Below, in pieces: positions 1 to 64,000 of a stretch of 64,000 bases of DNA. The DNA is taken from assembly GCF_000368565.1 (NCBI RefSeq), contig NZ_KB849544.1, forward strand, positions 491,994-555,993, read 5' to 3'. The notes below the pieces were generated by a model. That model worked only from the letters and a program-made list of their open reading frames with translations. It was not told the origin of the DNA and did not search any database. Position 1 is the first letter of the stretch; the number at the start of each line of letters is the position of its first letter. Origin of the DNA: Acinetobacter gerneri DSM 14967 = CIP 107464 = MTCC 9824. GTDB taxonomy: Bacteria > Pseudomonadota > Gammaproteobacteria > Pseudomonadales > Moraxellaceae. Position numbers and translations under genes: made by a program.

Positions 1-109
1 TGACCTATATCTCTTGCTATTTTCTATATCGTTTTAGTGTATCGGACAATCTAGCCCATGATTTTCAGTATTACATTATCCAATCATTAAAATGTTTCAT
101 CACATTTCA

Positions 110-143
110 TATTGAACATTTAAACTTATTGAACATTTAAACT
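110..143. repeat. Perfect 2 x 17 bp tandem repeat
   Basis: The unit TATTGAACATTTAAACT occurs twice head to tail with no spacer, downstream of the minus-strand reductase gene. The rest of the first 217 bases contains no gene that I can support. It may be replication slippage; no function is evident. Confidence 0.85.
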
Positions 144-147
144 CAAA

Positions 148-187
148 ACCATCTAGATAAAACACCCCCTCCTTAAGGAGAGGGTTG
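148..187 (-). terminator. Intrinsic terminator of the reductase gene
   Basis: On the minus strand a CCCTCTCCTTAAGGAGGGGG hairpin is followed by TGTTTT, about 30 bases past the reductase stop codon. The core CTCCTTAAGGAG is self-complementary. Confidence 0.7.
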
Positions 188-217
188 CTTGGATTTTTTA
201 ACTTTAAGTCTTAATTA

Positions 218-1609
218 TTAAGCGCCTAATAAACTTTGACCACATACACGAACCACGTTGCCATTTAAGCCTGTAGATGCAGTAGATGCATAAAGTGCAA
301 TGGTTTCAGCAACATCTACAGGTAAACCGCCTTGGCTCATTGAGTTCATACGGCGACCTGCTTCACGGATTGCGAATGGAATCGCTGCAGTCATTTGAGT
401 TTCAATGAAACCTGGTGCAACAGCATTGATGGTAATCCCTTGCTGTAACAATGGCGCAGTAAATTTAACCAAACCAATCACACCTGCTTTAGATGCAGCA
501 TAGTTGGTTTGACCTAAGTTACCCGCGATACCAGAGATTGAAGATACGCATACGATACGACCATTGGCATTTAAACCTTGATTATTGAGTAAATAATCAT
601 TGATACGTTCAGCCGCAGATAAGTTGATATTGATCACCAAATCCCAAAACTCAGGTTTCATATTTGCCAAAGTTTTGTCACGAGTGATCCCAGCATTATG
701 TACGATAATGTCTAAGCCACCTTGACTTGCTGCTGCCGCTTTGATTTCTGCACCAGCATCAGCTGCTGTAATATCAAGAGCTAAAGTTGAACCACCGATT
801 TCTGAAGCTACACGATCAAGATCAGCTTGTTGTTGCGGTACATCTAAACAAATCACATGTGCACCATCACGTGCCAATACATGTGCAATTGCTTCACCGA
901 TACCACGGCTCGCACCTGTAACCAATGCTGTTTTTCCTGCAAGCGGTTTTGCCCAATCAATATCTAATACTTCAGCTTTCGATACACGGATCACTTGACC
1001 TGAAACATAAGCCGAACGTGGTGAAAGTACAAAACGTAAAGTCGATTCAAGGTTTGCTGCTGCATCTTTATCAACATAGACCAAATTGGCAGCGATACCT
1101 TTTTTAAACTCTTTACCGACAGATTTCACAAAACCTTCTAAAGCACGTTGTGCAATCGCTTGTTTGATAGAACCTGTAGTTTCAGGTGTCAAACCCACTA
1201 CGATGACACGACCAGAAGTTTGGATTTGGCGCGCAATAGGATTGAAGAATTTATACAATTCATTTAATTGTTCTGAACTTTCGATCCCTGATGCATCGAA
1301 TACCACTGCTTTAAATTTTGACTCTTTATCACCATCATTAAAAGCACTGAGGTTTAAGCCAGATTTTGCTGCAGCTTGTTGAAGCTGTGCATTGTTACCT
1401 GCATAGCTGTTTGCATGAATATTACTTAAAACTTGCGCGATTGATTCTGACAAAATGCTATTTGGAGCTGCGCCAAGTAATACTGCACCTTTGATCACGG
1501 GTGTTGGTGATTCAAAACGGTCTAATTCAATCGGTGATGGTAAACCTAAATTTTTGATGACAAATTTACCAATCGGAGATTTTGAGAATGTTTGGTATTG
1601 ATCAGCCAT
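218..1609 (-). CDS. fabG: High-molecular-weight 3-oxoacyl-ACP reductase (FabG4-type SDR)
   Basis: NAD(P)H-dependent short-chain dehydrogenase/reductase predicted to reduce 3-oxoacyl thioesters. At 463 residues it is nearly twice the length of a normal FabG. Residues 1-215 form a degenerate Rossmann-like N-terminal domain. Residues 225-463 are a complete SDR: cofactor loop TGASRGIG at 231-238, NAG at 305-307, Ser near 357, Tyr370 and Lys374 (YAASK). This two-domain build matches the HMW FabG group (FabG4 of Mycobacterium). It is divergent from a thiolase gene 240 bases away, the same gene partnership as fadA2/fabG4 in mycobacteria, so the two may act on the same acyl-CoA or acyl-ACP intermediates. 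Family assignment is firm; the physiological substrate is not known from sequence. Confidence 0.9.
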   Translation of the reverse strand: MADQYQTFSKSPIGKFVIKNLGLPSPIELDRFESPTPVIKGAVLLGAAPNSILSESIAQVLSNIHANSYAGNNAQLQQAAAKSGLNLSAFNDGDKESKFKAVVFDASGIESSEQLNELYKFFNPIARQIQTSGRVIVVGLTPETTGSIKQAIAQRALEGFVKSVGKEFKKGIAANLVYVDKDAAANLESTLRFVLSPRSAYVSGQVIRVSKAEVLDIDWAKPLAGKTALVTGASRGIGEAIAHVLARDGAHVICLDVPQQQADLDRVASEIGGSTLALDITAADAGAEIKAAAASQGGLDIIVHNAGITRDKTLANMKPEFWDLVININLSAAERINDYLLNNQGLNANGRIVCVSSISGIAGNLGQTNYAASKAGVIGLVKFTAPLLQQGITINAVAPGFIETQMTAAIPFAIREAGRRMNSMSQGGLPVDVAETIALYASTASTGLNGNVVRVCGQSLLGA

Positions 1610-1849
1610 GTTTATTATCTCTTTGCAAATTAATTTATAAATGAAGCTAAAGATTTCATTTAAGCACTATGAAATATGAGCTATTTATACTTCTCTAGTT
1701 CCATTTGATTCAGGTAAATAATACTTGAGTTAAACTCACGATGTCTTGACCTGACTGCCTTATCAAATGTCATTATAGTCAATTCAGGGTTTTATGTATT
1801 ATGTTAATGTATGCTTTAAGAAAACCATCTACATGCTTGGAAAAGCCTT

Positions 1850-3403
1850 ATGAGCAAACCAACTCAAGAAAATCCAACAGTCGAAAATTCTGCACAAGAA
1901 GCAGTGTCAAAACCATCAAAAACGACGACTCGTCCTCGTAAGACTACACAACCTGCTTCTAAAACTGCGAATACACAAAAATCGACAGCAGCAGATGCAC
2001 CCAAAACAACGCGTACTCGCACGACTACTCCACGTGCCAAAAGTACAGCAGCATCTACTACAAAAAAAGCTGTAACAACAGCAAAAACTTCAACATCATC
2101 TTCTGTTCAACAGGATAAAACCATGAGTCAAAATACAGTTCGTCGTGTCGCAATCTTAGGCGGTAACCGTATCCCATTTGCACGTTCAAACGGCGCTTAC
2201 TTTAAAGCTTCAAATATTGACATGTTAACTGCTGCTTTAAATGGTTTGGTCGAAAGATTTGATCTACAAGGAAAGCGTTTAGGTGAAGTTGCCGCAGGTG
2301 CAGTTTTAAAACACAGCCGTGACTTTAACATGACTCGTGAATGTGTACTGAACACAGAACTTGCTCCTGAAACTCCTGCGTACGATATTCAACAGGCGTG
2401 TGCAACTGGCTTACAAGCGGCATTCCAAGTTGCTAACAAAATTGCATTGGGTCAAATCGAAGTCGGTATCGCAGGTGGTGTGGATACCACTTCTGATGCA
2501 CCGATTGCATTTGGTGATGGCTTACGTAAAGCTTTACTTGAGCTTAATGTTGCAAAAACTGCAAAAGATCGCTTAAAAGCTTTGACAAAAATCAATGTTA
2601 AAGACTTACTTGATGCACCAAAAAATGGTGAGCCACGTACAGGTTTATCAATGGGTGATCACCAAGCAATTACTGCTCTTGAATGGGGTATTTCTCGTCA
2701 AGCACAGGATGAACTTGCTGCTTCATCTCATCAAAAAATGGCTAAAGCATATGACGAAGGTTTCTTTGACGATTTGCTCACTCCATTTATGGGCTTAAGC
2801 AAAGATAACAATTTACGTGCTGACTCATCAGTTGAAAAACTTGCAAAATTGAAGCCTGCTTTTGGTAAAGGCGAAACTGCAACCATGACTGCAGGTAACT
2901 CTACACCATTAACAGATGGTGCTTCTGCTGTACTTTTAGCTTCAGAAGAATGGGCTAAAGCAAATGGTCATGAAGTTTTGGCTTATTTAACTTTCTCTGA
3001 AACTGCCGCTGTAGATTTCGTCAATAAAAAAGAAGGCTTATTGATGGCTCCTGCTTATGCAGTACCACGTATGCTTGATCGTGCAGGCATTAAACTGCAA
3101 GATTTTGATTATTATGAAATCCATGAAGCATTTGCATCACAAGTTTTATCTACATTAAAAGCTTGGGAAGATCCAAAATTCTGTAAAGAACGTCTAGGTT
3201 TAGATGCACCGTTAGGTTCAATTGACTTAACGAAACTCAATGTAAAAGGTTCATCACTCGCAGCGGGTCACCCATTTGCTGCAACAGGTGGTCGTATTTT
3301 AGCAACTGCTGCAAAATTGATTAGTCAAAAAGGCTCAGGTCGTGTATTGATTTCAATCTGTGCTGCTGGTGGTCAAGGTGTTACAGCGATTGTAGAAAAA
3401 TAA
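1850..3403 (+). CDS. Acetyl-CoA C-acyltransferase (thiolase) with Lys/Thr/Ala-rich N-terminal extension
   Basis: Thiolase that condenses or cleaves acyl-CoA. The thiolase fold starts at residue 92; catalytic residues are Cys184 (QQACATG), His425 (HEAFAS) and Cys504 (CAAGGQG). Residues 1-91 are a low-complexity tail rich in Thr, Lys, Ala and Pro (TTRPRKTT, TRTRTTTPRAK), highly basic and resembling histone H1-like or PhaF-type DNA-binding tails. Ordinary thiolases of this group begin near residue 92, and an internal ATG at 2123 has its own AGGA eight bases upstream, so both a long and a short form are possible. The reading frame across the extension is fully open and uses codons like the rest of the gene. 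It is divergent from the FabG4-type reductase. Confidence 0.9.
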   Translation: MSKPTQENPTVENSAQEAVSKPSKTTTRPRKTTQPASKTANTQKSTAADAPKTTRTRTTTPRAKSTAASTTKKAVTTAKTSTSSSVQQDKTMSQNTVRRVAILGGNRIPFARSNGAYFKASNIDMLTAALNGLVERFDLQGKRLGEVAAGAVLKHSRDFNMTRECVLNTELAPETPAYDIQQACATGLQAAFQVANKIALGQIEVGIAGGVDTTSDAPIAFGDGLRKALLELNVAKTAKDRLKALTKINVKDLLDAPKNGEPRTGLSMGDHQAITALEWGISRQAQDELAASSHQKMAKAYDEGFFDDLLTPFMGLSKDNNLRADSSVEKLAKLKPAFGKGETATMTAGNSTPLTDGASAVLLASEEWAKANGHEVLAYLTFSETAAVDFVNKKEGLLMAPAYAVPRMLDRAGIKLQDFDYYEIHEAFASQVLSTLKAWEDPKFCKERLGLDAPLGSIDLTKLNVKGSSLAAGHPFAATGGRILATAAKLISQKGSGRVLISICAAGGQGVTAIVEK

Positions 3404-3429
3404 TTTTCTTCGCATATAACATCTAAAAC

Positions 3430-3458
3430 AAAGCCCCGATTTTTCGGGGCTTTGTTTT
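3430..3458 (+). terminator. Intrinsic terminator of the thiolase gene
   Basis: AAAGCCCCGA, a short T-rich loop, then TCGGGGCTTT and a T-rich tail, 27 bases after the stop codon. Confidence 0.9.
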
Positions 3459-3486
3459 ATCAATGATTAAAATTGTTATAAAATGA

Positions 3487-4572
3487 TTAGAAACGATAAC
3501 CCACACCGACATAAGTAATAATCGGATCAATATCCACTTTGGTTGTTGAATGAATCAATCGCTTGCCCGTATTTGCATCAATAACATCAATCTTTGCTTG
3601 ATTATCTAGTTTCGCATAAGACACCGAAGCAACCCCATACCAGTTCTCCGTAAAGTCATAAGTTGCCCCAACACTGAAAATTGGCGCGATCGCATCAGTA
3701 GTTTTCACTTTTACAAAAGGATTTGCACTAGAGGTCTTTCTATCAAGTGCCGCCCCGGCCTTATTATCCATTACATTTTGAATCATGTGCCCAGCTGCAA
3801 CCAAATCATTATTGATTTCACCATTTAATTTGATATGACTAAAATGTGCGTACATCACCCCTACACCAACATATGGACGCAATTTATTCACCCCAGATTT
3901 ACCAAATTGATATTGTGCTTCAATCGCAGGCGTCCATGCACGAACCGTTGCAGCTTTAGATTTATTACCCAAATTTGTAATTGGAATATCTTGTTTTAAA
4001 GGAATCTCCAAACCTAGTCCTGTATGCGCCATACCCGACATGGGTGCAGTTATCTCCCCTTTACCGCTAATATCCACTTTTGGTGGCAAACCTGCAATTA
4101 ATTGCAGTGAAACATTATCATTGATGTAATAATTCATCATCAAACCAAGCGTATCTACATCTTCAGCTTCAAGCCCTGTCCCTTGTGCTCTCCAAGCATT
4201 TAGCCCATGGATATCCGTAGCCCCTGTTACTGCCGCATTAACATTCTTATCTTTATCTAACAAGATTTTAGCAAATGCTGGATCTTTCATCTTTTCTGTT
4301 AACATCGTTTTAAAAGTTATATTTGAATCAGGGACGATTGCATTTGGATCTAATGCATTCATAAATCCTTGTGGACTAATCGTACCGACTTTGGACGTTT
4401 GACCATTTGGAACGATTGTATTGATATTAAAAGGATTTGCTGTACCTTGTGGCATCACATGTAACCAACCAGCAGAAACTGAAAAACGTTTAAAGCCATC
4501 GGCAAAGCTATTCCCCGCGATAAGAATGAATGATGTCGTTACTAAGATTTTCCCAAACATACTTTTATTCAT
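3487..4572 (-). CDS. ompW: OmpW-family outer membrane protein, copy 1
   Basis: Outer-membrane beta-barrel of the OmpW family, 361 residues from the chosen start. That is much longer than the roughly 210-residue enterobacterial OmpW; the excess lies in insertions between predicted strands. The start at 4572 is preferred over an in-frame ATG at 4605 because AAGGA precedes it at good spacing and it begins a clean signal peptide (MNKSMFGK ... GNSFA). The mature protein starts DGFKRFSV and ends in GVGYRF, the terminal aromatic signature used by the BAM machinery. A close paralogue follows at 5429-6535. Barrel segments and the C-terminal half are nearly identical, whereas the stretch around residues 45-110 differs strongly. 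It probably passes small or hydrophobic solutes; substrate unknown. Confidence 0.9.
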   Translation of the reverse strand: MNKSMFGKILVTTSFILIAGNSFADGFKRFSVSAGWLHVMPQGTANPFNINTIVPNGQTSKVGTISPQGFMNALDPNAIVPDSNITFKTMLTEKMKDPAFAKILLDKDKNVNAAVTGATDIHGLNAWRAQGTGLEAEDVDTLGLMMNYYINDNVSLQLIAGLPPKVDISGKGEITAPMSGMAHTGLGLEIPLKQDIPITNLGNKSKAATVRAWTPAIEAQYQFGKSGVNKLRPYVGVGVMYAHFSHIKLNGEINNDLVAAGHMIQNVMDNKAGAALDRKTSSANPFVKVKTTDAIAPIFSVGATYDFTENWYGVASVSYAKLDNQAKIDVIDANTGKRLIHSTTKVDIDPIITYVGVGYRF

Positions 4573-4810
4573 ATTTTTTTCCTTATTTGAAATTGCATTA
4601 TTCATCTATGAAATGCATTTTTAACATACACAATAAAATCATTTGTGTAGATACGTCTTAAAATTTCTTAGCGCCTGATCAAACTTTAAATAAATTAATT
4701 CAATTTTCCATTTATATAATTTTCAAAATCTTGCAAAATAAATATAATATTTATTTATAGAAACAAAATCTAAATAAAATAATTTTTAAATATAACTTAT
4801 TTTTTAATTA

Positions 4811-4826
4811 TGCTATTTAAATCACA
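4811..4826. promoter_or_regulatory. Degenerate CRP-type site upstream of ompW copy 1
   Basis: TGCTA-N6-TCACA. The right half matches the CRP consensus and the left half is 3 of 5. Its centre lies 246.5 bases from the copy 1 start codon, exactly the distance of the perfect site upstream of copy 2, so it is a decayed homologue of that site. Confidence 0.45.
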
Positions 4827-5309
4827 TATTTATATTATAATGACAATTAAATTTGATATATTTTTTATATAATATTTACGATATTTTCATACAAAAATAC
4901 GATTAATTATTTAGCTTTTCTAGCCAATATTTTTAAAATATCTAAATATTCTAATTCCCCGAAATTTAACCTTATTAGACATTTTTCAAAAATTAAAAAT
5001 GATCTGGTATTTGGGTAAAAATTATTATACAGGCACATTTGCCATGAGGAATTTAATTTACTTTGCGAGTAAATTAAATAAATTATGATTCAACATAAAA
5101 TCATACAAAATAAATCCAATTTGATTTATCAAATAAAATAATCAATATGTTTTATATATAAAAATATATTGAGAAACTCCCCCTAAAACCAACTATTTAA
5201 AAATTAATATCGTTAATAAAAAAATAAACGAGCATAAAATTAAAAAATATTTAAAATCAATATATTAAAAACAAATCCATCACCCCCATCAAATAAAAAA
5301 ATAGAGCCA

Positions 5310-5359
5310 AAAAGATAAAAAAAGCTAAAGCAATCATACAAGTATAATTGCTTTAGCTT
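5310..5359 (-). terminator. Intrinsic terminator of ompW copy 2
   Basis: A 13-bp perfect stem (AAGCTAAAGCAAT / ATTGCTTTAGCTT) at 5322-5334 and 5347-5359, followed on the minus strand by TTTTTTATCTTTTT. Confidence 0.9.
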
Positions 5360-5428
5360 GTGACTTAGATACTTGGTTTTATCGAGCAAATTATCGACTT
5401 CAAATACCAGCACACTATCTTTAAAACC

Positions 5429-6535
5429 TTAGAAACGATAACCCACACCAAGATAAGTAATGAGAGGATCAATATCAACTTTAGTGGTCGAATGGATTAA
5501 TCGTTTACCTGTATTTGCATCAATGACATCAATCTTTGCTTGGTTATTCAGTTTGGCATATGACACTGAAGCAACCGCATACCAGTTTTCTGTGAAGTCA
5601 TACGTTGCCCCCACACTCACAATTGGGGCAATCGCATCGGTGGTTTTCACTTTTACAAAAGGATTTGCGCTAGAAGTTTTTCCATCAAGCGCTGCCCCTG
5701 CCTGATCATCTGAAATATTTTGAATCATATGTCCAGCAGCAATGAGATCATCCCTAACCTGACCATTCAATTTGATATTACTAAAATGTGAATACATCAA
5801 TCCCGCTCCAACATAAGGACGGAACTTATTCACCCCAGATTTACCAAATTGATACTGCGCTTCGATTGCAGGAGTCCATGCACGAACCGTTGCAGCTTTA
5901 GATTTATTACCCAGATTTGTAATTGGAATATCTTGTTTTAAAGCTAGCTCAGGAAATAACGAACCTGCAAGCCCACCAGGAAAAGCTGTGCCTGACATTG
6001 GTGCCACGATTTCACCTTTACCATTAATATCAACTTTTGGTGGCAAACCTGCAATCATCTGAAGCGAGACATTGTCATTAATATAATAGTTAAACATGAG
6101 CCCTAATGTATCAACATCATCTGCTTCAAGCCCTGTTCCTCCTGCCTGCCAAGCATCTAGACCATTTAAAGTCGCAGTACCAGTATTTTTAGCCGAGACA
6201 TTTCCTGTTTCTTTATTAAGGATTAACGAACCAAATGGGCTATTTAAAAGGGATGAGACTGTTTCTTTTAGATTTGCCTCCTTATCACCTTCCTTAATTG
6301 TCGCATTTGGATCAAGAGAATTTAAAAATCCGTCCGGACTCACTTCCCCTACTGTTGCTTTTTGCCCATTTGCAACAGCAGTATTGATATTAAAAGGATT
6401 CGCTTTTCCTTGTGGCATGACATGCAACCAACCAGCAGAAACCGAAAAACGTTTAAACCCGTCGGCAAAGCTATTCCCTGCAACCAGAATCAATGAAGTG
6501 CTTAATAAAGTTTTAACGAATGTACTTTTTTTCAT
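5429..6535 (-). CDS. ompW: OmpW-family outer membrane protein, copy 2
   Basis: Second member of the tandem OmpW pair, 368 residues from the start at 6535, where AAGGA precedes the ATG and a signal peptide begins (MKKSTFVK ... GNSFA). A further in-frame ATG at 6568 lacks an RBS. The mature protein starts DGFKRFSV and ends in GVGYRF. Compared with copy 1, the regions near residues 50-115 and around AFPGGLAG are changed, while the strand-forming segments and the last 150 residues are almost the same; this fits diversification of surface-exposed loops. It has its own terminator and its own upstream region with a perfect CRP-type palindrome, so the copies are probably transcribed separately. Confidence 0.9.
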   Translation of the reverse strand: MKKSTFVKTLLSTSLILVAGNSFADGFKRFSVSAGWLHVMPQGKANPFNINTAVANGQKATVGEVSPDGFLNSLDPNATIKEGDKEANLKETVSSLLNSPFGSLILNKETGNVSAKNTGTATLNGLDAWQAGGTGLEADDVDTLGLMFNYYINDNVSLQMIAGLPPKVDINGKGEIVAPMSGTAFPGGLAGSLFPELALKQDIPITNLGNKSKAATVRAWTPAIEAQYQFGKSGVNKFRPYVGAGLMYSHFSNIKLNGQVRDDLIAAGHMIQNISDDQAGAALDGKTSSANPFVKVKTTDAIAPIVSVGATYDFTENWYAVASVSYAKLNNQAKIDVIDANTGKRLIHSTTKVDIDPLITYLGVGYRF

Positions 6536-6936
6536 ATTTTTTTCCTTGTAAAAAGTCGCATTAATCATCTATGAAATGCATTTTTACCATACACAATAAA
6601 GCCAGTCCTGTAGACACTTTTTGTATTTTTTCAAGACCTTATCAAACATGAAAAGCATTAATATTATTTGTCATATTTATATTTTTCAGAAACTTACAAT
6701 ATATATATAATATTTACTCATAGAAACAAAATCTAAGTAATTTGGTATAAAATGATAACCAGAACAAATATTTTGTGATACAAATCACATATTTTATTTG
6801 TAATGTAAAGCTCAATTTTCCCATGATTTTTTATTTAATTATTATTCCATTTTTCAAAAAGAAATTAGGCAAGATTAAATTTAAAGTTAGGTTCAGCGCG
6901 TCCTTGCTTTGAATTTTATAAAAGCTTCAATCGATC
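6536..6936. other. Upstream region of ompW copy 2
   Basis: No gene. It includes a copy of the sequence flanking the ompW copy 1 start and the CRP-type palindrome at 6774-6789. The rest is AT-rich and without further structure that I can support. Confidence 0.6.
6774..6789. promoter_or_regulatory. Perfect CRP/Vfr-type palindrome upstream of ompW copy 2
   Basis: TGTGATACAAATCACA fits TGTGA-N6-TCACA at all ten consensus positions. Its centre is 246.5 bases from the ompW copy 2 start codon. The AT core also leaves FNR-like binding possible. Confidence 0.6.
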
Positions 6937-7359
6937 TTATGATATTGCTTTAATCCCTAAATGTTGCTCGATCGTGTCATAACACCACTGAAATATAAAT
7001 GTATAAACCAAGATACACATGGTCATACTAAAATCGAGTATCACCGCTTCAAGCAAAGTCATTTGCATGGCATAAGCCACCATCGGGATCGTCGCAAGCA
7101 TCAAACCACCTTCAAAGCCGATTGCATGCACAATACGCATAGGAATAGTTCTTTTAAACTTATATTTTTGTTCAGCTTTCTCGAAATAATGATTAAATAA
7201 CATATTCCAAAGTACAGAGGTCACAGCCATAGCAATACCTAAACTACCCGTTGTTTCCATCGGGACTTCAAAGATAAAACTCAATGCTATGGCAATGATG
7301 ATCAACAAAATGATTTCATAGCTCAAAGCATGTACCAGCCTTCTTTTTGAAATCAACAT
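6937..7359 (-). CDS. aceI: AceI-type chlorhexidine efflux protein (PACE family)
   Basis: Inner-membrane proton-coupled exporter of chlorhexidine and other biocides; 140 residues with four membrane segments arranged as two bacterial transmembrane-pair domains. The protein begins LISKRRL and carries Glu15 (SYE), the membrane glutamate required for transport in AceI, plus the family motifs WNMLFNHYFE and HAIGFEGG and the C-terminal FQWCYD. The divergent LysR-type gene 117 bases away is the usual partner AceR. PACE proteins are encoded in the Acinetobacter core genome, with polyamines such as cadaverine proposed as natural substrates. Confidence 0.93.
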   Translation of the reverse strand: MLISKRRLVHALSYEIILLIIIAIALSFIFEVPMETTGSLGIAMAVTSVLWNMLFNHYFEKAEQKYKFKRTIPMRIVHAIGFEGGLMLATIPMVAYAMQMTLLEAVILDFSMTMCILVYTFIFQWCYDTIEQHLGIKAIS

Positions 7360-7378
7360 GAAATAAAACCTTTTAAAA

Positions 7379-7450
7379 TTTGATTGATGCTTATTTTATT
7401 TTTATAATTTTGATAAATCGAATCAGATCCTTTCAATATTTTTGATAGAT
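7379..7450. promoter_or_regulatory. Three phased TTTGAT repeats in the aceI-aceR intergenic region
   Basis: TTTGATTGAT at 7379, TTTGATAAAT at 7409 and TTTGATAGAT at 7441 are direct repeats at 30 and 32 base intervals, about three helical turns each. A LysR tetramer commonly binds such spaced sites, so they are candidate AceR contacts. Confidence 0.4.
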
Positions 7451-7476
7451 TAAAAGCAAGTGATTAGGGTTAACTT

Positions 7477-8367
7477 ATGAATATCAATCAAGAACAATTA
7501 CTGATTTTCAAAACTGTCATCGAGACAGGTTCCTTCTCAGCTGCAGCAAGAGTACTTGGAAAAGTCCCTTCTGCTGTCAGTATGTCTATCGCAAACTTGG
7601 AAATTGATCTAGATCTAAAACTATTTGATCGTATTGGCCGTGAGCCTAAAGCAACTGCTCAAGCCATGATTTTATATGAAAAAACAGAACAACTTTTGGT
7701 TGAGATTAACCAATGGAAACAGCATGCTCATGCTTTAAGTTCAGGGCTAGAGTCATCACTGAATATCGTCGTTGTCACTGAACTTTTATATACAAAATGG
7801 ACTGATTACGTCGTTCTATTAGAGCAAAAATTTCCAAGTTTGCAGATCAATATTTTTACAGCTCCGCAAGAAGATGCTTTGAAAATGTTGATGAATAAAA
7901 CCGCACAACTTGCCATGATGTTTGAACGAGAAGTATTAGAATCACGTGAACAATTTGTTGAATTGAGCGTAGAAAACCTTGTCCCCGTTGTTTCTAAAAC
8001 ACATCCTTTAGCAAGTTTAGATGTGATTCGTTTTGAGGATATTTTAAAATGTCGTCAAATCGTGGTCGCAAGTCGTGATAAAAGTATCAAACCAGAATTG
8101 CTATATTCAAAGAATTATTGGCGCACAGACAATCACCATTCAGCTTGTATGATGATGCTTAAAAATCTTGGTTGGGGCATTTTGCCTGCAGAAATGTTTG
8201 ATGAGAATCCTCATTTACAAAAAAAACTCAAAGTACTTCACCTGAGTGATTTCACACCGAAGTTTGAATATTACGTAGATTTAGTTTGGAGTCGTGAAAG
8301 CGATCTTGGCTTAGCTGCTCGTTTTTTGATTGATCACATCAGAAATCAAAGAATTCATACAAAATAA
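7477..8367 (+). CDS. aceR: LysR-family transcriptional regulator AceR
   Basis: 296-residue LysR-type regulator: winged helix-turn-helix at residues 1-60 (TGSFSAAARVLGKVPSAVS recognition region), then a linker helix and a periplasmic-binding-protein-like effector domain from about residue 90. It is transcribed divergently from aceI. In A. baumannii the orthologous AceR binds chlorhexidine and activates aceI; that role is taken over here from gene position and family. The intergenic region contains three phased TTTGAT repeats that could be its binding sites. Confidence 0.88.
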   Translation: MNINQEQLLIFKTVIETGSFSAAARVLGKVPSAVSMSIANLEIDLDLKLFDRIGREPKATAQAMILYEKTEQLLVEINQWKQHAHALSSGLESSLNIVVVTELLYTKWTDYVVLLEQKFPSLQINIFTAPQEDALKMLMNKTAQLAMMFEREVLESREQFVELSVENLVPVVSKTHPLASLDVIRFEDILKCRQIVVASRDKSIKPELLYSKNYWRTDNHHSACMMMLKNLGWGILPAEMFDENPHLQKKLKVLHLSDFTPKFEYYVDLVWSRESDLGLAARFLIDHIRNQRIHTK

Positions 8368-8456
8368 CCCTTATTCCAGCCCCCTTTTAACTTTCGCTAC
8401 AAAAACTTTGTGGTATAAATAAAACACAAGTATTTTTAACTAAGAATTAAATAGCA

Positions 8457-9446
8457 ATGACTCAATCAGCATTAGATCAATTAAAAGCATTTACTACCAT
8501 TGTTGCGGATACTGGCGATTTAAAAGCAATTGAAAAGTTTCGCCCATTAGATGCAACCACAAACCCATCTTTAATTACGGCTGCTGCTGAACAGCCTGAA
8601 AATAAAGATCTGATCGAATCAGCTTATATACAAGCAAAATCTGAAGCCTATACAGGTGATGCGCTGGTTGAACGCACGATCGATATTTTAACTGTCAAAC
8701 TCGGTGTTGAAATTTTAAAAATTGTAGAAGGTCGTGTTTCGACCGAAGTTGATGCTGCGCTTTCCTACGATACCGAAGCTACCATTGCTAAAGCCAAAGA
8801 ATTATTGGCGCTATATAAAGAATATGGTGTTGATCAAAATCGAATTTTAATCAAAATTGCATCAACATGGGATGGTATCCAAGCGGCGCGCGCGCTTGAA
8901 GCAGAAGGCATTCACTGTAATTTGACTCTACTTTTTGGTTTACACCAAGCTCGAGCTTGTGCTGATGCAAATGTAACGCTGATCTCTCCTTTTGTTGGCC
9001 GCATCTTAGATTGGTTTAAAAAAGCTGAAAATGTCGATCAATATCCAATTGATAAAGATCCTGGTGTGCTTTCAGTTAAACAAATTTATCATTACTACAA
9101 ACAACACCAAATCAAAACTGAAATTATGGGTGCAAGTTTCCGCAGTACCGACCAAGTCTTAGGTTTGGCGGGCTGTGATTTATTGACTGTATCGCCAAGT
9201 CTTTTACAACAATTAGCACAAGATTCACGTGAAATTAAAGCTGAATTGACTGCTGAACATGCACATGCGCATCAAGAACATCCATGTGCAGCAATTTCTA
9301 AAGATGAATTTAGACAAGAACTCGAACATGACTTGATGGCATTTCAGCTTTTACAAGGTGGTGTCGACGGTTTTATCAAAGCACGTGAACAATTGGCCGT
9401 ATTACTCCGCCAATCCTTTGGCTTAGATGCTTCAATAAGTGATTAA
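8457..9446 (+). CDS. tal: Transaldolase
   Basis: Pentose-phosphate pathway enzyme that moves a dihydroxyacetone unit between sedoheptulose 7-phosphate and glyceraldehyde 3-phosphate. The 329 residues fit the TalB class. Visible signatures are the N-terminal DATTNPSLI, the Schiff-base Lys133 in RILIKIASTWDG, NLTLLFG, and SPFVGRILDWF. The gene stands alone with a good terminator behind it; transketolase is encoded about 20 kb further on the opposite strand. Confidence 0.96.
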   Translation: MTQSALDQLKAFTTIVADTGDLKAIEKFRPLDATTNPSLITAAAEQPENKDLIESAYIQAKSEAYTGDALVERTIDILTVKLGVEILKIVEGRVSTEVDAALSYDTEATIAKAKELLALYKEYGVDQNRILIKIASTWDGIQAARALEAEGIHCNLTLLFGLHQARACADANVTLISPFVGRILDWFKKAENVDQYPIDKDPGVLSVKQIYHYYKQHQIKTEIMGASFRSTDQVLGLAGCDLLTVSPSLLQQLAQDSREIKAELTAEHAHAHQEHPCAAISKDEFRQELEHDLMAFQLLQGGVDGFIKAREQLAVLLRQSFGLDASISD

Positions 9447-9497
9447 TGTTATAAAAAATCAAATTAATCCTTAATTTGTGCATCAAAATAGCGCACT

Positions 9498-9540
9498 AAA
9501 AAGCTGAGTTTGTTATCATAAACATTCTCGGCTTTTTATT
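9498..9540 (+). terminator. Intrinsic terminator of tal
   Basis: An 11-bp stem AAAAAGCTGAG / CTCGGCTTTTT with an 18-base loop, followed by ATTT. Confidence 0.8.
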
Positions 9541-9576
9541 TGGCTGTGTCCTTACATCAACATTTGAGAGTATATC

Positions 9577-10227
9577 GTGTTCGGCATAACGGATATCGCG
9601 ACTTATATTATCGGTACTATTTTTATTGTGATATTACCGGGTCCAAATTCACTATACGTCATGTCGATTGCTTCGCGATTCGGGATTAAAGCTGGATACT
9701 TAGGTGCCTTTGGTGTATTTACAGGTGACCTTATCTTAATATTATGCACGGTATTAGGTGCTGCTTCACTATTACATGCTTTTCCATGGCTATTTGTTTT
9801 ATTAAAAGTTGTTGGTGCAGCTTATTTATCTTATCTTGGAATCAAATTACTCATTGCCTGTGTAAAAACGTGGCAGCATAAACCACAAAAAATCACATCA
9901 AGTCAAACAACGCAAAGCCTTGAACAAGCACACCCTTATCGCACTGCACTTACAATTAGTATTTTAAATCCTAAAGCAATTTTCTTCTACCTTTCATTTT
10001 TTGTGCAATTTGTAGATCCTAACTATACTTATCCTGCATTAAGCTTTGCTGCATTGTCTGTTATTTTACAGATTATTAGTTTGACCTATCTAACCATCTT
10101 AATTTTTTCGGGGGTCAAACTAGCCAATTTCTTTAATACACAATATAAAATTGCTGCTATTGGTGTAGCGTGCGTCGGTATATTATTTTGTGGTTTTGGC
10201 TTAAAACTCGCAACCTCCACTTTATAA
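9577..10227 (+). CDS. leuE: LeuE-type amino acid exporter (LysE superfamily)
   Basis: Inner-membrane exporter with about six hydrophobic segments, 216 residues. The start is GTG at 9577, with GAGAG a few bases upstream. The family motif PGPNSLYVMSIASRFGIKAG at residues 21-40 and the later NPKAIFFYLSFFVQF are characteristic, and the overall sequence aligns by eye with E. coli LeuE better than with RhtB or LysE. The probable role is efflux of leucine or related amino acids; the exact substrate cannot be read from sequence. Confidence 0.85.
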   Translation: MFGITDIATYIIGTIFIVILPGPNSLYVMSIASRFGIKAGYLGAFGVFTGDLILILCTVLGAASLLHAFPWLFVLLKVVGAAYLSYLGIKLLIACVKTWQHKPQKITSSQTTQSLEQAHPYRTALTISILNPKAIFFYLSFFVQFVDPNYTYPALSFAALSVILQIISLTYLTILIFSGVKLANFFNTQYKIAAIGVACVGILFCGFGLKLATSTL

Positions 10228-10267
10228 AGTTTTAATTCAAATCATCAAGCGATTATTTCACTCATTT

Positions 10268-10311
10268 TAAAATGCTGAAAACATCCTTTATTAACAGTAT
10301 ATTTCCAGCAT
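10268..10311. terminator. Possible hairpin between leuE and the SMR gene
   Basis: AAATGCTG pairs with CAGCATTT across a long loop between two convergent genes. The T-tract is poor, so this is a weak terminator candidate. Confidence 0.35.
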
Positions 10312-10332
10312 TTCATCTTGATCATTTAGGTA

Positions 10333-10677
10333 TCAATGCCCAGCTGTTTTTGAAAATAAATTAATCACGATTACTCCACATATAATCAAGGCTATTCCAA
10401 TCATTGCTGGCAAATCCAAACTCTGCTTAAAAACAACAAATGCAATGATAGCTGTCAAAATAATACCTACCCCAGCCCAAATCGCATAAGCAATACCAAG
10501 AGGAATGACTTTAACCACATGTGATAATAAATAAAAAGCAATGCAATAAAAGAACAGCACAGCGATCGAAGGAAGTAATTTTGTAAAACCTTCAGATTTA
10601 ACAATAAAAGTTGATCCAATAACTTCAGAAATAATGGCAAAACCAAGATAGATATAGGCTAATACTACTGGATTCAT
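10333..10677 (-). CDS. emrE: Small multidrug resistance efflux protein (EmrE/QacE type)
   Basis: 114-residue SMR pump with four membrane helices, working as a dimer that exchanges protons for cationic drugs. The membrane-embedded Glu18 (IISEVIGS), the GIAYAIWAGVG motif in helix 3 and the closing VIVINLFS are present. The start at 10677 is chosen because the protein then begins MNPVVLAYIYLG like EmrE, and AGAGAAAC lies upstream; extending to the in-frame ATG at 10737 would add 20 residues not found in the family. Related to, but not obviously identical with, AbeS of A. baumannii. Confidence 0.9.
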   Translation of the reverse strand: MNPVVLAYIYLGFAIISEVIGSTFIVKSEGFTKLLPSIAVLFFYCIAFYLLSHVVKVIPLGIAYAIWAGVGIILTAIIAFVVFKQSLDLPAMIGIALIICGVIVINLFSKTAGH

Positions 10678-10787
10678 CAAGTTTCTCTTTAAAATACGAC
10701 AATGGCGATAGTATAAGTTTGTTAAAAAATTGCGCAAATAAAATGAGAATATTTACGTTATATTTCATGAAATTTTAATATCAAAAA

Positions 10788-11507
10788 CTAATCTATAGTA
10801 TTTTTATCCCAAAAAGCTTGTCGAACTTCAGGCATCGCATTTAACAATTCTATAATTGGTTGAATTTCCTCGGTTTCAATTGAGCTTGCTATCAGCATCG
10901 CTTCAATTTCAACATCTTTTTCCCCGAAAGGATGAACATTGATATCTTTTGCAGGAAAATGATGACGGGTCAGTGCCAAATTCAATTCATCCATCACTTT
11001 CTTGGTTGCCATTTTATCGCAAACAATATAAATCACGTGAAGTACTTCTGACTCATCATCAAGAGGACTTCGATCAATCATATGTACAATAGGACGCAAT
11101 AACGTATTTGCAGCGATAATAAATAAGGTTGCAAGTAACGCTTCCAGTATTAAATCAGAACCAGCAGCCGCACCTACAGCTGCCGAGCACCATAACGTTG
11201 CTGCTGTATTTAAACCATGGATACTGCCTTCTTGACGCATAATGACGCCTGCGCCCAAAAAACCGATTCCAGATACCACATAAGCAATGACTCTTACAGC
11301 ACCATCAGCACCCGACAAATTATTTGCAATATCCACAAAAATTGCAGCACCAACTGCAACTAAAACATTGGTTCTTAACCCTGCCGTACGCTGACGATAT
11401 TGTCTCTCAAAGCCAATTAAACCGCCCAAGACAAAGGCTGTAAATAAGCTAATCAAGGTATCAACCGTATTAGAGACACTAAAGTGCTGCATGAATTGTA
11501 ATTGCAT
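10788..11507 (-). CDS. mgtC: MgtC/SapB-family membrane protein
   Basis: MgtC-type inner-membrane protein. The N-terminal domain has several helices and the family signature [20 protein letters not shown], followed by [14 protein letters not shown] and [20 protein letters not shown]. The last 80 residues form a soluble ACT-like domain. MgtC proteins are linked to growth in low magnesium and to intracellular survival; their molecular activity is still debated. The start is uncertain: the frame is open to an ATG at 11606, but the family-like part begins near 11507 and no candidate has a strong RBS. Confidence 0.85.
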
Positions 11508-11958
11508 CTTTGAAAATTCTTTTTGTAGTTCGCGATCGTTGTTAGTATGCATCAAAAATATTGAATTCATATGAATAATAAAAAAATTTTGATTATTTTC
11601 TTGCAAATACGTGCCAATCAGCTCAAATAAAACTCACTTTTTAGTCATTTAAAAATATATAAGATATTTAAATTCAGTACATATATTAGGCATTTTTTCA
11701 ATTTCATATTTCGGTATTTTTGTTATTTTTAAAATATCAAGCCTAAAAAAATAAAAATGATTTAAAAATATACAAAATTTGATATATAGTGAATATAATA
11801 ACTATTTAAACCATTAAAACTCTATCATCCATTTTTATAAATAATGCAAAATAAATCACTAAAATAAGTTATAAAATCCTTTCTATCAATATATTTATTT
11901 ATATTTTATAAAACAATATTGTTTTTTATTTATTTAAATATTTATACTTTTTTTTAAA
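11508..11958. other. AT-rich stretch between mgtC and the insertion element
   Basis: Almost entirely A and T, with no gene I can support beyond the possible N-terminal extension of mgtC. It is typical of a permissive insertion target next to the IS. Confidence 0.5.
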
Positions 11959-13032
11959 GGCGGATTCAAGCAGCAAGTGCAACAGTATAAAAACCAGCCA
12001 TAACTTCACTTGGCGTATACCAGCCTAGTGTTTTTCTAGGACGATGGTTGAGTGAAAATTCTATCTGCTCTATTTCATCGTTTGACACGTCATCAAACGA
12101 TGATGATTTTGGCAGATATTGCCGGATTAAACCATTCGTATTTTCATTTCTAGCTCGCTGAATAGACTTGTAAGGATCAGCAAAATAAGTATCTATGCCG
12201 ACATCAGTAATTCTTTTGTGTTCGGCAAATTCCTTTCCATTATCAAATGTTACACTATAAGCATGGCTCATTCGTAAACGATCTAATGCACAAGTAATCG
12301 TTTTAGAGGATGCTCTCGTTGACCCTAAATGAACAATATGTACGTACAGGCTCTTTCGATCAACGAGGGTTAATAAAGCTCCTTTATGATGTTTACCAAT
12401 CACCGTATCACCTTCGAAATCTCCTAAACGTTGTCGCTGATCAATGACCTGGTCTCGGCAATGAATACTTGTTTTATCAATGATTTGCCCTCTACGATCC
12501 GTGTTTTTGTAACCTCGTTTTCGATATTTCTTCTGATGCCTTAAGTGTAGATGGAGGTTACCTCCTTGTGATTTATCTTGATAAATGTGCTGGTAAATCC
12601 ACTCATGTGAAGGTACATCCAGCCAACCGCGTTGTGTTAAAGCACCTGAAATTTGTTCTGGTGACCAGTCTAAGCCAATTAAGTAATCAATATAAGCGAA
12701 GGCAAATGCTGTCATGGATGATGAAGGATGGTACCGTCTTTGACTTGCAAATTTCGCTGCCTGTTGAGCTCTATATCCACGTTGCCCAGTATTTCTTTTT
12801 AACTCACGGTAGATGGTTGATCGTGAACGCCCTAACTCCCGAGCAAGGCTAGCGATTGAACTTTTACTTTTCAAAGTAGCATAAATTTCGTATCTTTCAT
12901 CTTGAGAAAGTTGGGTGTATTTCTTCATTGTGTGCTTTCCAATTGCGAGTTGAAAAAGTCTAATGATTCTATGAATACACCTAACTTTTTCAACTAACTA
13001 CAAGTGTGTTGCACTTGGGATTTGAATCTGCG
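11959..13032 (-). mobile_element. IS30-family insertion sequence, complete
   Basis: A 1074-bp element bounded by imperfect inverted repeats of about 25 bp (20 of 25 positions match; the conserved parts are GATTCAA and CAAGTGCAACA) at 11960-11984 and 13007-13031. It is flanked by AAA on both sides (11956-11958 and 13033-13035), consistent with a 3-bp target duplication, though in such A-rich DNA that could be chance. The transposase frame is intact and its TGA lies inside one inverted repeat. The length agrees with IS30-family members known from Acinetobacter such as IS18, from memory. Confidence 0.85.
11966..12928 (-). CDS. IS30-family transposase
   Basis: 320-residue DDE transposase. N-terminal helix-turn-helix at residues 5-45 (LSQDERYEIYATLK, then SIASLARELGRSRSTIYREL). 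The catalytic domain shows the three acidic blocks: DFEGDTVIGKHHKGALLTLV, VTFDNGKEFAEH and RARNENTNGLIRQYLP, ending with the family-typical LNHRPRKTLGWYTPSEV. There is no frameshift or stop, so the protein should be active. The gene fills the element almost from end to end. Confidence 0.96.
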   Translation of the reverse strand: MKKYTQLSQDERYEIYATLKSKSSIASLARELGRSRSTIYRELKRNTGQRGYRAQQAAKFASQRRYHPSSSMTAFAFAYIDYLIGLDWSPEQISGALTQRGWLDVPSHEWIYQHIYQDKSQGGNLHLHLRHQKKYRKRGYKNTDRRGQIIDKTSIHCRDQVIDQRQRLGDFEGDTVIGKHHKGALLTLVDRKSLYVHIVHLGSTRASSKTITCALDRLRMSHAYSVTFDNGKEFAEHKRITDVGIDTYFADPYKSIQRARNENTNGLIRQYLPKSSSFDDVSNDEIEQIEFSLNHRPRKTLGWYTPSEVMAGFYTVALAA

Positions 13033-13181
13033 AAATTTAATCTTTATATTCAAATATAAAAATTTATCAAAAAATCATTAATTTTAAATTAAATAAACCA
13101 CTATAAAAAATTACAAATTGTTACTTAATCTTCTTTTATTAATCATATAAATATGTTCACACATTAACTCGAGGAACTATT

Positions 13182-13394
13182 ATGAAGACAGATCTCCCAC
13201 TCAAAAAAGTAAAAAATGTTTATTTTAGAAATGGAGAACATCATATGGTTCTACTCAGTATATTTGCACATGCAGCAGAAAGACAAAATTGGACTTCTGA
13301 TGAAATACAGCAGGTTATCTGTGAAGCGAGAAAACATGACTATTTACATTTACTCAATACATTGAGATATTTTTGTGAAATAAAAAATATCTAA
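13182..13394 (+). CDS. Small protein of unknown function, copy 1 of a convergent paralogous pair
   Basis: 70 residues, preceded by GAGGAA at good spacing from the ATG. It is rich in charged residues with no signal peptide or membrane segment, so cytoplasmic. Core features shared with its neighbour on the other strand are KKVKNVYFRNGEH, LLSIF, RQNW, EI, EAR and DY-HL--TL; more than half the positions agree by eye. Probably a small helical protein. Function unknown. It lies 150 bases beyond the IS30 element. Confidence 0.75.
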   Translation: MKTDLPLKKVKNVYFRNGEHHMVLLSIFAHAAERQNWTSDEIQQVICEARKHDYLHLLNTLRYFCEIKNI

Positions 13395-13406
13395 TTTGAA
13401 GAAATA

Positions 13407-13434
13407 AATCCTTTTAAATATAAAAAGGATTTAT
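13407..13434. terminator. Bidirectional terminator between the small paralogues
   Basis: AAATCCTTTT pairs with AAAAAGGATTT with a short AT loop and T-rich flanks on both sides, between two convergent genes. Confidence 0.7.
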
Positions 13435-13460
13435 TTTAATTTTTTTAATGTGAATTTGAA

Positions 13461-13652
13461 TCATGCATAGGATTTTAATGTCTTTACTAAGTGTGCATAA
13501 TCTTTGCGTCTGGCTTCAGTAACCACTGTTTTAATCTCATTAAAATGCCAATTTTGTCTTTTTGCACTATAGATAAATATAGACAACAAAATCATCGGAT
13601 GTTCACCTTGTCTAAAGTATATTTGCTTAATTTTTTTATCAACTTTCATCAT
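13461..13652 (-). CDS. Small protein of unknown function, copy 2 of a convergent paralogous pair
   Basis: 63 residues, with a perfect GGAGGT just upstream of two consecutive ATG codons; the second (13649) has the better spacing. The sequence parallels the plus-strand neighbour: KKIKQIYFRQGEH, MILLSIF, RQNW, EIK, EARRKDYAHLVKTL. The pair therefore arose by inverted duplication or by insertion of a second family member in opposite orientation. Function unknown; predicted cytoplasmic. Confidence 0.75.
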   Translation of the reverse strand: MMKVDKKIKQIYFRQGEHPMILLSIFIYSAKRQNWHFNEIKTVVTEARRKDYAHLVKTLKSYA

Positions 13653-13882
13653 GTACCTCCAGCTTTATCTCAATATAGCAAGTACATAACAGCCTTTCTT
13701 AGCAATTGGGCATCGTCTAAATAGTAATTTGCGAATCTATAAGTATTTATATAAATGTGTTTTTTTGGATTATTTAAATTTTTTATCTAAGATTTTTGGG
13801 GTTAGATCATGATTTATAACTGACTTTGTAGAAATTTATAATTTGCTTGGTTCTATATTTTTATTATGTATTTTTTATAAAC
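13653..13882. other. Non-coding stretch upstream of the small protein gene
   Basis: AT-rich, no gene supported on either strand. It holds the ribosome-binding site and presumably the promoter of the minus-strand small gene. Confidence 0.5.
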
Positions 13883-13926
13883 AAAAAAATGCTGCTCACT
13901 CAAACAATCAAGTCAGCAGCACTTTT
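13883..13926 (-). terminator. Intrinsic terminator of pepN
   Basis: On the minus strand AAGTGCTGCT pairs with AGCAGCATTT, followed by a run of seven T, about 40 bases past the pepN stop codon. Confidence 0.75.
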
Positions 13927-13965
13927 CTAAACTCAATAACTACACATTGAAAAGATCAATAAAAC

Positions 13966-16572
13966 CTATACATTTAACATGCTATTTAGCGTCTCAACCA
14001 CATTTTTAGATTTCACTTCTGACTTGAGCCCCTCTAGCTGTGCTTTTACCGCGCTACGTTTAGGCTCAGCCAAAGTGTACCAACGCGTCAATACTTGCAA
14101 CAAACGAGAACCTACGATCGGATTTTTTTCATCTAAATATTTTGCTAAATCAATAAAATGCTGAATACCAAAACCCCATGCATTGACTGGATTGGCATTG
14201 AGCCCACCACTCACTGAACGAATACGGTTTGGTGTACCTAGATCATAATCCACATGATTGGTTAAGTATTGAATTGTTTCAGGACCAGCATTTGGATGTG
14301 CAGCTTGCAACATAAACCATTGATCGAGTGATAAAGGTTCATCTTTAAAGCGATTATAGAAGTCTTGTAGCACTTCTTTCGCTTGTGGTGCGTCATTCCA
14401 TACAAGTACGCGTAAAGCGCCTAAACGTTCAGACATATTGCCTGTTTCGTTGTATTGAGCTGTGGCCAAATCAAATGCTTCAGGATCACCTTGACGTGCC
14501 ATCATGCTCAACATAATATTTTTCAGCGCACGCACACCCATCGCTTGAGAGAAATCTTTCTGAGCGACTGGATCAAGCGCAAGATAGGTCTCCTTACAAA
14601 AATCACCCAAGCCACGTGCAAGTGATTCAAGTAAAGTTTCACGTGCTTCATGTACTATTTCTGGCTGATAATTTTCATCGATTCGACTACCCAAATAACC
14701 CTCAGTAGGCACATCAAACAAACGTGAAGCCAACAATGGATCTTTGCTAATCACAAATGGTAAAGTTTGTTGGATCGCATCCAAATACACTTTTGCATCA
14801 TGACCTTCGAGCAAAATACGCTCTAGCAAGGTCTGAGTCGCTTGCCATTGGTTAAAACCATTGGTTTCATATTTCAATAAAAATGCCAATTCTTCATCAG
14901 AATAGTTAAATTGCAAATTGACTGGTGCCGAGAAATTGCGAAGTAATGAAACCACAGGTTTTTCACTTACACCTGTAAACTCGATACTTGCCTCAGCTTG
15001 ATCAAACAAATACACGCCATCTTTAACAGCATTTTCAAATAAACTTTCAGAATGAAGTGTATATTGCTCACCTGTTTTTGCATTAAACAAAGCAAGTGCA
15101 ACTGGAATCGGTACTGCTTGTAAGTTTGGATATTTAGCATGCGCTTTCAAACTTTGTTTAAATGTCAAACGATAAGTTTGTGTCGCCTGATCATATTCAC
15201 CTTGTGCTTCTAGCTTTGGTGTACCCGGTTGGTTATACCATTTTAAAAATGCTGATAAATCAACACCAGAACCCGCAGTCAATGCTGCAACCCAATCTTC
15301 AACTGTCACCGCTTGCCCATCATGACGGCGGAAATATTCATCCGTACCTTTACGGAATTTTTCCTTGCCGAGCAGTGTCGACATCATACGGTTAATTTCT
15401 GCACCTTTTTCATACACAGTTGCAGTATAGAAGTTATTAATTTCTACAAAATGATCTGGACGTGGTGGGTGTGATAACGGACCCGCATCTTCTGGAAATT
15501 GATGTGCTTTAAGTACAGCTACATCGTCGATACGTTGTACAGCAGCAGACTGTAAGTCTTCTGAAAATGATTGATCACGGAAAACAGTCAATCCTTCTTT
15601 TAAGCACAATTGGAACCAATCACGACATGTAATTCGGTTACCAGTCCAGTTATGGAAATATTCATGTGCAATTACTGACTGAACTCGCATAATCGCAGCA
15701 TCAGTGGTGTATTCTTCATCGGCTAAAACACATGAGGTATTGAAAATATTTAAACCTTTATTTTCCATTGCCCCCATATTGAATTGACTTACAGCAACAA
15801 TCATATAATTATCAAGATCATATGGTCGTCCGTAATGTTCCTCATCCCATTGCATAGAATGTTTTAATGCTTGCATAGCGATATGACATTTTGGAATGTC
15901 TTTTTCGATCGCATAAATTTCCAAAGCAACATTACGCCCTTCAGAAGTCACATAATGATCTTTTAAAACAGCCAAATCACCAATCACACAAGCAAATAAA
16001 TAGCTTGGTTTTTTGGTTGGATCTTGCCAAATCGCATAATGACGACCATTTTCAGCCTCACCTGTTTCGAGCAAATTACCATTTGCCAATAAAACAGGAT
16101 ATTTTTTATCCGCTTCTACACGTGTAGTAAAGACTGACAAAACATCGGGACGATCTGGGTAATAGGTGATTTTACGGAAACCTTCAGGCTCATTTTGAGT
16201 CACATACAAATCACCAGCTTTATATAAACCTTCAAGCATGGTGTTGGTTTCAGGATGAATGACTACCGTTATTTCAAGCGTAACTGCATCTGGTGCATTG
16301 CTAATCACCAATTTTTCAGCATCAAGTTGATAATCCGCTTGAGATAAAGCTTGATCATTCAAGTGAATACTCTTTAATTCAAGATCACGCCCGAGCAAAA
16401 CCAAATCACCAACCGCTTGGCGTTTCATCAATAATTTAGATTTAACTTGGGTATGATCATCAAAAACAGAAATATCTAAATCAATAGATAGCACTTCAAA
16501 AGTTGGTTTTTGATAATCTTTTAAATAAACGGTTTGATCTGCTTCGACCACTGGATTTGCCGCGATATTCAT
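13966..16572 (-). CDS. pepN: Aminopeptidase N (M1 family)
   Basis: Cytoplasmic zinc aminopeptidase that removes N-terminal residues in the last steps of protein turnover. The 868 residues are the normal length of the proteobacterial enzyme. GAMEN exopeptidase motif at 267-271; zinc site HEYFH at 303-307 with the third ligand Glu326 in LKEGLTVF. Domains follow the usual order: N-terminal beta saddle, thermolysin-like catalytic domain, small beta-sandwich, large helical C-terminal domain from about residue 550. Single gene with its own terminator. Confidence 0.97.
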   Translation of the reverse strand: MNIAANPVVEADQTVYLKDYQKPTFEVLSIDLDISVFDDHTQVKSKLLMKRQAVGDLVLLGRDLELKSIHLNDQALSQADYQLDAEKLVISNAPDAVTLEITVVIHPETNTMLEGLYKAGDLYVTQNEPEGFRKITYYPDRPDVLSVFTTRVEADKKYPVLLANGNLLETGEAENGRHYAIWQDPTKKPSYLFACVIGDLAVLKDHYVTSEGRNVALEIYAIEKDIPKCHIAMQALKHSMQWDEEHYGRPYDLDNYMIVAVSQFNMGAMENKGLNIFNTSCVLADEEYTTDAAIMRVQSVIAHEYFHNWTGNRITCRDWFQLCLKEGLTVFRDQSFSEDLQSAAVQRIDDVAVLKAHQFPEDAGPLSHPPRPDHFVEINNFYTATVYEKGAEINRMMSTLLGKEKFRKGTDEYFRRHDGQAVTVEDWVAALTAGSGVDLSAFLKWYNQPGTPKLEAQGEYDQATQTYRLTFKQSLKAHAKYPNLQAVPIPVALALFNAKTGEQYTLHSESLFENAVKDGVYLFDQAEASIEFTGVSEKPVVSLLRNFSAPVNLQFNYSDEELAFLLKYETNGFNQWQATQTLLERILLEGHDAKVYLDAIQQTLPFVISKDPLLASRLFDVPTEGYLGSRIDENYQPEIVHEARETLLESLARGLGDFCKETYLALDPVAQKDFSQAMGVRALKNIMLSMMARQGDPEAFDLATAQYNETGNMSERLGALRVLVWNDAPQAKEVLQDFYNRFKDEPLSLDQWFMLQAAHPNAGPETIQYLTNHVDYDLGTPNRIRSVSGGLNANPVNAWGFGIQHFIDLAKYLDEKNPIVGSRLLQVLTRWYTLAEPKRSAVKAQLEGLKSEVKSKNVVETLNSMLNV

Positions 16573-16884
16573 AGAAAGTCCTGATTTAAAGTCTATGCTA
16601 GACAGTTATTTATAGTGATTCATGACTTTGATTTTCTATCAGAGATAGCATCAATAACATTGATCATACGTCAACTTCGAGCAACTGTCCGTACTGTTCG
16701 TTTAGAAAATGTAATGGGGATTGTTGAGTGACTTTTCAATTGATTATTTAATCTGACTTGATGAATTGACTACAAAACAAGCTTTTTTAATATGCTATTT
16801 TAAACATCACGCCAAACATCTATATGGCTTAGCATCTTTTATAAACTTCAAATAAAATACTTCACAAAAAAATTAGGCAAATTT
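16573..16884. other. Intergenic region between divergent pepN and a secreted-protein gene
   Basis: 312 bases that should hold two outward promoters. No gene, RNA or clear operator seen. Confidence 0.5.
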
Positions 16885-17331
16885 ATGAATAAATCTATAA
16901 CTTTTCTGCTTTTTATCGCAAGTCTTTGTGCGCAAAACAGTTTTGCAGACTATCGTCAAGCATATCTATGCTTAGCTTCTGGGGAAACCAAAAATATCTT
17001 GATGACCACACTCGATGAAAAAAATGCAGCAATCGACTTTAACCCTTTGATGTATTATCCGTATTTAAAAGAGATTGAAATATCAAGTGGTGGCGGTGTA
17101 GGGTTTGGAGATGAGCATACTGACATGGTCATGAATGATAATTATGATGAAATTGTCAATGGAAAAATCACAGGACAATATCAAACCGTTTCACGTAATC
17201 ATCGGATTGTTTCGGTCATCTATTTTAATAAACGAAACAATAAAACTATCAGCTTTTCCACTCCTTTAACGGCAAAGCAAAAAGCTGAAATCAACTCAAA
17301 ACTAAAAAGCACTGATTACTATTGCAAATAA
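16885..17331 (+). CDS. Secreted protein of unknown function
   Basis: 148 residues with a Sec signal peptide (hydrophobic residues 5-17, cleavage after SFA near residue 21). The mature part contains two cysteines, CLA near its start and the terminal YYCK, which could form a disulfide in the periplasm. A glycine-rich segment SSGGGVGFGDEH lies in the middle. I do not recognise a family. It is convergent with the broken hydrolase gene. Confidence 0.65.
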   Translation: MNKSITFLLFIASLCAQNSFADYRQAYLCLASGETKNILMTTLDEKNAAIDFNPLMYYPYLKEIEISSGGGVGFGDEHTDMVMNDNYDEIVNGKITGQYQTVSRNHRIVSVIYFNKRNNKTISFSTPLTAKQKAEINSKLKSTDYYCK

Positions 17332-17339
17332 AATGCTTC

Positions 17340-17362
17340 AGGCAGCTACACACAAGCTGCCT
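17340..17362. terminator. Hairpin between convergent genes
   Basis: An 8-bp perfect stem AGGCAGCT / AGCTGCCT with a 7-base loop. The T-tract is short, so termination may be weak. Confidence 0.55.
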
Positions 17363-17372
17363 AACTCTAAAA

Positions 17373-18399
17373 TTATTTCAAAGCATTATTCTTATAGAAT
17401 TCATCAATAATATTCACCATATCATCCAATCCGGGTTGCTCAAGCGGATAATGCCCTGCATTTTTTAAAAGTCTTATTTCTACTGGAACTTGAGTGATTC
17501 GATTTAGAAATAGTGTACTCAAACTTAATGGTGTCCAATGATCATTTTCAGGTTGAGTCAAAAGAACAGGACAAATATTAAAATCTTCAGGCTGTACCTC
17601 AGGTTTATAGTTTAGATAGGAGTGTAAAAATGCCACTGAAACAGAATTGCCTGCTGACGTTTTATCTTTAAGAAAAACCTTTAACGCTTCAGGCTGATTG
17701 ACCAATGCATCCATTTTACTCACCATTTTCATGGGAATATTCATACGTTTAAATGGCGTATGTGCTCCAATTCCTGCAAAAAATCCACCGACTTGTGCCA
17801 TAAAGGGGCTGGTTGAAACCGCATTTTTGACTTGCTTAGACTCTGTATCTAAAAAAGTCATACCAACGATTGCTTTTACTTTTTTTATTTTTTGATGCCA
17901 CATGATATGTCAGCATTCCCCCTGCACTTAAGCCATATAAAACAATCGGACGATCATCTTTGGCAAGTTCAGCATCAATCAAATCACTCCCCGCTTGCAC
18001 CCAGTCTTCGTAGCGAATCGTCTGCGTAGCTGCAACTTGTGTCAGCCCATAGCCTGGCATATCAACTGCGATTGTTTCATAATCTTTCTCAGCCAAAGGA
18101 TGCCCTAAAATGAGTGACATTTGCCGACCATTTGTCCCAACACCATGAAATAAAATGACTTTTATTTTCGCATGAGGATTGCGGTAGGTATCAAGATGCA
18201 GTTTATTACCATTCCAATCCCACCATTCTTCAGTGGGGACATTGGTTGAATTTAAACGATATTTTTCAGGTAAAAATTGTTGTATTTCCTGCCACACATT
18301 TTGTTCTGTATAACTTGTCATTTGGTTATCCTTTGCATCAACACATGGAGTTAAAATCATAAAAACAAGCATTGAAAAAAATCTGGTTAAATGTGCCAT
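17373..18399 (-). pseudogene. Secreted alpha/beta hydrolase interrupted by a +1 frameshift
   Basis: Two overlapping frames together make one alpha/beta hydrolase of about 340 residues. The upstream frame (18399 to 17836) holds a signal-peptide-like N-terminus, the oxyanion region FHGVGTNGR and the nucleophile elbow GLSAGG. The downstream frame (from about 17903 to 17373) supplies the Asp region PENDHWTP and the catalytic His in NAGHYPLEQPG. The break lies at a run of seven A (minus strand, near 17881-17887). Removing one A gives a continuous YHVASKNKKVKAIVGMTFLD. As read, the protein would lack its His and be inactive. This is a true mutation, a slippage-switchable tract or a sequencing error. 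Confidence 0.8.
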
Positions 18400-18632
18400 A
18401 AGCCCCCTCCTAACTGATTTCCCTCTTGCTTATGTAGCTTGGAGAAATTTATAAAATATCGAGGTCCATCTACACTACTGATTTCTACTTGTTTTGGAAT
18501 TGGCACTTTTTTCAAACATGACTATTTTTCAGCCAAAAATAAGCTGTAAATATGAAAGAAAATGACCGCTCAAGTATTGTAGAGTGGCTTTGTGTATAAT
18601 CACTTTAAACATCACATAAGTTTAAGATTTTT

Positions 18633-19790
18633 ATGCTGCTACAAATTCTTCGCAAACAACTCGATGAAAGTACCTTCTGCCCGCTTTGTCAGGCGAGTAT
18701 GTATTTGGTTGAGGCAGAAGAGTTTGAACAAGAACTCGAATTTTATGAATGTAGCCACTGCCATCATCAAGTTTTTCAAAACAATCAACGCAGCTGCCAA
18801 TGTGAAAACTGCACTAGTAAGCGTAAAAAATTGATCAAAGAAGCGCGCTTAGAAGAAAAGCGACATTTCAAAGCAAAAGAACAATATGAGCTTAGCCTCG
18901 ATCAGTTAAGTTTTTTACACAAGTTATTTTTATTGAGCCTTTTGGATAATCAAGTCCAAGAAGGTCAGCAATTTGAAGAATTTATTGATTGGGAAAAAAT
19001 AAAATACCATCACATAACACCTAATTATTATTTTCAAAGTCAATTGATTAATCAATTGATTAAGGACAATGTTTTAATTTCGAAAAGCTTTTCAGATCAA
19101 GCCTCTCAGTTTTATATCAATGTTCGATTGGATGGATATTCAGAACCGAGTCTATTTAGTATTACCTATCAACTGCGTCAATGGTTTTATGAAAACTTAA
19201 GTATGGGGATCCCATTCAAAAGTTCTGATGAAGTTAAAAATGTATTATATGTGGTTCTTTATCAAGAAATTGTCCAGTTCACACAGCATTATTGCCGTAC
19301 TTGGGGCATTCAAATATCAGGCAATAAAGGTTTTCAAAGTTTTTGTTACCAATTACTTGATTCATTGGCAGTCGGTCAGATCTATTATCTCATCCAAACT
19401 GCTCTTGAATATCTCTATCAAAAAAAAGCACTGCAAATCCGTAATGAGAACTTTATCAATACCAATATTTTAAAGAAAACGTTACAACAATATCGTGAAC
19501 GTACTTTAGCTGAAAAATGGGAAACTTCAACCTTACCAAGACCGCCTAATATTCCTCTCAGCAAAATGAGTGAAATTCTTTTTTTCCGCTTTTTAGGTTA
19601 CGATGAAAGTATCTTTTTCCAACCAGTTTGGCGCGCTTGGAAAAAAATCGAACCTCGTCTGAGTTTCTATTCGGTGAAACGTTGTATGTACTGTGGTTCA
19701 AATGAACTCGATGTAGATTATGATGCTGAAAGCTATGTCAGTCTATTTTGTCGCAACTGTAAACACCAAGATCACTATTTTACCAAGTAA
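18633..19790 (+). CDS. Double zinc-ribbon protein of unknown function
   Basis: 385 residues. The N-terminus has a cysteine cluster (CPLC at 16-19, then CSHCHH and CQCENC), and the C-terminus has a second ribbon (CMYCGSNELD ... CRNCKHQDHYF). The 260 residues between are helical, charged and without membrane segments or a catalytic motif that I can name. Paired terminal zinc ribbons suggest nucleic-acid or protein binding. The stop codon is only 8 bases before the thiM start, so the two genes are probably cotranscribed, but no functional link is apparent. Confidence 0.7.
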   Translation: MLLQILRKQLDESTFCPLCQASMYLVEAEEFEQELEFYECSHCHHQVFQNNQRSCQCENCTSKRKKLIKEARLEEKRHFKAKEQYELSLDQLSFLHKLFLLSLLDNQVQEGQQFEEFIDWEKIKYHHITPNYYFQSQLINQLIKDNVLISKSFSDQASQFYINVRLDGYSEPSLFSITYQLRQWFYENLSMGIPFKSSDEVKNVLYVVLYQEIVQFTQHYCRTWGIQISGNKGFQSFCYQLLDSLAVGQIYYLIQTALEYLYQKKALQIRNENFINTNILKKTLQQYRERTLAEKWETSTLPRPPNIPLSKMSEILFFRFLGYDESIFFQPVWRAWKKIEPRLSFYSVKRCMYCGSNELDVDYDAESYVSLFCRNCKHQDHYFTK

Positions 19791-19798
19791 GGGATAGC

Positions 19799-20671
19799 AT
19801 GAATTATCCAGCAAATTTCAATCAAGAAACTGATGAATTACTCAGTCAAACGGGTACATTACTTGAAAAAGTTATCGAGGCTTGGACTGAGTTGCAAAGC
19901 AAACAACCTCTGGTACAGTGCATCACCAATAGTGTTGCAAGCAATTATGCCGCCAACGTTCTACTCGCTTGTGGCGCATCGCCTGCCATGATTGATAACC
20001 CATTTGAAGCCAGAACTTTCGCTGAGATTTGTGGAGCTTTGAGTATCAATGTGGGCACACCAACATCTGAGCAGATGCAAGCGATGAGCATTGCTGCACA
20101 AACTGTCACTGAAAAAAATACACCTTGGGTGCTTGACCCAGTCGGCTATGGTCCATTTTTACAATGGCGTAGTGAAAAAGTGGATGAATTACTGAGCTTT
20201 AACCCAACCATTATCCGAGGGAATGCCTCTGAAATCAGTATTCTAGCAGGTAATCAAGTCCAATCCAAAGGCGTAGATAGCACTTTGGAAAGCCATGAAG
20301 TGTATCAACAAGCAGAAAGTTTATTGGCATACGCTGAATGTATCGCCATTTCAGGTGAATCTGACTTTATTTTATCCAGACCGTTAAATGGCGTGATTAA
20401 GATCAATGGAGGAAGTTTTTTACAACCGAAAATCACAGCAACAGGTTGTGCTTTAGGTGCATTGATTGCTGCATATAGTGCCGTCTCTCCCCCAACAATT
20501 GCGACTGTAGCAGCACATGTCCATTTTGCAGTCGCAGGTAAATTGGCTTATAAAAAAGCACAAAGTGTTGGTAGTTTTAATGTCGCTTTTCTTGATTATT
20601 TATATGAAATGAATAGTGAATTATTGATTAAAAATGCTGATATTGAGTTCATAACTGATGATAGACAGTAA
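19799..20671 (+). CDS. thiM: Hydroxyethylthiazole kinase
   Basis: Salvage enzyme of thiamine synthesis that phosphorylates 4-methyl-5-(2-hydroxyethyl)thiazole. Ribokinase-like fold of 290 residues: QCITNSVASNYAANVLLACGASPAM at residues 40-64, LDPVGYG, IRGNASEI, and the anion-hole motif ATGCALGALIAAY near residue 220. It starts 8 bases after the preceding zinc-ribbon gene; no thiE or thiD lies nearby and no TPP riboswitch is visible before the operon. The 30-residue N-terminal lead is somewhat longer than in E. coli ThiM. Confidence 0.94.
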   Translation: MNYPANFNQETDELLSQTGTLLEKVIEAWTELQSKQPLVQCITNSVASNYAANVLLACGASPAMIDNPFEARTFAEICGALSINVGTPTSEQMQAMSIAAQTVTEKNTPWVLDPVGYGPFLQWRSEKVDELLSFNPTIIRGNASEISILAGNQVQSKGVDSTLESHEVYQQAESLLAYAECIAISGESDFILSRPLNGVIKINGGSFLQPKITATGCALGALIAAYSAVSPPTIATVAAHVHFAVAGKLAYKKAQSVGSFNVAFLDYLYEMNSELLIKNADIEFITDDRQ

Positions 20672-20755
20672 CATCAAAATATCTTTTGTTTCTCGATAAA
20701 ATTGGAACATCTTTTTTAAGTGCATAACACCAGTTATTCAAATGATATTTTCATA

Positions 20756-20781
20756 CAATGCCCAAGTTCTCTCGGCATTGT
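20756..20781. terminator. Hairpin between convergent thiM and the AraC-type gene
   Basis: ACAATGCC pairs with GGCATTGT across a 10-base loop; T-rich flank on the plus side. Confidence 0.5.
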
Positions 20782-20809
20782 ATTTCAATAAACAAGCGAC
20801 TGATACAAT

Positions 20810-21664
20810 CTATTTTTTATCCTTCAATAACAAATATATATCTGTTATCAATTCGTGTTCATTAACTTCATGAACGAAATTTAAATAATGAAAATAAATT
20901 GGAAAATCTCCTATTTCATAATTTTGTTCAGGCAACCATTTTCTAAATACGAGTACAGAGTCTTTAAGTTGGTCATGACTACCAAAATGCCGAACAACCG
21001 CATATTTTCCAGCAGGTAGGCTGGCAGTACTTACACCAAACTCATTTTCTGGTACTTCTTGATCAATTTGACCCGCAATATCAAAAACAAAATGTCCTGC
21101 AGATGTCAACTCTGGGTCCGAGTAAGGGATACCGTAAGTATGACTCGTTTTAATCGGCGATAAGCCTGTCGTTTTGCGCCATTCAATAAACTTCGCAGCC
21201 GTTTCATAGACACGTTCTGGCGCGCCATGATGCCGGATATAAGCAATTTTTTCACTTGATTTTTCAACTATATTTACAATCATATTCTTCTCAATTTTCG
21301 GCAAAATAAAATTAAACTGCTGATGCCAAAATTGCCAGTCAGGTTCCTCCCGAAAGGTACTTGGCGTTTGATCAAAGCAACGCTTAAACGCACGTGTAAA
21401 AGCTTCTGGACTCTCAAATCCTGCTTGAAAAGCAATATCAATAATCTTTCGATCCAAATCAAAAGCCAATTGAAATGATGCCCTTTTTAAACGACAAATT
21501 TGAATGTACTTTGCGAGTGTAATTCCCGTATAACTGGAAAAAATTCGATGAAAATGAAATTTTGATAAATGTGCTATTTCACACAATAAATCAATATTTA
21601 GTTCATCATCTAAATGCAATTGAATATAGTCACTCACCGCTTTTATTTTATATTCAATGTTCAT
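20810..21664 (-). CDS. AraC-family regulator with GyrI-like effector domain (Rob/SoxS type)
   Basis: 284 residues. The AraC DNA-binding domain is N-terminal (two helix-turn-helices at about 20-100: LCEIAHLSKFHFHRIFSSYTG and IIDIAFQAGFESPEAFTRAFKR). A GyrI/SbmC-like ligand-binding domain follows from residue 125 (KIAYIRHHGAPERVYETAAKFIEW ... AGKYAVVRHFGSHDQL). This order is that of E. coli Rob and of many drug-sensing regulators, so control of efflux or stress genes is likely; the target is unknown. Confidence 0.88.
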   Translation of the reverse strand: MNIEYKIKAVSDYIQLHLDDELNIDLLCEIAHLSKFHFHRIFSSYTGITLAKYIQICRLKRASFQLAFDLDRKIIDIAFQAGFESPEAFTRAFKRCFDQTPSTFREEPDWQFWHQQFNFILPKIEKNMIVNIVEKSSEKIAYIRHHGAPERVYETAAKFIEWRKTTGLSPIKTSHTYGIPYSDPELTSAGHFVFDIAGQIDQEVPENEFGVSTASLPAGKYAVVRHFGSHDQLKDSVLVFRKWLPEQNYEIGDFPIYFHYLNFVHEVNEHELITDIYLLLKDKK

Positions 21665-21785
21665 ATAAGCTCTGCGTTGCTTGATAAGGTTATTATCCTT
21701 CGGTATATTTTTTTCGTCTTGACCGAGATTGCTTTTTTATTTTATTACAAGAGCTAGCGAACCAGCTCTTGATGATGCCATCAGA

Positions 21786-22154
21786 TTAGAAACGAATTGA
21801 CACTTTACGATAGTCTTGTAGTGGCATTTCCGTCAATTCTACACATAATTGGATTTCCACATCTTTTGCTTGATAAGCTTTAAAGGCTGTTAATGCATCA
21901 CTCAAAGCATCTGCAATTTGCTTTTTCTCTGCTGCATTACGCCCTGTTAATATATAAATATGCACGTGAATATATGCTTGTGCATCCTCACCAAAACCGA
22001 TTAAAAAATCATGATTTTCTCGGATTCGTGATTTAATATTTTTAGGATAATCAACTAAGCCGGTAGCAAATAATGCTTGATTTAAATCAAGCAGCAGCTG
22101 TTGTTTTTGTAAATTTCGAATATTATCTGAATATTCTACGATCATTTGTGGCAT
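21786..22154 (-). CDS. 5-carboxymethyl-2-hydroxymuconate delta-isomerase family protein
   Basis: 122-residue member of the tautomerase superfamily, CHMI (HpaF) branch. The catalytic N-terminal proline is Pro2 after Met removal (MPQMIVEYS), and the closing segment RKVSIRF is typical. In homoprotocatechuate degradation CHMI isomerises a ring-cleavage product, but no other hpa gene is nearby, so this copy may act on another substrate. It is 31 bases downstream of an unknown gene and about 30 more from the helicase gene; the three probably form one transcript. Confidence 0.8.
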   Translation of the reverse strand: MPQMIVEYSDNIRNLQKQQLLLDLNQALFATGLVDYPKNIKSRIRENHDFLIGFGEDAQAYIHVHIYILTGRNAAEKKQIADALSDALTAFKAYQAKDVEIQLCVELTEMPLQDYRKVSIRF

Positions 22155-22185
22155 GCGATTTTACCTAGATATTAAATAAAAAATA

Positions 22186-22596
22186 TTATTCAAGAATAAC
22201 TGAAGCAACCATGCTATTGATTACTAAATCAAGATTTTCATAACAATCGTGCATTTCATATTCAAAATCAATGCTTATCTTTGCAAGCACTGTCAAATAA
22301 CCACTACGGCTTTCTATAAATTCGATCTGATGCAAATCAACTGGATTGTGTACACCATCCAAAGTGAAACAGCCATTGAAATCTTGACATTGTTCTTCAT
22401 CAAATTTTAACTTAAGCCGAACTAAATCTTTCAAATTTGATGATGGCAATTGTAAGCCTTCAAAACTTATACTCGAATTGACCAGTTCTTTATTTAAAAT
22501 AAATGGATTCAATTGGAAACTTAGCCCATATAAATCATCAGATTTTGACAATACTGCTAAATTTGCCTGAATTAATTTTTTAGGAAATTGATCCAT
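22186..22596 (-). CDS. Conserved protein of unknown function
   Basis: 136 residues, acidic, without signal peptide or membrane segments. Two cysteines (QCQDFNGCF) sit in the middle. No motif recognised. It lies 14 bases downstream of the Pif1-like helicase gene and upstream of the tautomerase gene on the same strand, so it is likely part of their operon. Confidence 0.6.
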   Translation of the reverse strand: MDQFPKKLIQANLAVLSKSDDLYGLSFQLNPFILNKELVNSSISFEGLQLPSSNLKDLVRLKLKFDEEQCQDFNGCFTLDGVHNPVDLHQIEFIESRSGYLTVLAKISIDFEYEMHDCYENLDLVINSMVASVILE

Positions 22597-22610
22597 CTAT
22601 TTCATTTTCT

Positions 22611-24326
22611 CTATTCAATAAACAATAAAGCTAAACGTACCTGATCATATCCCATACGTGGACTAGTTGACTCAACGATCGGACGTAACTTAATTGCTCC
22701 ATCTTCACTGAAATGGCTCGGATCTTGGCGCTTTTTCAATTTTTTATAAATTTTTCGGATTTGCTCAACCACTTCCTCACCCGGACTTGCAATTGAAATA
22801 TCCAAACCTTGCTCTTTGTGTAAACGTGCCAAATGATTGATAATTGTAGCTGGGGTTAAGCCTCTCTCTACCGCAATATCTTGAATTTCATAACCATTTT
22901 CAAATAATTCACGTGTTTCATCCAATGTTGCAGAACCAAAATTGGATTTGCCCGCATTACGTGCGATTTTCTTTTCATTACGTTCAATTTCTGTGGCATT
23001 TAAAGTTCCACCACAATGTCGAATAAAGGCATTATGCTGCACAGTTAAATCTTGATCGGCAAAATGTGCTTCAGCTTCAGTCGATAGTTCTTGAAAACGT
23101 CTGTCTGCTTTAATCGCAAGTGAATCGAGTTCAAGCGCTTGATCATTAAAACCTAACAATCTTAAGCCTTCCAATGAACGTAAGCGCGAAAGCGCAACAT
23201 AGCCCTGACCTTTTTCAAAAGTATGGCTGAGATTGATTTCAGCGGCTTCAAGCGTCATCCCTTGTGATTTATGAATCGTAATCGCCCAAGCCAAACGCAA
23301 TGGAACTTGTTGAAAGCTCGCAATGGTTTTCCCGGCTTCATTATCTACAGACCACGTCTCAGGTTCTACGACCAATACAGTGCCATCAGTCAATTTAACT
23401 TTCGGTAAAATCCCAAATTCATCATCTTCTTCAAAGCCGATGATCTCACCCAAACTACCGTTGATATAGCCCACATCAAAATTATTTTTGACAAACATCA
23501 CTTTGGCATTTTTTTTGAGATTTAATTCTTCAGGCGCACGTACTGACGATTTTAAAGTTTCGATCAGTTTTTCATTTCCATCACACACGGCAGCAAATTT
23601 ATGCTCATGTCCATCAATCGCATTTAAATGTTGAAAATTAATATTATCTACGTCCATATTATGCGTATATAAACGTGTGAATGTTTCACCAATATCTTGA
23701 TGACGTGTACCCTTTAAAGCTGCGATATGACTTGCTTGAATATTTTGAGCACGAATGGCATTTAAAATACCGTTCAATGCCGAATCATCTTGACGATGTT
23801 GTTCAGTCAAATAACACACACGGAATTTTGCTTCGACCCAAGCATTTGACATAAAACAAAACTTATCACGGTTTTTTTCTTCATTTTTTCCGACTGGAGG
23901 AAGCTGAAAAAAATCTCCCGATGCAATGACTTGAATGCCACCAAATGCTTCATCAGATTCTTTGAAAAACTTTAAAACCTGATTGACCAGATTAAGTTGT
24001 CTAGCATGTAACATCGAAATTTCATCAATAATCAAAACTTGGGCATTTTCCAAATGCTCTTTTAAATATTTGCGTTCTTTCATACGCTTAAGTTCATCTT
24101 CAGATAAAGCATCTTTAATGCCTATCCCAGCCCAAGTATGAATGGTCATCCCATTCATATGCGTAGCTGCAATACCTGTCGAAGCCGTGATCGCAACAGG
24201 AACTTTTCGCGCTTTTAGATAATTAATATATTGATTAATCGTATACGTTTTACCTGCACCTGCTGAGCCTGTTAAAAAGACATTTTCACCAGATTTCATC
24301 AATTTCAGGGCAGTTTCTTGTTTCAT
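22611..24326 (-). CDS. Pif1-like superfamily 1 DNA helicase with C-terminal HTH
   Basis: 571-residue ATP-dependent DNA helicase. Walker A GSAGAGKT at 20-27 and Walker B LIIDEIS with Asp101-Glu102 lie in the first RecA-like domain; the Pif1/RecD-like sensor GDFFQLPPV follows. The second domain ends with ITIHKSQGMTLEAAEI and YVALSRLRSLEGLRLLGF. Residues 450-570 carry an HTH-type domain (FENGYEIQDIAVERGLTPATIINHLARL) of the kind found at the C-terminus of RecQ-like helicases. Bacterial Pif1 proteins unwind G-quadruplexes and stalled forks; that role is inferred from family. Confidence 0.9.
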   Translation of the reverse strand: MKQETALKLMKSGENVFLTGSAGAGKTYTINQYINYLKARKVPVAITASTGIAATHMNGMTIHTWAGIGIKDALSEDELKRMKERKYLKEHLENAQVLIIDEISMLHARQLNLVNQVLKFFKESDEAFGGIQVIASGDFFQLPPVGKNEEKNRDKFCFMSNAWVEAKFRVCYLTEQHRQDDSALNGILNAIRAQNIQASHIAALKGTRHQDIGETFTRLYTHNMDVDNINFQHLNAIDGHEHKFAAVCDGNEKLIETLKSSVRAPEELNLKKNAKVMFVKNNFDVGYINGSLGEIIGFEEDDEFGILPKVKLTDGTVLVVEPETWSVDNEAGKTIASFQQVPLRLAWAITIHKSQGMTLEAAEINLSHTFEKGQGYVALSRLRSLEGLRLLGFNDQALELDSLAIKADRRFQELSTEAEAHFADQDLTVQHNAFIRHCGGTLNATEIERNEKKIARNAGKSNFGSATLDETRELFENGYEIQDIAVERGLTPATIINHLARLHKEQGLDISIASPGEEVVEQIRKIYKKLKKRQDPSHFSEDGAIKLRPIVESTSPRMGYDQVRLALLFIE

Positions 24327-24427
24327 ATATAAATAAAATGGTCAGTTTATAAAATCACTGCATAGCTTAACGACTTTAACGAAAAAGGGGAAATACAAAT
24401 CGTTTGTTTTTTTAAAAATTGTTCAAA

Positions 24428-24523
24428 ATCAATAAATAAATTGATCATTTTTTTGGTAGGTATTTCGTAGGTATAAAAATTCTACTGATCTTTAGATACT
24501 CAAAGCACAGGTAATAATACCTA
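24428..24523. promoter_or_regulatory. Repeated AGGTA half-sites upstream of the iron alcohol dehydrogenase gene
   Basis: GTAGGTAT occurs at 24456 and again at 24467, 11 bp apart (one helical turn). Further down, AGGTA-ATAA-TACCT forms an inverted pair near 24509-24522. An ATCAAT/ATTGAT palindrome lies at 24428-24445. This cluster in a divergent promoter region looks like an operator for an unknown regulator. Confidence 0.4.
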
Positions 24524-24557
24524 TTCTAAAATAAATGATGGTAGAAGGAATCGACCC

Positions 24558-25730
24558 ATGGCTTTTAAAAATCTTGCAGACCAAACAAATGGCTTTTATA
24601 TCCCTTGCGTATCGCTTTTCGGTCCTGGTTGTGCCAAAGAAGTTGGCGCGAAAGCACAGAATTTAGGTGCAAAAAAAGCATTAATCGTAACAGATGCTGG
24701 CTTATTTAAATTTGGGGTTGCTGACATTATTGTTGGTTATTTAAAAGATGCTGGCGTTGACAGTCACGTGTTCCCTGGTGCTGAACCAAACCCGACTGAT
24801 ATCAACGTATTAAATGGCGTGCAAGCATATAACGATAATGGTTGTGATTTTATCGTTTCACTTGGTGGTGGTTCATCACATGACTGCGCTAAAGGTATTG
24901 GTTTAGTGACTGCTGGTGGCGGTAATATCCGTGACTACGAAGGCATTGACAAGAGTTCTGTACCAATGACTCCGCTTATTGCGATCAATACAACTGCGGG
25001 TACTGCTTCAGAAATGACACGTTTCTGTATCATTACCAATACAGATACACACGTTAAAATGGCGATTGTAGACTGGCGTTGTACTCCGCTTGTAGCGATT
25101 GATGATCCTAAACTGATGATTGCAAAGCCTGCAGCATTAACCGCAGCTACAGGTATGGATGCATTGACTCACGCAGTTGAAGCTTATGTTTCTACAGCAG
25201 CAAACCCGATTACCGATGCATGTGCTGAAAAAGCAATTAGCATGATCAGTGAATGGTTAAGCTCTGCAGTTGCAAATGGCGAAAACATCGAAGCTCGTGA
25301 TGCAATGGCTTATGCACAATATCTTGCAGGTATGGCATTTAACAACGCATCTCTCGGCTATGTTCATGCAATGGCACACCAATTAGGTGGTTTCTATAAC
25401 TTGCCACACGGCGTTTGTAATGCAATCTTACTTCCGCACGTATGTGAGTTTAACCTCATCGCATGTCCAGATCGCTTTGCAAAAATTGCTCAACTCATGG
25501 GTGTTGACACAACAGGCATGACAGTAACTGAAGCAGGCTACGAAGCAATTGCTGCAATCCGTGAATTATCTGCGTCTATCGGTATCCCTTCAGGTTTAAC
25601 TGAGCTTGGTGTGAAAGCAGCTGATCATGCTGTAATGACATCGAATGCACAAAAAGATGCTTGTATGTTGACTAACCCACGTAAAGCAACAGATGCACAA
25701 GTGATTGCGATTTTTGAAGCTGCAATGTAA
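24558..25730 (+). CDS. yiaY: Iron-containing alcohol dehydrogenase
   Basis: NAD-dependent group III alcohol dehydrogenase, 390 residues, matching the AdhB/YiaY subfamily in length and sequence. NAD-binding LGGGSSHDCAKGI near residue 97; Fe-binding Asp and His residues in MDALTHAVEAYVS, MAHQLGGFYNLPHGVCNA and the later His. Cytoplasmic; oxidises small primary alcohols or reduces the aldehydes. Single gene with a strong terminator. Its promoter region has several AGGTA repeats, suggesting specific regulation. Confidence 0.93.
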   Translation: MAFKNLADQTNGFYIPCVSLFGPGCAKEVGAKAQNLGAKKALIVTDAGLFKFGVADIIVGYLKDAGVDSHVFPGAEPNPTDINVLNGVQAYNDNGCDFIVSLGGGSSHDCAKGIGLVTAGGGNIRDYEGIDKSSVPMTPLIAINTTAGTASEMTRFCIITNTDTHVKMAIVDWRCTPLVAIDDPKLMIAKPAALTAATGMDALTHAVEAYVSTAANPITDACAEKAISMISEWLSSAVANGENIEARDAMAYAQYLAGMAFNNASLGYVHAMAHQLGGFYNLPHGVCNAILLPHVCEFNLIACPDRFAKIAQLMGVDTTGMTVTEAGYEAIAAIRELSASIGIPSGLTELGVKAADHAVMTSNAQKDACMLTNPRKATDAQVIAIFEAAM

Positions 25731-25751
25731 TTCATGTAAGTCTTAATAGAA

Positions 25752-25779
25752 AGAGTCACAATTGTGGCTCTTTTTTTTA
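25752..25779 (+). terminator. Intrinsic terminator of the alcohol dehydrogenase gene
   Basis: AGAGTCACAATTGTGGCTCT hairpin followed by eight T. Confidence 0.9.
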
Positions 25780-25901
25780 TTGCTTAAATTCACAAATACA
25801 GAAGAATGTGCTTTAGAGCTTTGATAAAAATATTTACAGTTTTCAACGTTATTTCTTCTCTAACTCGTTTATAAACGTTAAATCAGCTTGAGGATTTATA
25901 A

Positions 25902-26732
25902 ATGAAAAATATTGTCATCACAGGGGCAAATGCGGGAATTGGATTTGAAACAGCACAGTCGCTCGTCTCTGCTGGTCATCGGGTTATCCTTGCATGTCGA
26001 AATCTAGAAAAAGCAAATCAAGCAAAAATACAGTTAGATGCTATAGGCAAAGAACCAGTTGAAATCATTCAACTTGATCTTAATAGCCTGCAACAAGTCA
26101 CACAAGCAGCACACGAACTGATTAATCGCCTCGACCACATCGATGTCCTCATCAACAATGCAGGCTTGATTAACACTCAACTAGAAGCAACTGAGGATGG
26201 ATTTGAAAAGCATTTTGGTGTCAATTATTTAGGACATTTTTTGTGGACAATGAAACTATTACCACTACTGAAAAATGCTGAACAAGGACGTATTATTCAT
26301 CTTTCTTCGATTGCCCATTTGGGTGGAACGATCAATCCAAATAAATTTAAAGCAGAAAATATCAAACATTTTCATACGTTCCCTTATTATGCCAACAGCA
26401 AACTTGCCAATTTACTGTTTAGTCACCATTTGGCTCGACTACTTGAAGGCACAAATGTAACGAGCAATGCCCTACACCCAGGCGTAGTTGACTCTGAACT
26501 TTATCGCCAGCTACCCAAATATCAATATATGTTTGTTTCTTTAGTACTTATTCCGCCATCGAAGCCTACTAAACTGATTTGCGAAATGGCTTTAGATTCA
26601 AAATGGGCAAATAAAAATGGACAATATGCCAGTGTGCAAACACCCGCTTTCCAATCATCGAAAGCAAAAAATACTGCTCTCGCCCAAACATTATTTGATA
26701 CAACACAGAAGCTACTAAACTCGTATTTATAA
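25902..26732 (+). CDS. Short-chain dehydrogenase (retinol dehydrogenase-like)
   Basis: 276-residue classical SDR oxidoreductase. Rossmann motif TGANAGIG at residues 7-14, NNAG near 88, catalytic Ser in HLSSIAHLGG and the YANSK tyrosine-lysine pair. Sequence style (RVILACRNLEKANQAK, NYLGHFLWTMKLLPLL) is that of the retinol-dehydrogenase/WW-oxidoreductase-like SDRs. GAGGA precedes the start. It is followed 88 bases later by a lipase-like hydrolase gene on the same strand. Substrate unknown. Confidence 0.88.
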   Translation: MKNIVITGANAGIGFETAQSLVSAGHRVILACRNLEKANQAKIQLDAIGKEPVEIIQLDLNSLQQVTQAAHELINRLDHIDVLINNAGLINTQLEATEDGFEKHFGVNYLGHFLWTMKLLPLLKNAEQGRIIHLSSIAHLGGTINPNKFKAENIKHFHTFPYYANSKLANLLFSHHLARLLEGTNVTSNALHPGVVDSELYRQLPKYQYMFVSLVLIPPSKPTKLICEMALDSKWANKNGQYASVQTPAFQSSKAKNTALAQTLFDTTQKLLNSYL

Positions 26733-26820
26733 TCGCAATTTGACCGGTAAGATCTTGGACGAATTTGCATAATGCGCATCATGTTTTATATAAAAATCAC
26801 GTTTTTTTAGAGTAAAGAAT

Positions 26821-27780
26821 ATGAATAATCAACATTCTGACTATTTCCCAGACATTTTAGGTGCTGAATATCAGCAAATGACTTTAAATTTCCCTGACGA
26901 TTATGAGGGAAAAGTCACGGCAACTTTAGTCCGAAAAAAATCTGCGACAACTACTCAAAAAGCTGTGCTTTATATCCATGGTTTTATTGATTATTTTTTT
27001 CAAACAGAAATGGCTGAACAGTTTAATCAACAAGGTTTTGATTTTTATGCATTAGATTTACGAAAATACGGTCGCTCTCATCTAGCACATCAAAAATTTT
27101 ATAATGTGCGCGACATCAATGAATATGAAGCTGAAATTCATACAGCCCTCGATATTATTGCCCATGAAGGTCATGACCGTGTTTTGCTTGCGGGACATTC
27201 TACTGGTGGATTGATTACAACCCTGTTTGCAGCACATTATCCCAACCACCCATTAATCAAAGGCTTATGGGTAAATAGTCCATTTTATGACTTCAATATG
27301 AATTTACTGACCAAAAAGCTCGCACTTCCCCAAATCAGCCATGTTGGTAAAGTTTTTCCTAAATTGAGTTTTCCCGGTGGATTAAATAAATGGTATGTTC
27401 CTAGTTTGCATCATGATTTTTATGGTGAATGGGATTTCAATCTAGCGTGGAAACCCAAAGATTATCCTTTCGTTTCACTCAGTTTTATTCATGCAATTGT
27501 TGAGGCGCAAAAAGAAATTCACCAAGGTGTAGTTTTGACGATCCCAGCGTTAGTTATGCATTCGAGTCAGACTAAATCACCTAAAAAATGGTGTGAAGAT
27601 GCAAGCTCCAGTGACATTATTTTAAATGTGAAAGATATTGCTAAATATGCAAAAAAAATTGATGGTGATGTCACCATTAACCCAATTCAAAATGGCTTAC
27701 ACGATTTAGTTTTATCTGCTAAAGATGTTCGACATAACGTTTATCAAAATCTGTTTGACTGGTTAAATCGTAAATTTTAA
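26821..27780 (+). CDS. Alpha/beta hydrolase (monoacylglycerol lipase-like)
   Basis: 319 residues with an alpha/beta hydrolase core. YIHGFIDYFFQTEMAEQF is the oxyanion region, LDLRKYGRS follows, and AGHSTGG near residue 127 is the nucleophile elbow. A catalytic His is likely in NGLHDLVLS near residue 295. No signal peptide, so cytoplasmic. It resembles serine hydrolases annotated as lysophospholipase or monoacylglycerol lipase; true substrate unknown. Confidence 0.87.
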   Translation: MNNQHSDYFPDILGAEYQQMTLNFPDDYEGKVTATLVRKKSATTTQKAVLYIHGFIDYFFQTEMAEQFNQQGFDFYALDLRKYGRSHLAHQKFYNVRDINEYEAEIHTALDIIAHEGHDRVLLAGHSTGGLITTLFAAHYPNHPLIKGLWVNSPFYDFNMNLLTKKLALPQISHVGKVFPKLSFPGGLNKWYVPSLHHDFYGEWDFNLAWKPKDYPFVSLSFIHAIVEAQKEIHQGVVLTIPALVMHSSQTKSPKKWCEDASSSDIILNVKDIAKYAKKIDGDVTINPIQNGLHDLVLSAKDVRHNVYQNLFDWLNRKF

Positions 27781-27924
27781 GACAATGCCCAAAGCCCCAA
27801 CTGGGGCCATTGAGGATATATAGATACAGCAAATCACTTGAAATTAAAACCAACAAATGATTACGCTTTAAGCTCATTTATAGATTTATCATGTGAATTA
27901 TTTGATTTTATACGGTTGTAAAAT

Positions 27925-28485
27925 ATGAAAATTAACTTTACAAAAATAGCGATTGTCGGAGTAGCGCTTGCAACATTTGTAACTTTTGCAAAAGCTGAAA
28001 ATAAATCGAATAACTCTATACAACCTGTACAACAAATTGATCTACAAAAGTATTTAGGTCAATGGTATGAGGTCGCCCGTAAGCCTTTATATTTCCAAAA
28101 AGTTTGTGATCATAATGTCACTGCGAATTACTCACTAAAAGAAAATGGCAATATAAAAGTCGATAATCGATGTTTTGATAAAAACGATAAATTGAAACAA
28201 TCGATTGGTGAGGCTTATGTAAAAAATGCACCGCAAAACTCTATTTTAAAAGTGAGTTTTCTGCCAAGTGCAATTCGTTGGATTCCTATCGGTCGCGGGG
28301 ATTACTGGATATTAAAAATTGATGAAAACTATCAAACCGCACTTGTGGGTAGCCCAAATAAGAAATATTTATGGGTACTCAGTCGTGATGCTCATCCTGA
28401 TCAATCTATCGTCAATGAATATTTAGATTATGCAAAGTCACTCGGATATAATCTTGATGATTTGATTACAACAACACAAAAGTAA
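27925..28485 (+). CDS. blc: Periplasmic lipocalin (Blc-like)
   Basis: 186 residues with a Sec signal peptide (cleavage after AKA near residue 24). Lipocalin signature GQWYEVARKPLYFQ at residues 45-58, then VTANYSLKENG and YWILKIDENYQTALVGSPNKKYLWVLSR cut in the usual order (YQTALVG, then LWVLSR). Unlike E. coli Blc there is no lipobox, so the mature protein should be soluble in the periplasm. Blc-type lipocalins bind lysophospholipids and fatty acids during membrane stress. Confidence 0.92.
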   Translation: MKINFTKIAIVGVALATFVTFAKAENKSNNSIQPVQQIDLQKYLGQWYEVARKPLYFQKVCDHNVTANYSLKENGNIKVDNRCFDKNDKLKQSIGEAYVKNAPQNSILKVSFLPSAIRWIPIGRGDYWILKIDENYQTALVGSPNKKYLWVLSRDAHPDQSIVNEYLDYAKSLGYNLDDLITTTQK

Positions 28486-28534
28486 GACGATTTAAAAGTT
28501 AGCCGTTTCAAAAACACGACATCGCAAAATGATA

Positions 28535-28559
28535 AAAGCCCTCTTTTAGTGAGAGCTTT
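28535..28559. terminator. Terminator between convergent blc and a small gene
   Basis: AAAGCCCTC pairs with GAGAGCTTT (one mismatch) across a 7-base loop. Confidence 0.55.
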
Positions 28560-28582
28560 AGGTTTATTACAAAAACAGCATT

Positions 28583-28798
28583 TTATAACTTTTCAACCAA
28601 CACACGATCAACTTGTTTCAAACCTGAATGTTTCTCGTGATTTTTACGACGAATTTTGATGACTTTATCTTCTTGCAAGTCTTGCAACATCAGCTCAACT
28701 GCCATCATCGATTCTAGAGGTAGATCAGGGCCAATCCACTTTTGTTCGCCCGCATCCATGAGAATAATTTCATCATTAATTTGATCATAAAGGCTCAT
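28583..28798 (-). CDS. Small conserved protein of unknown function
   Basis: 71 residues from the ATG at 28798, which GAGGAAAAT precedes; the in-frame ATG at 28837 has no RBS. The N-terminal half is acidic (DQINDEIILMDAGEQKW) and the C-terminal half is basic (IKIRRKNHEKHSGLKQ). No signal peptide or membrane segment. I do not recognise a family. Confidence 0.65.
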   Translation of the reverse strand: MSLYDQINDEIILMDAGEQKWIGPDLPLESMMAVELMLQDLQEDKVIKIRRKNHEKHSGLKQVDRVLVEKL

Positions 28799-28923
28799 AT
28801 TTTCCTCACTTATGGTATGTGTTTCACCATATTTCATGCATACAGAATGAATGGCACAACTATATACCTTTTATTCAAAATCGCCAGTGAAATTTGGTTA
28901 AACGTCGATCAATTTTACACAAT

Positions 28924-28953
28924 AAAAAAACGCCCCGAATGGAGCGTTTTTTC
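28924..28953 (-). terminator. Intrinsic terminator of tkt
   Basis: On the minus strand AAAAAACGCTCC, a short loop, GGGGCGTTTTTTT, immediately after the transketolase stop codon. Confidence 0.85.
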
Positions 28954-28966
28954 GGTTTATTAAATT

Positions 28967-30955
28967 TTAAGCTGTTAATTCTTTCACAGCATTCACCACT
29001 GCATCAGTCGTGATACCAAAGTGTTGATATAAATCTTTGGCAGGTGCAGATTCACCATAAGTTGTCATACCGATCACGCGGCCATCAAGACCAACGAATT
29101 TCCACCAGTAGTCAACATGAGCTGCTTCAACTGCAACACGAGCACGGATATGTGCAGGTAAAACTGCTTCACGATAAGCAGCATCTTGTTTTACAAATTC
29201 TTCAGCACACGGCATAGAAACCACACGTACACCTTCTAATTGTGCATATGCTTCCATTGCCAATGAAACTTCAGAACCTGTTGCAATAATGATTGCTTTC
29301 AATTCGCCTTTTTCTTCAGCCAATACATAACCGCCTTTCGCAGCATTTTCAATTTGCGCTTGAGTACGTGTTTGGAATGGTAAGTTTTGACGAGAGAAAA
29401 TCAACGCAGTAGGACCTTCGCTACGTTGTACCGCAGATTTCCATGCAATAACTGTTTCTACAGTATCCGCAGGACGCCATGTATTTAAGTTTGGCGTACC
29501 ACGTAAAGATGCAATTTGTTCTACAGGTTGATGTGTAGGACCATCTTCACCCAAGCCAATTGAGTCATGTGTATAGACATGGATCACACGTTGTTTCATC
29601 AATGCTGACATACGTACGGCATTACGTGCATATTCCATAAACATAAGGAATGTTGCTACATAAGGAATGAAGCCGCCGTGCAATGCTACGCCATTGGCAA
29701 TTGCAGTCATACCGAACTCACGTACACCATAATGAACATAGTTACCAGCAGGATCTGATTCTACACCTTTCGCACCTTTCCAAAGTGTAAGGTTTGAACC
29801 GGCTAAGTCAGCAGAACCACCCAACAATTCTGGAAGTAATGGACCAAATGCTTGCAAAGTATTTTGGCTTGCTTTACGTGTTGCAATTGTTTCTGCTTTA
29901 GCATTTGTTTCAGCAATAAAAGCATCGGCTTTCGCAGCAAAGTCTGCAGGTAACACACCACCTTCACGACGAAGCAATTCAGCAGCTTCAGTTGGGTATT
30001 TTGCTTGATAAGCAGCAAATGTTTTATCCCAATTCGCTTCAGATGTCGCACCCTTTTCTTTAGCATTCCATGCAGCATAAATATCAGCAGGAATAACAAA
30101 TGCTTCTTCTGTCCAGCCCAATGCTTGACGAGTTAATGCAATTTCATCATTACCAAGTGGTGCACCGTGGCAATCTTCTTTACCTTGTTTGTTTGGTGAA
30201 CCTAAACCGATCACAGTTTTACACATGATCAATGTTGGTTTAGCTGTTTCAGCTTTTGCTTCTACAGTTGCTTTACGGATCGCATCAGCATCGTGACCAT
30301 CAACTTTGAGAACTTGCCAGCCATAAGCTTTGAAGCGTTGCTCTGTATCATCAGAGAACCAACCTTCTACTTCACCGTCGATCGAAATACCATTGTCATC
30401 ATAATACGCAACAAGTTTTCCAAGACCTAAAGTGCCTGCCAAAGAACATGCTTCATGAGAAACACCTTCCATCAAACAACCATCACCCAAGAAACAATAA
30501 GTAAAATGATCTACAACTTGGATATCATCTTTATTGAACTGAGCCGCCAAAGTTTTTTCTGCCAATGCAAAACCTACAGCATTTGCAATCCCTTGACCCA
30601 ACGGACCTGTCGTAGTTTCAATACCAGGTGCATAACCCAATTCTGGGTGACCAGGCGTTTTAGAATGTAACTGACGGAATTGTTTTAAATCTTCGATAGA
30701 AAGATCATAACCTGTCAAATGCAAAAGTGCGTATTGCAACATTGAACCATGACCATTTGAAAGCACAAAGCGGTCACGGTTAATCCAATTTGGGTTTTGC
30801 GGATTATGATTTAAAAATTCACGCCAAACGACATCAGCGATATCTGCCATCCCCATTGGAGCACCTGGATGTCCAGAATTTGCTTTTTGCACAGCATCCA
30901 TTGCTAATACACGTATTGCGTTGGCAAAACGACGTTCATTAAGCGGGGTTGTCAT
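28967..30955 (-). CDS. tkt: Transketolase
   Basis: Thiamine-diphosphate enzyme of the pentose-phosphate pathway; moves two-carbon units between sugar phosphates. 662 residues, the normal length. N-terminal [17 protein letters not shown] and [13 protein letters not shown], the ThDP motif beginning [13 protein letters not shown] near residue 155, the glutamate-containing [12 protein letters not shown] and the substrate-phosphate site [18 protein letters not shown]. Together with tal at 8.5 kb it provides the non-oxidative pentose route. Own terminator. Confidence 0.97.
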
Positions 30956-31126
30956 AAATCTCAGTCCAATAATTGGTTAAATGTGGAAGATGAATACAAA
31001 TTCAATGAGGGTCTATTGTCTTAAAAAATCATTAAAGCGTAAAGACTAATAATCTATATTTAACGTCCTTATACACAAAAGAACAAAAAATAATCAACCT
31101 TAAGTCAAAAAAATGCAATCACCCTG

Positions 31127-32293
31127 CTATTCAGCAAAATTTTCTGCAAAGCAAATTCGATTACGGCCTTGAGCCTTGGCTTGATATAAAGCAATATCAG
31201 CCGCATTTAAAGCCTCAGTCACTTTAGTATCATTGCGAATAAATGCAATGCCCATACTTCCAGTCACTTTAAAAGTCGTATTTTTTGCAAGCCTATGATC
31301 AATTTCAGATAAAGCACGTATACAACGCTGTGCGATCATCCGCGCTGTTTTTTCGTCCGTATTTTTTAAAATCATCAAAAATTCTTCACCGCCATAACGC
31401 CCTAAAATGTCCGTACCACGAATGTTCTCTTGAATCGTATTTGCAACAGTAATCAGCACTTGATCACCAATCAAATGACCATAACGATCGTTCACTTGTT
31501 TAAAATTATCCAAATCCAACATGATAATTGCATGATGCTGAACATCATCCATTTGCAATAACAGCTCTGTCAGTTTGCGACGATTATAGACACCCGTTAA
31601 AGAATCGAACTGCACCAGATGCGCAATATACATCTCTCTTTCACGCCATTGCTTAATAATCATATTCAACAAATACAATGATATAAACAAAACTGGGAAA
31701 CAAAAGTACCCCATGGTACCCAACCAAAGAGAGTTTCGATAATAAGGCTGTCCAATATTTTCAAAATTGAAAAGAGGCGCATAAACCAATTGATTTTGTA
31801 GTGTTAAATGTCCAATGATCCCAGAAACGATTGATACTGAGACAATCACTGAAAAAATAATCCGACTATTAAATAAAATTAGTCCAACAAATAAATAACA
31901 TGCGGCATTGACAATGGTGCTGGCTGAAAAAATGCCTGACATATAGGCATCGTACAACTGGGCTAGCCCAAATATTTGTACCGTAAAATAAGGGGCTATA
32001 TGATAAAATTTTCTTTGATCAATACAAAAAAAGCCCAAAATAATGAGAGCAAATGCGACACCGATCTCAATCAACTCAATTCTGAGCTGATACAACATCG
32101 CAGGCAAATGAATAAATGGATGGTATTCGGGTGTAAAGTAAATCACCCCTTTCCATAAAATCCATAAAATTTTGATAAAAATAAAGAAAGCAAAGACAAA
32201 TATAGACTTTTTAATCGGATTCCAATTTAAGATTCGATGATCACTGAATAATTGATCTATCCGTTGATCCATCAATTTTAAAAAAGGATTCAT
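31127..32293 (-). CDS. Membrane-bound diguanylate cyclase
   Basis: Makes the second messenger cyclic di-GMP. About 388 residues from the chosen start: six or so hydrophobic segments in the first 220 residues, then a GGDEF domain with the active-site motif GRYGGEEFLMIL, the conserved FDSLTGVYNRRKL beginning and LDLDNFKQVNDRYGH. No clear RxxD inhibitory site is visible before the motif. No phosphodiesterase domain. The membrane domain resembles a MASE-type sensor; its signal is unknown. The start is uncertain: an ATG at 32374 would add 27 hydrophobic residues, and neither has a strong RBS. Confidence 0.9.
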   Translation of the reverse strand: MNPFLKLMDQRIDQLFSDHRILNWNPIKKSIFVFAFFIFIKILWILWKGVIYFTPEYHPFIHLPAMLYQLRIELIEIGVAFALIILGFFCIDQRKFYHIAPYFTVQIFGLAQLYDAYMSGIFSASTIVNAACYLFVGLILFNSRIIFSVIVSVSIVSGIIGHLTLQNQLVYAPLFNFENIGQPYYRNSLWLGTMGYFCFPVLFISLYLLNMIIKQWREREMYIAHLVQFDSLTGVYNRRKLTELLLQMDDVQHHAIIMLDLDNFKQVNDRYGHLIGDQVLITVANTIQENIRGTDILGRYGGEEFLMILKNTDEKTARMIAQRCIRALSEIDHRLAKNTTFKVTGSMGIAFIRNDTKVTEALNAADIALYQAKAQGRNRICFAENFAE

Positions 32294-32745
32294 TAAGATA
32301 TTAATGCCTATTTTAGTGTTAAAATATGAGCATATTTTATAACAAATATATGAAATAACAATAATATAAATCAAATTATTTTGAATCTTGTTATTTTTTA
32401 ATCACTTAAATTTTTAGTCACAATGCTTTAATTTGATATATATCACATATTAATATTTTAATTTGATACATTGTACATTAATAAAAATATAATTTTCATT
32501 TGATTTTTACTTTTAATTTCTTAAATTAATCATTTATTCTTTCATCCATGAAATTGATCAATTTATTATCTTTTTCACTTTTTATCACAACAATCCCTGC
32601 TCTATATCATGATTTCTGATGAGCATATCAATTAAAAAGTCTACGAATTGAAATATTTTCATGCATTTTAGTCAGGTTCTGCTAGTCCTTAAGCCGAAGT
32701 CGATGTAACATAACGCGTCTTTTGTATAACTGTAATAGGACTTTC
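32294..32745. other. Intergenic region between divergent diguanylate cyclase gene and metK
   Basis: AT-rich, no gene. It contains a near-consensus CRP-type site at 32432-32447 and a second copy of the motif TTTAATTTGATA just after it. No SAM-binding riboswitch could be recognised before metK. Confidence 0.5.
32432..32447. promoter_or_regulatory. CRP-type palindrome upstream of the diguanylate cyclase gene
   Basis: TTTGA-TATATA-TCACA matches nine of ten consensus positions of TGTGA-N6-TCACA. Its centre is about 147 bases from the cyclase start and about 306 from metK. Confidence 0.4.
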
Positions 32746-33912
32746 ATGCGCGAGTACGCTGTTTTTACTTCGGAATCTGTAAGCGAAGGTCATCCCGATA
32801 AAATGGCTGACCAAATCAGTGACGCTATTTTGGATGCAATCTTAAAAGAAGACCCTTATGCACGGGTTGCTTGTGAAACATTAGTAAAAACTGGTGCGGT
32901 CGTGCTTGCAGGTGAAATTACCACGACTGCAAATGTAGATTTCGAAGCAATTGTTCGTCAAACCGTAAACGGTATTGGCTACCATCACACTGATCTTGGT
33001 TTTGATGGCTCAACTTGTGCCGTTATCAATATGATCGGTAAACAATCTCCTGAAATCGCTCAAGGTGTCGATCGCCAAAAACCTGAAGATCAAGGTGCTG
33101 GTGACCAAGGCTTAATGTTTGGTTATGCAAGCCGTGAAACAGATGTTTTAATGCCTGCTCCAATCTCTTATGCGCATCGTTTGATGGAACGCCAAGCTGA
33201 GCTTCGTCGTTCTGGCGCATTACCTTGGTTACGCCCAGATGCTAAAAGCCAAGTGACATTTGCTTATGAAAATGGCAAACCAGTTCGTTTAGATGCTGTG
33301 GTACTTTCGACTCAACATGATCCTGAAATTACTCAAACTGCTTTGAAAGAAGCAATCATTGAAGAAATTATCAAACCAGTGATTCCAAGTGAAATGTTCC
33401 ATGCAGGCACCAAATTCCACATCAATCCAACAGGTTTGTTTGTGATCGGTGGTCCTGTAGGTGACTGTGGCTTAACAGGTCGTAAAATTATTGTAGATAC
33501 TTACGGCGGTATGGCTCGTCACGGTGGTGGTGCTTTCTCTGGTAAAGATCCATCAAAAGTTGACCGCTCTGCTGCTTATGCAGGTCGTTATGTGGCTAAA
33601 AATATCGTAGCTGCTGGTCTTGCAGATAAATGTGAAATCCAAGTGTCTTATGCAATTGGTGTTGCTGAGCCGACTTCTATTTCGATCAATACATTTAACA
33701 CTGGTAAAGTTGACGATGAAGTCATCGTGCAATTGGTTCGTGAACATTTTGATTTACGTCCATTTGGTATCACACGTATGCTTGATCTCCTTCAACCAAT
33801 GTACAAACAGACTGCTGCATATGGTCACTTTGGTCGTCAAGGTTCTGATCATGCCTTTACTTGGGAAAAAACAGATAAAGTTGAAGCATTAAAAGCATCT
33901 GCTGGTCTGTAA
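32746..33912 (+). CDS. metK: S-adenosylmethionine synthetase
   Basis: Makes S-adenosylmethionine from methionine and ATP. 388 residues from the start at 32746, where AGGA precedes an ATG giving the usual [19 protein letters not shown]; the upstream in-frame start at 32722 adds eight residues foreign to the family. Signatures: [47 protein letters not shown]. Essential single-copy gene with a strong terminator. Confidence 0.97.
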
Positions 33913-33937
33913 TCTTTTCAGTAAAATCAAATATTTT

Positions 33938-33965
33938 AAAAGCCTGCATTATTGCGGGCTTTTTT
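33938..33965 (+). terminator. Intrinsic terminator of metK
   Basis: AAAAGCCTGC / GCGGGCTTTT stem with a 6-base loop and T-tail. Confidence 0.9.
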
Positions 33966-34099
33966 ATGCCGAATGATAAATCTTTAAAATGTATAAAATA
34001 AATAATTTAAAAATATCAAATCTAAGCCACTTTAAAATCCCCATTCCCTGCTATATTTTTGTAAGATGTTATACTTATTTTCATTTGAGGATGAGCAAA

Positions 34100-34402
34100 A
34101 TGGCTGTACTGCTGCAAGTTGATTTCCCAAGCCAAGGTCCATTTAAACAAGAGATGGCGATTGCTTTCAAGGCATTGGCTGAAAGCATCAATCTGGAAAA
34201 TGGAATGATTTGGAAAATTTGGACTGAAAATAGCGAAACATTAGAGTCTGGTGGCGTGTATTTATTTGATAATCAAGCCAATGCAGAAACTTATTTAAAA
34301 ATGCATACAGCACGTTTAGAAAGTTTTGGTCTAACAGATATTCGAGCTAAAATTTTCGAAATTAATCAAGAACTTTCAAAGATTAATCACGCACCAATTT
34401 AA
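34100..34402 (+). CDS. ydhR: YdhR-family putative monooxygenase
   Basis: 100 residues from the ATG at 34100 (MAVLLQVDFP), which has GAGG nine bases upstream; an ATG at 34091 touches the RBS and is less likely. The sequence matches the small ferredoxin-like YdhR fold: QVDFPSQGPF, GMIWKIWTENSETLESGGVYLFDN and AETYLKMHTARLESFGL are the recognisable stretches. YdhR proteins are dimeric and resemble antibiotic-biosynthesis monooxygenases, but the reaction in bacteria is not established. Confidence 0.9.
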   Translation: MAVLLQVDFPSQGPFKQEMAIAFKALAESINLENGMIWKIWTENSETLESGGVYLFDNQANAETYLKMHTARLESFGLTDIRAKIFEINQELSKINHAPI

Positions 34403-34614
34403 AAGCTGATCCCGTTACAGAACTATTAATCATAGCACTCAGATCATAACTGAAATTGTAGTACTGACTAAAATTACGAATTACGCGCGTGAGAAAATAC
34501 TGTAAATGAAAAAACCATGTGTACATTTCATCGCTGAGTTTGAAATCATTTTAATCATAATCTAAACAAAACCAAGCCCTGTTTTGCCTATCAAAAACGA
34601 TAATTTTTCACAAA

Positions 34615-34644
34615 AGAAATCCTGCTTTTTGCAGGATTTCTTTT
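34615..34644 (-). terminator. Intrinsic terminator of the zinc-ribbon membrane gene
   Basis: AGAAATCCTGC / GCAGGATTTCT, an 11-bp perfect stem with a 5-base loop, followed by T in either direction. It overlaps the end of the minus-strand gene. Confidence 0.85.
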
Positions 34645-34903
34645 AATTTGAATCATGATTTTGCATTGCTTTATCACGATTTAAAAACTCTAGAAGTGAT
34701 TGCTGTCTAGGCGTATCTTCATGATTTTTGATATAAGCATGGATCAGACTCAGTGTAACAACGACAACGAGTGAAGCCACGACACAAAAAATCCACATAC
34801 TGATGGGACTACGAATGTGATGTGAACCACAATGAGGACATTCTTTATGCGCATTTGTCAGCACATGTTCGCAACAAGCACAATGGTAACGTAATATCAT
34901 CAT
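34643..34903 (-). CDS. Small membrane protein with N-terminal zinc ribbon
   Basis: 86 residues. CACC at 8-11 and CPHC near 22-25 form a four-cysteine zinc ribbon. One membrane helix follows at about 36-56 (ISMWIFCVVASLVVVVTLS), then a charged tail. GGAGATCA precedes two consecutive ATG codons. This ribbon-plus-anchor plan is common in small bacterial proteins of unknown role. The ribbon is probably cytoplasmic. Confidence 0.75.
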   Translation of the reverse strand: MMILRYHCACCEHVLTNAHKECPHCGSHHIRSPISMWIFCVVASLVVVVTLSLIHAYIKNHEDTPRQQSLLEFLNRDKAMQNHDSN

Positions 34904-35190
34904 TGATCTCCTTTTATTATATTTATTGGTTGTTTATTCAATATTCCTTGACCGTCATCGAATCAATTTTCCAAATTGATTGAATCGAAATATCCAACTC
35001 CAATGACATGCTTTAAGATTAGCTATAGCCGAATATTTTGTCAACCAGATCACAAAACAAATGAGAAAATCAAAAAAAATGTGAATATTTTCAAACCAAT
35101 TCATTTTATATTTTTTTAGTATAATGGCATTATTTATCACTTATATGACAGAATACAGTCTATTTCATGACAATTTAGGGCTTGCTCATC

Positions 35191-35385
35191 ATGGTACAAT
35201 TGATCAATAAAGGTGGTTTTCGCGAACGTGCCAATCGTAGTCGTAAATATGGTCAGTCTGAAAACCAACAAACAGTACTCAATCCAAATAGCTATCAACC
35301 ACAACAAAAAAAAGACGATGATCAAACATCGCCTTCAAAAACCTCATCAAATCAAGCCGAGTTAGAAAATAAAACTCAAGATTGA
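35191..35385 (+). CDS. Small basic/polar protein of unknown function
   Basis: 64 residues from the ATG at 35191 (MVQLINKGGFRERANRSRKYG), with AGGG about ten bases upstream; a TTG at 35182 is possible. The first 25 residues are strongly basic and the rest is polar and probably disordered (QQTVLNPNSYQPQQKK). It may be a ribosome- or nucleic-acid-associated small protein, but this is only inferred from composition. Confidence 0.5.
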   Translation: MVQLINKGGFRERANRSRKYGQSENQQTVLNPNSYQPQQKKDDDQTSPSKTSSNQAELENKTQD

Positions 35386-35437
35386 ACTGCGGGTACAATA
35401 TTCATTTCAGATTTTATAAATTTCAAATATTTTACTT

Positions 35438-36073
35438 TTAAAAGAAGCCCAGCATTTTAATCGCATCAAACCATAAAAATATGGCAAAAAACAAAAATAA
35501 GATCCCTGACAAAATATCGATATAACTCCCCGAACGTTGATACAAAGCCTTAATTTTAGGAATCGACATCACCATCATCAACAAAGAAAAGACCACTAAT
35601 GTTTGAATTGGGATAATCACGGCTAACAATGGTTTGAGGTGTTCGCTCGCGGTAGAACTCAGCGCCAATGAAAAAACACTGCTGAAATAAATTAAAATCT
35701 TCGGATTGGCAAGATTGGTAAACAATCCCATAAGAAAATAATTTTTTTGCTCCGCCAATGTGCCATCGAGTTGGGCTTCATTTTTCAAAGAAGCAAGACC
35801 ACCTTTTAGCATGGCATAGCCCATTTTTGCCAAAAAGAAACCACCGATCAACATGAGAATCTGTTGTATCCACGGCCAGTTCTGCATCAACACAGTAAAA
35901 CCAAGTAATGTCAATGCAACCCAAACCACGACACCGGCAGAAATTCCTAAGATAATTTTTAGGGTATTGCTACGAGTAGTTGAAGCTGAGCTTTTTGCAA
36001 CCAAGAGCACATCTGGACCAGGACTTAACTGTGCAATAAAATGTAAAGCACATATCGTCAATAAAACTGACAT
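35438..36073 (-). CDS. LysE/RhtB-family amino acid exporter
   Basis: 211-residue inner-membrane exporter with about six hydrophobic segments. The family motif QLSPGPDVLLVAKSSASTTR begins near residue 15, and GLFTNLANPKILIYFSSVF marks the second half. It differs clearly from the LeuE-type exporter at 9.6 kb and is closer to RhtB/RhtC. Substrates in this family are threonine, homoserine and other amino acids; which one cannot be told here. Confidence 0.88.
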   Translation of the reverse strand: MSVLLTICALHFIAQLSPGPDVLLVAKSSASTTRSNTLKIILGISAGVVVWVALTLLGFTVLMQNWPWIQQILMLIGGFFLAKMGYAMLKGGLASLKNEAQLDGTLAEQKNYFLMGLFTNLANPKILIYFSSVFSLALSSTASEHLKPLLAVIIPIQTLVVFSLLMMVMSIPKIKALYQRSGSYIDILSGILFLFFAIFLWFDAIKMLGFF

Positions 36074-36147
36074 AAGCGTTTAATGAATAAAAATGTGCCA
36101 ATAGTATAAAAGCTAAATCATCATCATGTGAGAATTATTCAACAAAT

Positions 36148-36173
36148 AAAAAAGCCGAATCAATGATTCGGCC
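36148..36173 (-). terminator. Intrinsic terminator of fxsA
   Basis: GCCGAATCATTGATTCGGC, a palindromic hairpin with a TTTTTT tail on the minus strand. Confidence 0.85.
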
Positions 36174-36190
36174 GTATTTTATACAATTTC

Positions 36191-36775
36191 TTATTTTTGG
36201 TTGACGTCTTTCAATTCAATTTGTTTGCGTTCAGGCTCTACTTCACGTGCCTCACCATCAATAATTGAAGAATCACGGTATTGACCACCGCCCTGTTGAT
36301 TTTGCATATCTTGCATTTGACGCATCAAATCAGCGAATGGGTTTTGTCCAGCTTGACCGCCCATATCTCCCATTGATCCGCCCATCATGCCACCCATCAT
36401 TTTGTTCATCATGGCTTGTTGGCGTTTTGCAATCATATTCATCGCAAAATTACGTGCGAGTTTTTGTACACCTGGAATCAAAATAATGATCGCCAAAGCA
36501 TCTGTGATCAGACCCGGAATCATCAATAAGAAACCAGAAATCGCTACGGTCAATTTTTTACTCACATCTGCATCCATTCCCATTTGGCCTGTCATTTGCA
36601 TTTGTTGCATCTGAGGCATAATGGTCGCAGTGCTTGAGCGAATCATACTTAAACCGATAAAGAATGTGATAAAGAACGAGAAAAAGACGTACCAACCGCT
36701 AATGAATTGTGCTACACCAATCCATACAGCAATTTCTAAAATAAAGTAGATTAGAATAAGCGGAAATAATTTCAT
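36191..36775 (-). CDS. fxsA: FxsA-family membrane protein
   Basis: 194 residues. FxsA domain at residues 1-125, with hydrophobic segments at about 5-45 and 75-100 (LILIYFILEIAVWIGVAQFI and MIPGLITDALAIIILIPGV). The C-terminal 70 residues are a Met/Gly/Gln-rich tail (MMNKMMGGMMGGSMGDMGGQ), ending in a charged segment. FxsA is named for its effect on exclusion of phage T7 by F plasmid in E. coli; its normal function is unknown. The Met/Gly tail looks flexible. Confidence 0.88.
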   Translation of the reverse strand: MKLFPLILIYFILEIAVWIGVAQFISGWYVFFSFFITFFIGLSMIRSSTATIMPQMQQMQMTGQMGMDADVSKKLTVAISGFLLMIPGLITDALAIIILIPGVQKLARNFAMNMIAKRQQAMMNKMMGGMMGGSMGDMGGQAGQNPFADLMRQMQDMQNQQGGGQYRDSSIIDGEAREVEPERKQIELKDVNQK

Positions 36776-37284
36776 TGAATGTCTATCGTCTATAAATTTG
36801 AAAATGCTCAGCCTAAACTCTTACCGCTGTTCAAGCTGCTCGATCTGTTAAAATAAAACAGACAATATTGTTTATGGGTACGAATTTTACGAACTCAAGT
36901 TTTTTTCGAGAAAATTCACAAACTTTTATCGATTCTTTAATCATGACGATGCATAGCTTCGCATTTTTTAGATCAATAGATCTCTTTCATAAATCGAAAA
37001 TATACGATCATTCATTATTTTGAAAGTGGATGTTGGATATCTCTTCTCCTTCGGGAAAAGCTTAGAATGAGGGGAAATTTCGGATAGAATCCTCACCCTC
37101 TTGCGGAATATCTTCCTCATCCTTTAAAAAGGAGAGTGGATTTCATTGTAAAACCTAATTTTAATTTAATATCTATTTATGCAAGTGATCTAATAATAAG
37201 ATGCTCTTTAGTTTCAAGAGTGAATATCTAACTCACTTTGTAATACAGTTCGATAACTATGCTACTTTTTCTTTGCTACCTTTT
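36776..37284. other. Intergenic region with a degenerate palindromic repeat
   Basis: No gene. At about 37039-37141 a run of complementary motifs occurs (TCTTCTCCTTCGGGAAAAG, GAATGAGGGG, CCTCACCCTCTTGCGG, CATCCTTTAAAAAGGAGAG). The CCTC/GAGG arms and GGAGAG ends resemble worn copies of dispersed intergenic palindromes. The terminator near base 165 has a similar CTCCTTAAGGAGAGGG core. Confidence 0.45.
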
Positions 37285-37476
37285 CTACGCGACTTTCTCC
37301 ATATCAAAAACAACCAATGCTGAATAGATATTGAGCCCTTCACTATTGACCATCGTTTGGTATTTTATATTACGCATTTGCACACGATAACCGTCACGTA
37401 AACGACCAGCGATCCATTGATTGATGTGTTCTGCTAAAGCTTGCGCAGAATAATCTTCAAAACCTTGTATTTGCAT
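37285..37476 (-). CDS. Small conserved protein of unknown function
   Basis: 63 residues from the ATG at 37476, which GAGGTGTGCT precedes; the longer frame to 37521 has no RBS. Soluble, mixed composition (MQIQGFEDYSAQALAEHINQ ... VVFDMEKVA), with a pattern of one helix followed by beta strands. No motif recognised. It sits upstream of and divergent from ruvC. Confidence 0.65.
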   Translation of the reverse strand: MQIQGFEDYSAQALAEHINQWIAGRLRDGYRVQMRNIKYQTMVNSEGLNIYSALVVFDMEKVA

Positions 37477-37637
37477 AGCACACCTCTTTAATTGTTTATT
37501 ATTCGAAGCAAATAGGATCAATTTTGTCTAATTTTAAAGCATAAAATCCATTCGCATTTTATAGCTTGAAAATATGACATGCATATAACACAAATCTTAT
37601 GTAACAATAGACTGGTTATTTTTCGCAAAGTTTTACT

Positions 37638-38183
37638 ATGTCATTGATTATTGGTATTGATCCAGGTTCACGTTTAACAGGTTACGGCATTATCGAACGT
37701 GACGGTAGTAAACTACGCTTTGTCGATGCTGGTACGATTCGTACCGAAACCACTGAAATTCCTGAAAGGCTCAAACGAATATTTGCAGGCGTTGATCGTA
37801 TTGTAAAATTTCATGGTCCTACGGAAGCTGCCGTTGAACAAGTTTTTATGGCTCAAAATCCAGATTCTGCACTTAAACTTGGACAAGCACGTGGTGCTGC
37901 CATTGCTGCATTGGTCAATCTTGATCTAAAAGTTGCTGAATACACAGCGCGCCAAATCAAGCAATCTGTGGTTGGCTACGGTGCTGCCGATAAAGAGCAA
38001 GTGCAAATGATGGTGATGAAATTATTAGATTTATCTATTCGCCCACAAGCCGATGCTGCCGATGCACTTGCAGCAGCTATTTGTCATGCACATGCCTCTG
38101 GAAGTATGAGCAAACTCGCAGTACTCAACTCATTAGGGGGCATGGCACGAGGACGCAGTCGTTATAGTGGACGTAGACGCTAA
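37638..38183 (+). CDS. ruvC: Holliday junction resolvase RuvC
   Basis: Endonuclease that cuts Holliday junctions with RuvAB in recombinational repair. 181 residues. RNase H-like fold with acidic residues Asp8 ([12 protein letters not shown]), Glu near 67 ([23 protein letters not shown]) and the C-terminal [14 protein letters not shown]. The tail after residue 165 is basic ([11 protein letters not shown]). ruvA and ruvB are not adjacent, as is usual in Acinetobacter-type genomes. Confidence 0.96.
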
Positions 38184-38218
38184 TCTCGGTTTTAAAAAGC
38201 TATATTTAGGACTAAAAA

Positions 38219-38548
38219 TTAACTGAGATGCCCTGCTATATCTTTACGAATTTGCGCCAAAGATGGTTGTTTAGAATAGGTTAAAATCTTGGTTATACCT
38301 GTATCTCTGATATTTTTACTCTGTTCAGCATCAACTCGGATAATCACCAATTCTTCTAAAAACTTGCGTGAGTCTTCTTTACAGATCGCCACGCCATTAA
38401 ACTTATCAATCACTTTATATTGAGGAAAAGCTTTTTCAATTTGTTGTTTCAGGCTCAGTTTTGGAGTGCTATTCCCTCCAGTTTGGGTATAGATCACCAT
38501 CAGCACACAAAGCACTAAAACGATACCGATAATCACATATTTATCCAC
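38219..38548 (-). CDS. Membrane-anchored small protein of unknown function
   Basis: 109 residues: one N-terminal membrane helix at about 4-21 (YVIIGIVLVLCVLMVIYTQ), then a soluble domain of about 85 residues rich in Lys and Ile with one cysteine (ICKEDSRKF). It looks like a type II-oriented anchor with a periplasmic domain. No family recognised. Confidence 0.65.
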   Translation of the reverse strand: MDKYVIIGIVLVLCVLMVIYTQTGGNSTPKLSLKQQIEKAFPQYKVIDKFNGVAICKEDSRKFLEELVIIRVDAEQSKNIRDTGITKILTYSKQPSLAQIRKDIAGHLS

Positions 38549-38581
38549 CTATTTCCCCTTTATAAGATAACGACAAAAGAA

Positions 38582-38838
38582 CTAACGAAGCATTTTAAAA
38601 TGCGCAAATGGTTCAGCATCTGATAGAACTTCTTGGGCGATACCTTCCACATTCGCGCGGAGTGGACCGATATAACTCAGCTTAATCATCGCTTGCAAAT
38701 CAGCTTCTGGACCTTGGATCACAGCTTCTACATCACCATTTTCCAAGTTTTTTACATGTTTTGAGCATTTTGTTCAAACCAACGGCGATAACCCACGCCC
38801 TGAACACGCCCACGGATGATCAATTTAATGGTTTTCAT
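38582..38838 (-). pseudogene. acyP: Acylphosphatase gene, broken by a short deletion and frameshift
   Basis: Reading from the ATG at 38838, the frame gives the acylphosphatase start MKTIKLIIRGRVQGVGYRRW with the phosphate-binding Arg loop, then stops at residue 28. A second frame continues directly with VKNLENGDVEAVIQG (catalytic Asn) through to GPLRANVEGIAQEV and FKMLR, followed by a stop at 38582. About seven residues that normally join the two halves (the KLGLxGY segment) are missing, so a deletion of roughly 20 bases shifted the frame. The ATG overlaps the nnr stop codon (TGATG), showing that the two genes were translationally coupled. Confidence 0.88.
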
Positions 38839-40319
38839 CAGTTCACCACCTGATAAATTGCACTATTCATATGATGCGCTTGCAAACCGCGCTGTCCTGA
38901 TTTTGCTAAAATGTCGCCTGCTTTAGCATGTAAAGTCACAATATCATGTAAACTGATTTCTGTATGTAACTGCGCTTTTAAGCTCGCAATCATACCCGCG
39001 AGCACATCCCCCATTCCACCTGTACCCATCCCTGCATTTCCCACAGTACAAATCCATAACTCATCATCATAAGTTAAACTACCAGAGCCTTTAAGTACCC
39101 ACTGTCCCTGATATTTTTCACGTAATAAATGAATCGAATCTATACGATTATTTTCGATTTCACCAATTGAACAATCCAGTAATTTTGCAGCTTCCCCCGG
39201 ATGAGGAGTCAAATAATAATGCGAATCCAAAAGTTCAGGATTTAAAGCCAAAAACCAAAGTGCATCAGCATCCAAAACGATTTCTAAATTTTTAGCCTGA
39301 CGAATCAGTGGATACCATTGATGGTACTGACTTTCAGCCCAATCATCGCGACCAAGCCCCATGCCAAAACATACGGCATCGACATGATCCAACAAAGCTT
39401 CAATCTCTTGTTTTTCAAGTAGATTGATATCGCGAAGCATGATATTCGGCGCACGAGAAAGAATCGCTTGATGGTGTTTAGCATCACATACGACAGTGAC
39501 CTTACCAGCACCAGAGGCAAAGGCTGCTTCTGCGGACATCATCACCGCTCCACCCATTTCAGCATGACCACCCACCACCAAAACATGACCATAACTTCCC
39601 TTGTGCCCATAAGCTGCTCTTTTGGCTAAATGGACATTTTCAGGTGCAAGCTTTGCAATTGGACTTAATTCATTATCATTTGGAATCAAGGAAACAACCG
39701 AAACCTTGCCTGCATATTCCTTGCCTTTTCCAGTAAAAAGACCTGCTTTTAATGCTAAAACAGTAAATGTAAAATCCGCCTTGATACAGATCGGTAGGGT
39801 TTGCCCTGTATTTGCGTTAAGCCCACTTGGGATATCAATCGCAACTTTTAAACCGTCCTGACGATTTACACATTGAATGATCCGCTGCCAATTCTCATCC
39901 AAATCTCGGTTTAAACCAATGCCAAATAGTGCATCAATATGACAATCGAATTGCTGATCCAAGTGATGATCGAACTGATCATTTGATAGATTAATCTTGT
40001 GAATATTGACCTGATTTTGCAGTGCTGTTTCATAGGCTGCATGTAAATCTTTGGATGTGCCGAGCTCAGTTGCAAAAACTGCAATCCGATATCCCCACTG
40101 ACTTAAATAAGTCGCAATACAATAACCATCACCCGCATTATTTCCAGCACCACACCACACTGCGATTTTTTTAATATTGAGTAATTGAAATTGCTCATGC
40201 AGGCGCTGAGCAATACTCCAAGCCACTTGCTGCATCAAACCATAGGAACTATTTTGCTGCTCAAACCAACGACGTTCCCATGCTTGTATCTGCTGGCTAT
40301 GATAAACTTGTTGATGCAT
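38838..40319 (-). CDS. nnr: Bifunctional NAD(P)H-hydrate epimerase / ADP-dependent dehydratase
   Basis: Repairs damaged NADH and NADPH hydrates. 493 residues: N-terminal YjeF epimerase domain (about 1-210, with CGAGNNAGDGYCIATYL near 55 and AIDIPSGLNANTGQ), and C-terminal ribokinase-like dehydratase domain (about 220-493, with VVGGHAEMGGAVMMSAEAA, LTPHPGEAAKLL and the NAGMGTGGMGDVLAGMIASL anion site). Divergent from queG with 23 bases between, the same neighbourhood as yjeF/yjeS in E. coli. The broken acylphosphatase gene overlaps its stop codon. Confidence 0.95.
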   Translation of the reverse strand: MHQQVYHSQQIQAWERRWFEQQNSSYGLMQQVAWSIAQRLHEQFQLLNIKKIAVWCGAGNNAGDGYCIATYLSQWGYRIAVFATELGTSKDLHAAYETALQNQVNIHKINLSNDQFDHHLDQQFDCHIDALFGIGLNRDLDENWQRIIQCVNRQDGLKVAIDIPSGLNANTGQTLPICIKADFTFTVLALKAGLFTGKGKEYAGKVSVVSLIPNDNELSPIAKLAPENVHLAKRAAYGHKGSYGHVLVVGGHAEMGGAVMMSAEAAFASGAGKVTVVCDAKHHQAILSRAPNIMLRDINLLEKQEIEALLDHVDAVCFGMGLGRDDWAESQYHQWYPLIRQAKNLEIVLDADALWFLALNPELLDSHYYLTPHPGEAAKLLDCSIGEIENNRIDSIHLLREKYQGQWVLKGSGSLTYDDELWICTVGNAGMGTGGMGDVLAGMIASLKAQLHTEISLHDIVTLHAKAGDILAKSGQRGLQAHHMNSAIYQVVN

Positions 40320-40342
40320 TATTTTTCCTTTTGATCTGATTT

Positions 40343-41443
40343 ATGGCATCTTCATCTTCTAAAAAACTCATCAGCGAACTTATTGATCCAGAAGCATTAA
40401 AATCATGGATTAAAGCTGAAGCCTTAGCATTAGGCTTTGCTGATTGTGTCATTGCCAAGCCAGATGCTCAAGCAGAATTGCCACGTTTTAAAGAATATAT
40501 TAAACGTGGATATCATGGTGATATGAAATTTTTAGAGGAAAATCTAGAAAAACGTGCTGACCCCACACTGCTTGTACCTGGTACAAAAAGTGTGATTTGT
40601 GTCAGGATGAATTATTTAGTAGAAAAACCTGAGCCCCGCTTTGTTCCAGATGAACCCAATTCAGCGATTATCGCACGCTATGCGCGTGGACGTGATTATC
40701 ACAAAATCATGCGTGGACGTTTAAAAACATTAGCAACAAAAATACGTGAAAAAGTAGGTGAATTTGAATCTCGTCCTTTTGCAGATTCTGCGCCAGTTTT
40801 TGAAAAATCTTTGGCTGAAAATGCGGGAATGGGCTGGACGGGCAAACACACTTTACTTATCCACAAAAAATCAGGCTCTTTTTTTGTTTTGGGCGAACTG
40901 TTCACTTCACTTGAATTACCATTCGATCAAGCTGCAACGAAACACTGTGGCTCCTGTTCAGCCTGTATCGACATTTGCCCGACAAAGGCCATCGTTGAAC
41001 CTTATATGCTGGATGCCAGAAAATGTATTGCCTACCTCACCATTGAATATAAAGGCATTATTCCTGAAGATTTACGCAGAGGCATTGGCAATCGGGTCTT
41101 TGGTTGTGATGACTGCCAACTCATTTGCCCTTGGAATCGTTTTGCCAAAAAAGCCAGTATTGAGGATTTCAATCCACGGCATGGTCTGGATCAGGTTTCA
41201 CTTTTGGATTTATGGAAGTGGGATGAAGAAACTTTTTTAAGCTGCACCGAAGGTAGCCCGATACGACGTACTGGCTTTCAAAGCTTTAAACGTAATATTG
41301 CGATTGGCTTGGGAAATGCGCCATTTTCACAAGAAATTGTTCAGGCATTAGAGCAAGACTTCCCTGCTCATGATGATATTGTGCAAGTCCATGTTGACTG
41401 GGCTCTACAAGAACAGCAACTCAAATTAAAACAAACTTTGTAA
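40343..41443 (+). CDS. queG: Epoxyqueuosine reductase
   Basis: Last enzyme of queuosine synthesis; reduces epoxyqueuosine in tRNA to queuosine with cobalamin and two [4Fe-4S] clusters. 366 residues. Cluster motifs CGSCSACIDICP and CDDCQLICPWN are both complete; upstream DSAPVFEKSLAENAGMGWTGKHT is the conserved cobalamin/substrate region. A C-terminal HEAT-like segment closes the protein. Divergent from nnr. Acinetobacter must obtain or make cobalamin for this isoenzyme to work. Confidence 0.96.
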   Translation: MASSSSKKLISELIDPEALKSWIKAEALALGFADCVIAKPDAQAELPRFKEYIKRGYHGDMKFLEENLEKRADPTLLVPGTKSVICVRMNYLVEKPEPRFVPDEPNSAIIARYARGRDYHKIMRGRLKTLATKIREKVGEFESRPFADSAPVFEKSLAENAGMGWTGKHTLLIHKKSGSFFVLGELFTSLELPFDQAATKHCGSCSACIDICPTKAIVEPYMLDARKCIAYLTIEYKGIIPEDLRRGIGNRVFGCDDCQLICPWNRFAKKASIEDFNPRHGLDQVSLLDLWKWDEETFLSCTEGSPIRRTGFQSFKRNIAIGLGNAPFSQEIVQALEQDFPAHDDIVQVHVDWALQEQQLKLKQTL

Positions 41444-41734
41444 GGAACGTGCAAAAAACTGCGTGTAGAAATCAACTGACCTATTTCTTACAAAATTTGC
41501 AAATTTTATGACTTTTAGCAACAAATATAGAAATTTTAATTTTTTATAAAAACATATATTGTGACTAAATATCGCAATATATGGTAAATATTGCAAATAA
41601 ATATTGAATAGTTTTTATCTAAAAGTTTCCAATTTTCAATCAGTAAAATTGATGTATTTTGAGATGATTTACCCTTTTCTCAAAAAAATATTCGGGTAAG
41701 ATGTTATTAATCTTAAAATAAGTTTGGATAAAAC
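41444..41734. other. Upstream region of bioB
   Basis: 291 AT-rich bases without a gene. A CAATAT/ATATTG motif recurs (ATATTGTG, CGCAATATATGG, AATATTGC, AATATTG) between about 41560 and 41610. No BirA-type operator was recognised. Confidence 0.4.
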
Positions 41735-42724
41735 ATGCAAGTACGCAATGATTGGAGTCGTGAAGAAATTCAGGCACTTTATAATCAGCCATTTATGGAT
41801 TTGGTCTTCCAAGCACAGCAAGTTCATCGCCAATATTTTGATGCAAATACGATTCAAGTCAGTACCTTACTGTCGATCAAAACAGGGAAATGTCCTGAAG
41901 ACTGTAAATATTGTTCACAATCAGCACACTACGACTCAAAGCTTGAAGCTGAAAAGCGTATCGCTGTAGATAAAGTCATTAGTGAAGCAAAAGAAGCCTT
42001 AGCTTCGGGTTCTTCTCGTTTTTGTATGGGCGCTGCTTGGCGTAACCCGCATGAACGCGACATGCCTTATGTTTTAGAAATGGTTCGTGAAGTTAAAGCC
42101 TTAGGTCTTGAGACATGTATGACGCTGGGCATGCTCAATGAATCTCAAGCATCGCGTTTAAAAGATGCAGGTTTGGATTATTACAATCACAACCTAGATA
42201 CTTCTCGTGAATACTATAGCAACATTATTAGTACCCGTACTTTTGATGACCGACTAAATACTCTAGATTTTGTACGTAAAGCTGGTATGAAAGTATGTAG
42301 TGGCGGCATCGTTGGATTAGGTGAAAATGAAAGTGATCGTATCGGTTTATTGCATGAACTTGCGACACTTGCTATTCATCCAGAATCAGTGCCAATCAAC
42401 ATGCTCGTGCCAATCGAAGGTACACCGCTTGCAGATGTAGAAAAGTTAGATGTCACTGATTGGATTCGTACGATCGCAGTAGCACGTATCATTATGCCGA
42501 AAAGTTATATCCGTCTATCCGCAGGTCGTGAATCATTAACTGATTCAGATCAAGCACTTGCATTTATGGCTGGTGCAAATTCACTATTTTCAGGTGAAAA
42601 GCTGTTAACGACTCCTAATGCTGGTGAAGGTAAAGATCGCCAATTATTTTCTAAACTCGGCTTAAAAGCTGAAAAAGCAAAGCCAACGGTTGCTGAACTT
42701 ACTGTCGATGCAATGGCAAGCTAA
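41735..42724 (+). CDS. bioB: Biotin synthase
   Basis: Radical SAM enzyme that inserts sulfur into dethiobiotin. 329 residues. [4Fe-4S] motif Cys53-x3-Cys57-x2-Cys60 ([17 protein letters not shown]), [37 protein letters not shown] in pieces (TLGML, then YYNHNLDT), [12 protein letters not shown] and the [2Fe-2S] Arg region [10 protein letters not shown]. Alone here; bioA, F, D and C are not in the window. Confidence 0.97.
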
Positions 42725-42741
42725 TCCTGTATCCGCTTCAA

Positions 42742-42779
42742 TAAAGTAAAAAGTAGTTCAACTGCTTTTTACTTTTTTT
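42742..42779 (+). terminator. Intrinsic terminator of bioB
   Basis: AAAGTAAAAAGTAG pairs with CTGCTTTTTACTTT across a short loop, followed by T. Confidence 0.85.
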
Positions 42780-42925
42780 AATAGATTCTTCACATAAATA
42801 ATTCATGATTAAAACAACATTACATCAGCTATAAATAAAATAAACATACCCTCTCATATGTAATTAATTGTATTCACTAAACCATTCAAATGTGATTTTT
42901 CTTAAACAAATATTAAAAGATATTT

Positions 42926-42951
42926 TGTGATGAATATCACATATTTATAAT
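42926..42951 (+). promoter_or_regulatory. Perfect CRP-type palindrome abutting a TATAAT box, upstream of the META lipoprotein gene
   Basis: TGTGATGAATATCACA (42926-42941) matches TGTGA-N6-TCACA at all ten positions. TATAAT follows at 42946-42951. The palindrome centre would be about 23 bases before the likely transcription start, covering the spacer/-35 zone, a position more typical of repression than of activation. Confidence 0.55.
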
Positions 42952-42978
42952 GCCAGCCAATTATGAGGAGTGATATCT

Positions 42979-43416
42979 ATGTTAAAAAATACTTTAATCG
43001 TAACTGGTTTAATTGCATCAGTAAGCATGGTTGGTTGTGCAAGCGTGAATCCTTCTACAGAACGTAATCTTAACCAATTGCAAAATAAAAATTGGGTATT
43101 GAGCCAACTTGGTGGCACAGCTTATAAAGCTGATCCAAATCAATCAAGCGTACCGCAAATCACTTTCAATAATTTGCAAATGAGTGGTACTGACGGATGT
43201 AATTCTTTTAATGGCGGTTATGCTGTTAAAGGTCAAAAAATCAAATTTTCAAGTATCAGCTCAACAGCTAAAGCCTGTTTAAATGCAACTGATTTGCCTG
43301 AAAAATTCAAAGTTGCACTGAACGACGTACAAAGCTATAAAGCTTCTGACGATAAACTTGAGTTTTTAAATCAAGATCGTAAAGTCATCATGATCTTTGA
43401 AAATAAAACCAACTAA
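42979..43416 (+). CDS. META-domain lipoprotein (HslJ-like)
   Basis: 145 residues from the ATG at 42979, with GAGGAG eight bases upstream; a GTG at 42970 is in frame but sits on the RBS. Lipoprotein signal with lipobox MVGC (Cys20). The META/HslJ domain covers about residues 35-140: NWVLSQLGGTAYK, ITFNNLQMSGTDGCNSFNGGY, STAKACL. HslJ is linked to novobiocin resistance and heat shock in E. coli; META proteins are otherwise of unclear function. The promoter region holds a perfect CRP-type palindrome. Confidence 0.9.
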   Translation: MLKNTLIVTGLIASVSMVGCASVNPSTERNLNQLQNKNWVLSQLGGTAYKADPNQSSVPQITFNNLQMSGTDGCNSFNGGYAVKGQKIKFSSISSTAKACLNATDLPEKFKVALNDVQSYKASDDKLEFLNQDRKVIMIFENKTN

Positions 43417-43460
43417 TAGATTTTAAATAGTTCATCATCACTGATGAGCTATTGATTGAT

Positions 43461-43484
43461 GGGCTTTCATCTGGCCGAAAGCCC
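43461..43484 (+). terminator. Intrinsic terminator of the META lipoprotein gene
   Basis: GGGCTTTC / GAAAGCCC, an 8-bp perfect stem with TTCTATTTC after it. Confidence 0.75.
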
Positions 43485-43749
43485 TTCTATTTCAAAATAC
43501 AACTTATTCACCATTTTACTTAATACAAAAATGAATATAAAACGAGATAAAATCGCTATTTCTAGCATGAATATTCATTTGCATGACATTTAAAATAGTT
43601 TCTAAATCACATAAATACAAAGATGCTCTTTTAAAATACTTTTACTTTGACATATCAGACTTTTCAATTAGAAACTTCGCAGCTTTTGCATTAAGATAGT
43701 CAGTTCAGTTCCCACTGAATTTTGCATTACTCATTATTTAAGGTTTTAT
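43485..43749. other. Upstream region of dnaB
   Basis: 265 bases, AT-rich, presumed promoter of dnaB. Nothing else supported. Confidence 0.4.
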
Positions 43750-45198
43750 ATGTCACAGGCAACTGCCAAAGCAGCTCCATCTTCTTCAAAATCAGACAAT
43801 AAGAATAATGAAACTTCCAATCAATTGAAGGAATTTCGCACACCACCGCATAACCTAGCCATTGAGCAAGCGGTACTCGCAGCATTGATGACAGTTGCCG
43901 AATCATTTGAACAAGTCAGTGATGTATTAAATGAAAATGACTTTTATGCAACAAGACATAAATACATTTATCGTGCAATTGAAAAATTAGCCCAAGAAAG
44001 TTCGCCCTATGATGCGGTCTTGGTAAATGATTGGCTAATCAAACAAAATCTCTTAGATGCGATTGGTGGCGAAGAATATTTAATGCAATTGATGGCTGAT
44101 TCTCCATCAAGTTTTTATAATCTTGAAACCTATGCCAATAAAATTAAGGAATTTGCGACTTTACGTAGCATGATCAAAGTCGGCAATGAAATCCTACAAA
44201 ATGCTTATGACACCAAAGGTCGTGAAGTCAGTGAAATTTTGGATTTGGCAGAAACCAATATTTTCTCTATCGCTGAACAACATAACAACAATGCCAAGGC
44301 GCAAGGTCCGAAAGCGATTACTTCAGTCGTGGCAGATGTATTTGATAAGTTAAATGAACTTTCCCAAATGGAAGGCAATATTACTGGTTTAACGACGGGC
44401 TTCCTTGAGTTAGATAATAAAACGTCAGGGATGCAAGCGGGTGATATGATTATTGTCGCTGCTCGTCCTTCGATGGGTAAAACCACATTTGCCATGAATC
44501 TGGTAGAAAGTGTCTTATTTAACTGCGACTTACCTGCACTGGTATTTTCGATGGAGATGCCAGCAGATTCGATTGCTATGCGTCTGATTTCATCTTACGG
44601 TAAAGTCCACCAAGGGCATTTGCGTTCAGGGAAATTAGATGGTGATGAATGGTCTAAAGTTACTGGCACCATTTTACAACTTCAAGAAAAACATCTATAT
44701 ATTGATGATTCATCTGCCCTACCTCCAACGGAAGTTCGAGCACGAGCGAGACGTATAGCCAAGCAGCATGGGGGCAAACTCGGTTGTATCATGATCGATT
44801 ACCTACAATTGATGAAAGTGCCAGGCATGGGTGATAACCGTGTTGGTGAGATTGGTGAAATTTCACGAAGTTTAAAAGCTTTAGCCAAAGAAATGATGTG
44901 CCCTGTTATTGCACTTTCACAGTTGAACCGTTCTCTGGAAAACCGACCAAATAAACGCCCTGTGATGTCAGATTTGCGTGAATCGGGTGCGATCGAGCAG
45001 GATGCCGATTTGATCATGTTTATTTATCGTGATGAAGTTTATAACAAAGAATCTAAAGAAGCAGGAACTGCTGAAATCATCATTGGTAAACAACGTAACG
45101 GCCCTATTGGTACTGTTCGTCTTGCTTTTGAAGGTCAATACACCCGCTTTAGTAACTTATCGCCTGAGTACTATGCTCAGTATGATGATGAAGAATAA
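43750..45198 (+). CDS. dnaB: Replicative DNA helicase DnaB
   Basis: Hexameric 5'-3' helicase at the replication fork. 482 residues: a disordered Ser/Lys/Asn-rich lead (1-25), the N-terminal DnaG-binding domain (30-135), a linker, then the RecA-like domain with Walker A ARPSMGKTT at about 238-246, IDYLQLM Walker B and LRESGAIEQDADLIMFIYRDE, ending with FEGQYTRFSNL. No intein. The gene is followed by alr, as in many gammaproteobacteria, but here 700 bases with an antisense RNA candidate separate them. Confidence 0.97.
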   Translation: MSQATAKAAPSSSKSDNKNNETSNQLKEFRTPPHNLAIEQAVLAALMTVAESFEQVSDVLNENDFYATRHKYIYRAIEKLAQESSPYDAVLVNDWLIKQNLLDAIGGEEYLMQLMADSPSSFYNLETYANKIKEFATLRSMIKVGNEILQNAYDTKGREVSEILDLAETNIFSIAEQHNNNAKAQGPKAITSVVADVFDKLNELSQMEGNITGLTTGFLELDNKTSGMQAGDMIIVAARPSMGKTTFAMNLVESVLFNCDLPALVFSMEMPADSIAMRLISSYGKVHQGHLRSGKLDGDEWSKVTGTILQLQEKHLYIDDSSALPPTEVRARARRIAKQHGGKLGCIMIDYLQLMKVPGMGDNRVGEIGEISRSLKALAKEMMCPVIALSQLNRSLENRPNKRPVMSDLRESGAIEQDADLIMFIYRDEVYNKESKEAGTAEIIIGKQRNGPIGTVRLAFEGQYTRFSNLSPEYYAQYDDEE

Positions 45199-45218
45199 AG
45201 GCCAATCAAATGATCATA

Positions 45219-45247
45219 TTGCATACAAATTTTGTTTGTATTATGAT
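45219..45247 (+). promoter_or_regulatory. Sigma70-type promoter for an antisense RNA
   Basis: TTGCAT (45219-45224), a spacer of exactly 17 bases, then TATGAT (45242-45247). Four of six and five of six consensus matches. Transcription would begin near 45254, in the 3' flank of dnaB. Confidence 0.6.
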
Positions 45248-45292
45248 TTACTTGGAGAGATTGAGTAGCTGTAACTACCCAATCCGTTCAGG

Positions 45293-45358
45293 TTAATACA
45301 CTGATTGAGAAATCAATATAAGCACCAGAACGATAACGATGGTTCCGAACTGTCGCAT
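45293..45358 (-). CDS. 21-residue hydrophobic peptide, Ibs-like type I toxin candidate
   Basis: ATG at 45358 with GGAGGT (45364-45369) five bases upstream, the best ribosome-binding site in this part of the window. The peptide starts MRQFG, continues with an unbroken run of Ile, Val and Leu (TIVIVLVLILIS) and ends LISQSVY, stop at 45293. Length and hydrophobic profile fit a single membrane-inserting helix. The Ibs toxins of E. coli are 18-19 residues and end LISFSAY (from memory), so the LIS-x-S-x-Y tail is shared. A promoter for this strand is not obvious. Function is inferred; it could be another small membrane protein. Confidence 0.6.
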   Translation of the reverse strand: MRQFGTIVIVLVLILISQSVY

Positions 45359-45446
45359 CGTCGACCTCCAAGAGTTAATGCAACATTGAACTGTTACGGT
45401 CGCCCTAGCCTTATGCTTAAGGCAAAGCAAATGTAACATAAATATT

Positions 45447-45473
45447 AAAAGCCTCTACACATTAGGGGCTTTT
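45447..45473. terminator. Bidirectional intrinsic terminator
   Basis: 9-bp stem AAAAGCCTC / GGGGCTTTT with a 9-base loop. T-rich tail on the plus strand; a TTTTAATATTT tail on the minus strand. Confidence 0.8.
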
Positions 45474-45475
45474 AT

Positions 45476-45908
45476 TTTGGCTATAATTTATTGATTTTTA
45501 TACAAAATACTTAGCATACTAAAAATAAATAAGACTATTTGAATGAATTTTTAATCAATTTTTCAGATAATTTACAGCTTATACTTCCTACCATCTTGGA
45601 TATATTTTCTAATTAAAAAAAACCTCCAAACCCACGTAAATTTTGATAAGACATTTGCCCTCATCAAATGCATATTTAATTTTTAAAATGTCCAATTTTC
45701 AAACATTCTCAATGAGATAAATCTAATATCTCTCCTTTTTCATCTAAATTTTCATTTAACATTCGTTAAATGTTTATGTTTATTTAGGCTTGATAGGACT
45801 ACAATATTTCGTCGTTAACATATCTAAATGTAATGTTTAGGTTTAATGAGTTTTTTACGCTGAATCTCTATATTTCAGCGACCTATCATGCCTCAAGGAG
45901 CAATTAAG
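45476..45908. other. Upstream region of alr
   Basis: AT-rich, no gene supported. AACATT-N5-AATGTT at 45758-45774 is a small palindrome. An ATG at 45888 is in frame with alr but has no RBS. Confidence 0.4.
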
Positions 45909-46982
45909 GTGCGTCAAGCAACTGTTTATATCGATAGCGAAGCCCTTCGATATAATTTAAACCGAGTCAAACAACTTGCACCCAAAGCAAAAATCGTCAG
46001 CATGGTCAAAGCCAATGCTTATGGTCATGGAGTCAAGGACTGCTTAGCCGCCTTAAGTTCATCAGATGCCTTCGGTGTCGCCTGCCTAGAAGAAGCCTTA
46101 GAAATTCGTGAATTAGGTTACACCCAACCTATAACGCTAATTGAAGGGATTTTTAGCGCTGATGAAATGCTTCAAGTCATTGAAAATGAAATTGAAGTTA
46201 TTGTACATCATCAAGCTCAACTAGACTGGTTACTCGCAAACAAAGAACAATATCTCGCAAAAAATCTAAAAGTTTGGGTCAAACTCAATAGCGGCATGAA
46301 TCGTCTAGGTTTTAAAGTTCCTGAGATTATTCAAGTGATTAATGATCTAAAACAGCAAGGTTTTAATTGCGTACTTGCGATGCACTTTGCCAATGCTGAT
46401 GCCGACCATCATCCATTAAATGAACAACAAAAAAACCAGTTTTTACACGTGAAAGAAGCTTGTGCACCGATCATGGGTTCATGCTGTAACTCTGCAGCTA
46501 TTTTAAAATGGCCTGAGTTAAATTTTGACTTTGTCCGTCCCGGTATCATGCTTTATGGTGCTTCTCCTTTTGCGGATAAGTCAGTCCATGAGCTTGATCT
46601 TAAGCCTGTCATGACTTTTACAGCTGAAATTATTGCTTTAAACCATATCGAAGCGGGTGAGTCGGTCGGCTACGGTTCTACTTTTGTTGCCGATCAAGCA
46701 ATGGATATTGCCATTGTTTCGATTGGTTATGGTGACGGCTACCCTCGTGCATTTCCAAAACAAAACTATGTCAGCCTCAATGGTCAAGCCACTCGTGTAA
46801 TCGGCCGCGTTGCGATGGATATGATCGCTATTGATGTTACTGGATTGAAAGCACCGCTTGGTACCGTCGTTGAACTATGGGGTAAAGACCGTTTAGTGGA
46901 CGACGTTGCAGAAGCCAATGGTACGATTGGCTATGAATTGCTTTGTCGTATGAGCGCTCGCCCAATTCGTAAAAAACTTTAA
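45909..46982 (+). CDS. alr: Alanine racemase
   Basis: PLP enzyme that makes D-alanine for peptidoglycan. 357 residues from GTG at 45909, preferred because AAGGAG lies exactly eight bases upstream and the protein then starts MRQATVYIDSEALRYN as in the family; an in-frame ATG at 45888 has no RBS and would contain that AAGGAG within its coding sequence. PLP lysine Lys34 in MVKANAYGHG, catalytic Tyr in SIGYGDGYPRAF, and RVAMDMIAIDVTG. It follows dnaB. Confidence 0.96.
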   Translation: MRQATVYIDSEALRYNLNRVKQLAPKAKIVSMVKANAYGHGVKDCLAALSSSDAFGVACLEEALEIRELGYTQPITLIEGIFSADEMLQVIENEIEVIVHHQAQLDWLLANKEQYLAKNLKVWVKLNSGMNRLGFKVPEIIQVINDLKQQGFNCVLAMHFANADADHHPLNEQQKNQFLHVKEACAPIMGSCCNSAAILKWPELNFDFVRPGIMLYGASPFADKSVHELDLKPVMTFTAEIIALNHIEAGESVGYGSTFVADQAMDIAIVSIGYGDGYPRAFPKQNYVSLNGQATRVIGRVAMDMIAIDVTGLKAPLGTVVELWGKDRLVDDVAEANGTIGYELLCRMSARPIRKKL

Positions 46983-47006
46983 GCCGTATTTTAAACATGT
47001 ATAAGA

Positions 47007-47028
47007 AATCCAAGCTTAGGCTTGGATT
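47007..47028. terminator. Bidirectional terminator between alr and the Anbu gene
   Basis: AATCCAAG / CTTGGATT, an 8-bp perfect stem with a 6-base loop, between convergent genes. Confidence 0.7.
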
Positions 47029-47050
47029 CTTCATGAGTTAGTAAAAAGAA

Positions 47051-47785
47051 TTATTCAAAATAATCAGCTGTTGGCACTGGTAAATCCTGTAGCCCTTTTT
47101 TTAAAGTATCTGACCATGCTTTACTAATATTTTCAAAATACGGATCTTCCTGATAAATCCGTTTGCCGATTGGCACATTTAGACGATCTTTGTGATAAAT
47201 CAAAGCATCTAAAGGCATCCCAACTGAAACATTCGAACGCAAAGTTGAATCAAAAGAAATCAAACTACAACGCAATGCTTCATCAAGTGGCATATCATAA
47301 CGCAATGCCCGATCCAAAATCGGTTTACCATATTTACTTTCACCTATCTGAAAATAAGGCGTATCGCTCGTCGCACAAATAAAGTTACCTTGAGGGTAAA
47401 TATTATAAAGTTGCATCTCTTGATTTTTAATCTGACCACCGACCAACAAACTACAATAATAGTTACTCTGGTCTTGGGTGTCTGCGGTCACATCAGAAAT
47501 AATCGCTTTCAGTGTTTTCCCGACCAATTCAGCCACTTCAAACATGGTGTTGACACTGTAAAGATTCTGTTCTTGATGAGTATCGAGTTGATTTTTGAGA
47601 TGCCCAATGACAGACTGCGTTGTCGCTAAATTCCCAGAAGTTTGGATCGTAATAAATCGATCTCCAGCAATTCCGAACGTATAAAGCTTTCTAAATACCG
47701 AAATGTGATCCACACCTGCATTGGTACGGGTGTCGCTAATAAAAACCAAGCCTTCTTTTAAGCGTAGCGCACAACAATACGTCAT
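47051..47785 (-). CDS. Anbu proteasome-like peptidase
   Basis: Member of the proteasome/HslV N-terminal-nucleophile family, Anbu (BPH) branch. 244 residues from the ATG at 47785, which AAGGA precedes; this makes Thr2 (MTYCCAL) the nucleophile after Met removal, as in Anbu. LVFISDTRTNAGVDHISVFRK is the family signature, with DSTLRSNVSVG typical of the C-terminal half. It is the last gene of a cluster with transglutaminase-like, alpha-E and circularly permuted ATP-grasp genes, the association noted by comparative genomics for peptide-like amide synthesis and turnover. Substrate unknown. Confidence 0.9.
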   Translation of the reverse strand: MTYCCALRLKEGLVFISDTRTNAGVDHISVFRKLYTFGIAGDRFITIQTSGNLATTQSVIGHLKNQLDTHQEQNLYSVNTMFEVAELVGKTLKAIISDVTADTQDQSNYYCSLLVGGQIKNQEMQLYNIYPQGNFICATSDTPYFQIGESKYGKPILDRALRYDMPLDEALRCSLISFDSTLRSNVSVGMPLDALIYHKDRLNVPIGKRIYQEDPYFENISKAWSDTLKKGLQDLPVPTADYFE

Positions 47786-47864
47786 AAGACATCCTTCATC
47801 CATGCTATAAAGCAGTTGAAATTAACTAAAACTATTCTCATGAAATATTAAAAATATCAATCAA

Positions 47865-48647
47865 TTAACAAGGAAGCACTTGCACAATCGACTGCATACT
47901 TTCAATCCCCCCTTTTTGTCGCACCCCACGTACTGGTGCAACATCCCAATAATCGCGCCCTATTGCCACATAAATATGTGAACTAGGAGTGAATAGCTGA
48001 TTACTAATATCAAAACAATACCATGAATGATCCAGATAAACCTCAGTCCATGCATGACTCGCAAGGTGTGTTTTATCCTCTACATACAAATACCCTGAAA
48101 CATAACGTGCAGGTATGTTGAGTGACTTACACATCGCGATAAACACATGACTATGGTCTTGGCACACTCCTTGTCTTGCTTGAAATGCATCAATTGCAGA
48201 AGTATGTACATTGGTGCTAAAACTCGAATATGGCATATATGCCAATAAGGCTTGAGCCAACGAAATCAAGTTTTTCCGATTGGTAATGGGAACATATTTA
48301 AGTGCAAATTCATGCATTTCTTGATTAAAGAAGGTGCTTAATGTAGGTTGCAAAAAAACCAATGGATTGAGTGAACAATCATGTGAAATAGAATCACTAT
48401 TAGGCTGAATTTCAACAATTCCTTGTGCCATAATCACCATTTGCAAATAAGAAAATCTTTGTGTGCTAGTCACCCAAAGATTATTAAAAGCATCACGATT
48501 TAGCGTTTTTTCACCAGGCACACTGATATCCCAAGCCAGAACCTGTTGATGAGCATTACTCTGTGGCATCATTTTGATGTATTGAATACTATTTTTTGCA
48601 TAATCCGTATATTGATAATGTGTCTGATGATTGATCATAAGTTTCAT
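47865..48647 (-). CDS. Transglutaminase-like cysteine peptidase of the Anbu cluster
   Basis: 260 residues. N-terminal beta-rich domain (1-115) followed by a transglutaminase-like core with catalytic Cys162 (ARQGVCQDHSHVF), His198 (ASHAWTEVYL) and Asp213 (CFDISN). Triad complete, so active. No signal peptide. Its ATG overlaps the end of the alpha-E gene by four bases, indicating translational coupling. In such clusters it is thought to cut or transfer amide bonds in a product made by the ATP-grasp enzyme; that is inference. Confidence 0.9.
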   Translation of the reverse strand: MKLMINHQTHYQYTDYAKNSIQYIKMMPQSNAHQQVLAWDISVPGEKTLNRDAFNNLWVTSTQRFSYLQMVIMAQGIVEIQPNSDSISHDCSLNPLVFLQPTLSTFFNQEMHEFALKYVPITNRKNLISLAQALLAYMPYSSFSTNVHTSAIDAFQARQGVCQDHSHVFIAMCKSLNIPARYVSGYLYVEDKTHLASHAWTEVYLDHSWYCFDISNQLFTPSSHIYVAIGRDYWDVAPVRGVRQKGGIESMQSIVQVLPC

Positions 48648-49246
48648 ACATCTACCTCAAATAAATATTGGATTTGATCGCAAAATTGGTGAAAGCTTGC
48701 CTGATTAAAATCAGTTTTTAACAACTGCCATGGTTTATTTAATGTGGACCAACCTTTTTGTTGTAAACAATCAATCAGCCACTGCATTTCTTTAAAAATA
48801 TGCAGCGATGATTCCCCCAACCGCAAAGCATGATCCAAGTTTTCAACGCATACACCCAGACTATAAAATACAAAAATATCTTCTTGTTCAGACTGAAAAA
48901 CCTCATGGCAAGTTTCGACCACTTCACAAATATATGTAAAATTTGGCACTAATATTTTCATCTGTGCCTGTAAACTTGCAAAACTTTGTTTATCAAGCAC
49001 CCCTCGTAAATCCAGAATATTATTTCTAATCAACTGAAATTGTTGATGAAATGAGATATAGCTTTCTGGATTTATAATAAGTGTATTTAAACTTTCAACG
49101 TTATAAGCAGGCAAAGCAAAAGCTTTGCTGTATTGCAATGCTCGATCATCATCTACAAAAGGAAAAGCTGCGCATAGATATTGAACTCGTGTCAAATATC
49201 TTCCTAGCCAAAAAATTTGTTCAGCATTACTGGTCAATAAAATCAT
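48644..49246 (-). CDS. Alpha-E domain protein, copy 1
   Basis: 200 residues, all-helical. Starts with the alpha-E hallmark LLTSNAEQIFWLGRYLTRVQ. The domain is found only beside circularly permuted ATP-grasp, transglutaminase and Anbu genes, and its function is unknown. It sits between the ATP-grasp gene (37 bases upstream) and the transglutaminase gene (4-base overlap). A second alpha-E gene lies at 51123-51725. Full alpha-E proteins are often about 310 residues, so this is a shorter form. Confidence 0.88.
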   Translation of the reverse strand: MILLTSNAEQIFWLGRYLTRVQYLCAAFPFVDDDRALQYSKAFALPAYNVESLNTLIINPESYISFHQQFQLIRNNILDLRGVLDKQSFASLQAQMKILVPNFTYICEVVETCHEVFQSEQEDIFVFYSLGVCVENLDHALRLGESSLHIFKEMQWLIDCLQQKGWSTLNKPWQLLKTDFNQASFHQFCDQIQYLFEVDV

Positions 49247-49282
49247 AAACTAACTCCTAAAGAGTTATAAATTTCAAACACG

Positions 49283-50836
49283 TTATGAATGCAGAGTATC
49301 GACGATCCAAGTATCTTTGATACCACCACCTTGTGAAGAATTGACGACCAACGAACCTTGCTTCATTGCCACACGGGTTAAACCACCCGGTACAATTTCA
49401 GTTCGATAAGGCGAACTTAATACAAAAGGTCGTAAATCAATATGACGTTCCGCAATTCCCTGAGCCGTTAAAGTTGGTGAAACAGACAGGTCTAATGTCG
49501 GCTGTGCAATATATAACTCAGGCCTAGCTGTTATTTTTTGTCTAAAACTTTCAATTTCCACTGCACTTGCCTGTGGTCCGATCAGCATGCCATAGCCTCC
49601 TGAACCTTGTGCCTCTTTCACCACCAGCTCAGATAAATGCTGCAATACATATTCTCTATCTGTTTTTTCACGGCATTGATAAGTAGGAACATTTTTTAAG
49701 ATTGGCTGTTCTGAAAGATAAAAATCTATCATTTTATCGACATAAGGATAAATCGACTTATCATCAGCAACCCCAGTACCTGGTGCATTTGCAATCAATA
49801 CATTTTTTGCAGCATAGGCTGACATCAAACCAGCAACACCTAAAGTACTATCAGGTAAAAAACATAATGGATCAATAAATGCATCATCAAGGCGCTTATA
49901 AATCACATCTACCCGTTGCTTCCCAAAAACTGTTTTAACGTAGACTTTAGCATTTTCAACAAATAAATCTTGTCCTGTTACCAAAGGTACATCCATTTCC
50001 TTGGCTAAAAAAGCATGTTCATAATAAGCACTATTATATCGACCTGGCGTTAATACCACGATAAAGGGTTGATCAACATAAGCATTTTCACATAATATTT
50101 CTTTTAACAAGCTTGGATATTGTTCAATTCCCGCCAACTGATTTTGCTGACATAAATCAGGCATCAATTTTTCGCTAATTTTACGGCTTTCCAACATATA
50201 AGACACACCAGATGGTGTACGTAAATTGTCTTCTAATACAAAAAACTCCCCCGAACGATCACGAATAATATCAATACCACTAATATGACTATAGATTTTA
50301 CCTTTCAAATCTAACTCCATCATTTGCGGTAAAAATGCCTCATGACCCAAAACTTGCTGTGCAGGCACAAGACCAGATCGGAGAATTTCTTGTTGATGAT
50401 AAATATCATCTAGGAAAAGGTTAAGCGCACGCACCCTTTGTGCGCAGCCTTGCTCAATTTTATGCCATTGTTGTTTAGCGATCACACGTGGAATTAAATC
50501 AAATGGTATGGTTCTTTCAATCCCAGCAGCCTCTCCATAAACAGCAAATGTAATCCCGTGATATAAAAAATGTTGCTTGGCTTGTTCATTTAAAGCTTTT
50601 AGCTGATCGAGACTATGTTGACACAACCATTCTTCGATTTTTTTTGATGCCTCAAAAGACATTGAACAATCATCTAACATTTCATTAAAAAAGTTAGATT
50701 TTAATTGGTCAAAAAGATAGGCAGTACTGTTAGGCTGCACAAGTTCGACTTGTAATGCTTCTTTAAGTATGAGTGATTCATTTTCTAGCCCAAAATTGTC
50801 TGTGGCTAGACTTGTATCTTTATCTTCTTTAAACAT
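49283..50836 (-). CDS. Circularly permuted ATP-grasp type 2 protein
   Basis: 517 residues from the ATG at 50836, preceded by GAGG; the upstream ATG at 50869 lacks an RBS. DUF404/DUF407-type circularly permuted ATP-grasp ligase: HGITFAVYGEAAGIERTIPFD, VLEDNLRTPSGVSYMLE, VLTPGRYNSAYYEHAFLA, VDVIYKRLDDAFIDPL, NAPGTGVADDKSIYPYVDKM and VKEAQGSGGYGMLIGP are the conserved blocks. Such enzymes are predicted to join an amino acid or amine to a carboxylate using ATP. It heads the run ATP-grasp / alpha-E / transglutaminase / Anbu. Confidence 0.92.
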   Translation of the reverse strand: MFKEDKDTSLATDNFGLENESLILKEALQVELVQPNSTAYLFDQLKSNFFNEMLDDCSMSFEASKKIEEWLCQHSLDQLKALNEQAKQHFLYHGITFAVYGEAAGIERTIPFDLIPRVIAKQQWHKIEQGCAQRVRALNLFLDDIYHQQEILRSGLVPAQQVLGHEAFLPQMMELDLKGKIYSHISGIDIIRDRSGEFFVLEDNLRTPSGVSYMLESRKISEKLMPDLCQQNQLAGIEQYPSLLKEILCENAYVDQPFIVVLTPGRYNSAYYEHAFLAKEMDVPLVTGQDLFVENAKVYVKTVFGKQRVDVIYKRLDDAFIDPLCFLPDSTLGVAGLMSAYAAKNVLIANAPGTGVADDKSIYPYVDKMIDFYLSEQPILKNVPTYQCREKTDREYVLQHLSELVVKEAQGSGGYGMLIGPQASAVEIESFRQKITARPELYIAQPTLDLSVSPTLTAQGIAERHIDLRPFVLSSPYRTEIVPGGLTRVAMKQGSLVVNSSQGGGIKDTWIVDTLHS

Positions 50837-51048
50837 ACAAACCTCGTCTTTTGATTGAATAAATTTCAATTATTCAAAAGCAACAATAATGCCAATATAT
50901 TCAGCAACAACAGTCGGCAAATTGGGCTAGTTAGAATTTACGAAAATAACAAATTCTATTAGCCCATGTATAAAGTCGAGATTCAATGTATCTATGATGA
51001 ATAGATGTATCAAAATATAGTCAACATTTTGATAAAATTGAGCAAATA

Positions 51049-51080
51049 AAAAACCCAAAGATACTATTTGGGTTTTTTAA
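51049..51080 (-). terminator. Intrinsic terminator of alpha-E copy 2
   Basis: AAAAAACCCAAA / TTTGGGTTTTTT, a 12-bp complementary stem with T-tail on the minus strand. It separates alpha-E copy 2 from the ATP-grasp operon. Confidence 0.9.
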
Positions 51081-51122
51081 AATAATTTTAAATTCAGTTA
51101 TTTAAACTATAGGTTTACATTT

Positions 51123-51725
51123 TTATTGATTCGCTTCAAAAGCACATTGCATCTGATCATTGAAATGGTAGAAGTGATTTATATCTGACACTTTTTTAAA
51201 ATTATGCCATGCATCACACAAGCTTTCCCAACCTCGAGCATGTAATAACTGCATCATAGGTGCAATTGTCTTTAGACTATGAGAAATTGGCAAACCCAAT
51301 TTTAATTGAATATCAACTTGCTCAATATGTTTCCCCAATCGATAAAAAAATAAAATTTCATGTGATTCTTGTTCTAAAATTCGTTTCGATGCATCGATCA
51401 ATACTGAGATCTGTTGCGTATTTTCAGTGGCTTGTAAAGTGAGATCAGAAAGTTCCTGAAAAGTTGAATCGGACAATAAATCCTTGATATCAACCAAGTC
51501 ACGCTTGATGGTCTGAAATTGTTTATAAAAAGAAAATGGTTGTAGATGATCATAAAGCAGATCATTTAAAGAACTTGCATCAAATGCGGCTAAACAAAAA
51601 GCTCTAGAAAATTTAATGGCTTTATCATTTTGCTGAAATGGTACTTGCTGAGATAAGAATTGCATTCGATACAGATGGCGTCCAAACCAATAAACGCTTT
51701 CTAATTTCGAACTCCTCGTATTCAT
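51123..51725 (-). CDS. Alpha-E domain protein, copy 2
   Basis: 200 residues, same length as copy 1 and sharing its plan: KLESVYWFGRHLYRMQFLSQ at the start, KFSRAFCLAAFDASSLNDLL, FYKQFQTIKRDLVDIKDLLS, and a helical end with GWESLCDAWHNFKK matching GWSTLNKPWQLLKT of copy 1. It is a diverged paralogue. It has its own terminator, so it is likely expressed separately from the ATP-grasp operon. Function unknown. Confidence 0.88.
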   Translation of the reverse strand: MNTRSSKLESVYWFGRHLYRMQFLSQQVPFQQNDKAIKFSRAFCLAAFDASSLNDLLYDHLQPFSFYKQFQTIKRDLVDIKDLLSDSTFQELSDLTLQATENTQQISVLIDASKRILEQESHEILFFYRLGKHIEQVDIQLKLGLPISHSLKTIAPMMQLLHARGWESLCDAWHNFKKVSDINHFYHFNDQMQCAFEANQ

Positions 51726-52139
51726 TTTTCCCTCCGCTGTTCTTCATCTTTATGTGTTTTGAGATCATAGAATATTTAAATCAAAATGAAGAAATAGTTA
51801 GAATTGGTTATTAAACTAACATATGAACTTTTAAAAATTAAAGTCAGTTTTGTATCATATACTGTCAAAAAGCACTTAATAACGTGTGATTTTTCCTGCA
51901 ATTTAATTTTAGAAATTATCAGAATTTGATTTAAATGTATTGAATAGAAAGCTTTTTTTATTATCAATAAAACCAATATAAGATTTTATAAATTCTTACA
52001 TTTTTTTATAATAATCCTTAAAAATTGACTGTTCTTACTATTTTTTTAACGTCTAAGACTTGAAGTTTTATGTCAAGACACTTACATTTAGACCCTTGGT
52101 GCTGATCTTTTAATCTAAATAGGTTCGATTTCAAAGTCT
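51726..52139. other. Intergenic region between divergent alpha-E copy 2 and the WYL regulator
   Basis: 414 AT-rich bases, no gene. Near the WYL gene lie nested inverted repeats: GTCTAA (52051) with TTAGAC (52088), enclosing CTTGA (52059) with TCAAG (52073). They could be an operator for the WYL protein or an RNA structure. Confidence 0.45.
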
Positions 52140-53138
52140 ATGTCCGTACAAGAAAAAGAAACTTCCAACAGTTTATATAGACAATGGCAAATCCTGTCAC
52201 GCCTTTCTACGGGTAAGTGGATGGGTACGCGTGAGTTACAAGAGATTTTGTTGCGTGAAGGGATTGATATTAGTTTAAGAACTATTCAACGTGACTTAAA
52301 TCAAATTTCTCAACGTTTCCCGATCGAAAGTAACAAAACCATTCCTCAAGGTTGGCGTTGGCGTTCCGATGCCCCGATCCAAAGTCTGCCACATATGACT
52401 AGTTCTCAAGCGGTCACATTTATGATGGTTGAAGAACATCTTAAACATTTGTTGCCGCCAAGTTTGATTGATGAAATGAATCCTTGGTTTGATCTGGCAA
52501 GACGCAGTCTTTCCACTCAAAACAATGTCCGTCAATGGATTAACCGTGTCCGTATAGTCCCAGCCAATCAACCACTGATACCGCCTGTGGTTGAGCGCCA
52601 AGCTCAGCAATCGATCTATGAAGGTTTATTGCAAGACAAGCAAATTGAGTGTGTCTATCAAGCACGTGGGCATCAAGGTGAAGACCGTACTTACACCTTA
52701 AATCCACTCGGTTTAGTACAAAAAGGTTCGATTATTTATTTGATTTGTACACGATTCGATAAATCCGATGTACAAACTTTTGCCTTACATCGTTTTAAAT
52801 CAGCCAAAGTTTTAGACTCTCGCGCCCTGCATCCTGTGGATTTCGATATTGATGCCTATATTGATTCGGGTGCTCTCGGTTTCCGTGTGGACTTTAGTAA
52901 GCCGACTGAAAATGTTGATCTAAAATTGACAATGAATGAAGCGGATGCACACTACTTTTCAGAAAGTCAGTTGAGTCAGCAACAAAAAATTGAAAAACTG
53001 GACAATGGTCTATATCAGATCTCAGCAACAGTACCATTAACCAATCAATTGGTGTCATGGCTACGTAGTTTTGGTAAAAAAATTATCAAAATAGAGCCTG
53101 AAATGTTAGAAAATTATGTCAATGAATTAGAAAGCTAA
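52140..53138 (+). CDS. WYL-domain transcriptional regulator
   Basis: 332 residues. N-terminal winged helix-turn-helix (LSRLSTGKWMGTRELQEILL, SLRTIQRDLNQISQRFPIE) at about 18-65, central WYL domain at about 160-235 (IECVYQARG, YTLNPLGLVQKGSIIYLI, FALHRFKSAKVL), then a WCX extension to the end. WYL regulators sense oligonucleotides or other small ligands and often control defence or DNA-damage genes. It is divergent from the Anbu/alpha-E cluster, which makes that cluster a candidate target; no defence genes are nearby. Confidence 0.9.
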   Translation: MSVQEKETSNSLYRQWQILSRLSTGKWMGTRELQEILLREGIDISLRTIQRDLNQISQRFPIESNKTIPQGWRWRSDAPIQSLPHMTSSQAVTFMMVEEHLKHLLPPSLIDEMNPWFDLARRSLSTQNNVRQWINRVRIVPANQPLIPPVVERQAQQSIYEGLLQDKQIECVYQARGHQGEDRTYTLNPLGLVQKGSIIYLICTRFDKSDVQTFALHRFKSAKVLDSRALHPVDFDIDAYIDSGALGFRVDFSKPTENVDLKLTMNEADAHYFSESQLSQQQKIEKLDNGLYQISATVPLTNQLVSWLRSFGKKIIKIEPEMLENYVNELES

Positions 53139-53177
53139 GTCACTCTGCTTAGCTTCTATTTCATTTTTTAATGCTCA

Positions 53178-53822
53178 TCAAAACATTAAATTCAAAGCAG
53201 CCTGTTTTAGTAAAGGTAGATGTTTTTCAATTTCTATTTCATGAAAGCCCATCGTACCGATCGCCAAATGCCGATTAGGTACAGGTATAAAAAGCCCAAC
53301 TGCACCTAGCTGTAAAACATTTTGCGAAAATGCATAACCTTGCTGTCTTGCAAGTTGTATTTCTTGATCTTCATTATTTTGTTCTGGATAGGTACACGCG
53401 ATCGCAATCCCTGCTGCTGCCACACCAATAGGATGACGCGTACCCAAGCGATAGCTTAGCTGTAAAAATGATGATGAATGACACGCTGTTTTCACCACAA
53501 CACATTCATTACCTTCTGCTAGAACCATTGCTGTAACAGCTTGAGTCTGTTCTGAAAGTTGTTCAAGCACTGTCTGACTTTGGGCAGGAATACTTTGCTC
53601 AAAACCTCGATAAAGCGGCAATATCTTGGCACTAATCGACAAGTGTTGCTGATCAGGCAAATGCACATAACCCATTTCCACCAAAGTATGTACCAAACGG
53701 TAAATCACCGTACGGTTCATCTCAAGTTGCTGTGCCAATTGTGCAATGGTCAATTTACCCTGATGCTTGGCAATGGTTTCTAAAACTAGAAATCCTCTTT
53801 CCAATGTTTGTAAGCTTTGCAT
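53178..53822 (-). CDS. IclR-family transcriptional regulator
   Basis: 214 residues from the ATG at 53822 (MQSLQTLERGFLVLETIAKH), preceded by AGGGT; an ATG at 53837 has no RBS. Winged helix-turn-helix at about 1-65 (LTIAQLAQQLEMNRTVIYRLVHTL), effector domain to the end (HPIGVAAAGIAIA). Slightly shorter than most IclR proteins at the C-terminal end. It is divergent from an MHS transporter whose upstream region carries a PobR/PcaU-like palindrome; control of that transporter is likely. Confidence 0.9.
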   Translation of the reverse strand: MQSLQTLERGFLVLETIAKHQGKLTIAQLAQQLEMNRTVIYRLVHTLVEMGYVHLPDQQHLSISAKILPLYRGFEQSIPAQSQTVLEQLSEQTQAVTAMVLAEGNECVVVKTACHSSSFLQLSYRLGTRHPIGVAAAGIAIACTYPEQNNEDQEIQLARQQGYAFSQNVLQLGAVGLFIPVPNRHLAIGTMGFHEIEIEKHLPLLKQAALNLMF

Positions 53823-54306
53823 GTCTACCCTCAACATTTCAGCGTTGATATTGCATCTTTAAAATTGAGTTCGCAACTTTTCTTTGTTTGAAATTTTTAT
53901 ATTTAAATAAAGTTCGATCCAAACTTTTTACAAAATTGTATTTCCAACCAAGATCTGAAAATATTTAGCTTTATTTTCAATAAATTAAATAGAAAATACT
54001 ACAAATTGAAATGATTGAGCCGAATTTTGAGAAATCGTTAGGCTAGATACGCTACTGTAAGTAACTTTGTTTAAACAATTGAAAATTATTAAATAATGTA
54101 TAAAACAAGCTTATTTAAAATGATTAAATGAAATATGTTTCATTTATTTTTTTATTATAAAAATAATGAATCAAATTATTGACAAAAATAACTTAAATAT
54201 TCATTATAAATTTTCTATTAAAGAACATTTGGTTCGATTATAGAACACATTCAGGAAGAATGCGCTTAAAAACAATAAACCAAGATCAAATACAGGAATA
54301 TCTGTT
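53823..54306. other. Regulatory region between the IclR-type regulator and MHS transporter genes
   Basis: 484 AT-rich bases without a gene. TTGACA at 54179-54184 with CATTAT 17 bases later is a possible transporter promoter. GTTCG half-sites recur at 53869, 53911 and 54232. Confidence 0.5.
54223..54246. promoter_or_regulatory. IclR-type operator (PobR/PcaU-like) upstream of the MHS transporter
   Basis: GTTCGATTATAGAAC (54232-54246) is GTTC-N7-GAAC and agrees with the GTTCGATAATCGCAC operator known for Acinetobacter PobR/PcaU at 12 of 15 positions (consensus from memory). A further GAAC at 54223 makes a third half-site: GAAC-N5-GTTC-N7-GAAC. It lies about 60-80 bases before the start codon and downstream of the proposed promoter. 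Confidence 0.6.
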
Positions 54307-55689
54307 ATGGAAAACGTAAAATCCGTCGCAATCAGCGATGAGAATATCACACATGATAGTGAAAAAATTAGTCAAAAACGTGTCGCTTTTGCCACTGTCA
54401 TTGGCACAACGATTGAATGGTACGATTATTTTGTATATGCAGCTGTTGCTGGTCTGGTTTTTAATCAAATATTTTTTGCACCCGCAGGTCCTGTCGTTGC
54501 CAACTTATTGGTTTTTGCCTCTATCGGTATTAGCTTTATTTTCAGACCATTAGGTGCTTTTATTGCTGGACATTATGGCGATAAACTTGGTCGACGTTTA
54601 ATGTTGGTCCTCACGCTGGTCTTAATGGGAGGAACGACAACTCTAATTGGATTATTACCGACCTATGCTCAAATCGGTATCGCAGCACCTATTCTTTTGA
54701 TTTTATTGCGTATCTTACAAGGCATATCAGCTGGTGGTGAATGGGGCGGCGCAGTACTTATGGCTGTAGAACATGCACCTAAAGAAAAACGTGGACGTTT
54801 TGGTGCTTTCCCGCAACTTGGTGTTCCTCTAGGTCTACTTTTAGCTTCTTTGGTTTTAGTGATCATGACTGGTGTGGTTTCGCCGGGTGAAGAGTTTGTA
54901 CAATGGGGCTGGCGTATTCCATTTTTGTTGAGTTTGGTCCTACTTGCTATTGGTCACTGGATTCGTCGTTCAGTTGATGAAAGCCCTGTTTTTGAAGAAA
55001 TCAAACATCGTAAATCAACCATCCAAAACCCGATCAAAACTTTATTTAGCAAATATAAAAGTTCTGTTTTACTCGCTGCGTTACTTTGCGCAGGTGTAAC
55101 AGGTTTAGGTTATATGACGACGGGTGGTTTTATTCAAAACTATACAACTAACCCAAATGGTCCATTTAAGCTTGATCGTACGATTATCCTTTCTTTAGTC
55201 ACTGCTTCTGCTGTCATTTGGGCTTTGGTGACTTGGATTTCGGCATCACTTTCAGATCGTTTTGGTCGTAAAAAAATCTATATCATCGGCACCATTTCTC
55301 AAATCATCGGTGCACTGTGTTTATTCCCATTTGTCGATATGGGTACATATACAGGTATCGCAATTGGGCTATGTATTTTGTCAGTCGGAATCGGTTTAAC
55401 CTACGGCGTACAAGCAACTTTCTATGCTGAACTCTTCCCTGCTTCAGTACGTTTCTCTGGTATTTCAATCACCTATGCGATTGGTTCAATCTTGGGCGGC
55501 GCATTTGCTCCACTGATCGCGGCATGGATCGTCAACGCTACAGGTGGCACAACTTACGTCACGGTTTATTTATGTGTCATCGCAGGTCTTGCATTCTTGG
55601 CTTCAATCCTCCTCAAAGATCGTACAGGCATCGACTTAGGTCCTGACAATGAAGAACAGCAAAATGAATCACCTTTGATTTGGAAATAA
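54307..55689 (+). CDS. MHS-family MFS transporter (ShiA/ProP type)
   Basis: 460 residues with 12 predicted membrane segments, metabolite:proton symporter family. VIGTTIEWYDYFVYAAVAG opens the first helix, GHYGDKLGRRLMLV is the conserved loop 2-3, GISAGGEWGGAVLMAVEHAP marks helix 4, and LSDRFGRKK repeats the loop in the second half. The closest recognisable relatives are shikimate and alpha-ketoglutarate-type symporters. Its divergent IclR-type regulator suggests a role in uptake of an aromatic or hydroxy acid; the substrate is not determined. Confidence 0.9.
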   Translation: MENVKSVAISDENITHDSEKISQKRVAFATVIGTTIEWYDYFVYAAVAGLVFNQIFFAPAGPVVANLLVFASIGISFIFRPLGAFIAGHYGDKLGRRLMLVLTLVLMGGTTTLIGLLPTYAQIGIAAPILLILLRILQGISAGGEWGGAVLMAVEHAPKEKRGRFGAFPQLGVPLGLLLASLVLVIMTGVVSPGEEFVQWGWRIPFLLSLVLLAIGHWIRRSVDESPVFEEIKHRKSTIQNPIKTLFSKYKSSVLLAALLCAGVTGLGYMTTGGFIQNYTTNPNGPFKLDRTIILSLVTASAVIWALVTWISASLSDRFGRKKIYIIGTISQIIGALCLFPFVDMGTYTGIAIGLCILSVGIGLTYGVQATFYAELFPASVRFSGISITYAIGSILGGAFAPLIAAWIVNATGGTTYVTVYLCVIAGLAFLASILLKDRTGIDLGPDNEEQQNESPLIWK

Positions 55690-55853
55690 GGCATTATTTT
55701 CAATGATATATTTAAAGTTTCTGTAAAAAATATTTTATAAACTTTGAAATGTTCTAAAAAATAAATGAGTGAGTATTCGGACCAATACTCGCTCAAAACT
55801 TTTTATCTATTTTATTTAAAATTTCTACATTATTATTTATTTTAAAATTTAAA
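55690..55853. other. AT-rich 3' flank of the transporter gene
   Basis: No gene. It lies between the transporter stop codon and the hairpin of the micro-gene. Confidence 0.4.
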
Positions 55854-55888
55854 TTTTCAGTAGCTCAAACCCCTTAAGCTACTGAAAA
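55854..55888. terminator. Strong hairpin terminator of the micro-gene
   Basis: A 12-bp perfect stem TTTTCAGTAGCT / AGCTACTGAAAA (13 bp counting the next A-T pair) with an 11-base loop, AT-rich on both sides. On the minus strand it lies 20 bases after the micro-gene stop codon. Confidence 0.8.
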
Positions 55889-55908
55889 TATTTGGAGTTA
55901 TCAAACTT

Positions 55909-55965
55909 TCACATACAACAGCAAGCAAGTTCTGCGCTATTATATCTGATACTTTTCATGGTCAT
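55909..55965 (-). CDS. 18-residue cysteine-ended peptide, unknown micro-gene
   Basis: ATG at 55965, preceded by AAGAGGTG with seven bases between. The peptide is MTMKSIRYNSAELACCCM, ending in three consecutive cysteine codons (TGC TGT TGT) before ATG TGA. A promoter (55996-56024) lies just upstream and a perfect hairpin (55854-55888) just downstream, so it is a complete transcription unit of about 130 bases. The sequence is too polar for a type I toxin. Triple Cys could bind a metal, sense cysteine supply by ribosome stalling, or be a precursor for modification; no gene follows on the same strand and no modifying enzyme is near. I recognise no family. Confidence 0.5.
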   Translation of the reverse strand: MTMKSIRYNSAELACCCM

Positions 55966-55995
55966 GGCTTTCACCTCTTGTTTGAACGTAAAGCC

Positions 55996-56024
55996 AATAT
56001 AGCGTGATTTTTTTAAGCTGAAAA
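55996..56024 (-). promoter_or_regulatory. Sigma70-type promoter of the micro-gene
   Basis: On the minus strand TTTTCA (56019-56024), a 17-base spacer, then TATATT (55996-56001): four of six and five of six consensus matches. Confidence 0.55.
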
Positions 56025-56103
56025 ATAATTAGAAATGCTTTGGATTTTAATTTTTTTGCTTAAGAACTGTGTAGATATACTTATGAATAAAATCAGCGAT
56101 AAA

Positions 56104-57063
56104 TTATTCCCGCACTAGTTTTTCTAGCAAAAGTTTTTTCAGCAAATCTTCAACGATATCTTTTGCTCTAAGTTGATCAAACCAATTTTTTGGTATCGCA
56201 TCAAAACCATAGTACAAACCAGCGATTCCACCCGCAACACATGCGGTCGTATCTGTATCACGCCCGAAAGCGATTGCCGTTTTAATCACATCTTGATAGT
56301 TGTCTTGCTTTAAGGCAAAACGTGCAGATTTCAAACAATCAACCACATAACCACTCCCCATACCCTTTTCGAGTTCATCGGGTCGAATGTAGTATTCTAA
56401 TTGTTCAAGTTCATCTTCTTTATCATGAAAATGTTCACGTAAAATAGCGACTGCTTCATTCCAAGCAGACTCAATATCAGCACCTTTTAAAATATAACGC
56501 GCCCATAAACAATACAGTGCACAGCAAACTTTCGAACGTAAGTGTGCATGGGTAACATGTGATTGAGCATAAGCATCTTGAATTAATTGTTGGTCAGAAC
56601 CTTGATGCCAAAGTGCCAATGGTAATACTCGCATGAGAGAACCATTTCCATTGGCCAATTCATCATTTCTCGCTACATTTTGCAGCTCAACACCATTCAT
56701 ATATCCACGTATAGATTCTGCTGTCTGCACTCCGACATCAAACACCTTGTAGTCTACAGCCATATAACCGTACTGGTACCAATTACATAAGCGATGCATA
56801 AAATCTTGTTGGTCAAATTGTCCTTTATGCAATAGCGAGTCAAGCAAACATAAAGCTTGTGCGCCATCATCAGACCAAGTACCCAATTCAATGTCGGGAT
56901 AGGTTTTTTTGAAATATTTTGGTGGCACTATATCAATATCAGCATAAACAGGTAATTGGTCTGGTAAATTAAACTCATAAGAAACACCAACTGCATCACC
57001 TATAAGCAATCCATATAGTGCACCTTTAATTTTATTTTGCTGATCTATATAAGATTCCATCAT
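56104..57063 (-). CDS. ADP-ribosylglycohydrolase family protein
   Basis: 319 residues from the ATG at 57063 (MMESYIDQQNKIKGALYGLL), with AAGG upstream; the frame is open to 57093. DraG-type fold that removes ADP-ribose from proteins or small molecules, binding two metals: GLLIGDAVGVSYEF near the start, TWSDDGAQALCLLDSLL with the metal-binding S/T-DD, and the C-terminal AFGRDTDTTACVAGGIAGLYYG with the second D-T-D set. All key acidic residues are present. No ADP-ribosyltransferase is seen nearby, so its target is unknown. Confidence 0.92.
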   Translation of the reverse strand: MMESYIDQQNKIKGALYGLLIGDAVGVSYEFNLPDQLPVYADIDIVPPKYFKKTYPDIELGTWSDDGAQALCLLDSLLHKGQFDQQDFMHRLCNWYQYGYMAVDYKVFDVGVQTAESIRGYMNGVELQNVARNDELANGNGSLMRVLPLALWHQGSDQQLIQDAYAQSHVTHAHLRSKVCCALYCLWARYILKGADIESAWNEAVAILREHFHDKEDELEQLEYYIRPDELEKGMGSGYVVDCLKSARFALKQDNYQDVIKTAIAFGRDTDTTACVAGGIAGLYYGFDAIPKNWFDQLRAKDIVEDLLKKLLLEKLVRE

Positions 57064-57167
57064 TTCCAACCTTAAAAAAATCGTGATCGTCATTCCATTT
57101 TATAGAAAAATAACATAGTCTCAGTTAGAAACTGATTTAAAACAACACTAAAACAAGAGTAAAAAAT

Positions 57168-58136
57168 ATGGATATTAAAAAGTATACTTTTATCACTTTA
57201 TCGAGTTTTGTTTTATCTGCTTGCGGTGGAGGGAGTGATTCTGGAGCTGATAATAATAGAAACCAAAGCCAACCGACCAATCGAACTAAAAGCCAGCTCA
57301 CCTTAGCTTATCTAAACGATAAAACCCCATTATTTGCTGATTTTTCGACAGATATTAATAATGATACTCCAGCCTATAATTATGGCCAAGTTTTAAACTT
57401 TAAATCACCACTTTCATCAAAGACATATACTTTCACTTATAATTTTACTGCCAACGATCTAACTTATATGATTGAAGCTGAATATCTAAACTTAAATTCT
57501 CAACCTATTTCAGTCAATATTTACGAAAAAAATTGTAATAATGACAGATGCCTATATTCAAGAAGTTTTACCTGTAAACCTACAGTTTTTGTATGCAATA
57601 ACACGGCCATAACGGTAGATCAAAATACAGGGGCGAGTACTTTAACATTCAATCACACAAAAATCGTAAACTTAGATGATTATAAACAACTTAACTATTT
57701 AGACGGTAGCATTACAGGATCGCTTGCTCAAAAACCTCAAGATGTGCCCGATATTTTTCCTACTGGTATGCAATATGAAATGAAAATAAATGGTGAGAAT
57801 ATTCAATATATTCTCGCAATAACCCCAATCAAGCATTCTCATTATGAGAAAATAAGGCTCATAAATCACAATATTATAGAGTTTTGGACAAATATAGCTA
57901 CAGAAGGAGATTCAATTCATATTCGAATCAAAGATAATAAACCAATACTCGGGATACTAAGTTTTAATAGTATTTACGACATAATATTTGGTTATGATAC
58001 AGAATTAGGCATATATCCGAACATCATGAATGATAAAATTATATATAACCCGAAAAACTATGAAATCACTTTCAATGGAGCTGAAGTGGAATGGGTTAAT
58101 TTACACATGACTCTTTCTGGTACTATCGGCCCATAA
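57168..58136 (+). CDS. Lipoprotein of unknown function
   Basis: 322 residues with a lipoprotein signal (lipobox LSAC, Cys19) followed by a Gly/Ser/Asn-rich linker (GGGSDSGADNNRNQSQ). The mature part is predominantly beta-strand-like with four cysteines in one cluster (NCNNDRCLYSRSFTCKPTVFVC is the region; shown here only as C-N4-C-N8-C-N6-C spacing, approximately). Codon and base use are more AT-rich than the flanking mnmG. No family recognised. Probably outer-membrane anchored. Confidence 0.7.
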   Translation: MDIKKYTFITLSSFVLSACGGGSDSGADNNRNQSQPTNRTKSQLTLAYLNDKTPLFADFSTDINNDTPAYNYGQVLNFKSPLSSKTYTFTYNFTANDLTYMIEAEYLNLNSQPISVNIYEKNCNNDRCLYSRSFTCKPTVFVCNNTAITVDQNTGASTLTFNHTKIVNLDDYKQLNYLDGSITGSLAQKPQDVPDIFPTGMQYEMKINGENIQYILAITPIKHSHYEKIRLINHNIIEFWTNIATEGDSIHIRIKDNKPILGILSFNSIYDIIFGYDTELGIYPNIMNDKIIYNPKNYEITFNGAEVEWVNLHMTLSGTIGP

Positions 58137-58166
58137 AAAAAAGCCCGCATTAAGCGGGCTTTTTAA
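58137..58166. terminator. Bidirectional terminator between the lipoprotein gene and mnmG
   Basis: AAAAGCCCGC / GCGGGCTTTT with a 5-base loop and T/A tracts on both sides. Confidence 0.92.
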
Positions 58167-58175
58167 CAGCAAAAA

Positions 58176-60056
58176 TTAAGCTGTTTTCTTCATTTGTGCA
58201 TTTTTACGAATGGTGATCATGATCAACTGAACTGCCGCAGGTGTTACACCCGGAATACGACTCGCCTGAGCCAATGTTTCAGGCAAGACATTTTTCAGTT
58301 TCATGGTAATTTCACGAGACAAACCTGAAACCACATCATAATCAAAATCAGCAGGAATACGAGTTTCTTCAAGACGTTTCATTTGCGCAACATCTTCTTG
58401 CTGACGATTGATATAGCCTGCATATTTCACAGCGATTTCAATCTGTTCGCCCACATGTTCTGTCACTTCAGAACCTGTCAATTCAGCAATATGACTGAAA
58501 GTCACATTCGGACGTTTTAACAAATCAATCGCACTTGATTCTTTGCTTAAATCTTCGCCAGTCATTGCAACGAATTTTTTACCCATTGGGTTATTTGGCG
58601 CTGCCCAAAGGTGTTGTAAGCGAGAAGTTTCACGTTCTACAGCTTCCATTTTTTCGCTATATGCTGCCCAACGCTCATCATCAACCAAACCAAGTTCACG
58701 ACCAATTGCAGTTAAACGTTGATCTGCATTGTCTTCACGAAGCATCAGACGATATTCGGCACGAGAAGTAAACATGCGGTACGGTTCTTTTGTACCGAGT
58801 GTAATCAAGTCATCAACCAATACACCCATATACGCTTCATCACGTTTTGGTGTCCATTGCTCTTGATCCCAAGCACGACGTGCGGCATTTAAACCTGCCA
58901 ACAAACCTTGCGCACCCGCTTCTTCATAACCTGTTGTACCGTTAATTTGACCAGCAAAATACAAGTTATTAATTGATTTAGTTTCAAGTGAAAATTTGAG
59001 TGATTGTGGATTGAAATAATCATATTCAATCGCATAACCTGGACGCAAAATATGCGCATTTTCCATACCTTTGATCGAACGTACAAGTTCAAACTGCACA
59101 TCAAAAGGTAAAGAAGTCGAGATACCATTTGGATAAAGTTCGTGTGTATCTAAGCCTTCAGGCTCCAAGAACACTTGATGTGAATCTTTATCCGCAAATT
59201 TATGAATTTTATCTTCAATAGATGGGCAATAACGTGGCCCCACACCTTCAATCACACCTGTATACATAGGTGAACGATCTAAGCCACCACGAATGATTTC
59301 ATGTGTGCGCTCATTGGTATGTGTAATATAGCAATTGATTTGCTCAGGATGCATAGAAGCATCACCCATAAATGACATCACTGGAGATGGGAAATCACCC
59401 GGTTGGGGTGTCATGACTGAAAAATCAACTGAACGTGCATCAATACGTGGGGGCGTACCAGTTTTCAAACGACCTACAGGAAGTTTAAGTTCACGCAAAC
59501 GATGCGCCAATGAAATTGACGGAGGATCACCTGCACGACCGCCAGAGGCATTATTGAGACCAACGTGAATCACGCCCCCCAAGAATGTGCCAGTCGTTAA
59601 AACCACTGTTTTAGCATCAAAACGAATACCCATTTGCGTAATCACGCCTTTAACGGTATCCCCTTCAACGATCAAATCATCTGCAGCTTGTTGGAAAATA
59701 TCAAGATTCGCTTGATTTTCCAAAGTATGACGAATCGCAGCTTTATAGCGAATACGGTCTGCTTGAGCACGTGTTGCACGAACCGCTGCACCTTTACGCG
59801 AATTTAAGATACGGAATTGAATACCACCTTTATCTGCTGCAAGCGCCATCGCACCGCCCAAGGCATCAATTTCACGTACAAGGTGAGACTTACCAATACC
59901 ACCAATCGCAGGGTTACAGCTCATCTGCCCTAAAGTCTCAATGTTATGAGTCAAGAGCAAAGTCTGTCGACCCATACGAGCCGCAGCTAGAGCCGCTTCC
60001 GTACCTGCGTGACCGCCACCGATAACAATGACATCGTAAACTTTAGGATAATGCAT
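58176..60056 (-). CDS. mnmG: tRNA uridine-5-carboxymethylaminomethyl synthesis protein MnmG (GidA)
   Basis: FAD enzyme that with MnmE modifies the wobble uridine of several tRNAs. 626 residues. FAD-binding [19 protein letters not shown] at residues 11-29, [29 protein letters not shown]-type stretch ([19 protein letters not shown]) and the C-terminal helical domain with [17 protein letters not shown]. Complete. Confidence 0.97.
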
Positions 60057-60284
60057 ACTACTTAGACTAAAAAAAAAAGGACTGCATATTATAGCAAGAA
60101 AATTGTTGCGCTTATAATGGTTTTTGAAAATTGTCTATATAAAATTACAACCCAATACACTGTGTGACAAATTTGATGCTCAAAACATCATAAAAAAGGA
60201 TTAACTTCCAAAGCGTTGCTTCTTAAACTTGAACCGTTCCATATTTTCATGCCTTACAATCAACTTTAATAAAGGGATAGTCCA

Positions 60285-60692
60285 ATGAAAAATATTGTTA
60301 TCAAATCTTTATCGGCTTCGTTAATTTGTCTTATGAGTATTGGGGTTGCAAATGCAGCACCTCAGCATCAAAAAGCAAAGGCAACTAAAGCGACCAAAAC
60401 TGAAAAAGTAAGCAATGAAACCCGTCTACAAATCAATGCTTGTAATAAAAAACAGCAAGGTGAATGGACCAAGTACAGCTACCAAGGGGTAACGTTCAAC
60501 GGTACTTGTGAACAAAATGAAAATGGCAAGTTGCAATTTAAATCACCAACACCTGCTGGCGGTAGTACAGCAGCAGCTGAAAGTGCGGCCCCTGCTGCAG
60601 ATAGCGCAGCTCCAGCAGCAGTAGAAAGTGCTGCTCCTGCGGATGAAAGCAATGCTGCACCAGCTGACGATAGCGCAACACCTGCAAGTTAA
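60285..60692 (+). CDS. Secreted protein with Ala/Pro/Ser/Asp-rich repeat tail
   Basis: 135 residues. Sec signal peptide cleaved after ANA (about residue 24), a basic Lys/Ala/Thr stretch (HQKAKATKATKTEK), a small central domain with two cysteines (INACNKKQQGEW ... NGTCEQNENG) likely joined by a disulfide, then an acidic low-complexity tail of imperfect SAAPAxxSA repeats from residue 90 on. The tail is probably disordered and could span periplasm or bind cell wall. No family recognised with confidence. Confidence 0.7.
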   Translation: MKNIVIKSLSASLICLMSIGVANAAPQHQKAKATKATKTEKVSNETRLQINACNKKQQGEWTKYSYQGVTFNGTCEQNENGKLQFKSPTPAGGSTAAAESAAPAADSAAPAAVESAAPADESNAAPADDSATPAS

Positions 60693-60705
60693 TTTTAAAA
60701 ACTAA

Positions 60706-60735
60706 AAAAATGGCTATGGATATAGCCATTTTTTT
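60706..60735 (+). terminator. Intrinsic terminator of the Ala-rich protein gene
   Basis: AAAATGGCTAT / ATAGCCATTTT with a 4-base loop and seven T. Confidence 0.9.
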
Positions 60736-60908
60736 ATGGTTAAAACCCTCGCCCCCCTTCCTAGAATATTTCAATTTTTTCAAAACTTCCGTACTTTCTA
60801 TCTTTATATAAAAATTGATGTCTTTTTCTATTCCCTAGATATTTCTTACTCCAAACAAGTGATATTCAGCTACAATAGCTTTTTAAGAAAATAAACTAGG
60901 TTATTTCT

Positions 60909-61814
60909 GTGAAGTGGTTACAAATACATATTACTGTTGATCAAGCTCAAGTTGATTTTACTGAAACCTTACTCAGTTCTTTAGGTGCAGTCAGCGTCAC
61001 TTTAGATGATGCAGAAAATCAAGATTTACTTGAACCACTTCCGGGTGAAACTCCACTTTGGAATAAAGTTATCGTTACTGGGATTTATGCTCAAGAAGAC
61101 AATCAAGAAATTGATGTTCAAGCACTTGAAACATTTATTCGCACTCAAATGCCTGACGTTGAAATGCGTAGTGAATTTTTAGAAGACCAAGTTTGGGAAC
61201 GTTCATGGATGGACTATTATGAGCCGATTCAAATTGGTGAAAAATACTGGATCGTTCCAGAATGGTTAGAACCACCTGAAAAAGATGCAGTCAATATCAA
61301 GCTTGATCCGGGTCTTGCTTTTGGTACGGGTAACCATGCCAGCACATTCTTATGTCTTCAATGGTTAGGCACTGTCGATCTAAAAGATAAAATCGTAATC
61401 GACTATGGTTGTGGTTCAGGGATCTTGGGTGTTGCAGCATTATTACTTGGCGCTAAAAAAGTCTATGCTACAGATATTGACCCTCAAGCGGTACTTGCGA
61501 CCAAGCAAAATGCCGAATTGAATGGTGTGCTCGAGAATCTTTATGTGGGCTTACCAGAAGAATTTAATGCAACATTTAAAGATCAAAAAGCTGATGCCTT
61601 TGTCGCAAATATTTTGGCTGGTCCATTGATGTCTTTGGCTGCTGAATTTTCAACATTGGTAAAATCTGAAGCTGACTTTGCTCTTGCTGGTGTTATCAAA
61701 GAACAAGTCTCAGAAGTATCCGAAGTTTATTCTGAGTTCTTTGATGTATTAAATGTTGAAGAACGTGAAGAACATTGGTGTCGTATCTCTGGTAAACGTA
61801 AAAAATTCGCTTAA
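60909..61814 (+). CDS. prmA: Ribosomal protein L11 methyltransferase
   Basis: SAM-dependent enzyme that trimethylates L11. 301 residues: N-terminal L11-binding ferredoxin-like domain (1-55), then the methyltransferase with [19 protein letters not shown], the SAM loop [21 protein letters not shown] near residue 160 (cut here as [18 protein letters not shown]), and the NPPF-type position as [14 protein letters not shown]. It starts at GTG at 60909 (GTGAAGTGG), read as Met. It leads the cluster prmA - DUF3426 - fis - purH. Confidence 0.95.
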
Positions 61815-61820
61815 AATATC

Positions 61821-61853
61821 AGGAGAGTTTTAATAAACATTTAGAACTCTCCT
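61821..61853 (+). terminator. Hairpin after prmA
   Basis: A 9-bp perfect stem AGGAGAGTT / AACTCTCCT with a 15-base loop, but no T-tract; it may attenuate rather than terminate. Confidence 0.45.
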
Positions 61854-61898
61854 AAAATATCTTTATACAGTACAACATAAACAACTATAAAGTTTGCC

Positions 61899-62774
61899 AT
61901 GCCAAATAAACAAACCAGATGTCCAAACTGCCAAACGATCTATAAGGTTTCTGTTCCCCAGTTAACCGTCGCACAAGGCATGGTTTGTTGTGCAAAATGC
62001 GATTTCACCTTTAATGCGCTGTCTAATATAGTCAAAATTCAGAATCCGGATCTTATGGTTCTTGATGAGCCAGTAAAAAAGGTTTCAAACCATTTTTTTG
62101 TTGAACCCTCTTCTGAAGCACATCAATCGACTCAAGATATATTTAAAGTTTTGGAGATTTTTAATCATAAAGTCGAAAATTCAAATATTGATTTATTAAC
62201 TTATTTAAATAACTTAAATTATTTTAGTCACGAACCAATCAATGCCAATCCAAGCCTCAACCTCTATAGTAATGCTCATCAGCTCAACAAAGATCGATAC
62301 AGACCCACTTTTAAATACTATCTCTTCTGGGGTGGAATTAATTTTATTTTATGCTTAGTCTTCTTGTTTCAATATATTTGGCATAATCCTTACTTATTAA
62401 AAGAGCACCCTTTTCTGAATAATAGCTTCAATAGACTCAACAGCAGTTTAGGTATTGAAACTTTAGAACAGCGCTACCAACAAATAAGTGCATCTCAAAT
62501 CATCGTGGATTACCCAAATGACGCTATGGTTGAGTTTTCAGGCGTACTCAATAATAGTTATGATAAAAGTTTAAAAATGCCTTTGTTGCAATTAAATCTA
62601 CTATCTGATGGAGAAATAATAAGCACAGCGATCATTCCGCCATCACAATACCTGATCACTAGCTTACAAGGAATTGAAAGAATCCCGAGCGATAGCCCAT
62701 TTTATTTCCAATTTACGGTTATAAAACCAAAAAAACAATTTGACAATTACCAAATAGCCGCAATTGAGCCTTAA
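61899..62774 (+). CDS. MJ0042-type zinc-ribbon / DUF3426 membrane protein
   Basis: 291 residues. N-terminal MJ0042 zinc ribbon with CPNC (8-11) and CCAKC (31-35), a variable low-complexity region, one membrane helix at about 145-165 (LFWGGINFILCLVFLFQYIW) and a C-terminal DUF3426 domain to the end. The domain pair and the place between prmA and fis are conserved in gammaproteobacteria. Function unknown; the ribbon should be cytoplasmic and DUF3426 periplasmic. Confidence 0.88.
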   Translation: MPNKQTRCPNCQTIYKVSVPQLTVAQGMVCCAKCDFTFNALSNIVKIQNPDLMVLDEPVKKVSNHFFVEPSSEAHQSTQDIFKVLEIFNHKVENSNIDLLTYLNNLNYFSHEPINANPSLNLYSNAHQLNKDRYRPTFKYYLFWGGINFILCLVFLFQYIWHNPYLLKEHPFLNNSFNRLNSSLGIETLEQRYQQISASQIIVDYPNDAMVEFSGVLNNSYDKSLKMPLLQLNLLSDGEIISTAIIPPSQYLITSLQGIERIPSDSPFYFQFTVIKPKKQFDNYQIAAIEP

Positions 62775-63146
62775 TTTCAAAAAAAAATTAAAAAAATTAA
62801 AAAAAAATGTAGTTTTCTTGCTCATTTTCCGTAGAGAGATGCTATCATACGCGCCACGAAAGCTTTGTGCTGCAAACTCCTCGCAATTTCTCACAACAAA
62901 TACAGTCTGGATATGTGCTTTATTTTTAATATCGCGCACCTAGATCGTTTTTTGTTCGATAATAACGTGGTAACATATATTTAAATATTGTTACGCTTAT
63001 TTTCTGATCAATTGTCAGAGCTGTGGCAAGCTAATTGTTCTTGTTGTAAGGCTACCGTTTTTAGGAATCTAAAACGGAGCTTATGTTTTTTTAGACCACA
63101 TAAATATATCACCATATGGTGGTATCAAATTTTCGGATTAACTCGC
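62775..63146 (+). other. Long leader and promoter region of fis
   Basis: 372 bases without a gene I can support. TATCAT near 62852 followed by a G+C-rich ACGCGCC discriminator is a likely -10 element of the type under stringent control. The downstream leader of about 280 bases contains a CCGTTTT / AAAACGG hairpin (63055-63077) and a CACCATATGGTG palindrome (63110-63121) near the fis start. The frame upstream of the fis ATG is open but reads as unlikely protein. Confidence 0.5.
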
Positions 63147-63416
63147 ATGAATAGCAAATCTCCTATTTTTACTGCACAATCTGATGTTGCTCTTCGTATT
63201 CACGTAGATCGCGCAGTTCGCCATTACTTTGCACAGTTACAAGGCGAGCAGCCATCTCAAGTGTACGACATGGTGCTAGCAGAAATGGAGAAACCTCTTT
63301 TATCTGTAGTTTTAGAGTACACACGCGGTAATCAAACTCGCGCTGCTGAGATTCTGGGACTTAACCGTGGAACTTTGCGTAAAAAGTTGAAAGCTCACGG
63401 TTTAATGAGTGAATAA
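63147..63416 (+). CDS. fis: DNA-binding protein Fis
   Basis: Nucleoid protein that bends DNA and activates rRNA promoters. 89 residues from the ATG at 63147; the C-terminal half has the Fis helix-turn-helix ([33 protein letters not shown]), where the [11 protein letters not shown] stretch is nearly invariant. The upstream ORF extension (to 62988) is not family-like. No strong RBS is seen, so translation may depend on the structured leader. A terminator follows, then purH. Confidence 0.95.
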
Positions 63417-63422
63417 ATGTTA

Positions 63423-63449
63423 AAATGCTCACGCTTGTGGGCATTTTTT
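63423..63449 (+). terminator. Intrinsic terminator of fis
   Basis: AAATGCTCAC / GTGGGCATTT with a 4-base loop and T-tail. Confidence 0.85.
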
Positions 63450-63497
63450 ATGCCTATCTGTTTTTTTAATCTGTAAACTTGAACTGTTGACAACATC

Positions 63498-64000
63498 ATG
63501 ACTATTAAACGTGCTTTGATCTCTGTTTCCGATAAAACAGGAATTGTCGAATTTGCTCAAAATCTTGCAAATTTAGGGGTAGAAATTTTATCTACTGGCG
63601 GAACATATAAATTGCTTAAGGACAACAACATCGCAGTTGTTGAAGTTTCTGAGCATACAGGCTTTCCAGAAATGATGGACGGCCGTGTAAAAACACTACA
63701 TCCGAAAATTCATGGTGGCATTTTAGCTCGTCGCGGTCTCGACGAAGCTGTAATGCAAGAACACAATATTGATGCTATTGATCTTGTTGTGGTAAACCTT
63801 TATCCATTTGCAGCAACTGTAGCGAAACCAAACTGTTCACTTGCTGATGCGATTGAAAATATCGACATCGGTGGTCCAACAATGGTTCGTGCTGCTGCTA
63901 AAAACCACGCTTCTGTAGGCATTGTCGTGAATGCTTCTGACTATGCTGTGGTGATCAATGAACTTAAAGAAAATGGTTCATTGTCTTATGCAACTCGTTT
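63498..64000 (+). CDS. purH: AICAR transformylase / IMP cyclohydrolase, 5' part
   Basis: Bifunctional enzyme of the last two steps of IMP synthesis; the first 167 codons are in the window and the gene runs off the end. Protein starts [20 protein letters not shown], followed by [31 protein letters not shown] (in part: [18 protein letters not shown]), VVNLYPF and [16 protein letters not shown], all from the IMP cyclohydrolase (MGS-like) domain. It follows fis as in other Acinetobacter. Confidence 0.95.

Follow-up and report, generated by a model that had tools for sequence, protein, structure and literature searches.

The question raised by the minus strand around positions 55,854 to 56,024 of the window (the whole stretch of 64,000 nucleotides of Acinetobacter gerneri DNA that was analysed) is whether the parts of a very small gene seen there amount to a gene, and if so whether selection acts upon its peptide, its RNA or both. 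All the parts listed in the initial annotation were found in order on the minus strand. A −35 hexamer TTTTCA (56019-56024; TTCACA at the aligned place in many relatives) stands 17 bp from a −10 hexamer TATATT (55996-56001), and the promoter position would put the transcription start near 55989. A ribosome-binding site AAGAGGTG (55972-55979) forms part of a leader ACGTTCAAACAAGAGG common to many relatives, and is followed by the micro-ORF MTMKSIRYNSAELACCCM (55909-55965), with its ATG at 55965, 18 codons and a TGA at 55911-55909; codons 1-15 are its conserved core. A predicted RNA stem, H1 (55909-55949 in the fold of the window), takes in the ORF's 3' portion together with the stop codon. Beginning 19 nt past the stop is a hairpin, H2 (55853-55889), with the loop GGGGT (GGGG at 55870-55873); this is the hairpin earlier described as 12-13 bp, and it is present and longer than that: the fold gives it 16 bp and the terminator scanner 17 pairs. 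A further hairpin at 55767-55794 and the T-rich stretch after it (together H3, 55757-55794) are the probable transcript end; the scanner calls this hairpin for the plus strand only, and its role as a minus-strand terminator is probable. The transcript so predicted, 55989-55757 and 233 nt long, has a folding z of −4.85, and the next gene is a convergent one, a plus-strand MFS gene ending at 55689. The Rfam scan of the whole window gave no match at gathering score, and the best weak hit, to atoC, scored far below that threshold (E 0.16, 21.1 of 50 bits). By shuffling, promoter-like matches are unremarkable (4 found, 2.1 expected) and chance seldom yields terminator-like sites (2 found, 0.1 expected). 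It is conservation in relatives that lifts the microgene above chance.

That conservation extends across most Acinetobacter species examined, in a genus that includes a major hospital pathogen. DNA BLAST gave matches to the microgene in 31 of 99 genus genomes, and in 29 of the 30 retrieved loci the promoter, leader and SD can be aligned and the encoded peptide follows the same design; a chance match to query bases 1-27 (L023) and the chance matches of the window's own genome (L031-L039) are left out of the member counts. Promoter and leader were aligned in 25 sequences. A sequence-only DNA model built from 25 BLAST-locus sequences finds matches in 154 of 175 Acinetobacter genomes at E ≤ 0.01, in answer to the earlier suggestion that relatives be searched. 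Of these, G130, G131 and G162 (E 0.003-0.007) have the appearance of chance matches, and three others are decayed copies: G128 has kept promoter, SD and MTMK and lost the remainder, G151 has a stop at Cys15, and in G029 ATC replaces ATG. Another genome, G038, has an altered copy, MTPQKSIHLNDAELTCL. The orthologue of the A. baylyi type strain is in L076. Multi-copy occurrence, which had also been raised, was not seen in the window genome, where one model match stands at E ≤ 0.01 and the others, from a search at E ≤ 10, are at E 0.03 or worse; blastn of PLSDB gave no plasmid copies. A Moraxellaceae-wide draw of 149 genomes contained 34 model matches, 32 within the genus and two weak ones outside it (E 0.002-0.003). 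Searching one genome each of 84,980 species with the exact peptide pattern MT-x-K-x-IR[YF]N-xx-[DE][LMI]AC, which would miss departing members, gave 96 stretches, by their record titles 95 from Acinetobacter and one from a Moraxellaceae MAG.

The BLAST and pattern searches together supplied 125 loci (some species twice), which reduce to 103 distinct members, all pattern-picked. The pattern fixes M1, T2, K4, I6, R7, Y/F8, N9, D/E12, A14 and C15, where invariance is by construction, and so both the invariant residues of this set and its dN/dS of 0.115 (0.044 at the ten fixed codons, 5.97 in a shifted frame) are biased towards conservation. In members not chosen by pattern the core MT-x-K-x-I-R-[YF]-N-x-x-[ED]-[LMI]-A-C is nonetheless under purifying selection, with dN/dS of 0.12-0.30. 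All 29 of the BLAST-locus ORFs fit the core unasked (dN/dS 0.121; 22 distinct, 16 pairs). A further set was reached through the position of the WYL gene or through the DNA model, its ORFs being picked only by MT...IR.[NS], and it yielded 23 peptides, 22 of them full-length. Among those 22, K4 is found in 20, Y/F8, N9, E/D12 and A14 in 21 each, and L/M/I13 and C15 in all; its dN/dS of 0.303 denotes weaker constraint than in the pattern-selected set, and the two sets not chosen by pattern, when pooled, give 0.205 (41 distinct, 30 pairs). Variation at third codon positions is free. Among the divergent members are MTFKHIRYNRGELAC..., MTKRQIRFNRAELAC... and MTIRRIRFNTDMLACRC, and peptide length is mostly 15-23 residues, reaching 30 in a divergent clade. 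The first 15 residues thus appear to be the product under selection, the constraint being seen at the level of codons and translation presumed from it. That the ORF arose by chance in a terminator region, or is what remains of a decayed gene, would suit the commonness of promoter-like matches, but the spread of model matches over 154 of 175 genomes, with the dN/dS found in members not chosen by pattern, leaves that reading scarcely credible.

In character the peptide does not resemble the hydrophobic, membrane-active type I toxins, the sampled values of mean hydropathy running from −0.88 to 0.44. Three members of 21-23 residues, scanned against Pfam and NCBIfam, matched no profile and so no family there; the 18-residue peptide of the window is below scannable length.

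The end of the peptide behaves quite differently from its core. Tails range from none (21 of the 103 members) to eight residues, with types such as CCM, CNM, CLM, RC, LC and QC, and the number of Cys per member runs from 1 to 4, so that the thiol- or metal-related peptide which had been offered as a possibility from the terminal Cys run is not supported; a triple-Cys metal or thiol motif was accordingly rejected. Loss of the triple Cys with retention of the hairpin had been named in advance as the mark of a mere terminator region. The loss and the retention are indeed what is found, and the conclusion drawn from them is wrong because the codons upstream of the tail are conserved as peptide, and for the same reason a terminator-only reading was rejected. 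A cysteine-sensing leader, in which a ribosome stalling at Cys codons switches a downstream structure as in an attenuator, was likewise suggested by the layout, and it can draw upon the Cys codon near the end of nearly all members and upon H1, which lies over those codons and the stop and would be sensitive to where the ribosome stands. But no conserved run of Cys codons exists among the 103 members (22 have a single Cys), residues unrelated to Cys are about equally conserved, and a downstream gene on the same strand is as a rule lacking: the next gene is convergent in 121 of the 125 loci, co-directional in three (at 256 nt in two records from a single genome and at 1.2 kb in the third) and not seen in one. 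The earlier remark that no co-directional gene follows thus applies well beyond the window, and the attenuator is a very improbable account of the locus.

What then fixes the codons of the tail is likely to be the stem H1, in which codons 10-15 are base-paired to the tail, to the stop and to bases beyond it. Among the 67 members with Cys17, codon 16 is NNA in 65, whichever amino acid it specifies: Arg is CGA in 24 of 24 (14% usage in neighbouring genes), Gln is CAA in 18, Leu is TTA or CTA in 15 and Ser is TCA in 8 of 8 (19% usage in neighbouring genes). The Cys15 codon is TGC in 101 of the 103 members, compared with 27% usage in neighbouring genes. Cys15 is fixed by the pattern in these members yet also present in all 22 full-length members of the position/model set, where TGC is used by 18 and TGT by 4. 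Among 28 sequences that share one geometry (26 of them distinct), 82.3% of cells pair; their covariation reaches 0.280 against 0.219 when shuffled (equalled in 0 of 500) and at most 0.090 when the arms are slid. Double changes, seen at 7 of 15 pairs, are not exceptional (shuffle mean 5.4, reached in 80 of 500), and RNAalifold on the same alignment returns six inner pairs only and no double change. Exchanging the 3' partner between members weakens the stem, from −8.59 with its own to −7.07 ± 0.18 with a swapped one in 95 distinct sequences, and from −10.06 to −8.24 ± 0.31 in a reduced set of 46. By eye other tail classes seem to adopt other geometries of H1, and the form that H1 takes in the window is less regular than the stem of its relatives. 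The Cys/Met tail would on this evidence be mainly a coding echo of the 3' arm of H1.

H2 is maintained in a different fashion, its GGGG loop being kept while the arms are rewritten between species. GGGG occurs 3' of the stop in 82 of 103 members where dinucleotide shuffles predict 24.3, the other 21 having none in the scanned stretch. For 25 representatives with upstream arms that differ at no fewer than 10 of 28 positions, an H2 arm with its own partner gives −15.18 and with a swapped partner −8.44 ± 0.54, and GGGG is 80% unpaired. As computed, within each of H1 and H2 the two arms fit each other across species through compensatory change. Only 41 of the 103 3' regions have a folding z below −2, and the mean is −1.7. 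By eye, many relatives have a further hairpin and a T run after H2, the counterpart of which in the window lies at 55767-55794. Taken together the GGGG count, the H1 covariation and the partner swaps indicate an RNA structure under selection of its own.

Since the peptide is constrained and H1 and H2 covary, the transcript of about 230 nt seems to be selected for both peptide and fold, and the reading we favour, at a probability of roughly 0.6 and as judged from comparative sequence analysis, is that the microgene specifies a genus-wide dual-function RNA. The alternatives first offered, a stand-alone small peptide or a dual-function RNA, fit because selection is seen on both. The RNA conservation could serve only the stability or termination of the peptide's mRNA, and a simpler microgene may be drawn on this basis, with the 15-residue core as its sole product and H1 and H2 merely protecting and terminating a very short message. 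Hairpins near the 3' end commonly stabilise short mRNAs, and amino acid constraint in members not chosen by pattern is just what such a gene would show. A mere stabiliser, however, needs neither the GGGG loop nor an NNA at codon 16 regardless of the amino acid, and in many relatives a separate terminator-like hairpin follows; we regard this peptide-only gene as possible, though unlikely.

As a dual-function RNA the microgene would be transcribed from its own sigma70-type promoter, the transcript ending before the convergent gene or at a terminator common to both. Translation would give the peptide of mostly 15-23 residues, and H1, since it lies over the last codons and the stop codon, would be opened by the translating ribosome, so coupling translation to the fold or the life-time of the RNA. 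H2 would display its mostly unpaired GGGG loop, which may act by base-pairing or by binding a protein. The peptide itself might act in trans as a small soluble partner protein, and the process it joins would most plausibly be the one served by the neighbouring WYL/Anbu locus.

The genomic surroundings bring in that locus. Upstream the neighbours fall into 13 clusters (named partly by eye: mnmG, purA, monooxygenase-like, malonate decarboxylase-type, MFS, ADP-ribosylglycohydrolase and others), often reading in the direction of the microgene, and so read-through into it is possible. Downstream, the adjacent convergent gene in 109 of the 125 loci encodes a WYL-type regulator, 121-268 nt off and in one locus 485. 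In the window the homologue of this usual neighbour, a WYL+WCX regulator (52140-53138, plus strand), is separated from the microgene by an IclR regulator (53178-53837) and the MFS transporter gene (54307-55689, plus strand); in A. stercoris (L092) the microgene is also followed by an MFS gene, one belonging to the same cluster. Divergent from the WYL gene is an operon for a circularly permuted ATP-grasp (49283-50869), an Alpha-E protein (48644-49246), a transglutaminase-like protein (47865-48647) and a Proteasome-family protein (47051-47803), all on the minus strand; the last is regarded as Anbu because of its family and the operon it belongs to, and the set corresponds to the Anbu operon as described in PMC5666114 and PMC6376114. 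A second alpha-E-like protein of 200 residues, with no Pfam hit, is encoded at 51123-51725, also on the minus strand.

Whether the peptide is a substrate, a tag or a regulator of this Anbu, ATP-grasp, alpha-E and transglutaminase system, with the WYL protein as the switch, is a question that overlaps with both of the preceding readings (dual-function and peptide-only), and an affirmative answer is at present a tentative and rather doubtful one. The WYL gene is adjacent and convergent in those 109 loci although the upstream neighbour differs widely. An intact microgene is present in 141 of 150 genomes with Anbu and in 7 of 25 without, and in 137 of 144 with the ATP-grasp and 11 of 31 without, where intact means that the model matched at E ≤ 1e-5, unless the locus was read, and some genomes were placed by elimination; Fisher tests give p ~1e-12 for both co-occurrences with relatedness ignored. 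The decayed or strongly altered copies seen (G128, G151, G029 and G038) are, four of four, in genomes without an ATP-grasp match, G038 having kept Anbu. On a tree of the WYL protein (131 rows, one gene, from a sample enriched for genomes lacking one trait) dependent-loss models fit better than independent ones, and the models of correlated evolution give p values of 1e-4 and 5e-5 for the ATP-grasp and of 0.009 and 6e-4 for Anbu. Independent-pair tests, in contrast, are not significant (ATP-grasp, median p 0.125 and best 0.0625; Anbu, median 0.5 and best 0.25), and the loss model for Anbu falls to p 0.2 with one clade collapsed and G151 and G029 scored intact. A control gene, ADP-ribosylglycohydrolase, shows no association with microgene loss (Fisher p 0.38), and, with only 24 of 175 genomes carrying it, is weakly matched. 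That the microgene is often lost or decayed where the Anbu operon has been lost is a suggestive pattern in the genomes compared, and a functional tie to the Anbu locus is likewise no more than suggestive, the tree-based tests disagreeing.

Other observations count against such a tie. Four genomes (G135, G149, G108 and G112) have an intact microgene and no operon gene found beside WYL, three have the microgene away from WYL, and among the genomes with Anbu eight are without the microgene and one has an altered copy. No operator common to the WYL/ATP-grasp region and the microgene was found, only short words in at most 6 of 67 loci. The promoter of the ATP-grasp gene looks sigma54-like: in the regions of relatives homologous to 50870-52139 of the window the ATP-grasp side has an element TGGCAY..TTGCTT, seen by eye in many of 18 relatives' loci, and this is in line with the high expression of Anbu under nitrogen starvation that is reported in PMC6376114. 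The Anbu operon is known far beyond Acinetobacter, and in PMC5666114 its authors state that their own data make a role of Anbu in peptide synthesis less likely. It is quite improbable that in Acinetobacter the Anbu system has its missing substrate or signal in the 15-residue peptide; if true, the ATP-grasp, alpha-E and transglutaminase enzymes would extend or conjugate the peptide and the Anbu particle would remove it, and the system would have a genome-encoded minimal peptide supplied by an RNA whose translation itself reads out the fold.

Beside WYL in G151, G029, G089 and G156, four genomes that lack an ATP-grasp match, are proteins matching by tblastn the second alpha-E-like protein (36-37%) and the alpha-E protein (40-42%). 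In six loci (L048, L101, L117, L185, L187 and L193) the Anbu gene adjoins WYL and no ATP-grasp gene intervenes; this suggests that Anbu does not need the remaining operon in order to work. In three genomes of a divergent Acinetobacter clade the microgene has been relocated, away from WYL, to two sites (L196 3372-3719, L197 2397-2735 and L198 3296-6056). There it stands tail-to-tail with ErpA, an Fe-S insertion protein, in two genomes and with the cysteine desulfurase of a family-2A encapsulin in one, the gene for this cargo adjoining that of the encapsulin shell; the neighbours may reflect a sulphur theme or a coincidence.

Five member peptide strings had no occurrence in the papers searched, and a wider search of titles and abstracts returned nothing on the microgene. 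The terms mnmG, gidA and WYL are absent from the main text of four Acinetobacter sRNA papers (PMC12802169, PMC5320573, PMC11472050 and PMC6978653). An sRNA already listed in the AB5075 sRNA table may be the microgene transcript. Most copies have fewer than 30 codons, which was the cut-off for ORFs in one AB5075 sRNA study (PMC5320573).

Among known systems the polycysteine leader ORF attenuators of mycobacteria are similar in layout, for they too combine a short Cys-containing ORF with a hairpin close to its stop; the microgene is unlike them in that its next gene is convergent at 121 of 125 loci and that its Cys run is not conserved while its non-Cys residues are. Methanobactin-like and other RiPP precursors are short peptides with Cys near the end, and the microgene too gives a short peptide, starting MT.K, with Cys near its end, whereas its Cys pattern is not conserved; no MNIO-type gene was found among the ten window genes scanned, and apart from the ATP-grasp of the Anbu operon it has no ligase-like neighbour. 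With stand-alone bacterial small proteins such as AzuC, Blr and CydX it has in common promoter elements of its own, an SD and purifying selection, and it departs from them in having only some 15 conserved residues, a mean hydropathy near zero or negative in the values sampled and a peptide pattern that, outside Acinetobacter, hit a single Moraxellaceae MAG. The seeds of base-pairing sRNAs are usually C-rich, and the candidate recognition loop here is by contrast G-rich. SgrS/SgrT and SR1/SR1P are dual-function RNAs, and they share with the microgene as predicted here a single short transcript holding a small ORF and a structured RNA part. The same likeness extends to VcdRP, a dual-function RNA whose VcdP has 29 residues (PMC8672173), although the ORF of the microgene is shorter, at mostly 15-23 codons. 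What none of these dual-function RNAs is known to have is a stem over the coding end and stop, and here two codes overlap, the same bases giving a conserved peptide and a covarying stem. By kind the microgene belongs with the dual-function RNAs and the micro-proteins, and it is a variant among them because its coding end overlaps a covarying stem across the stop; as far as the comparison of genomes can say, it is most likely a new dual-function RNA.
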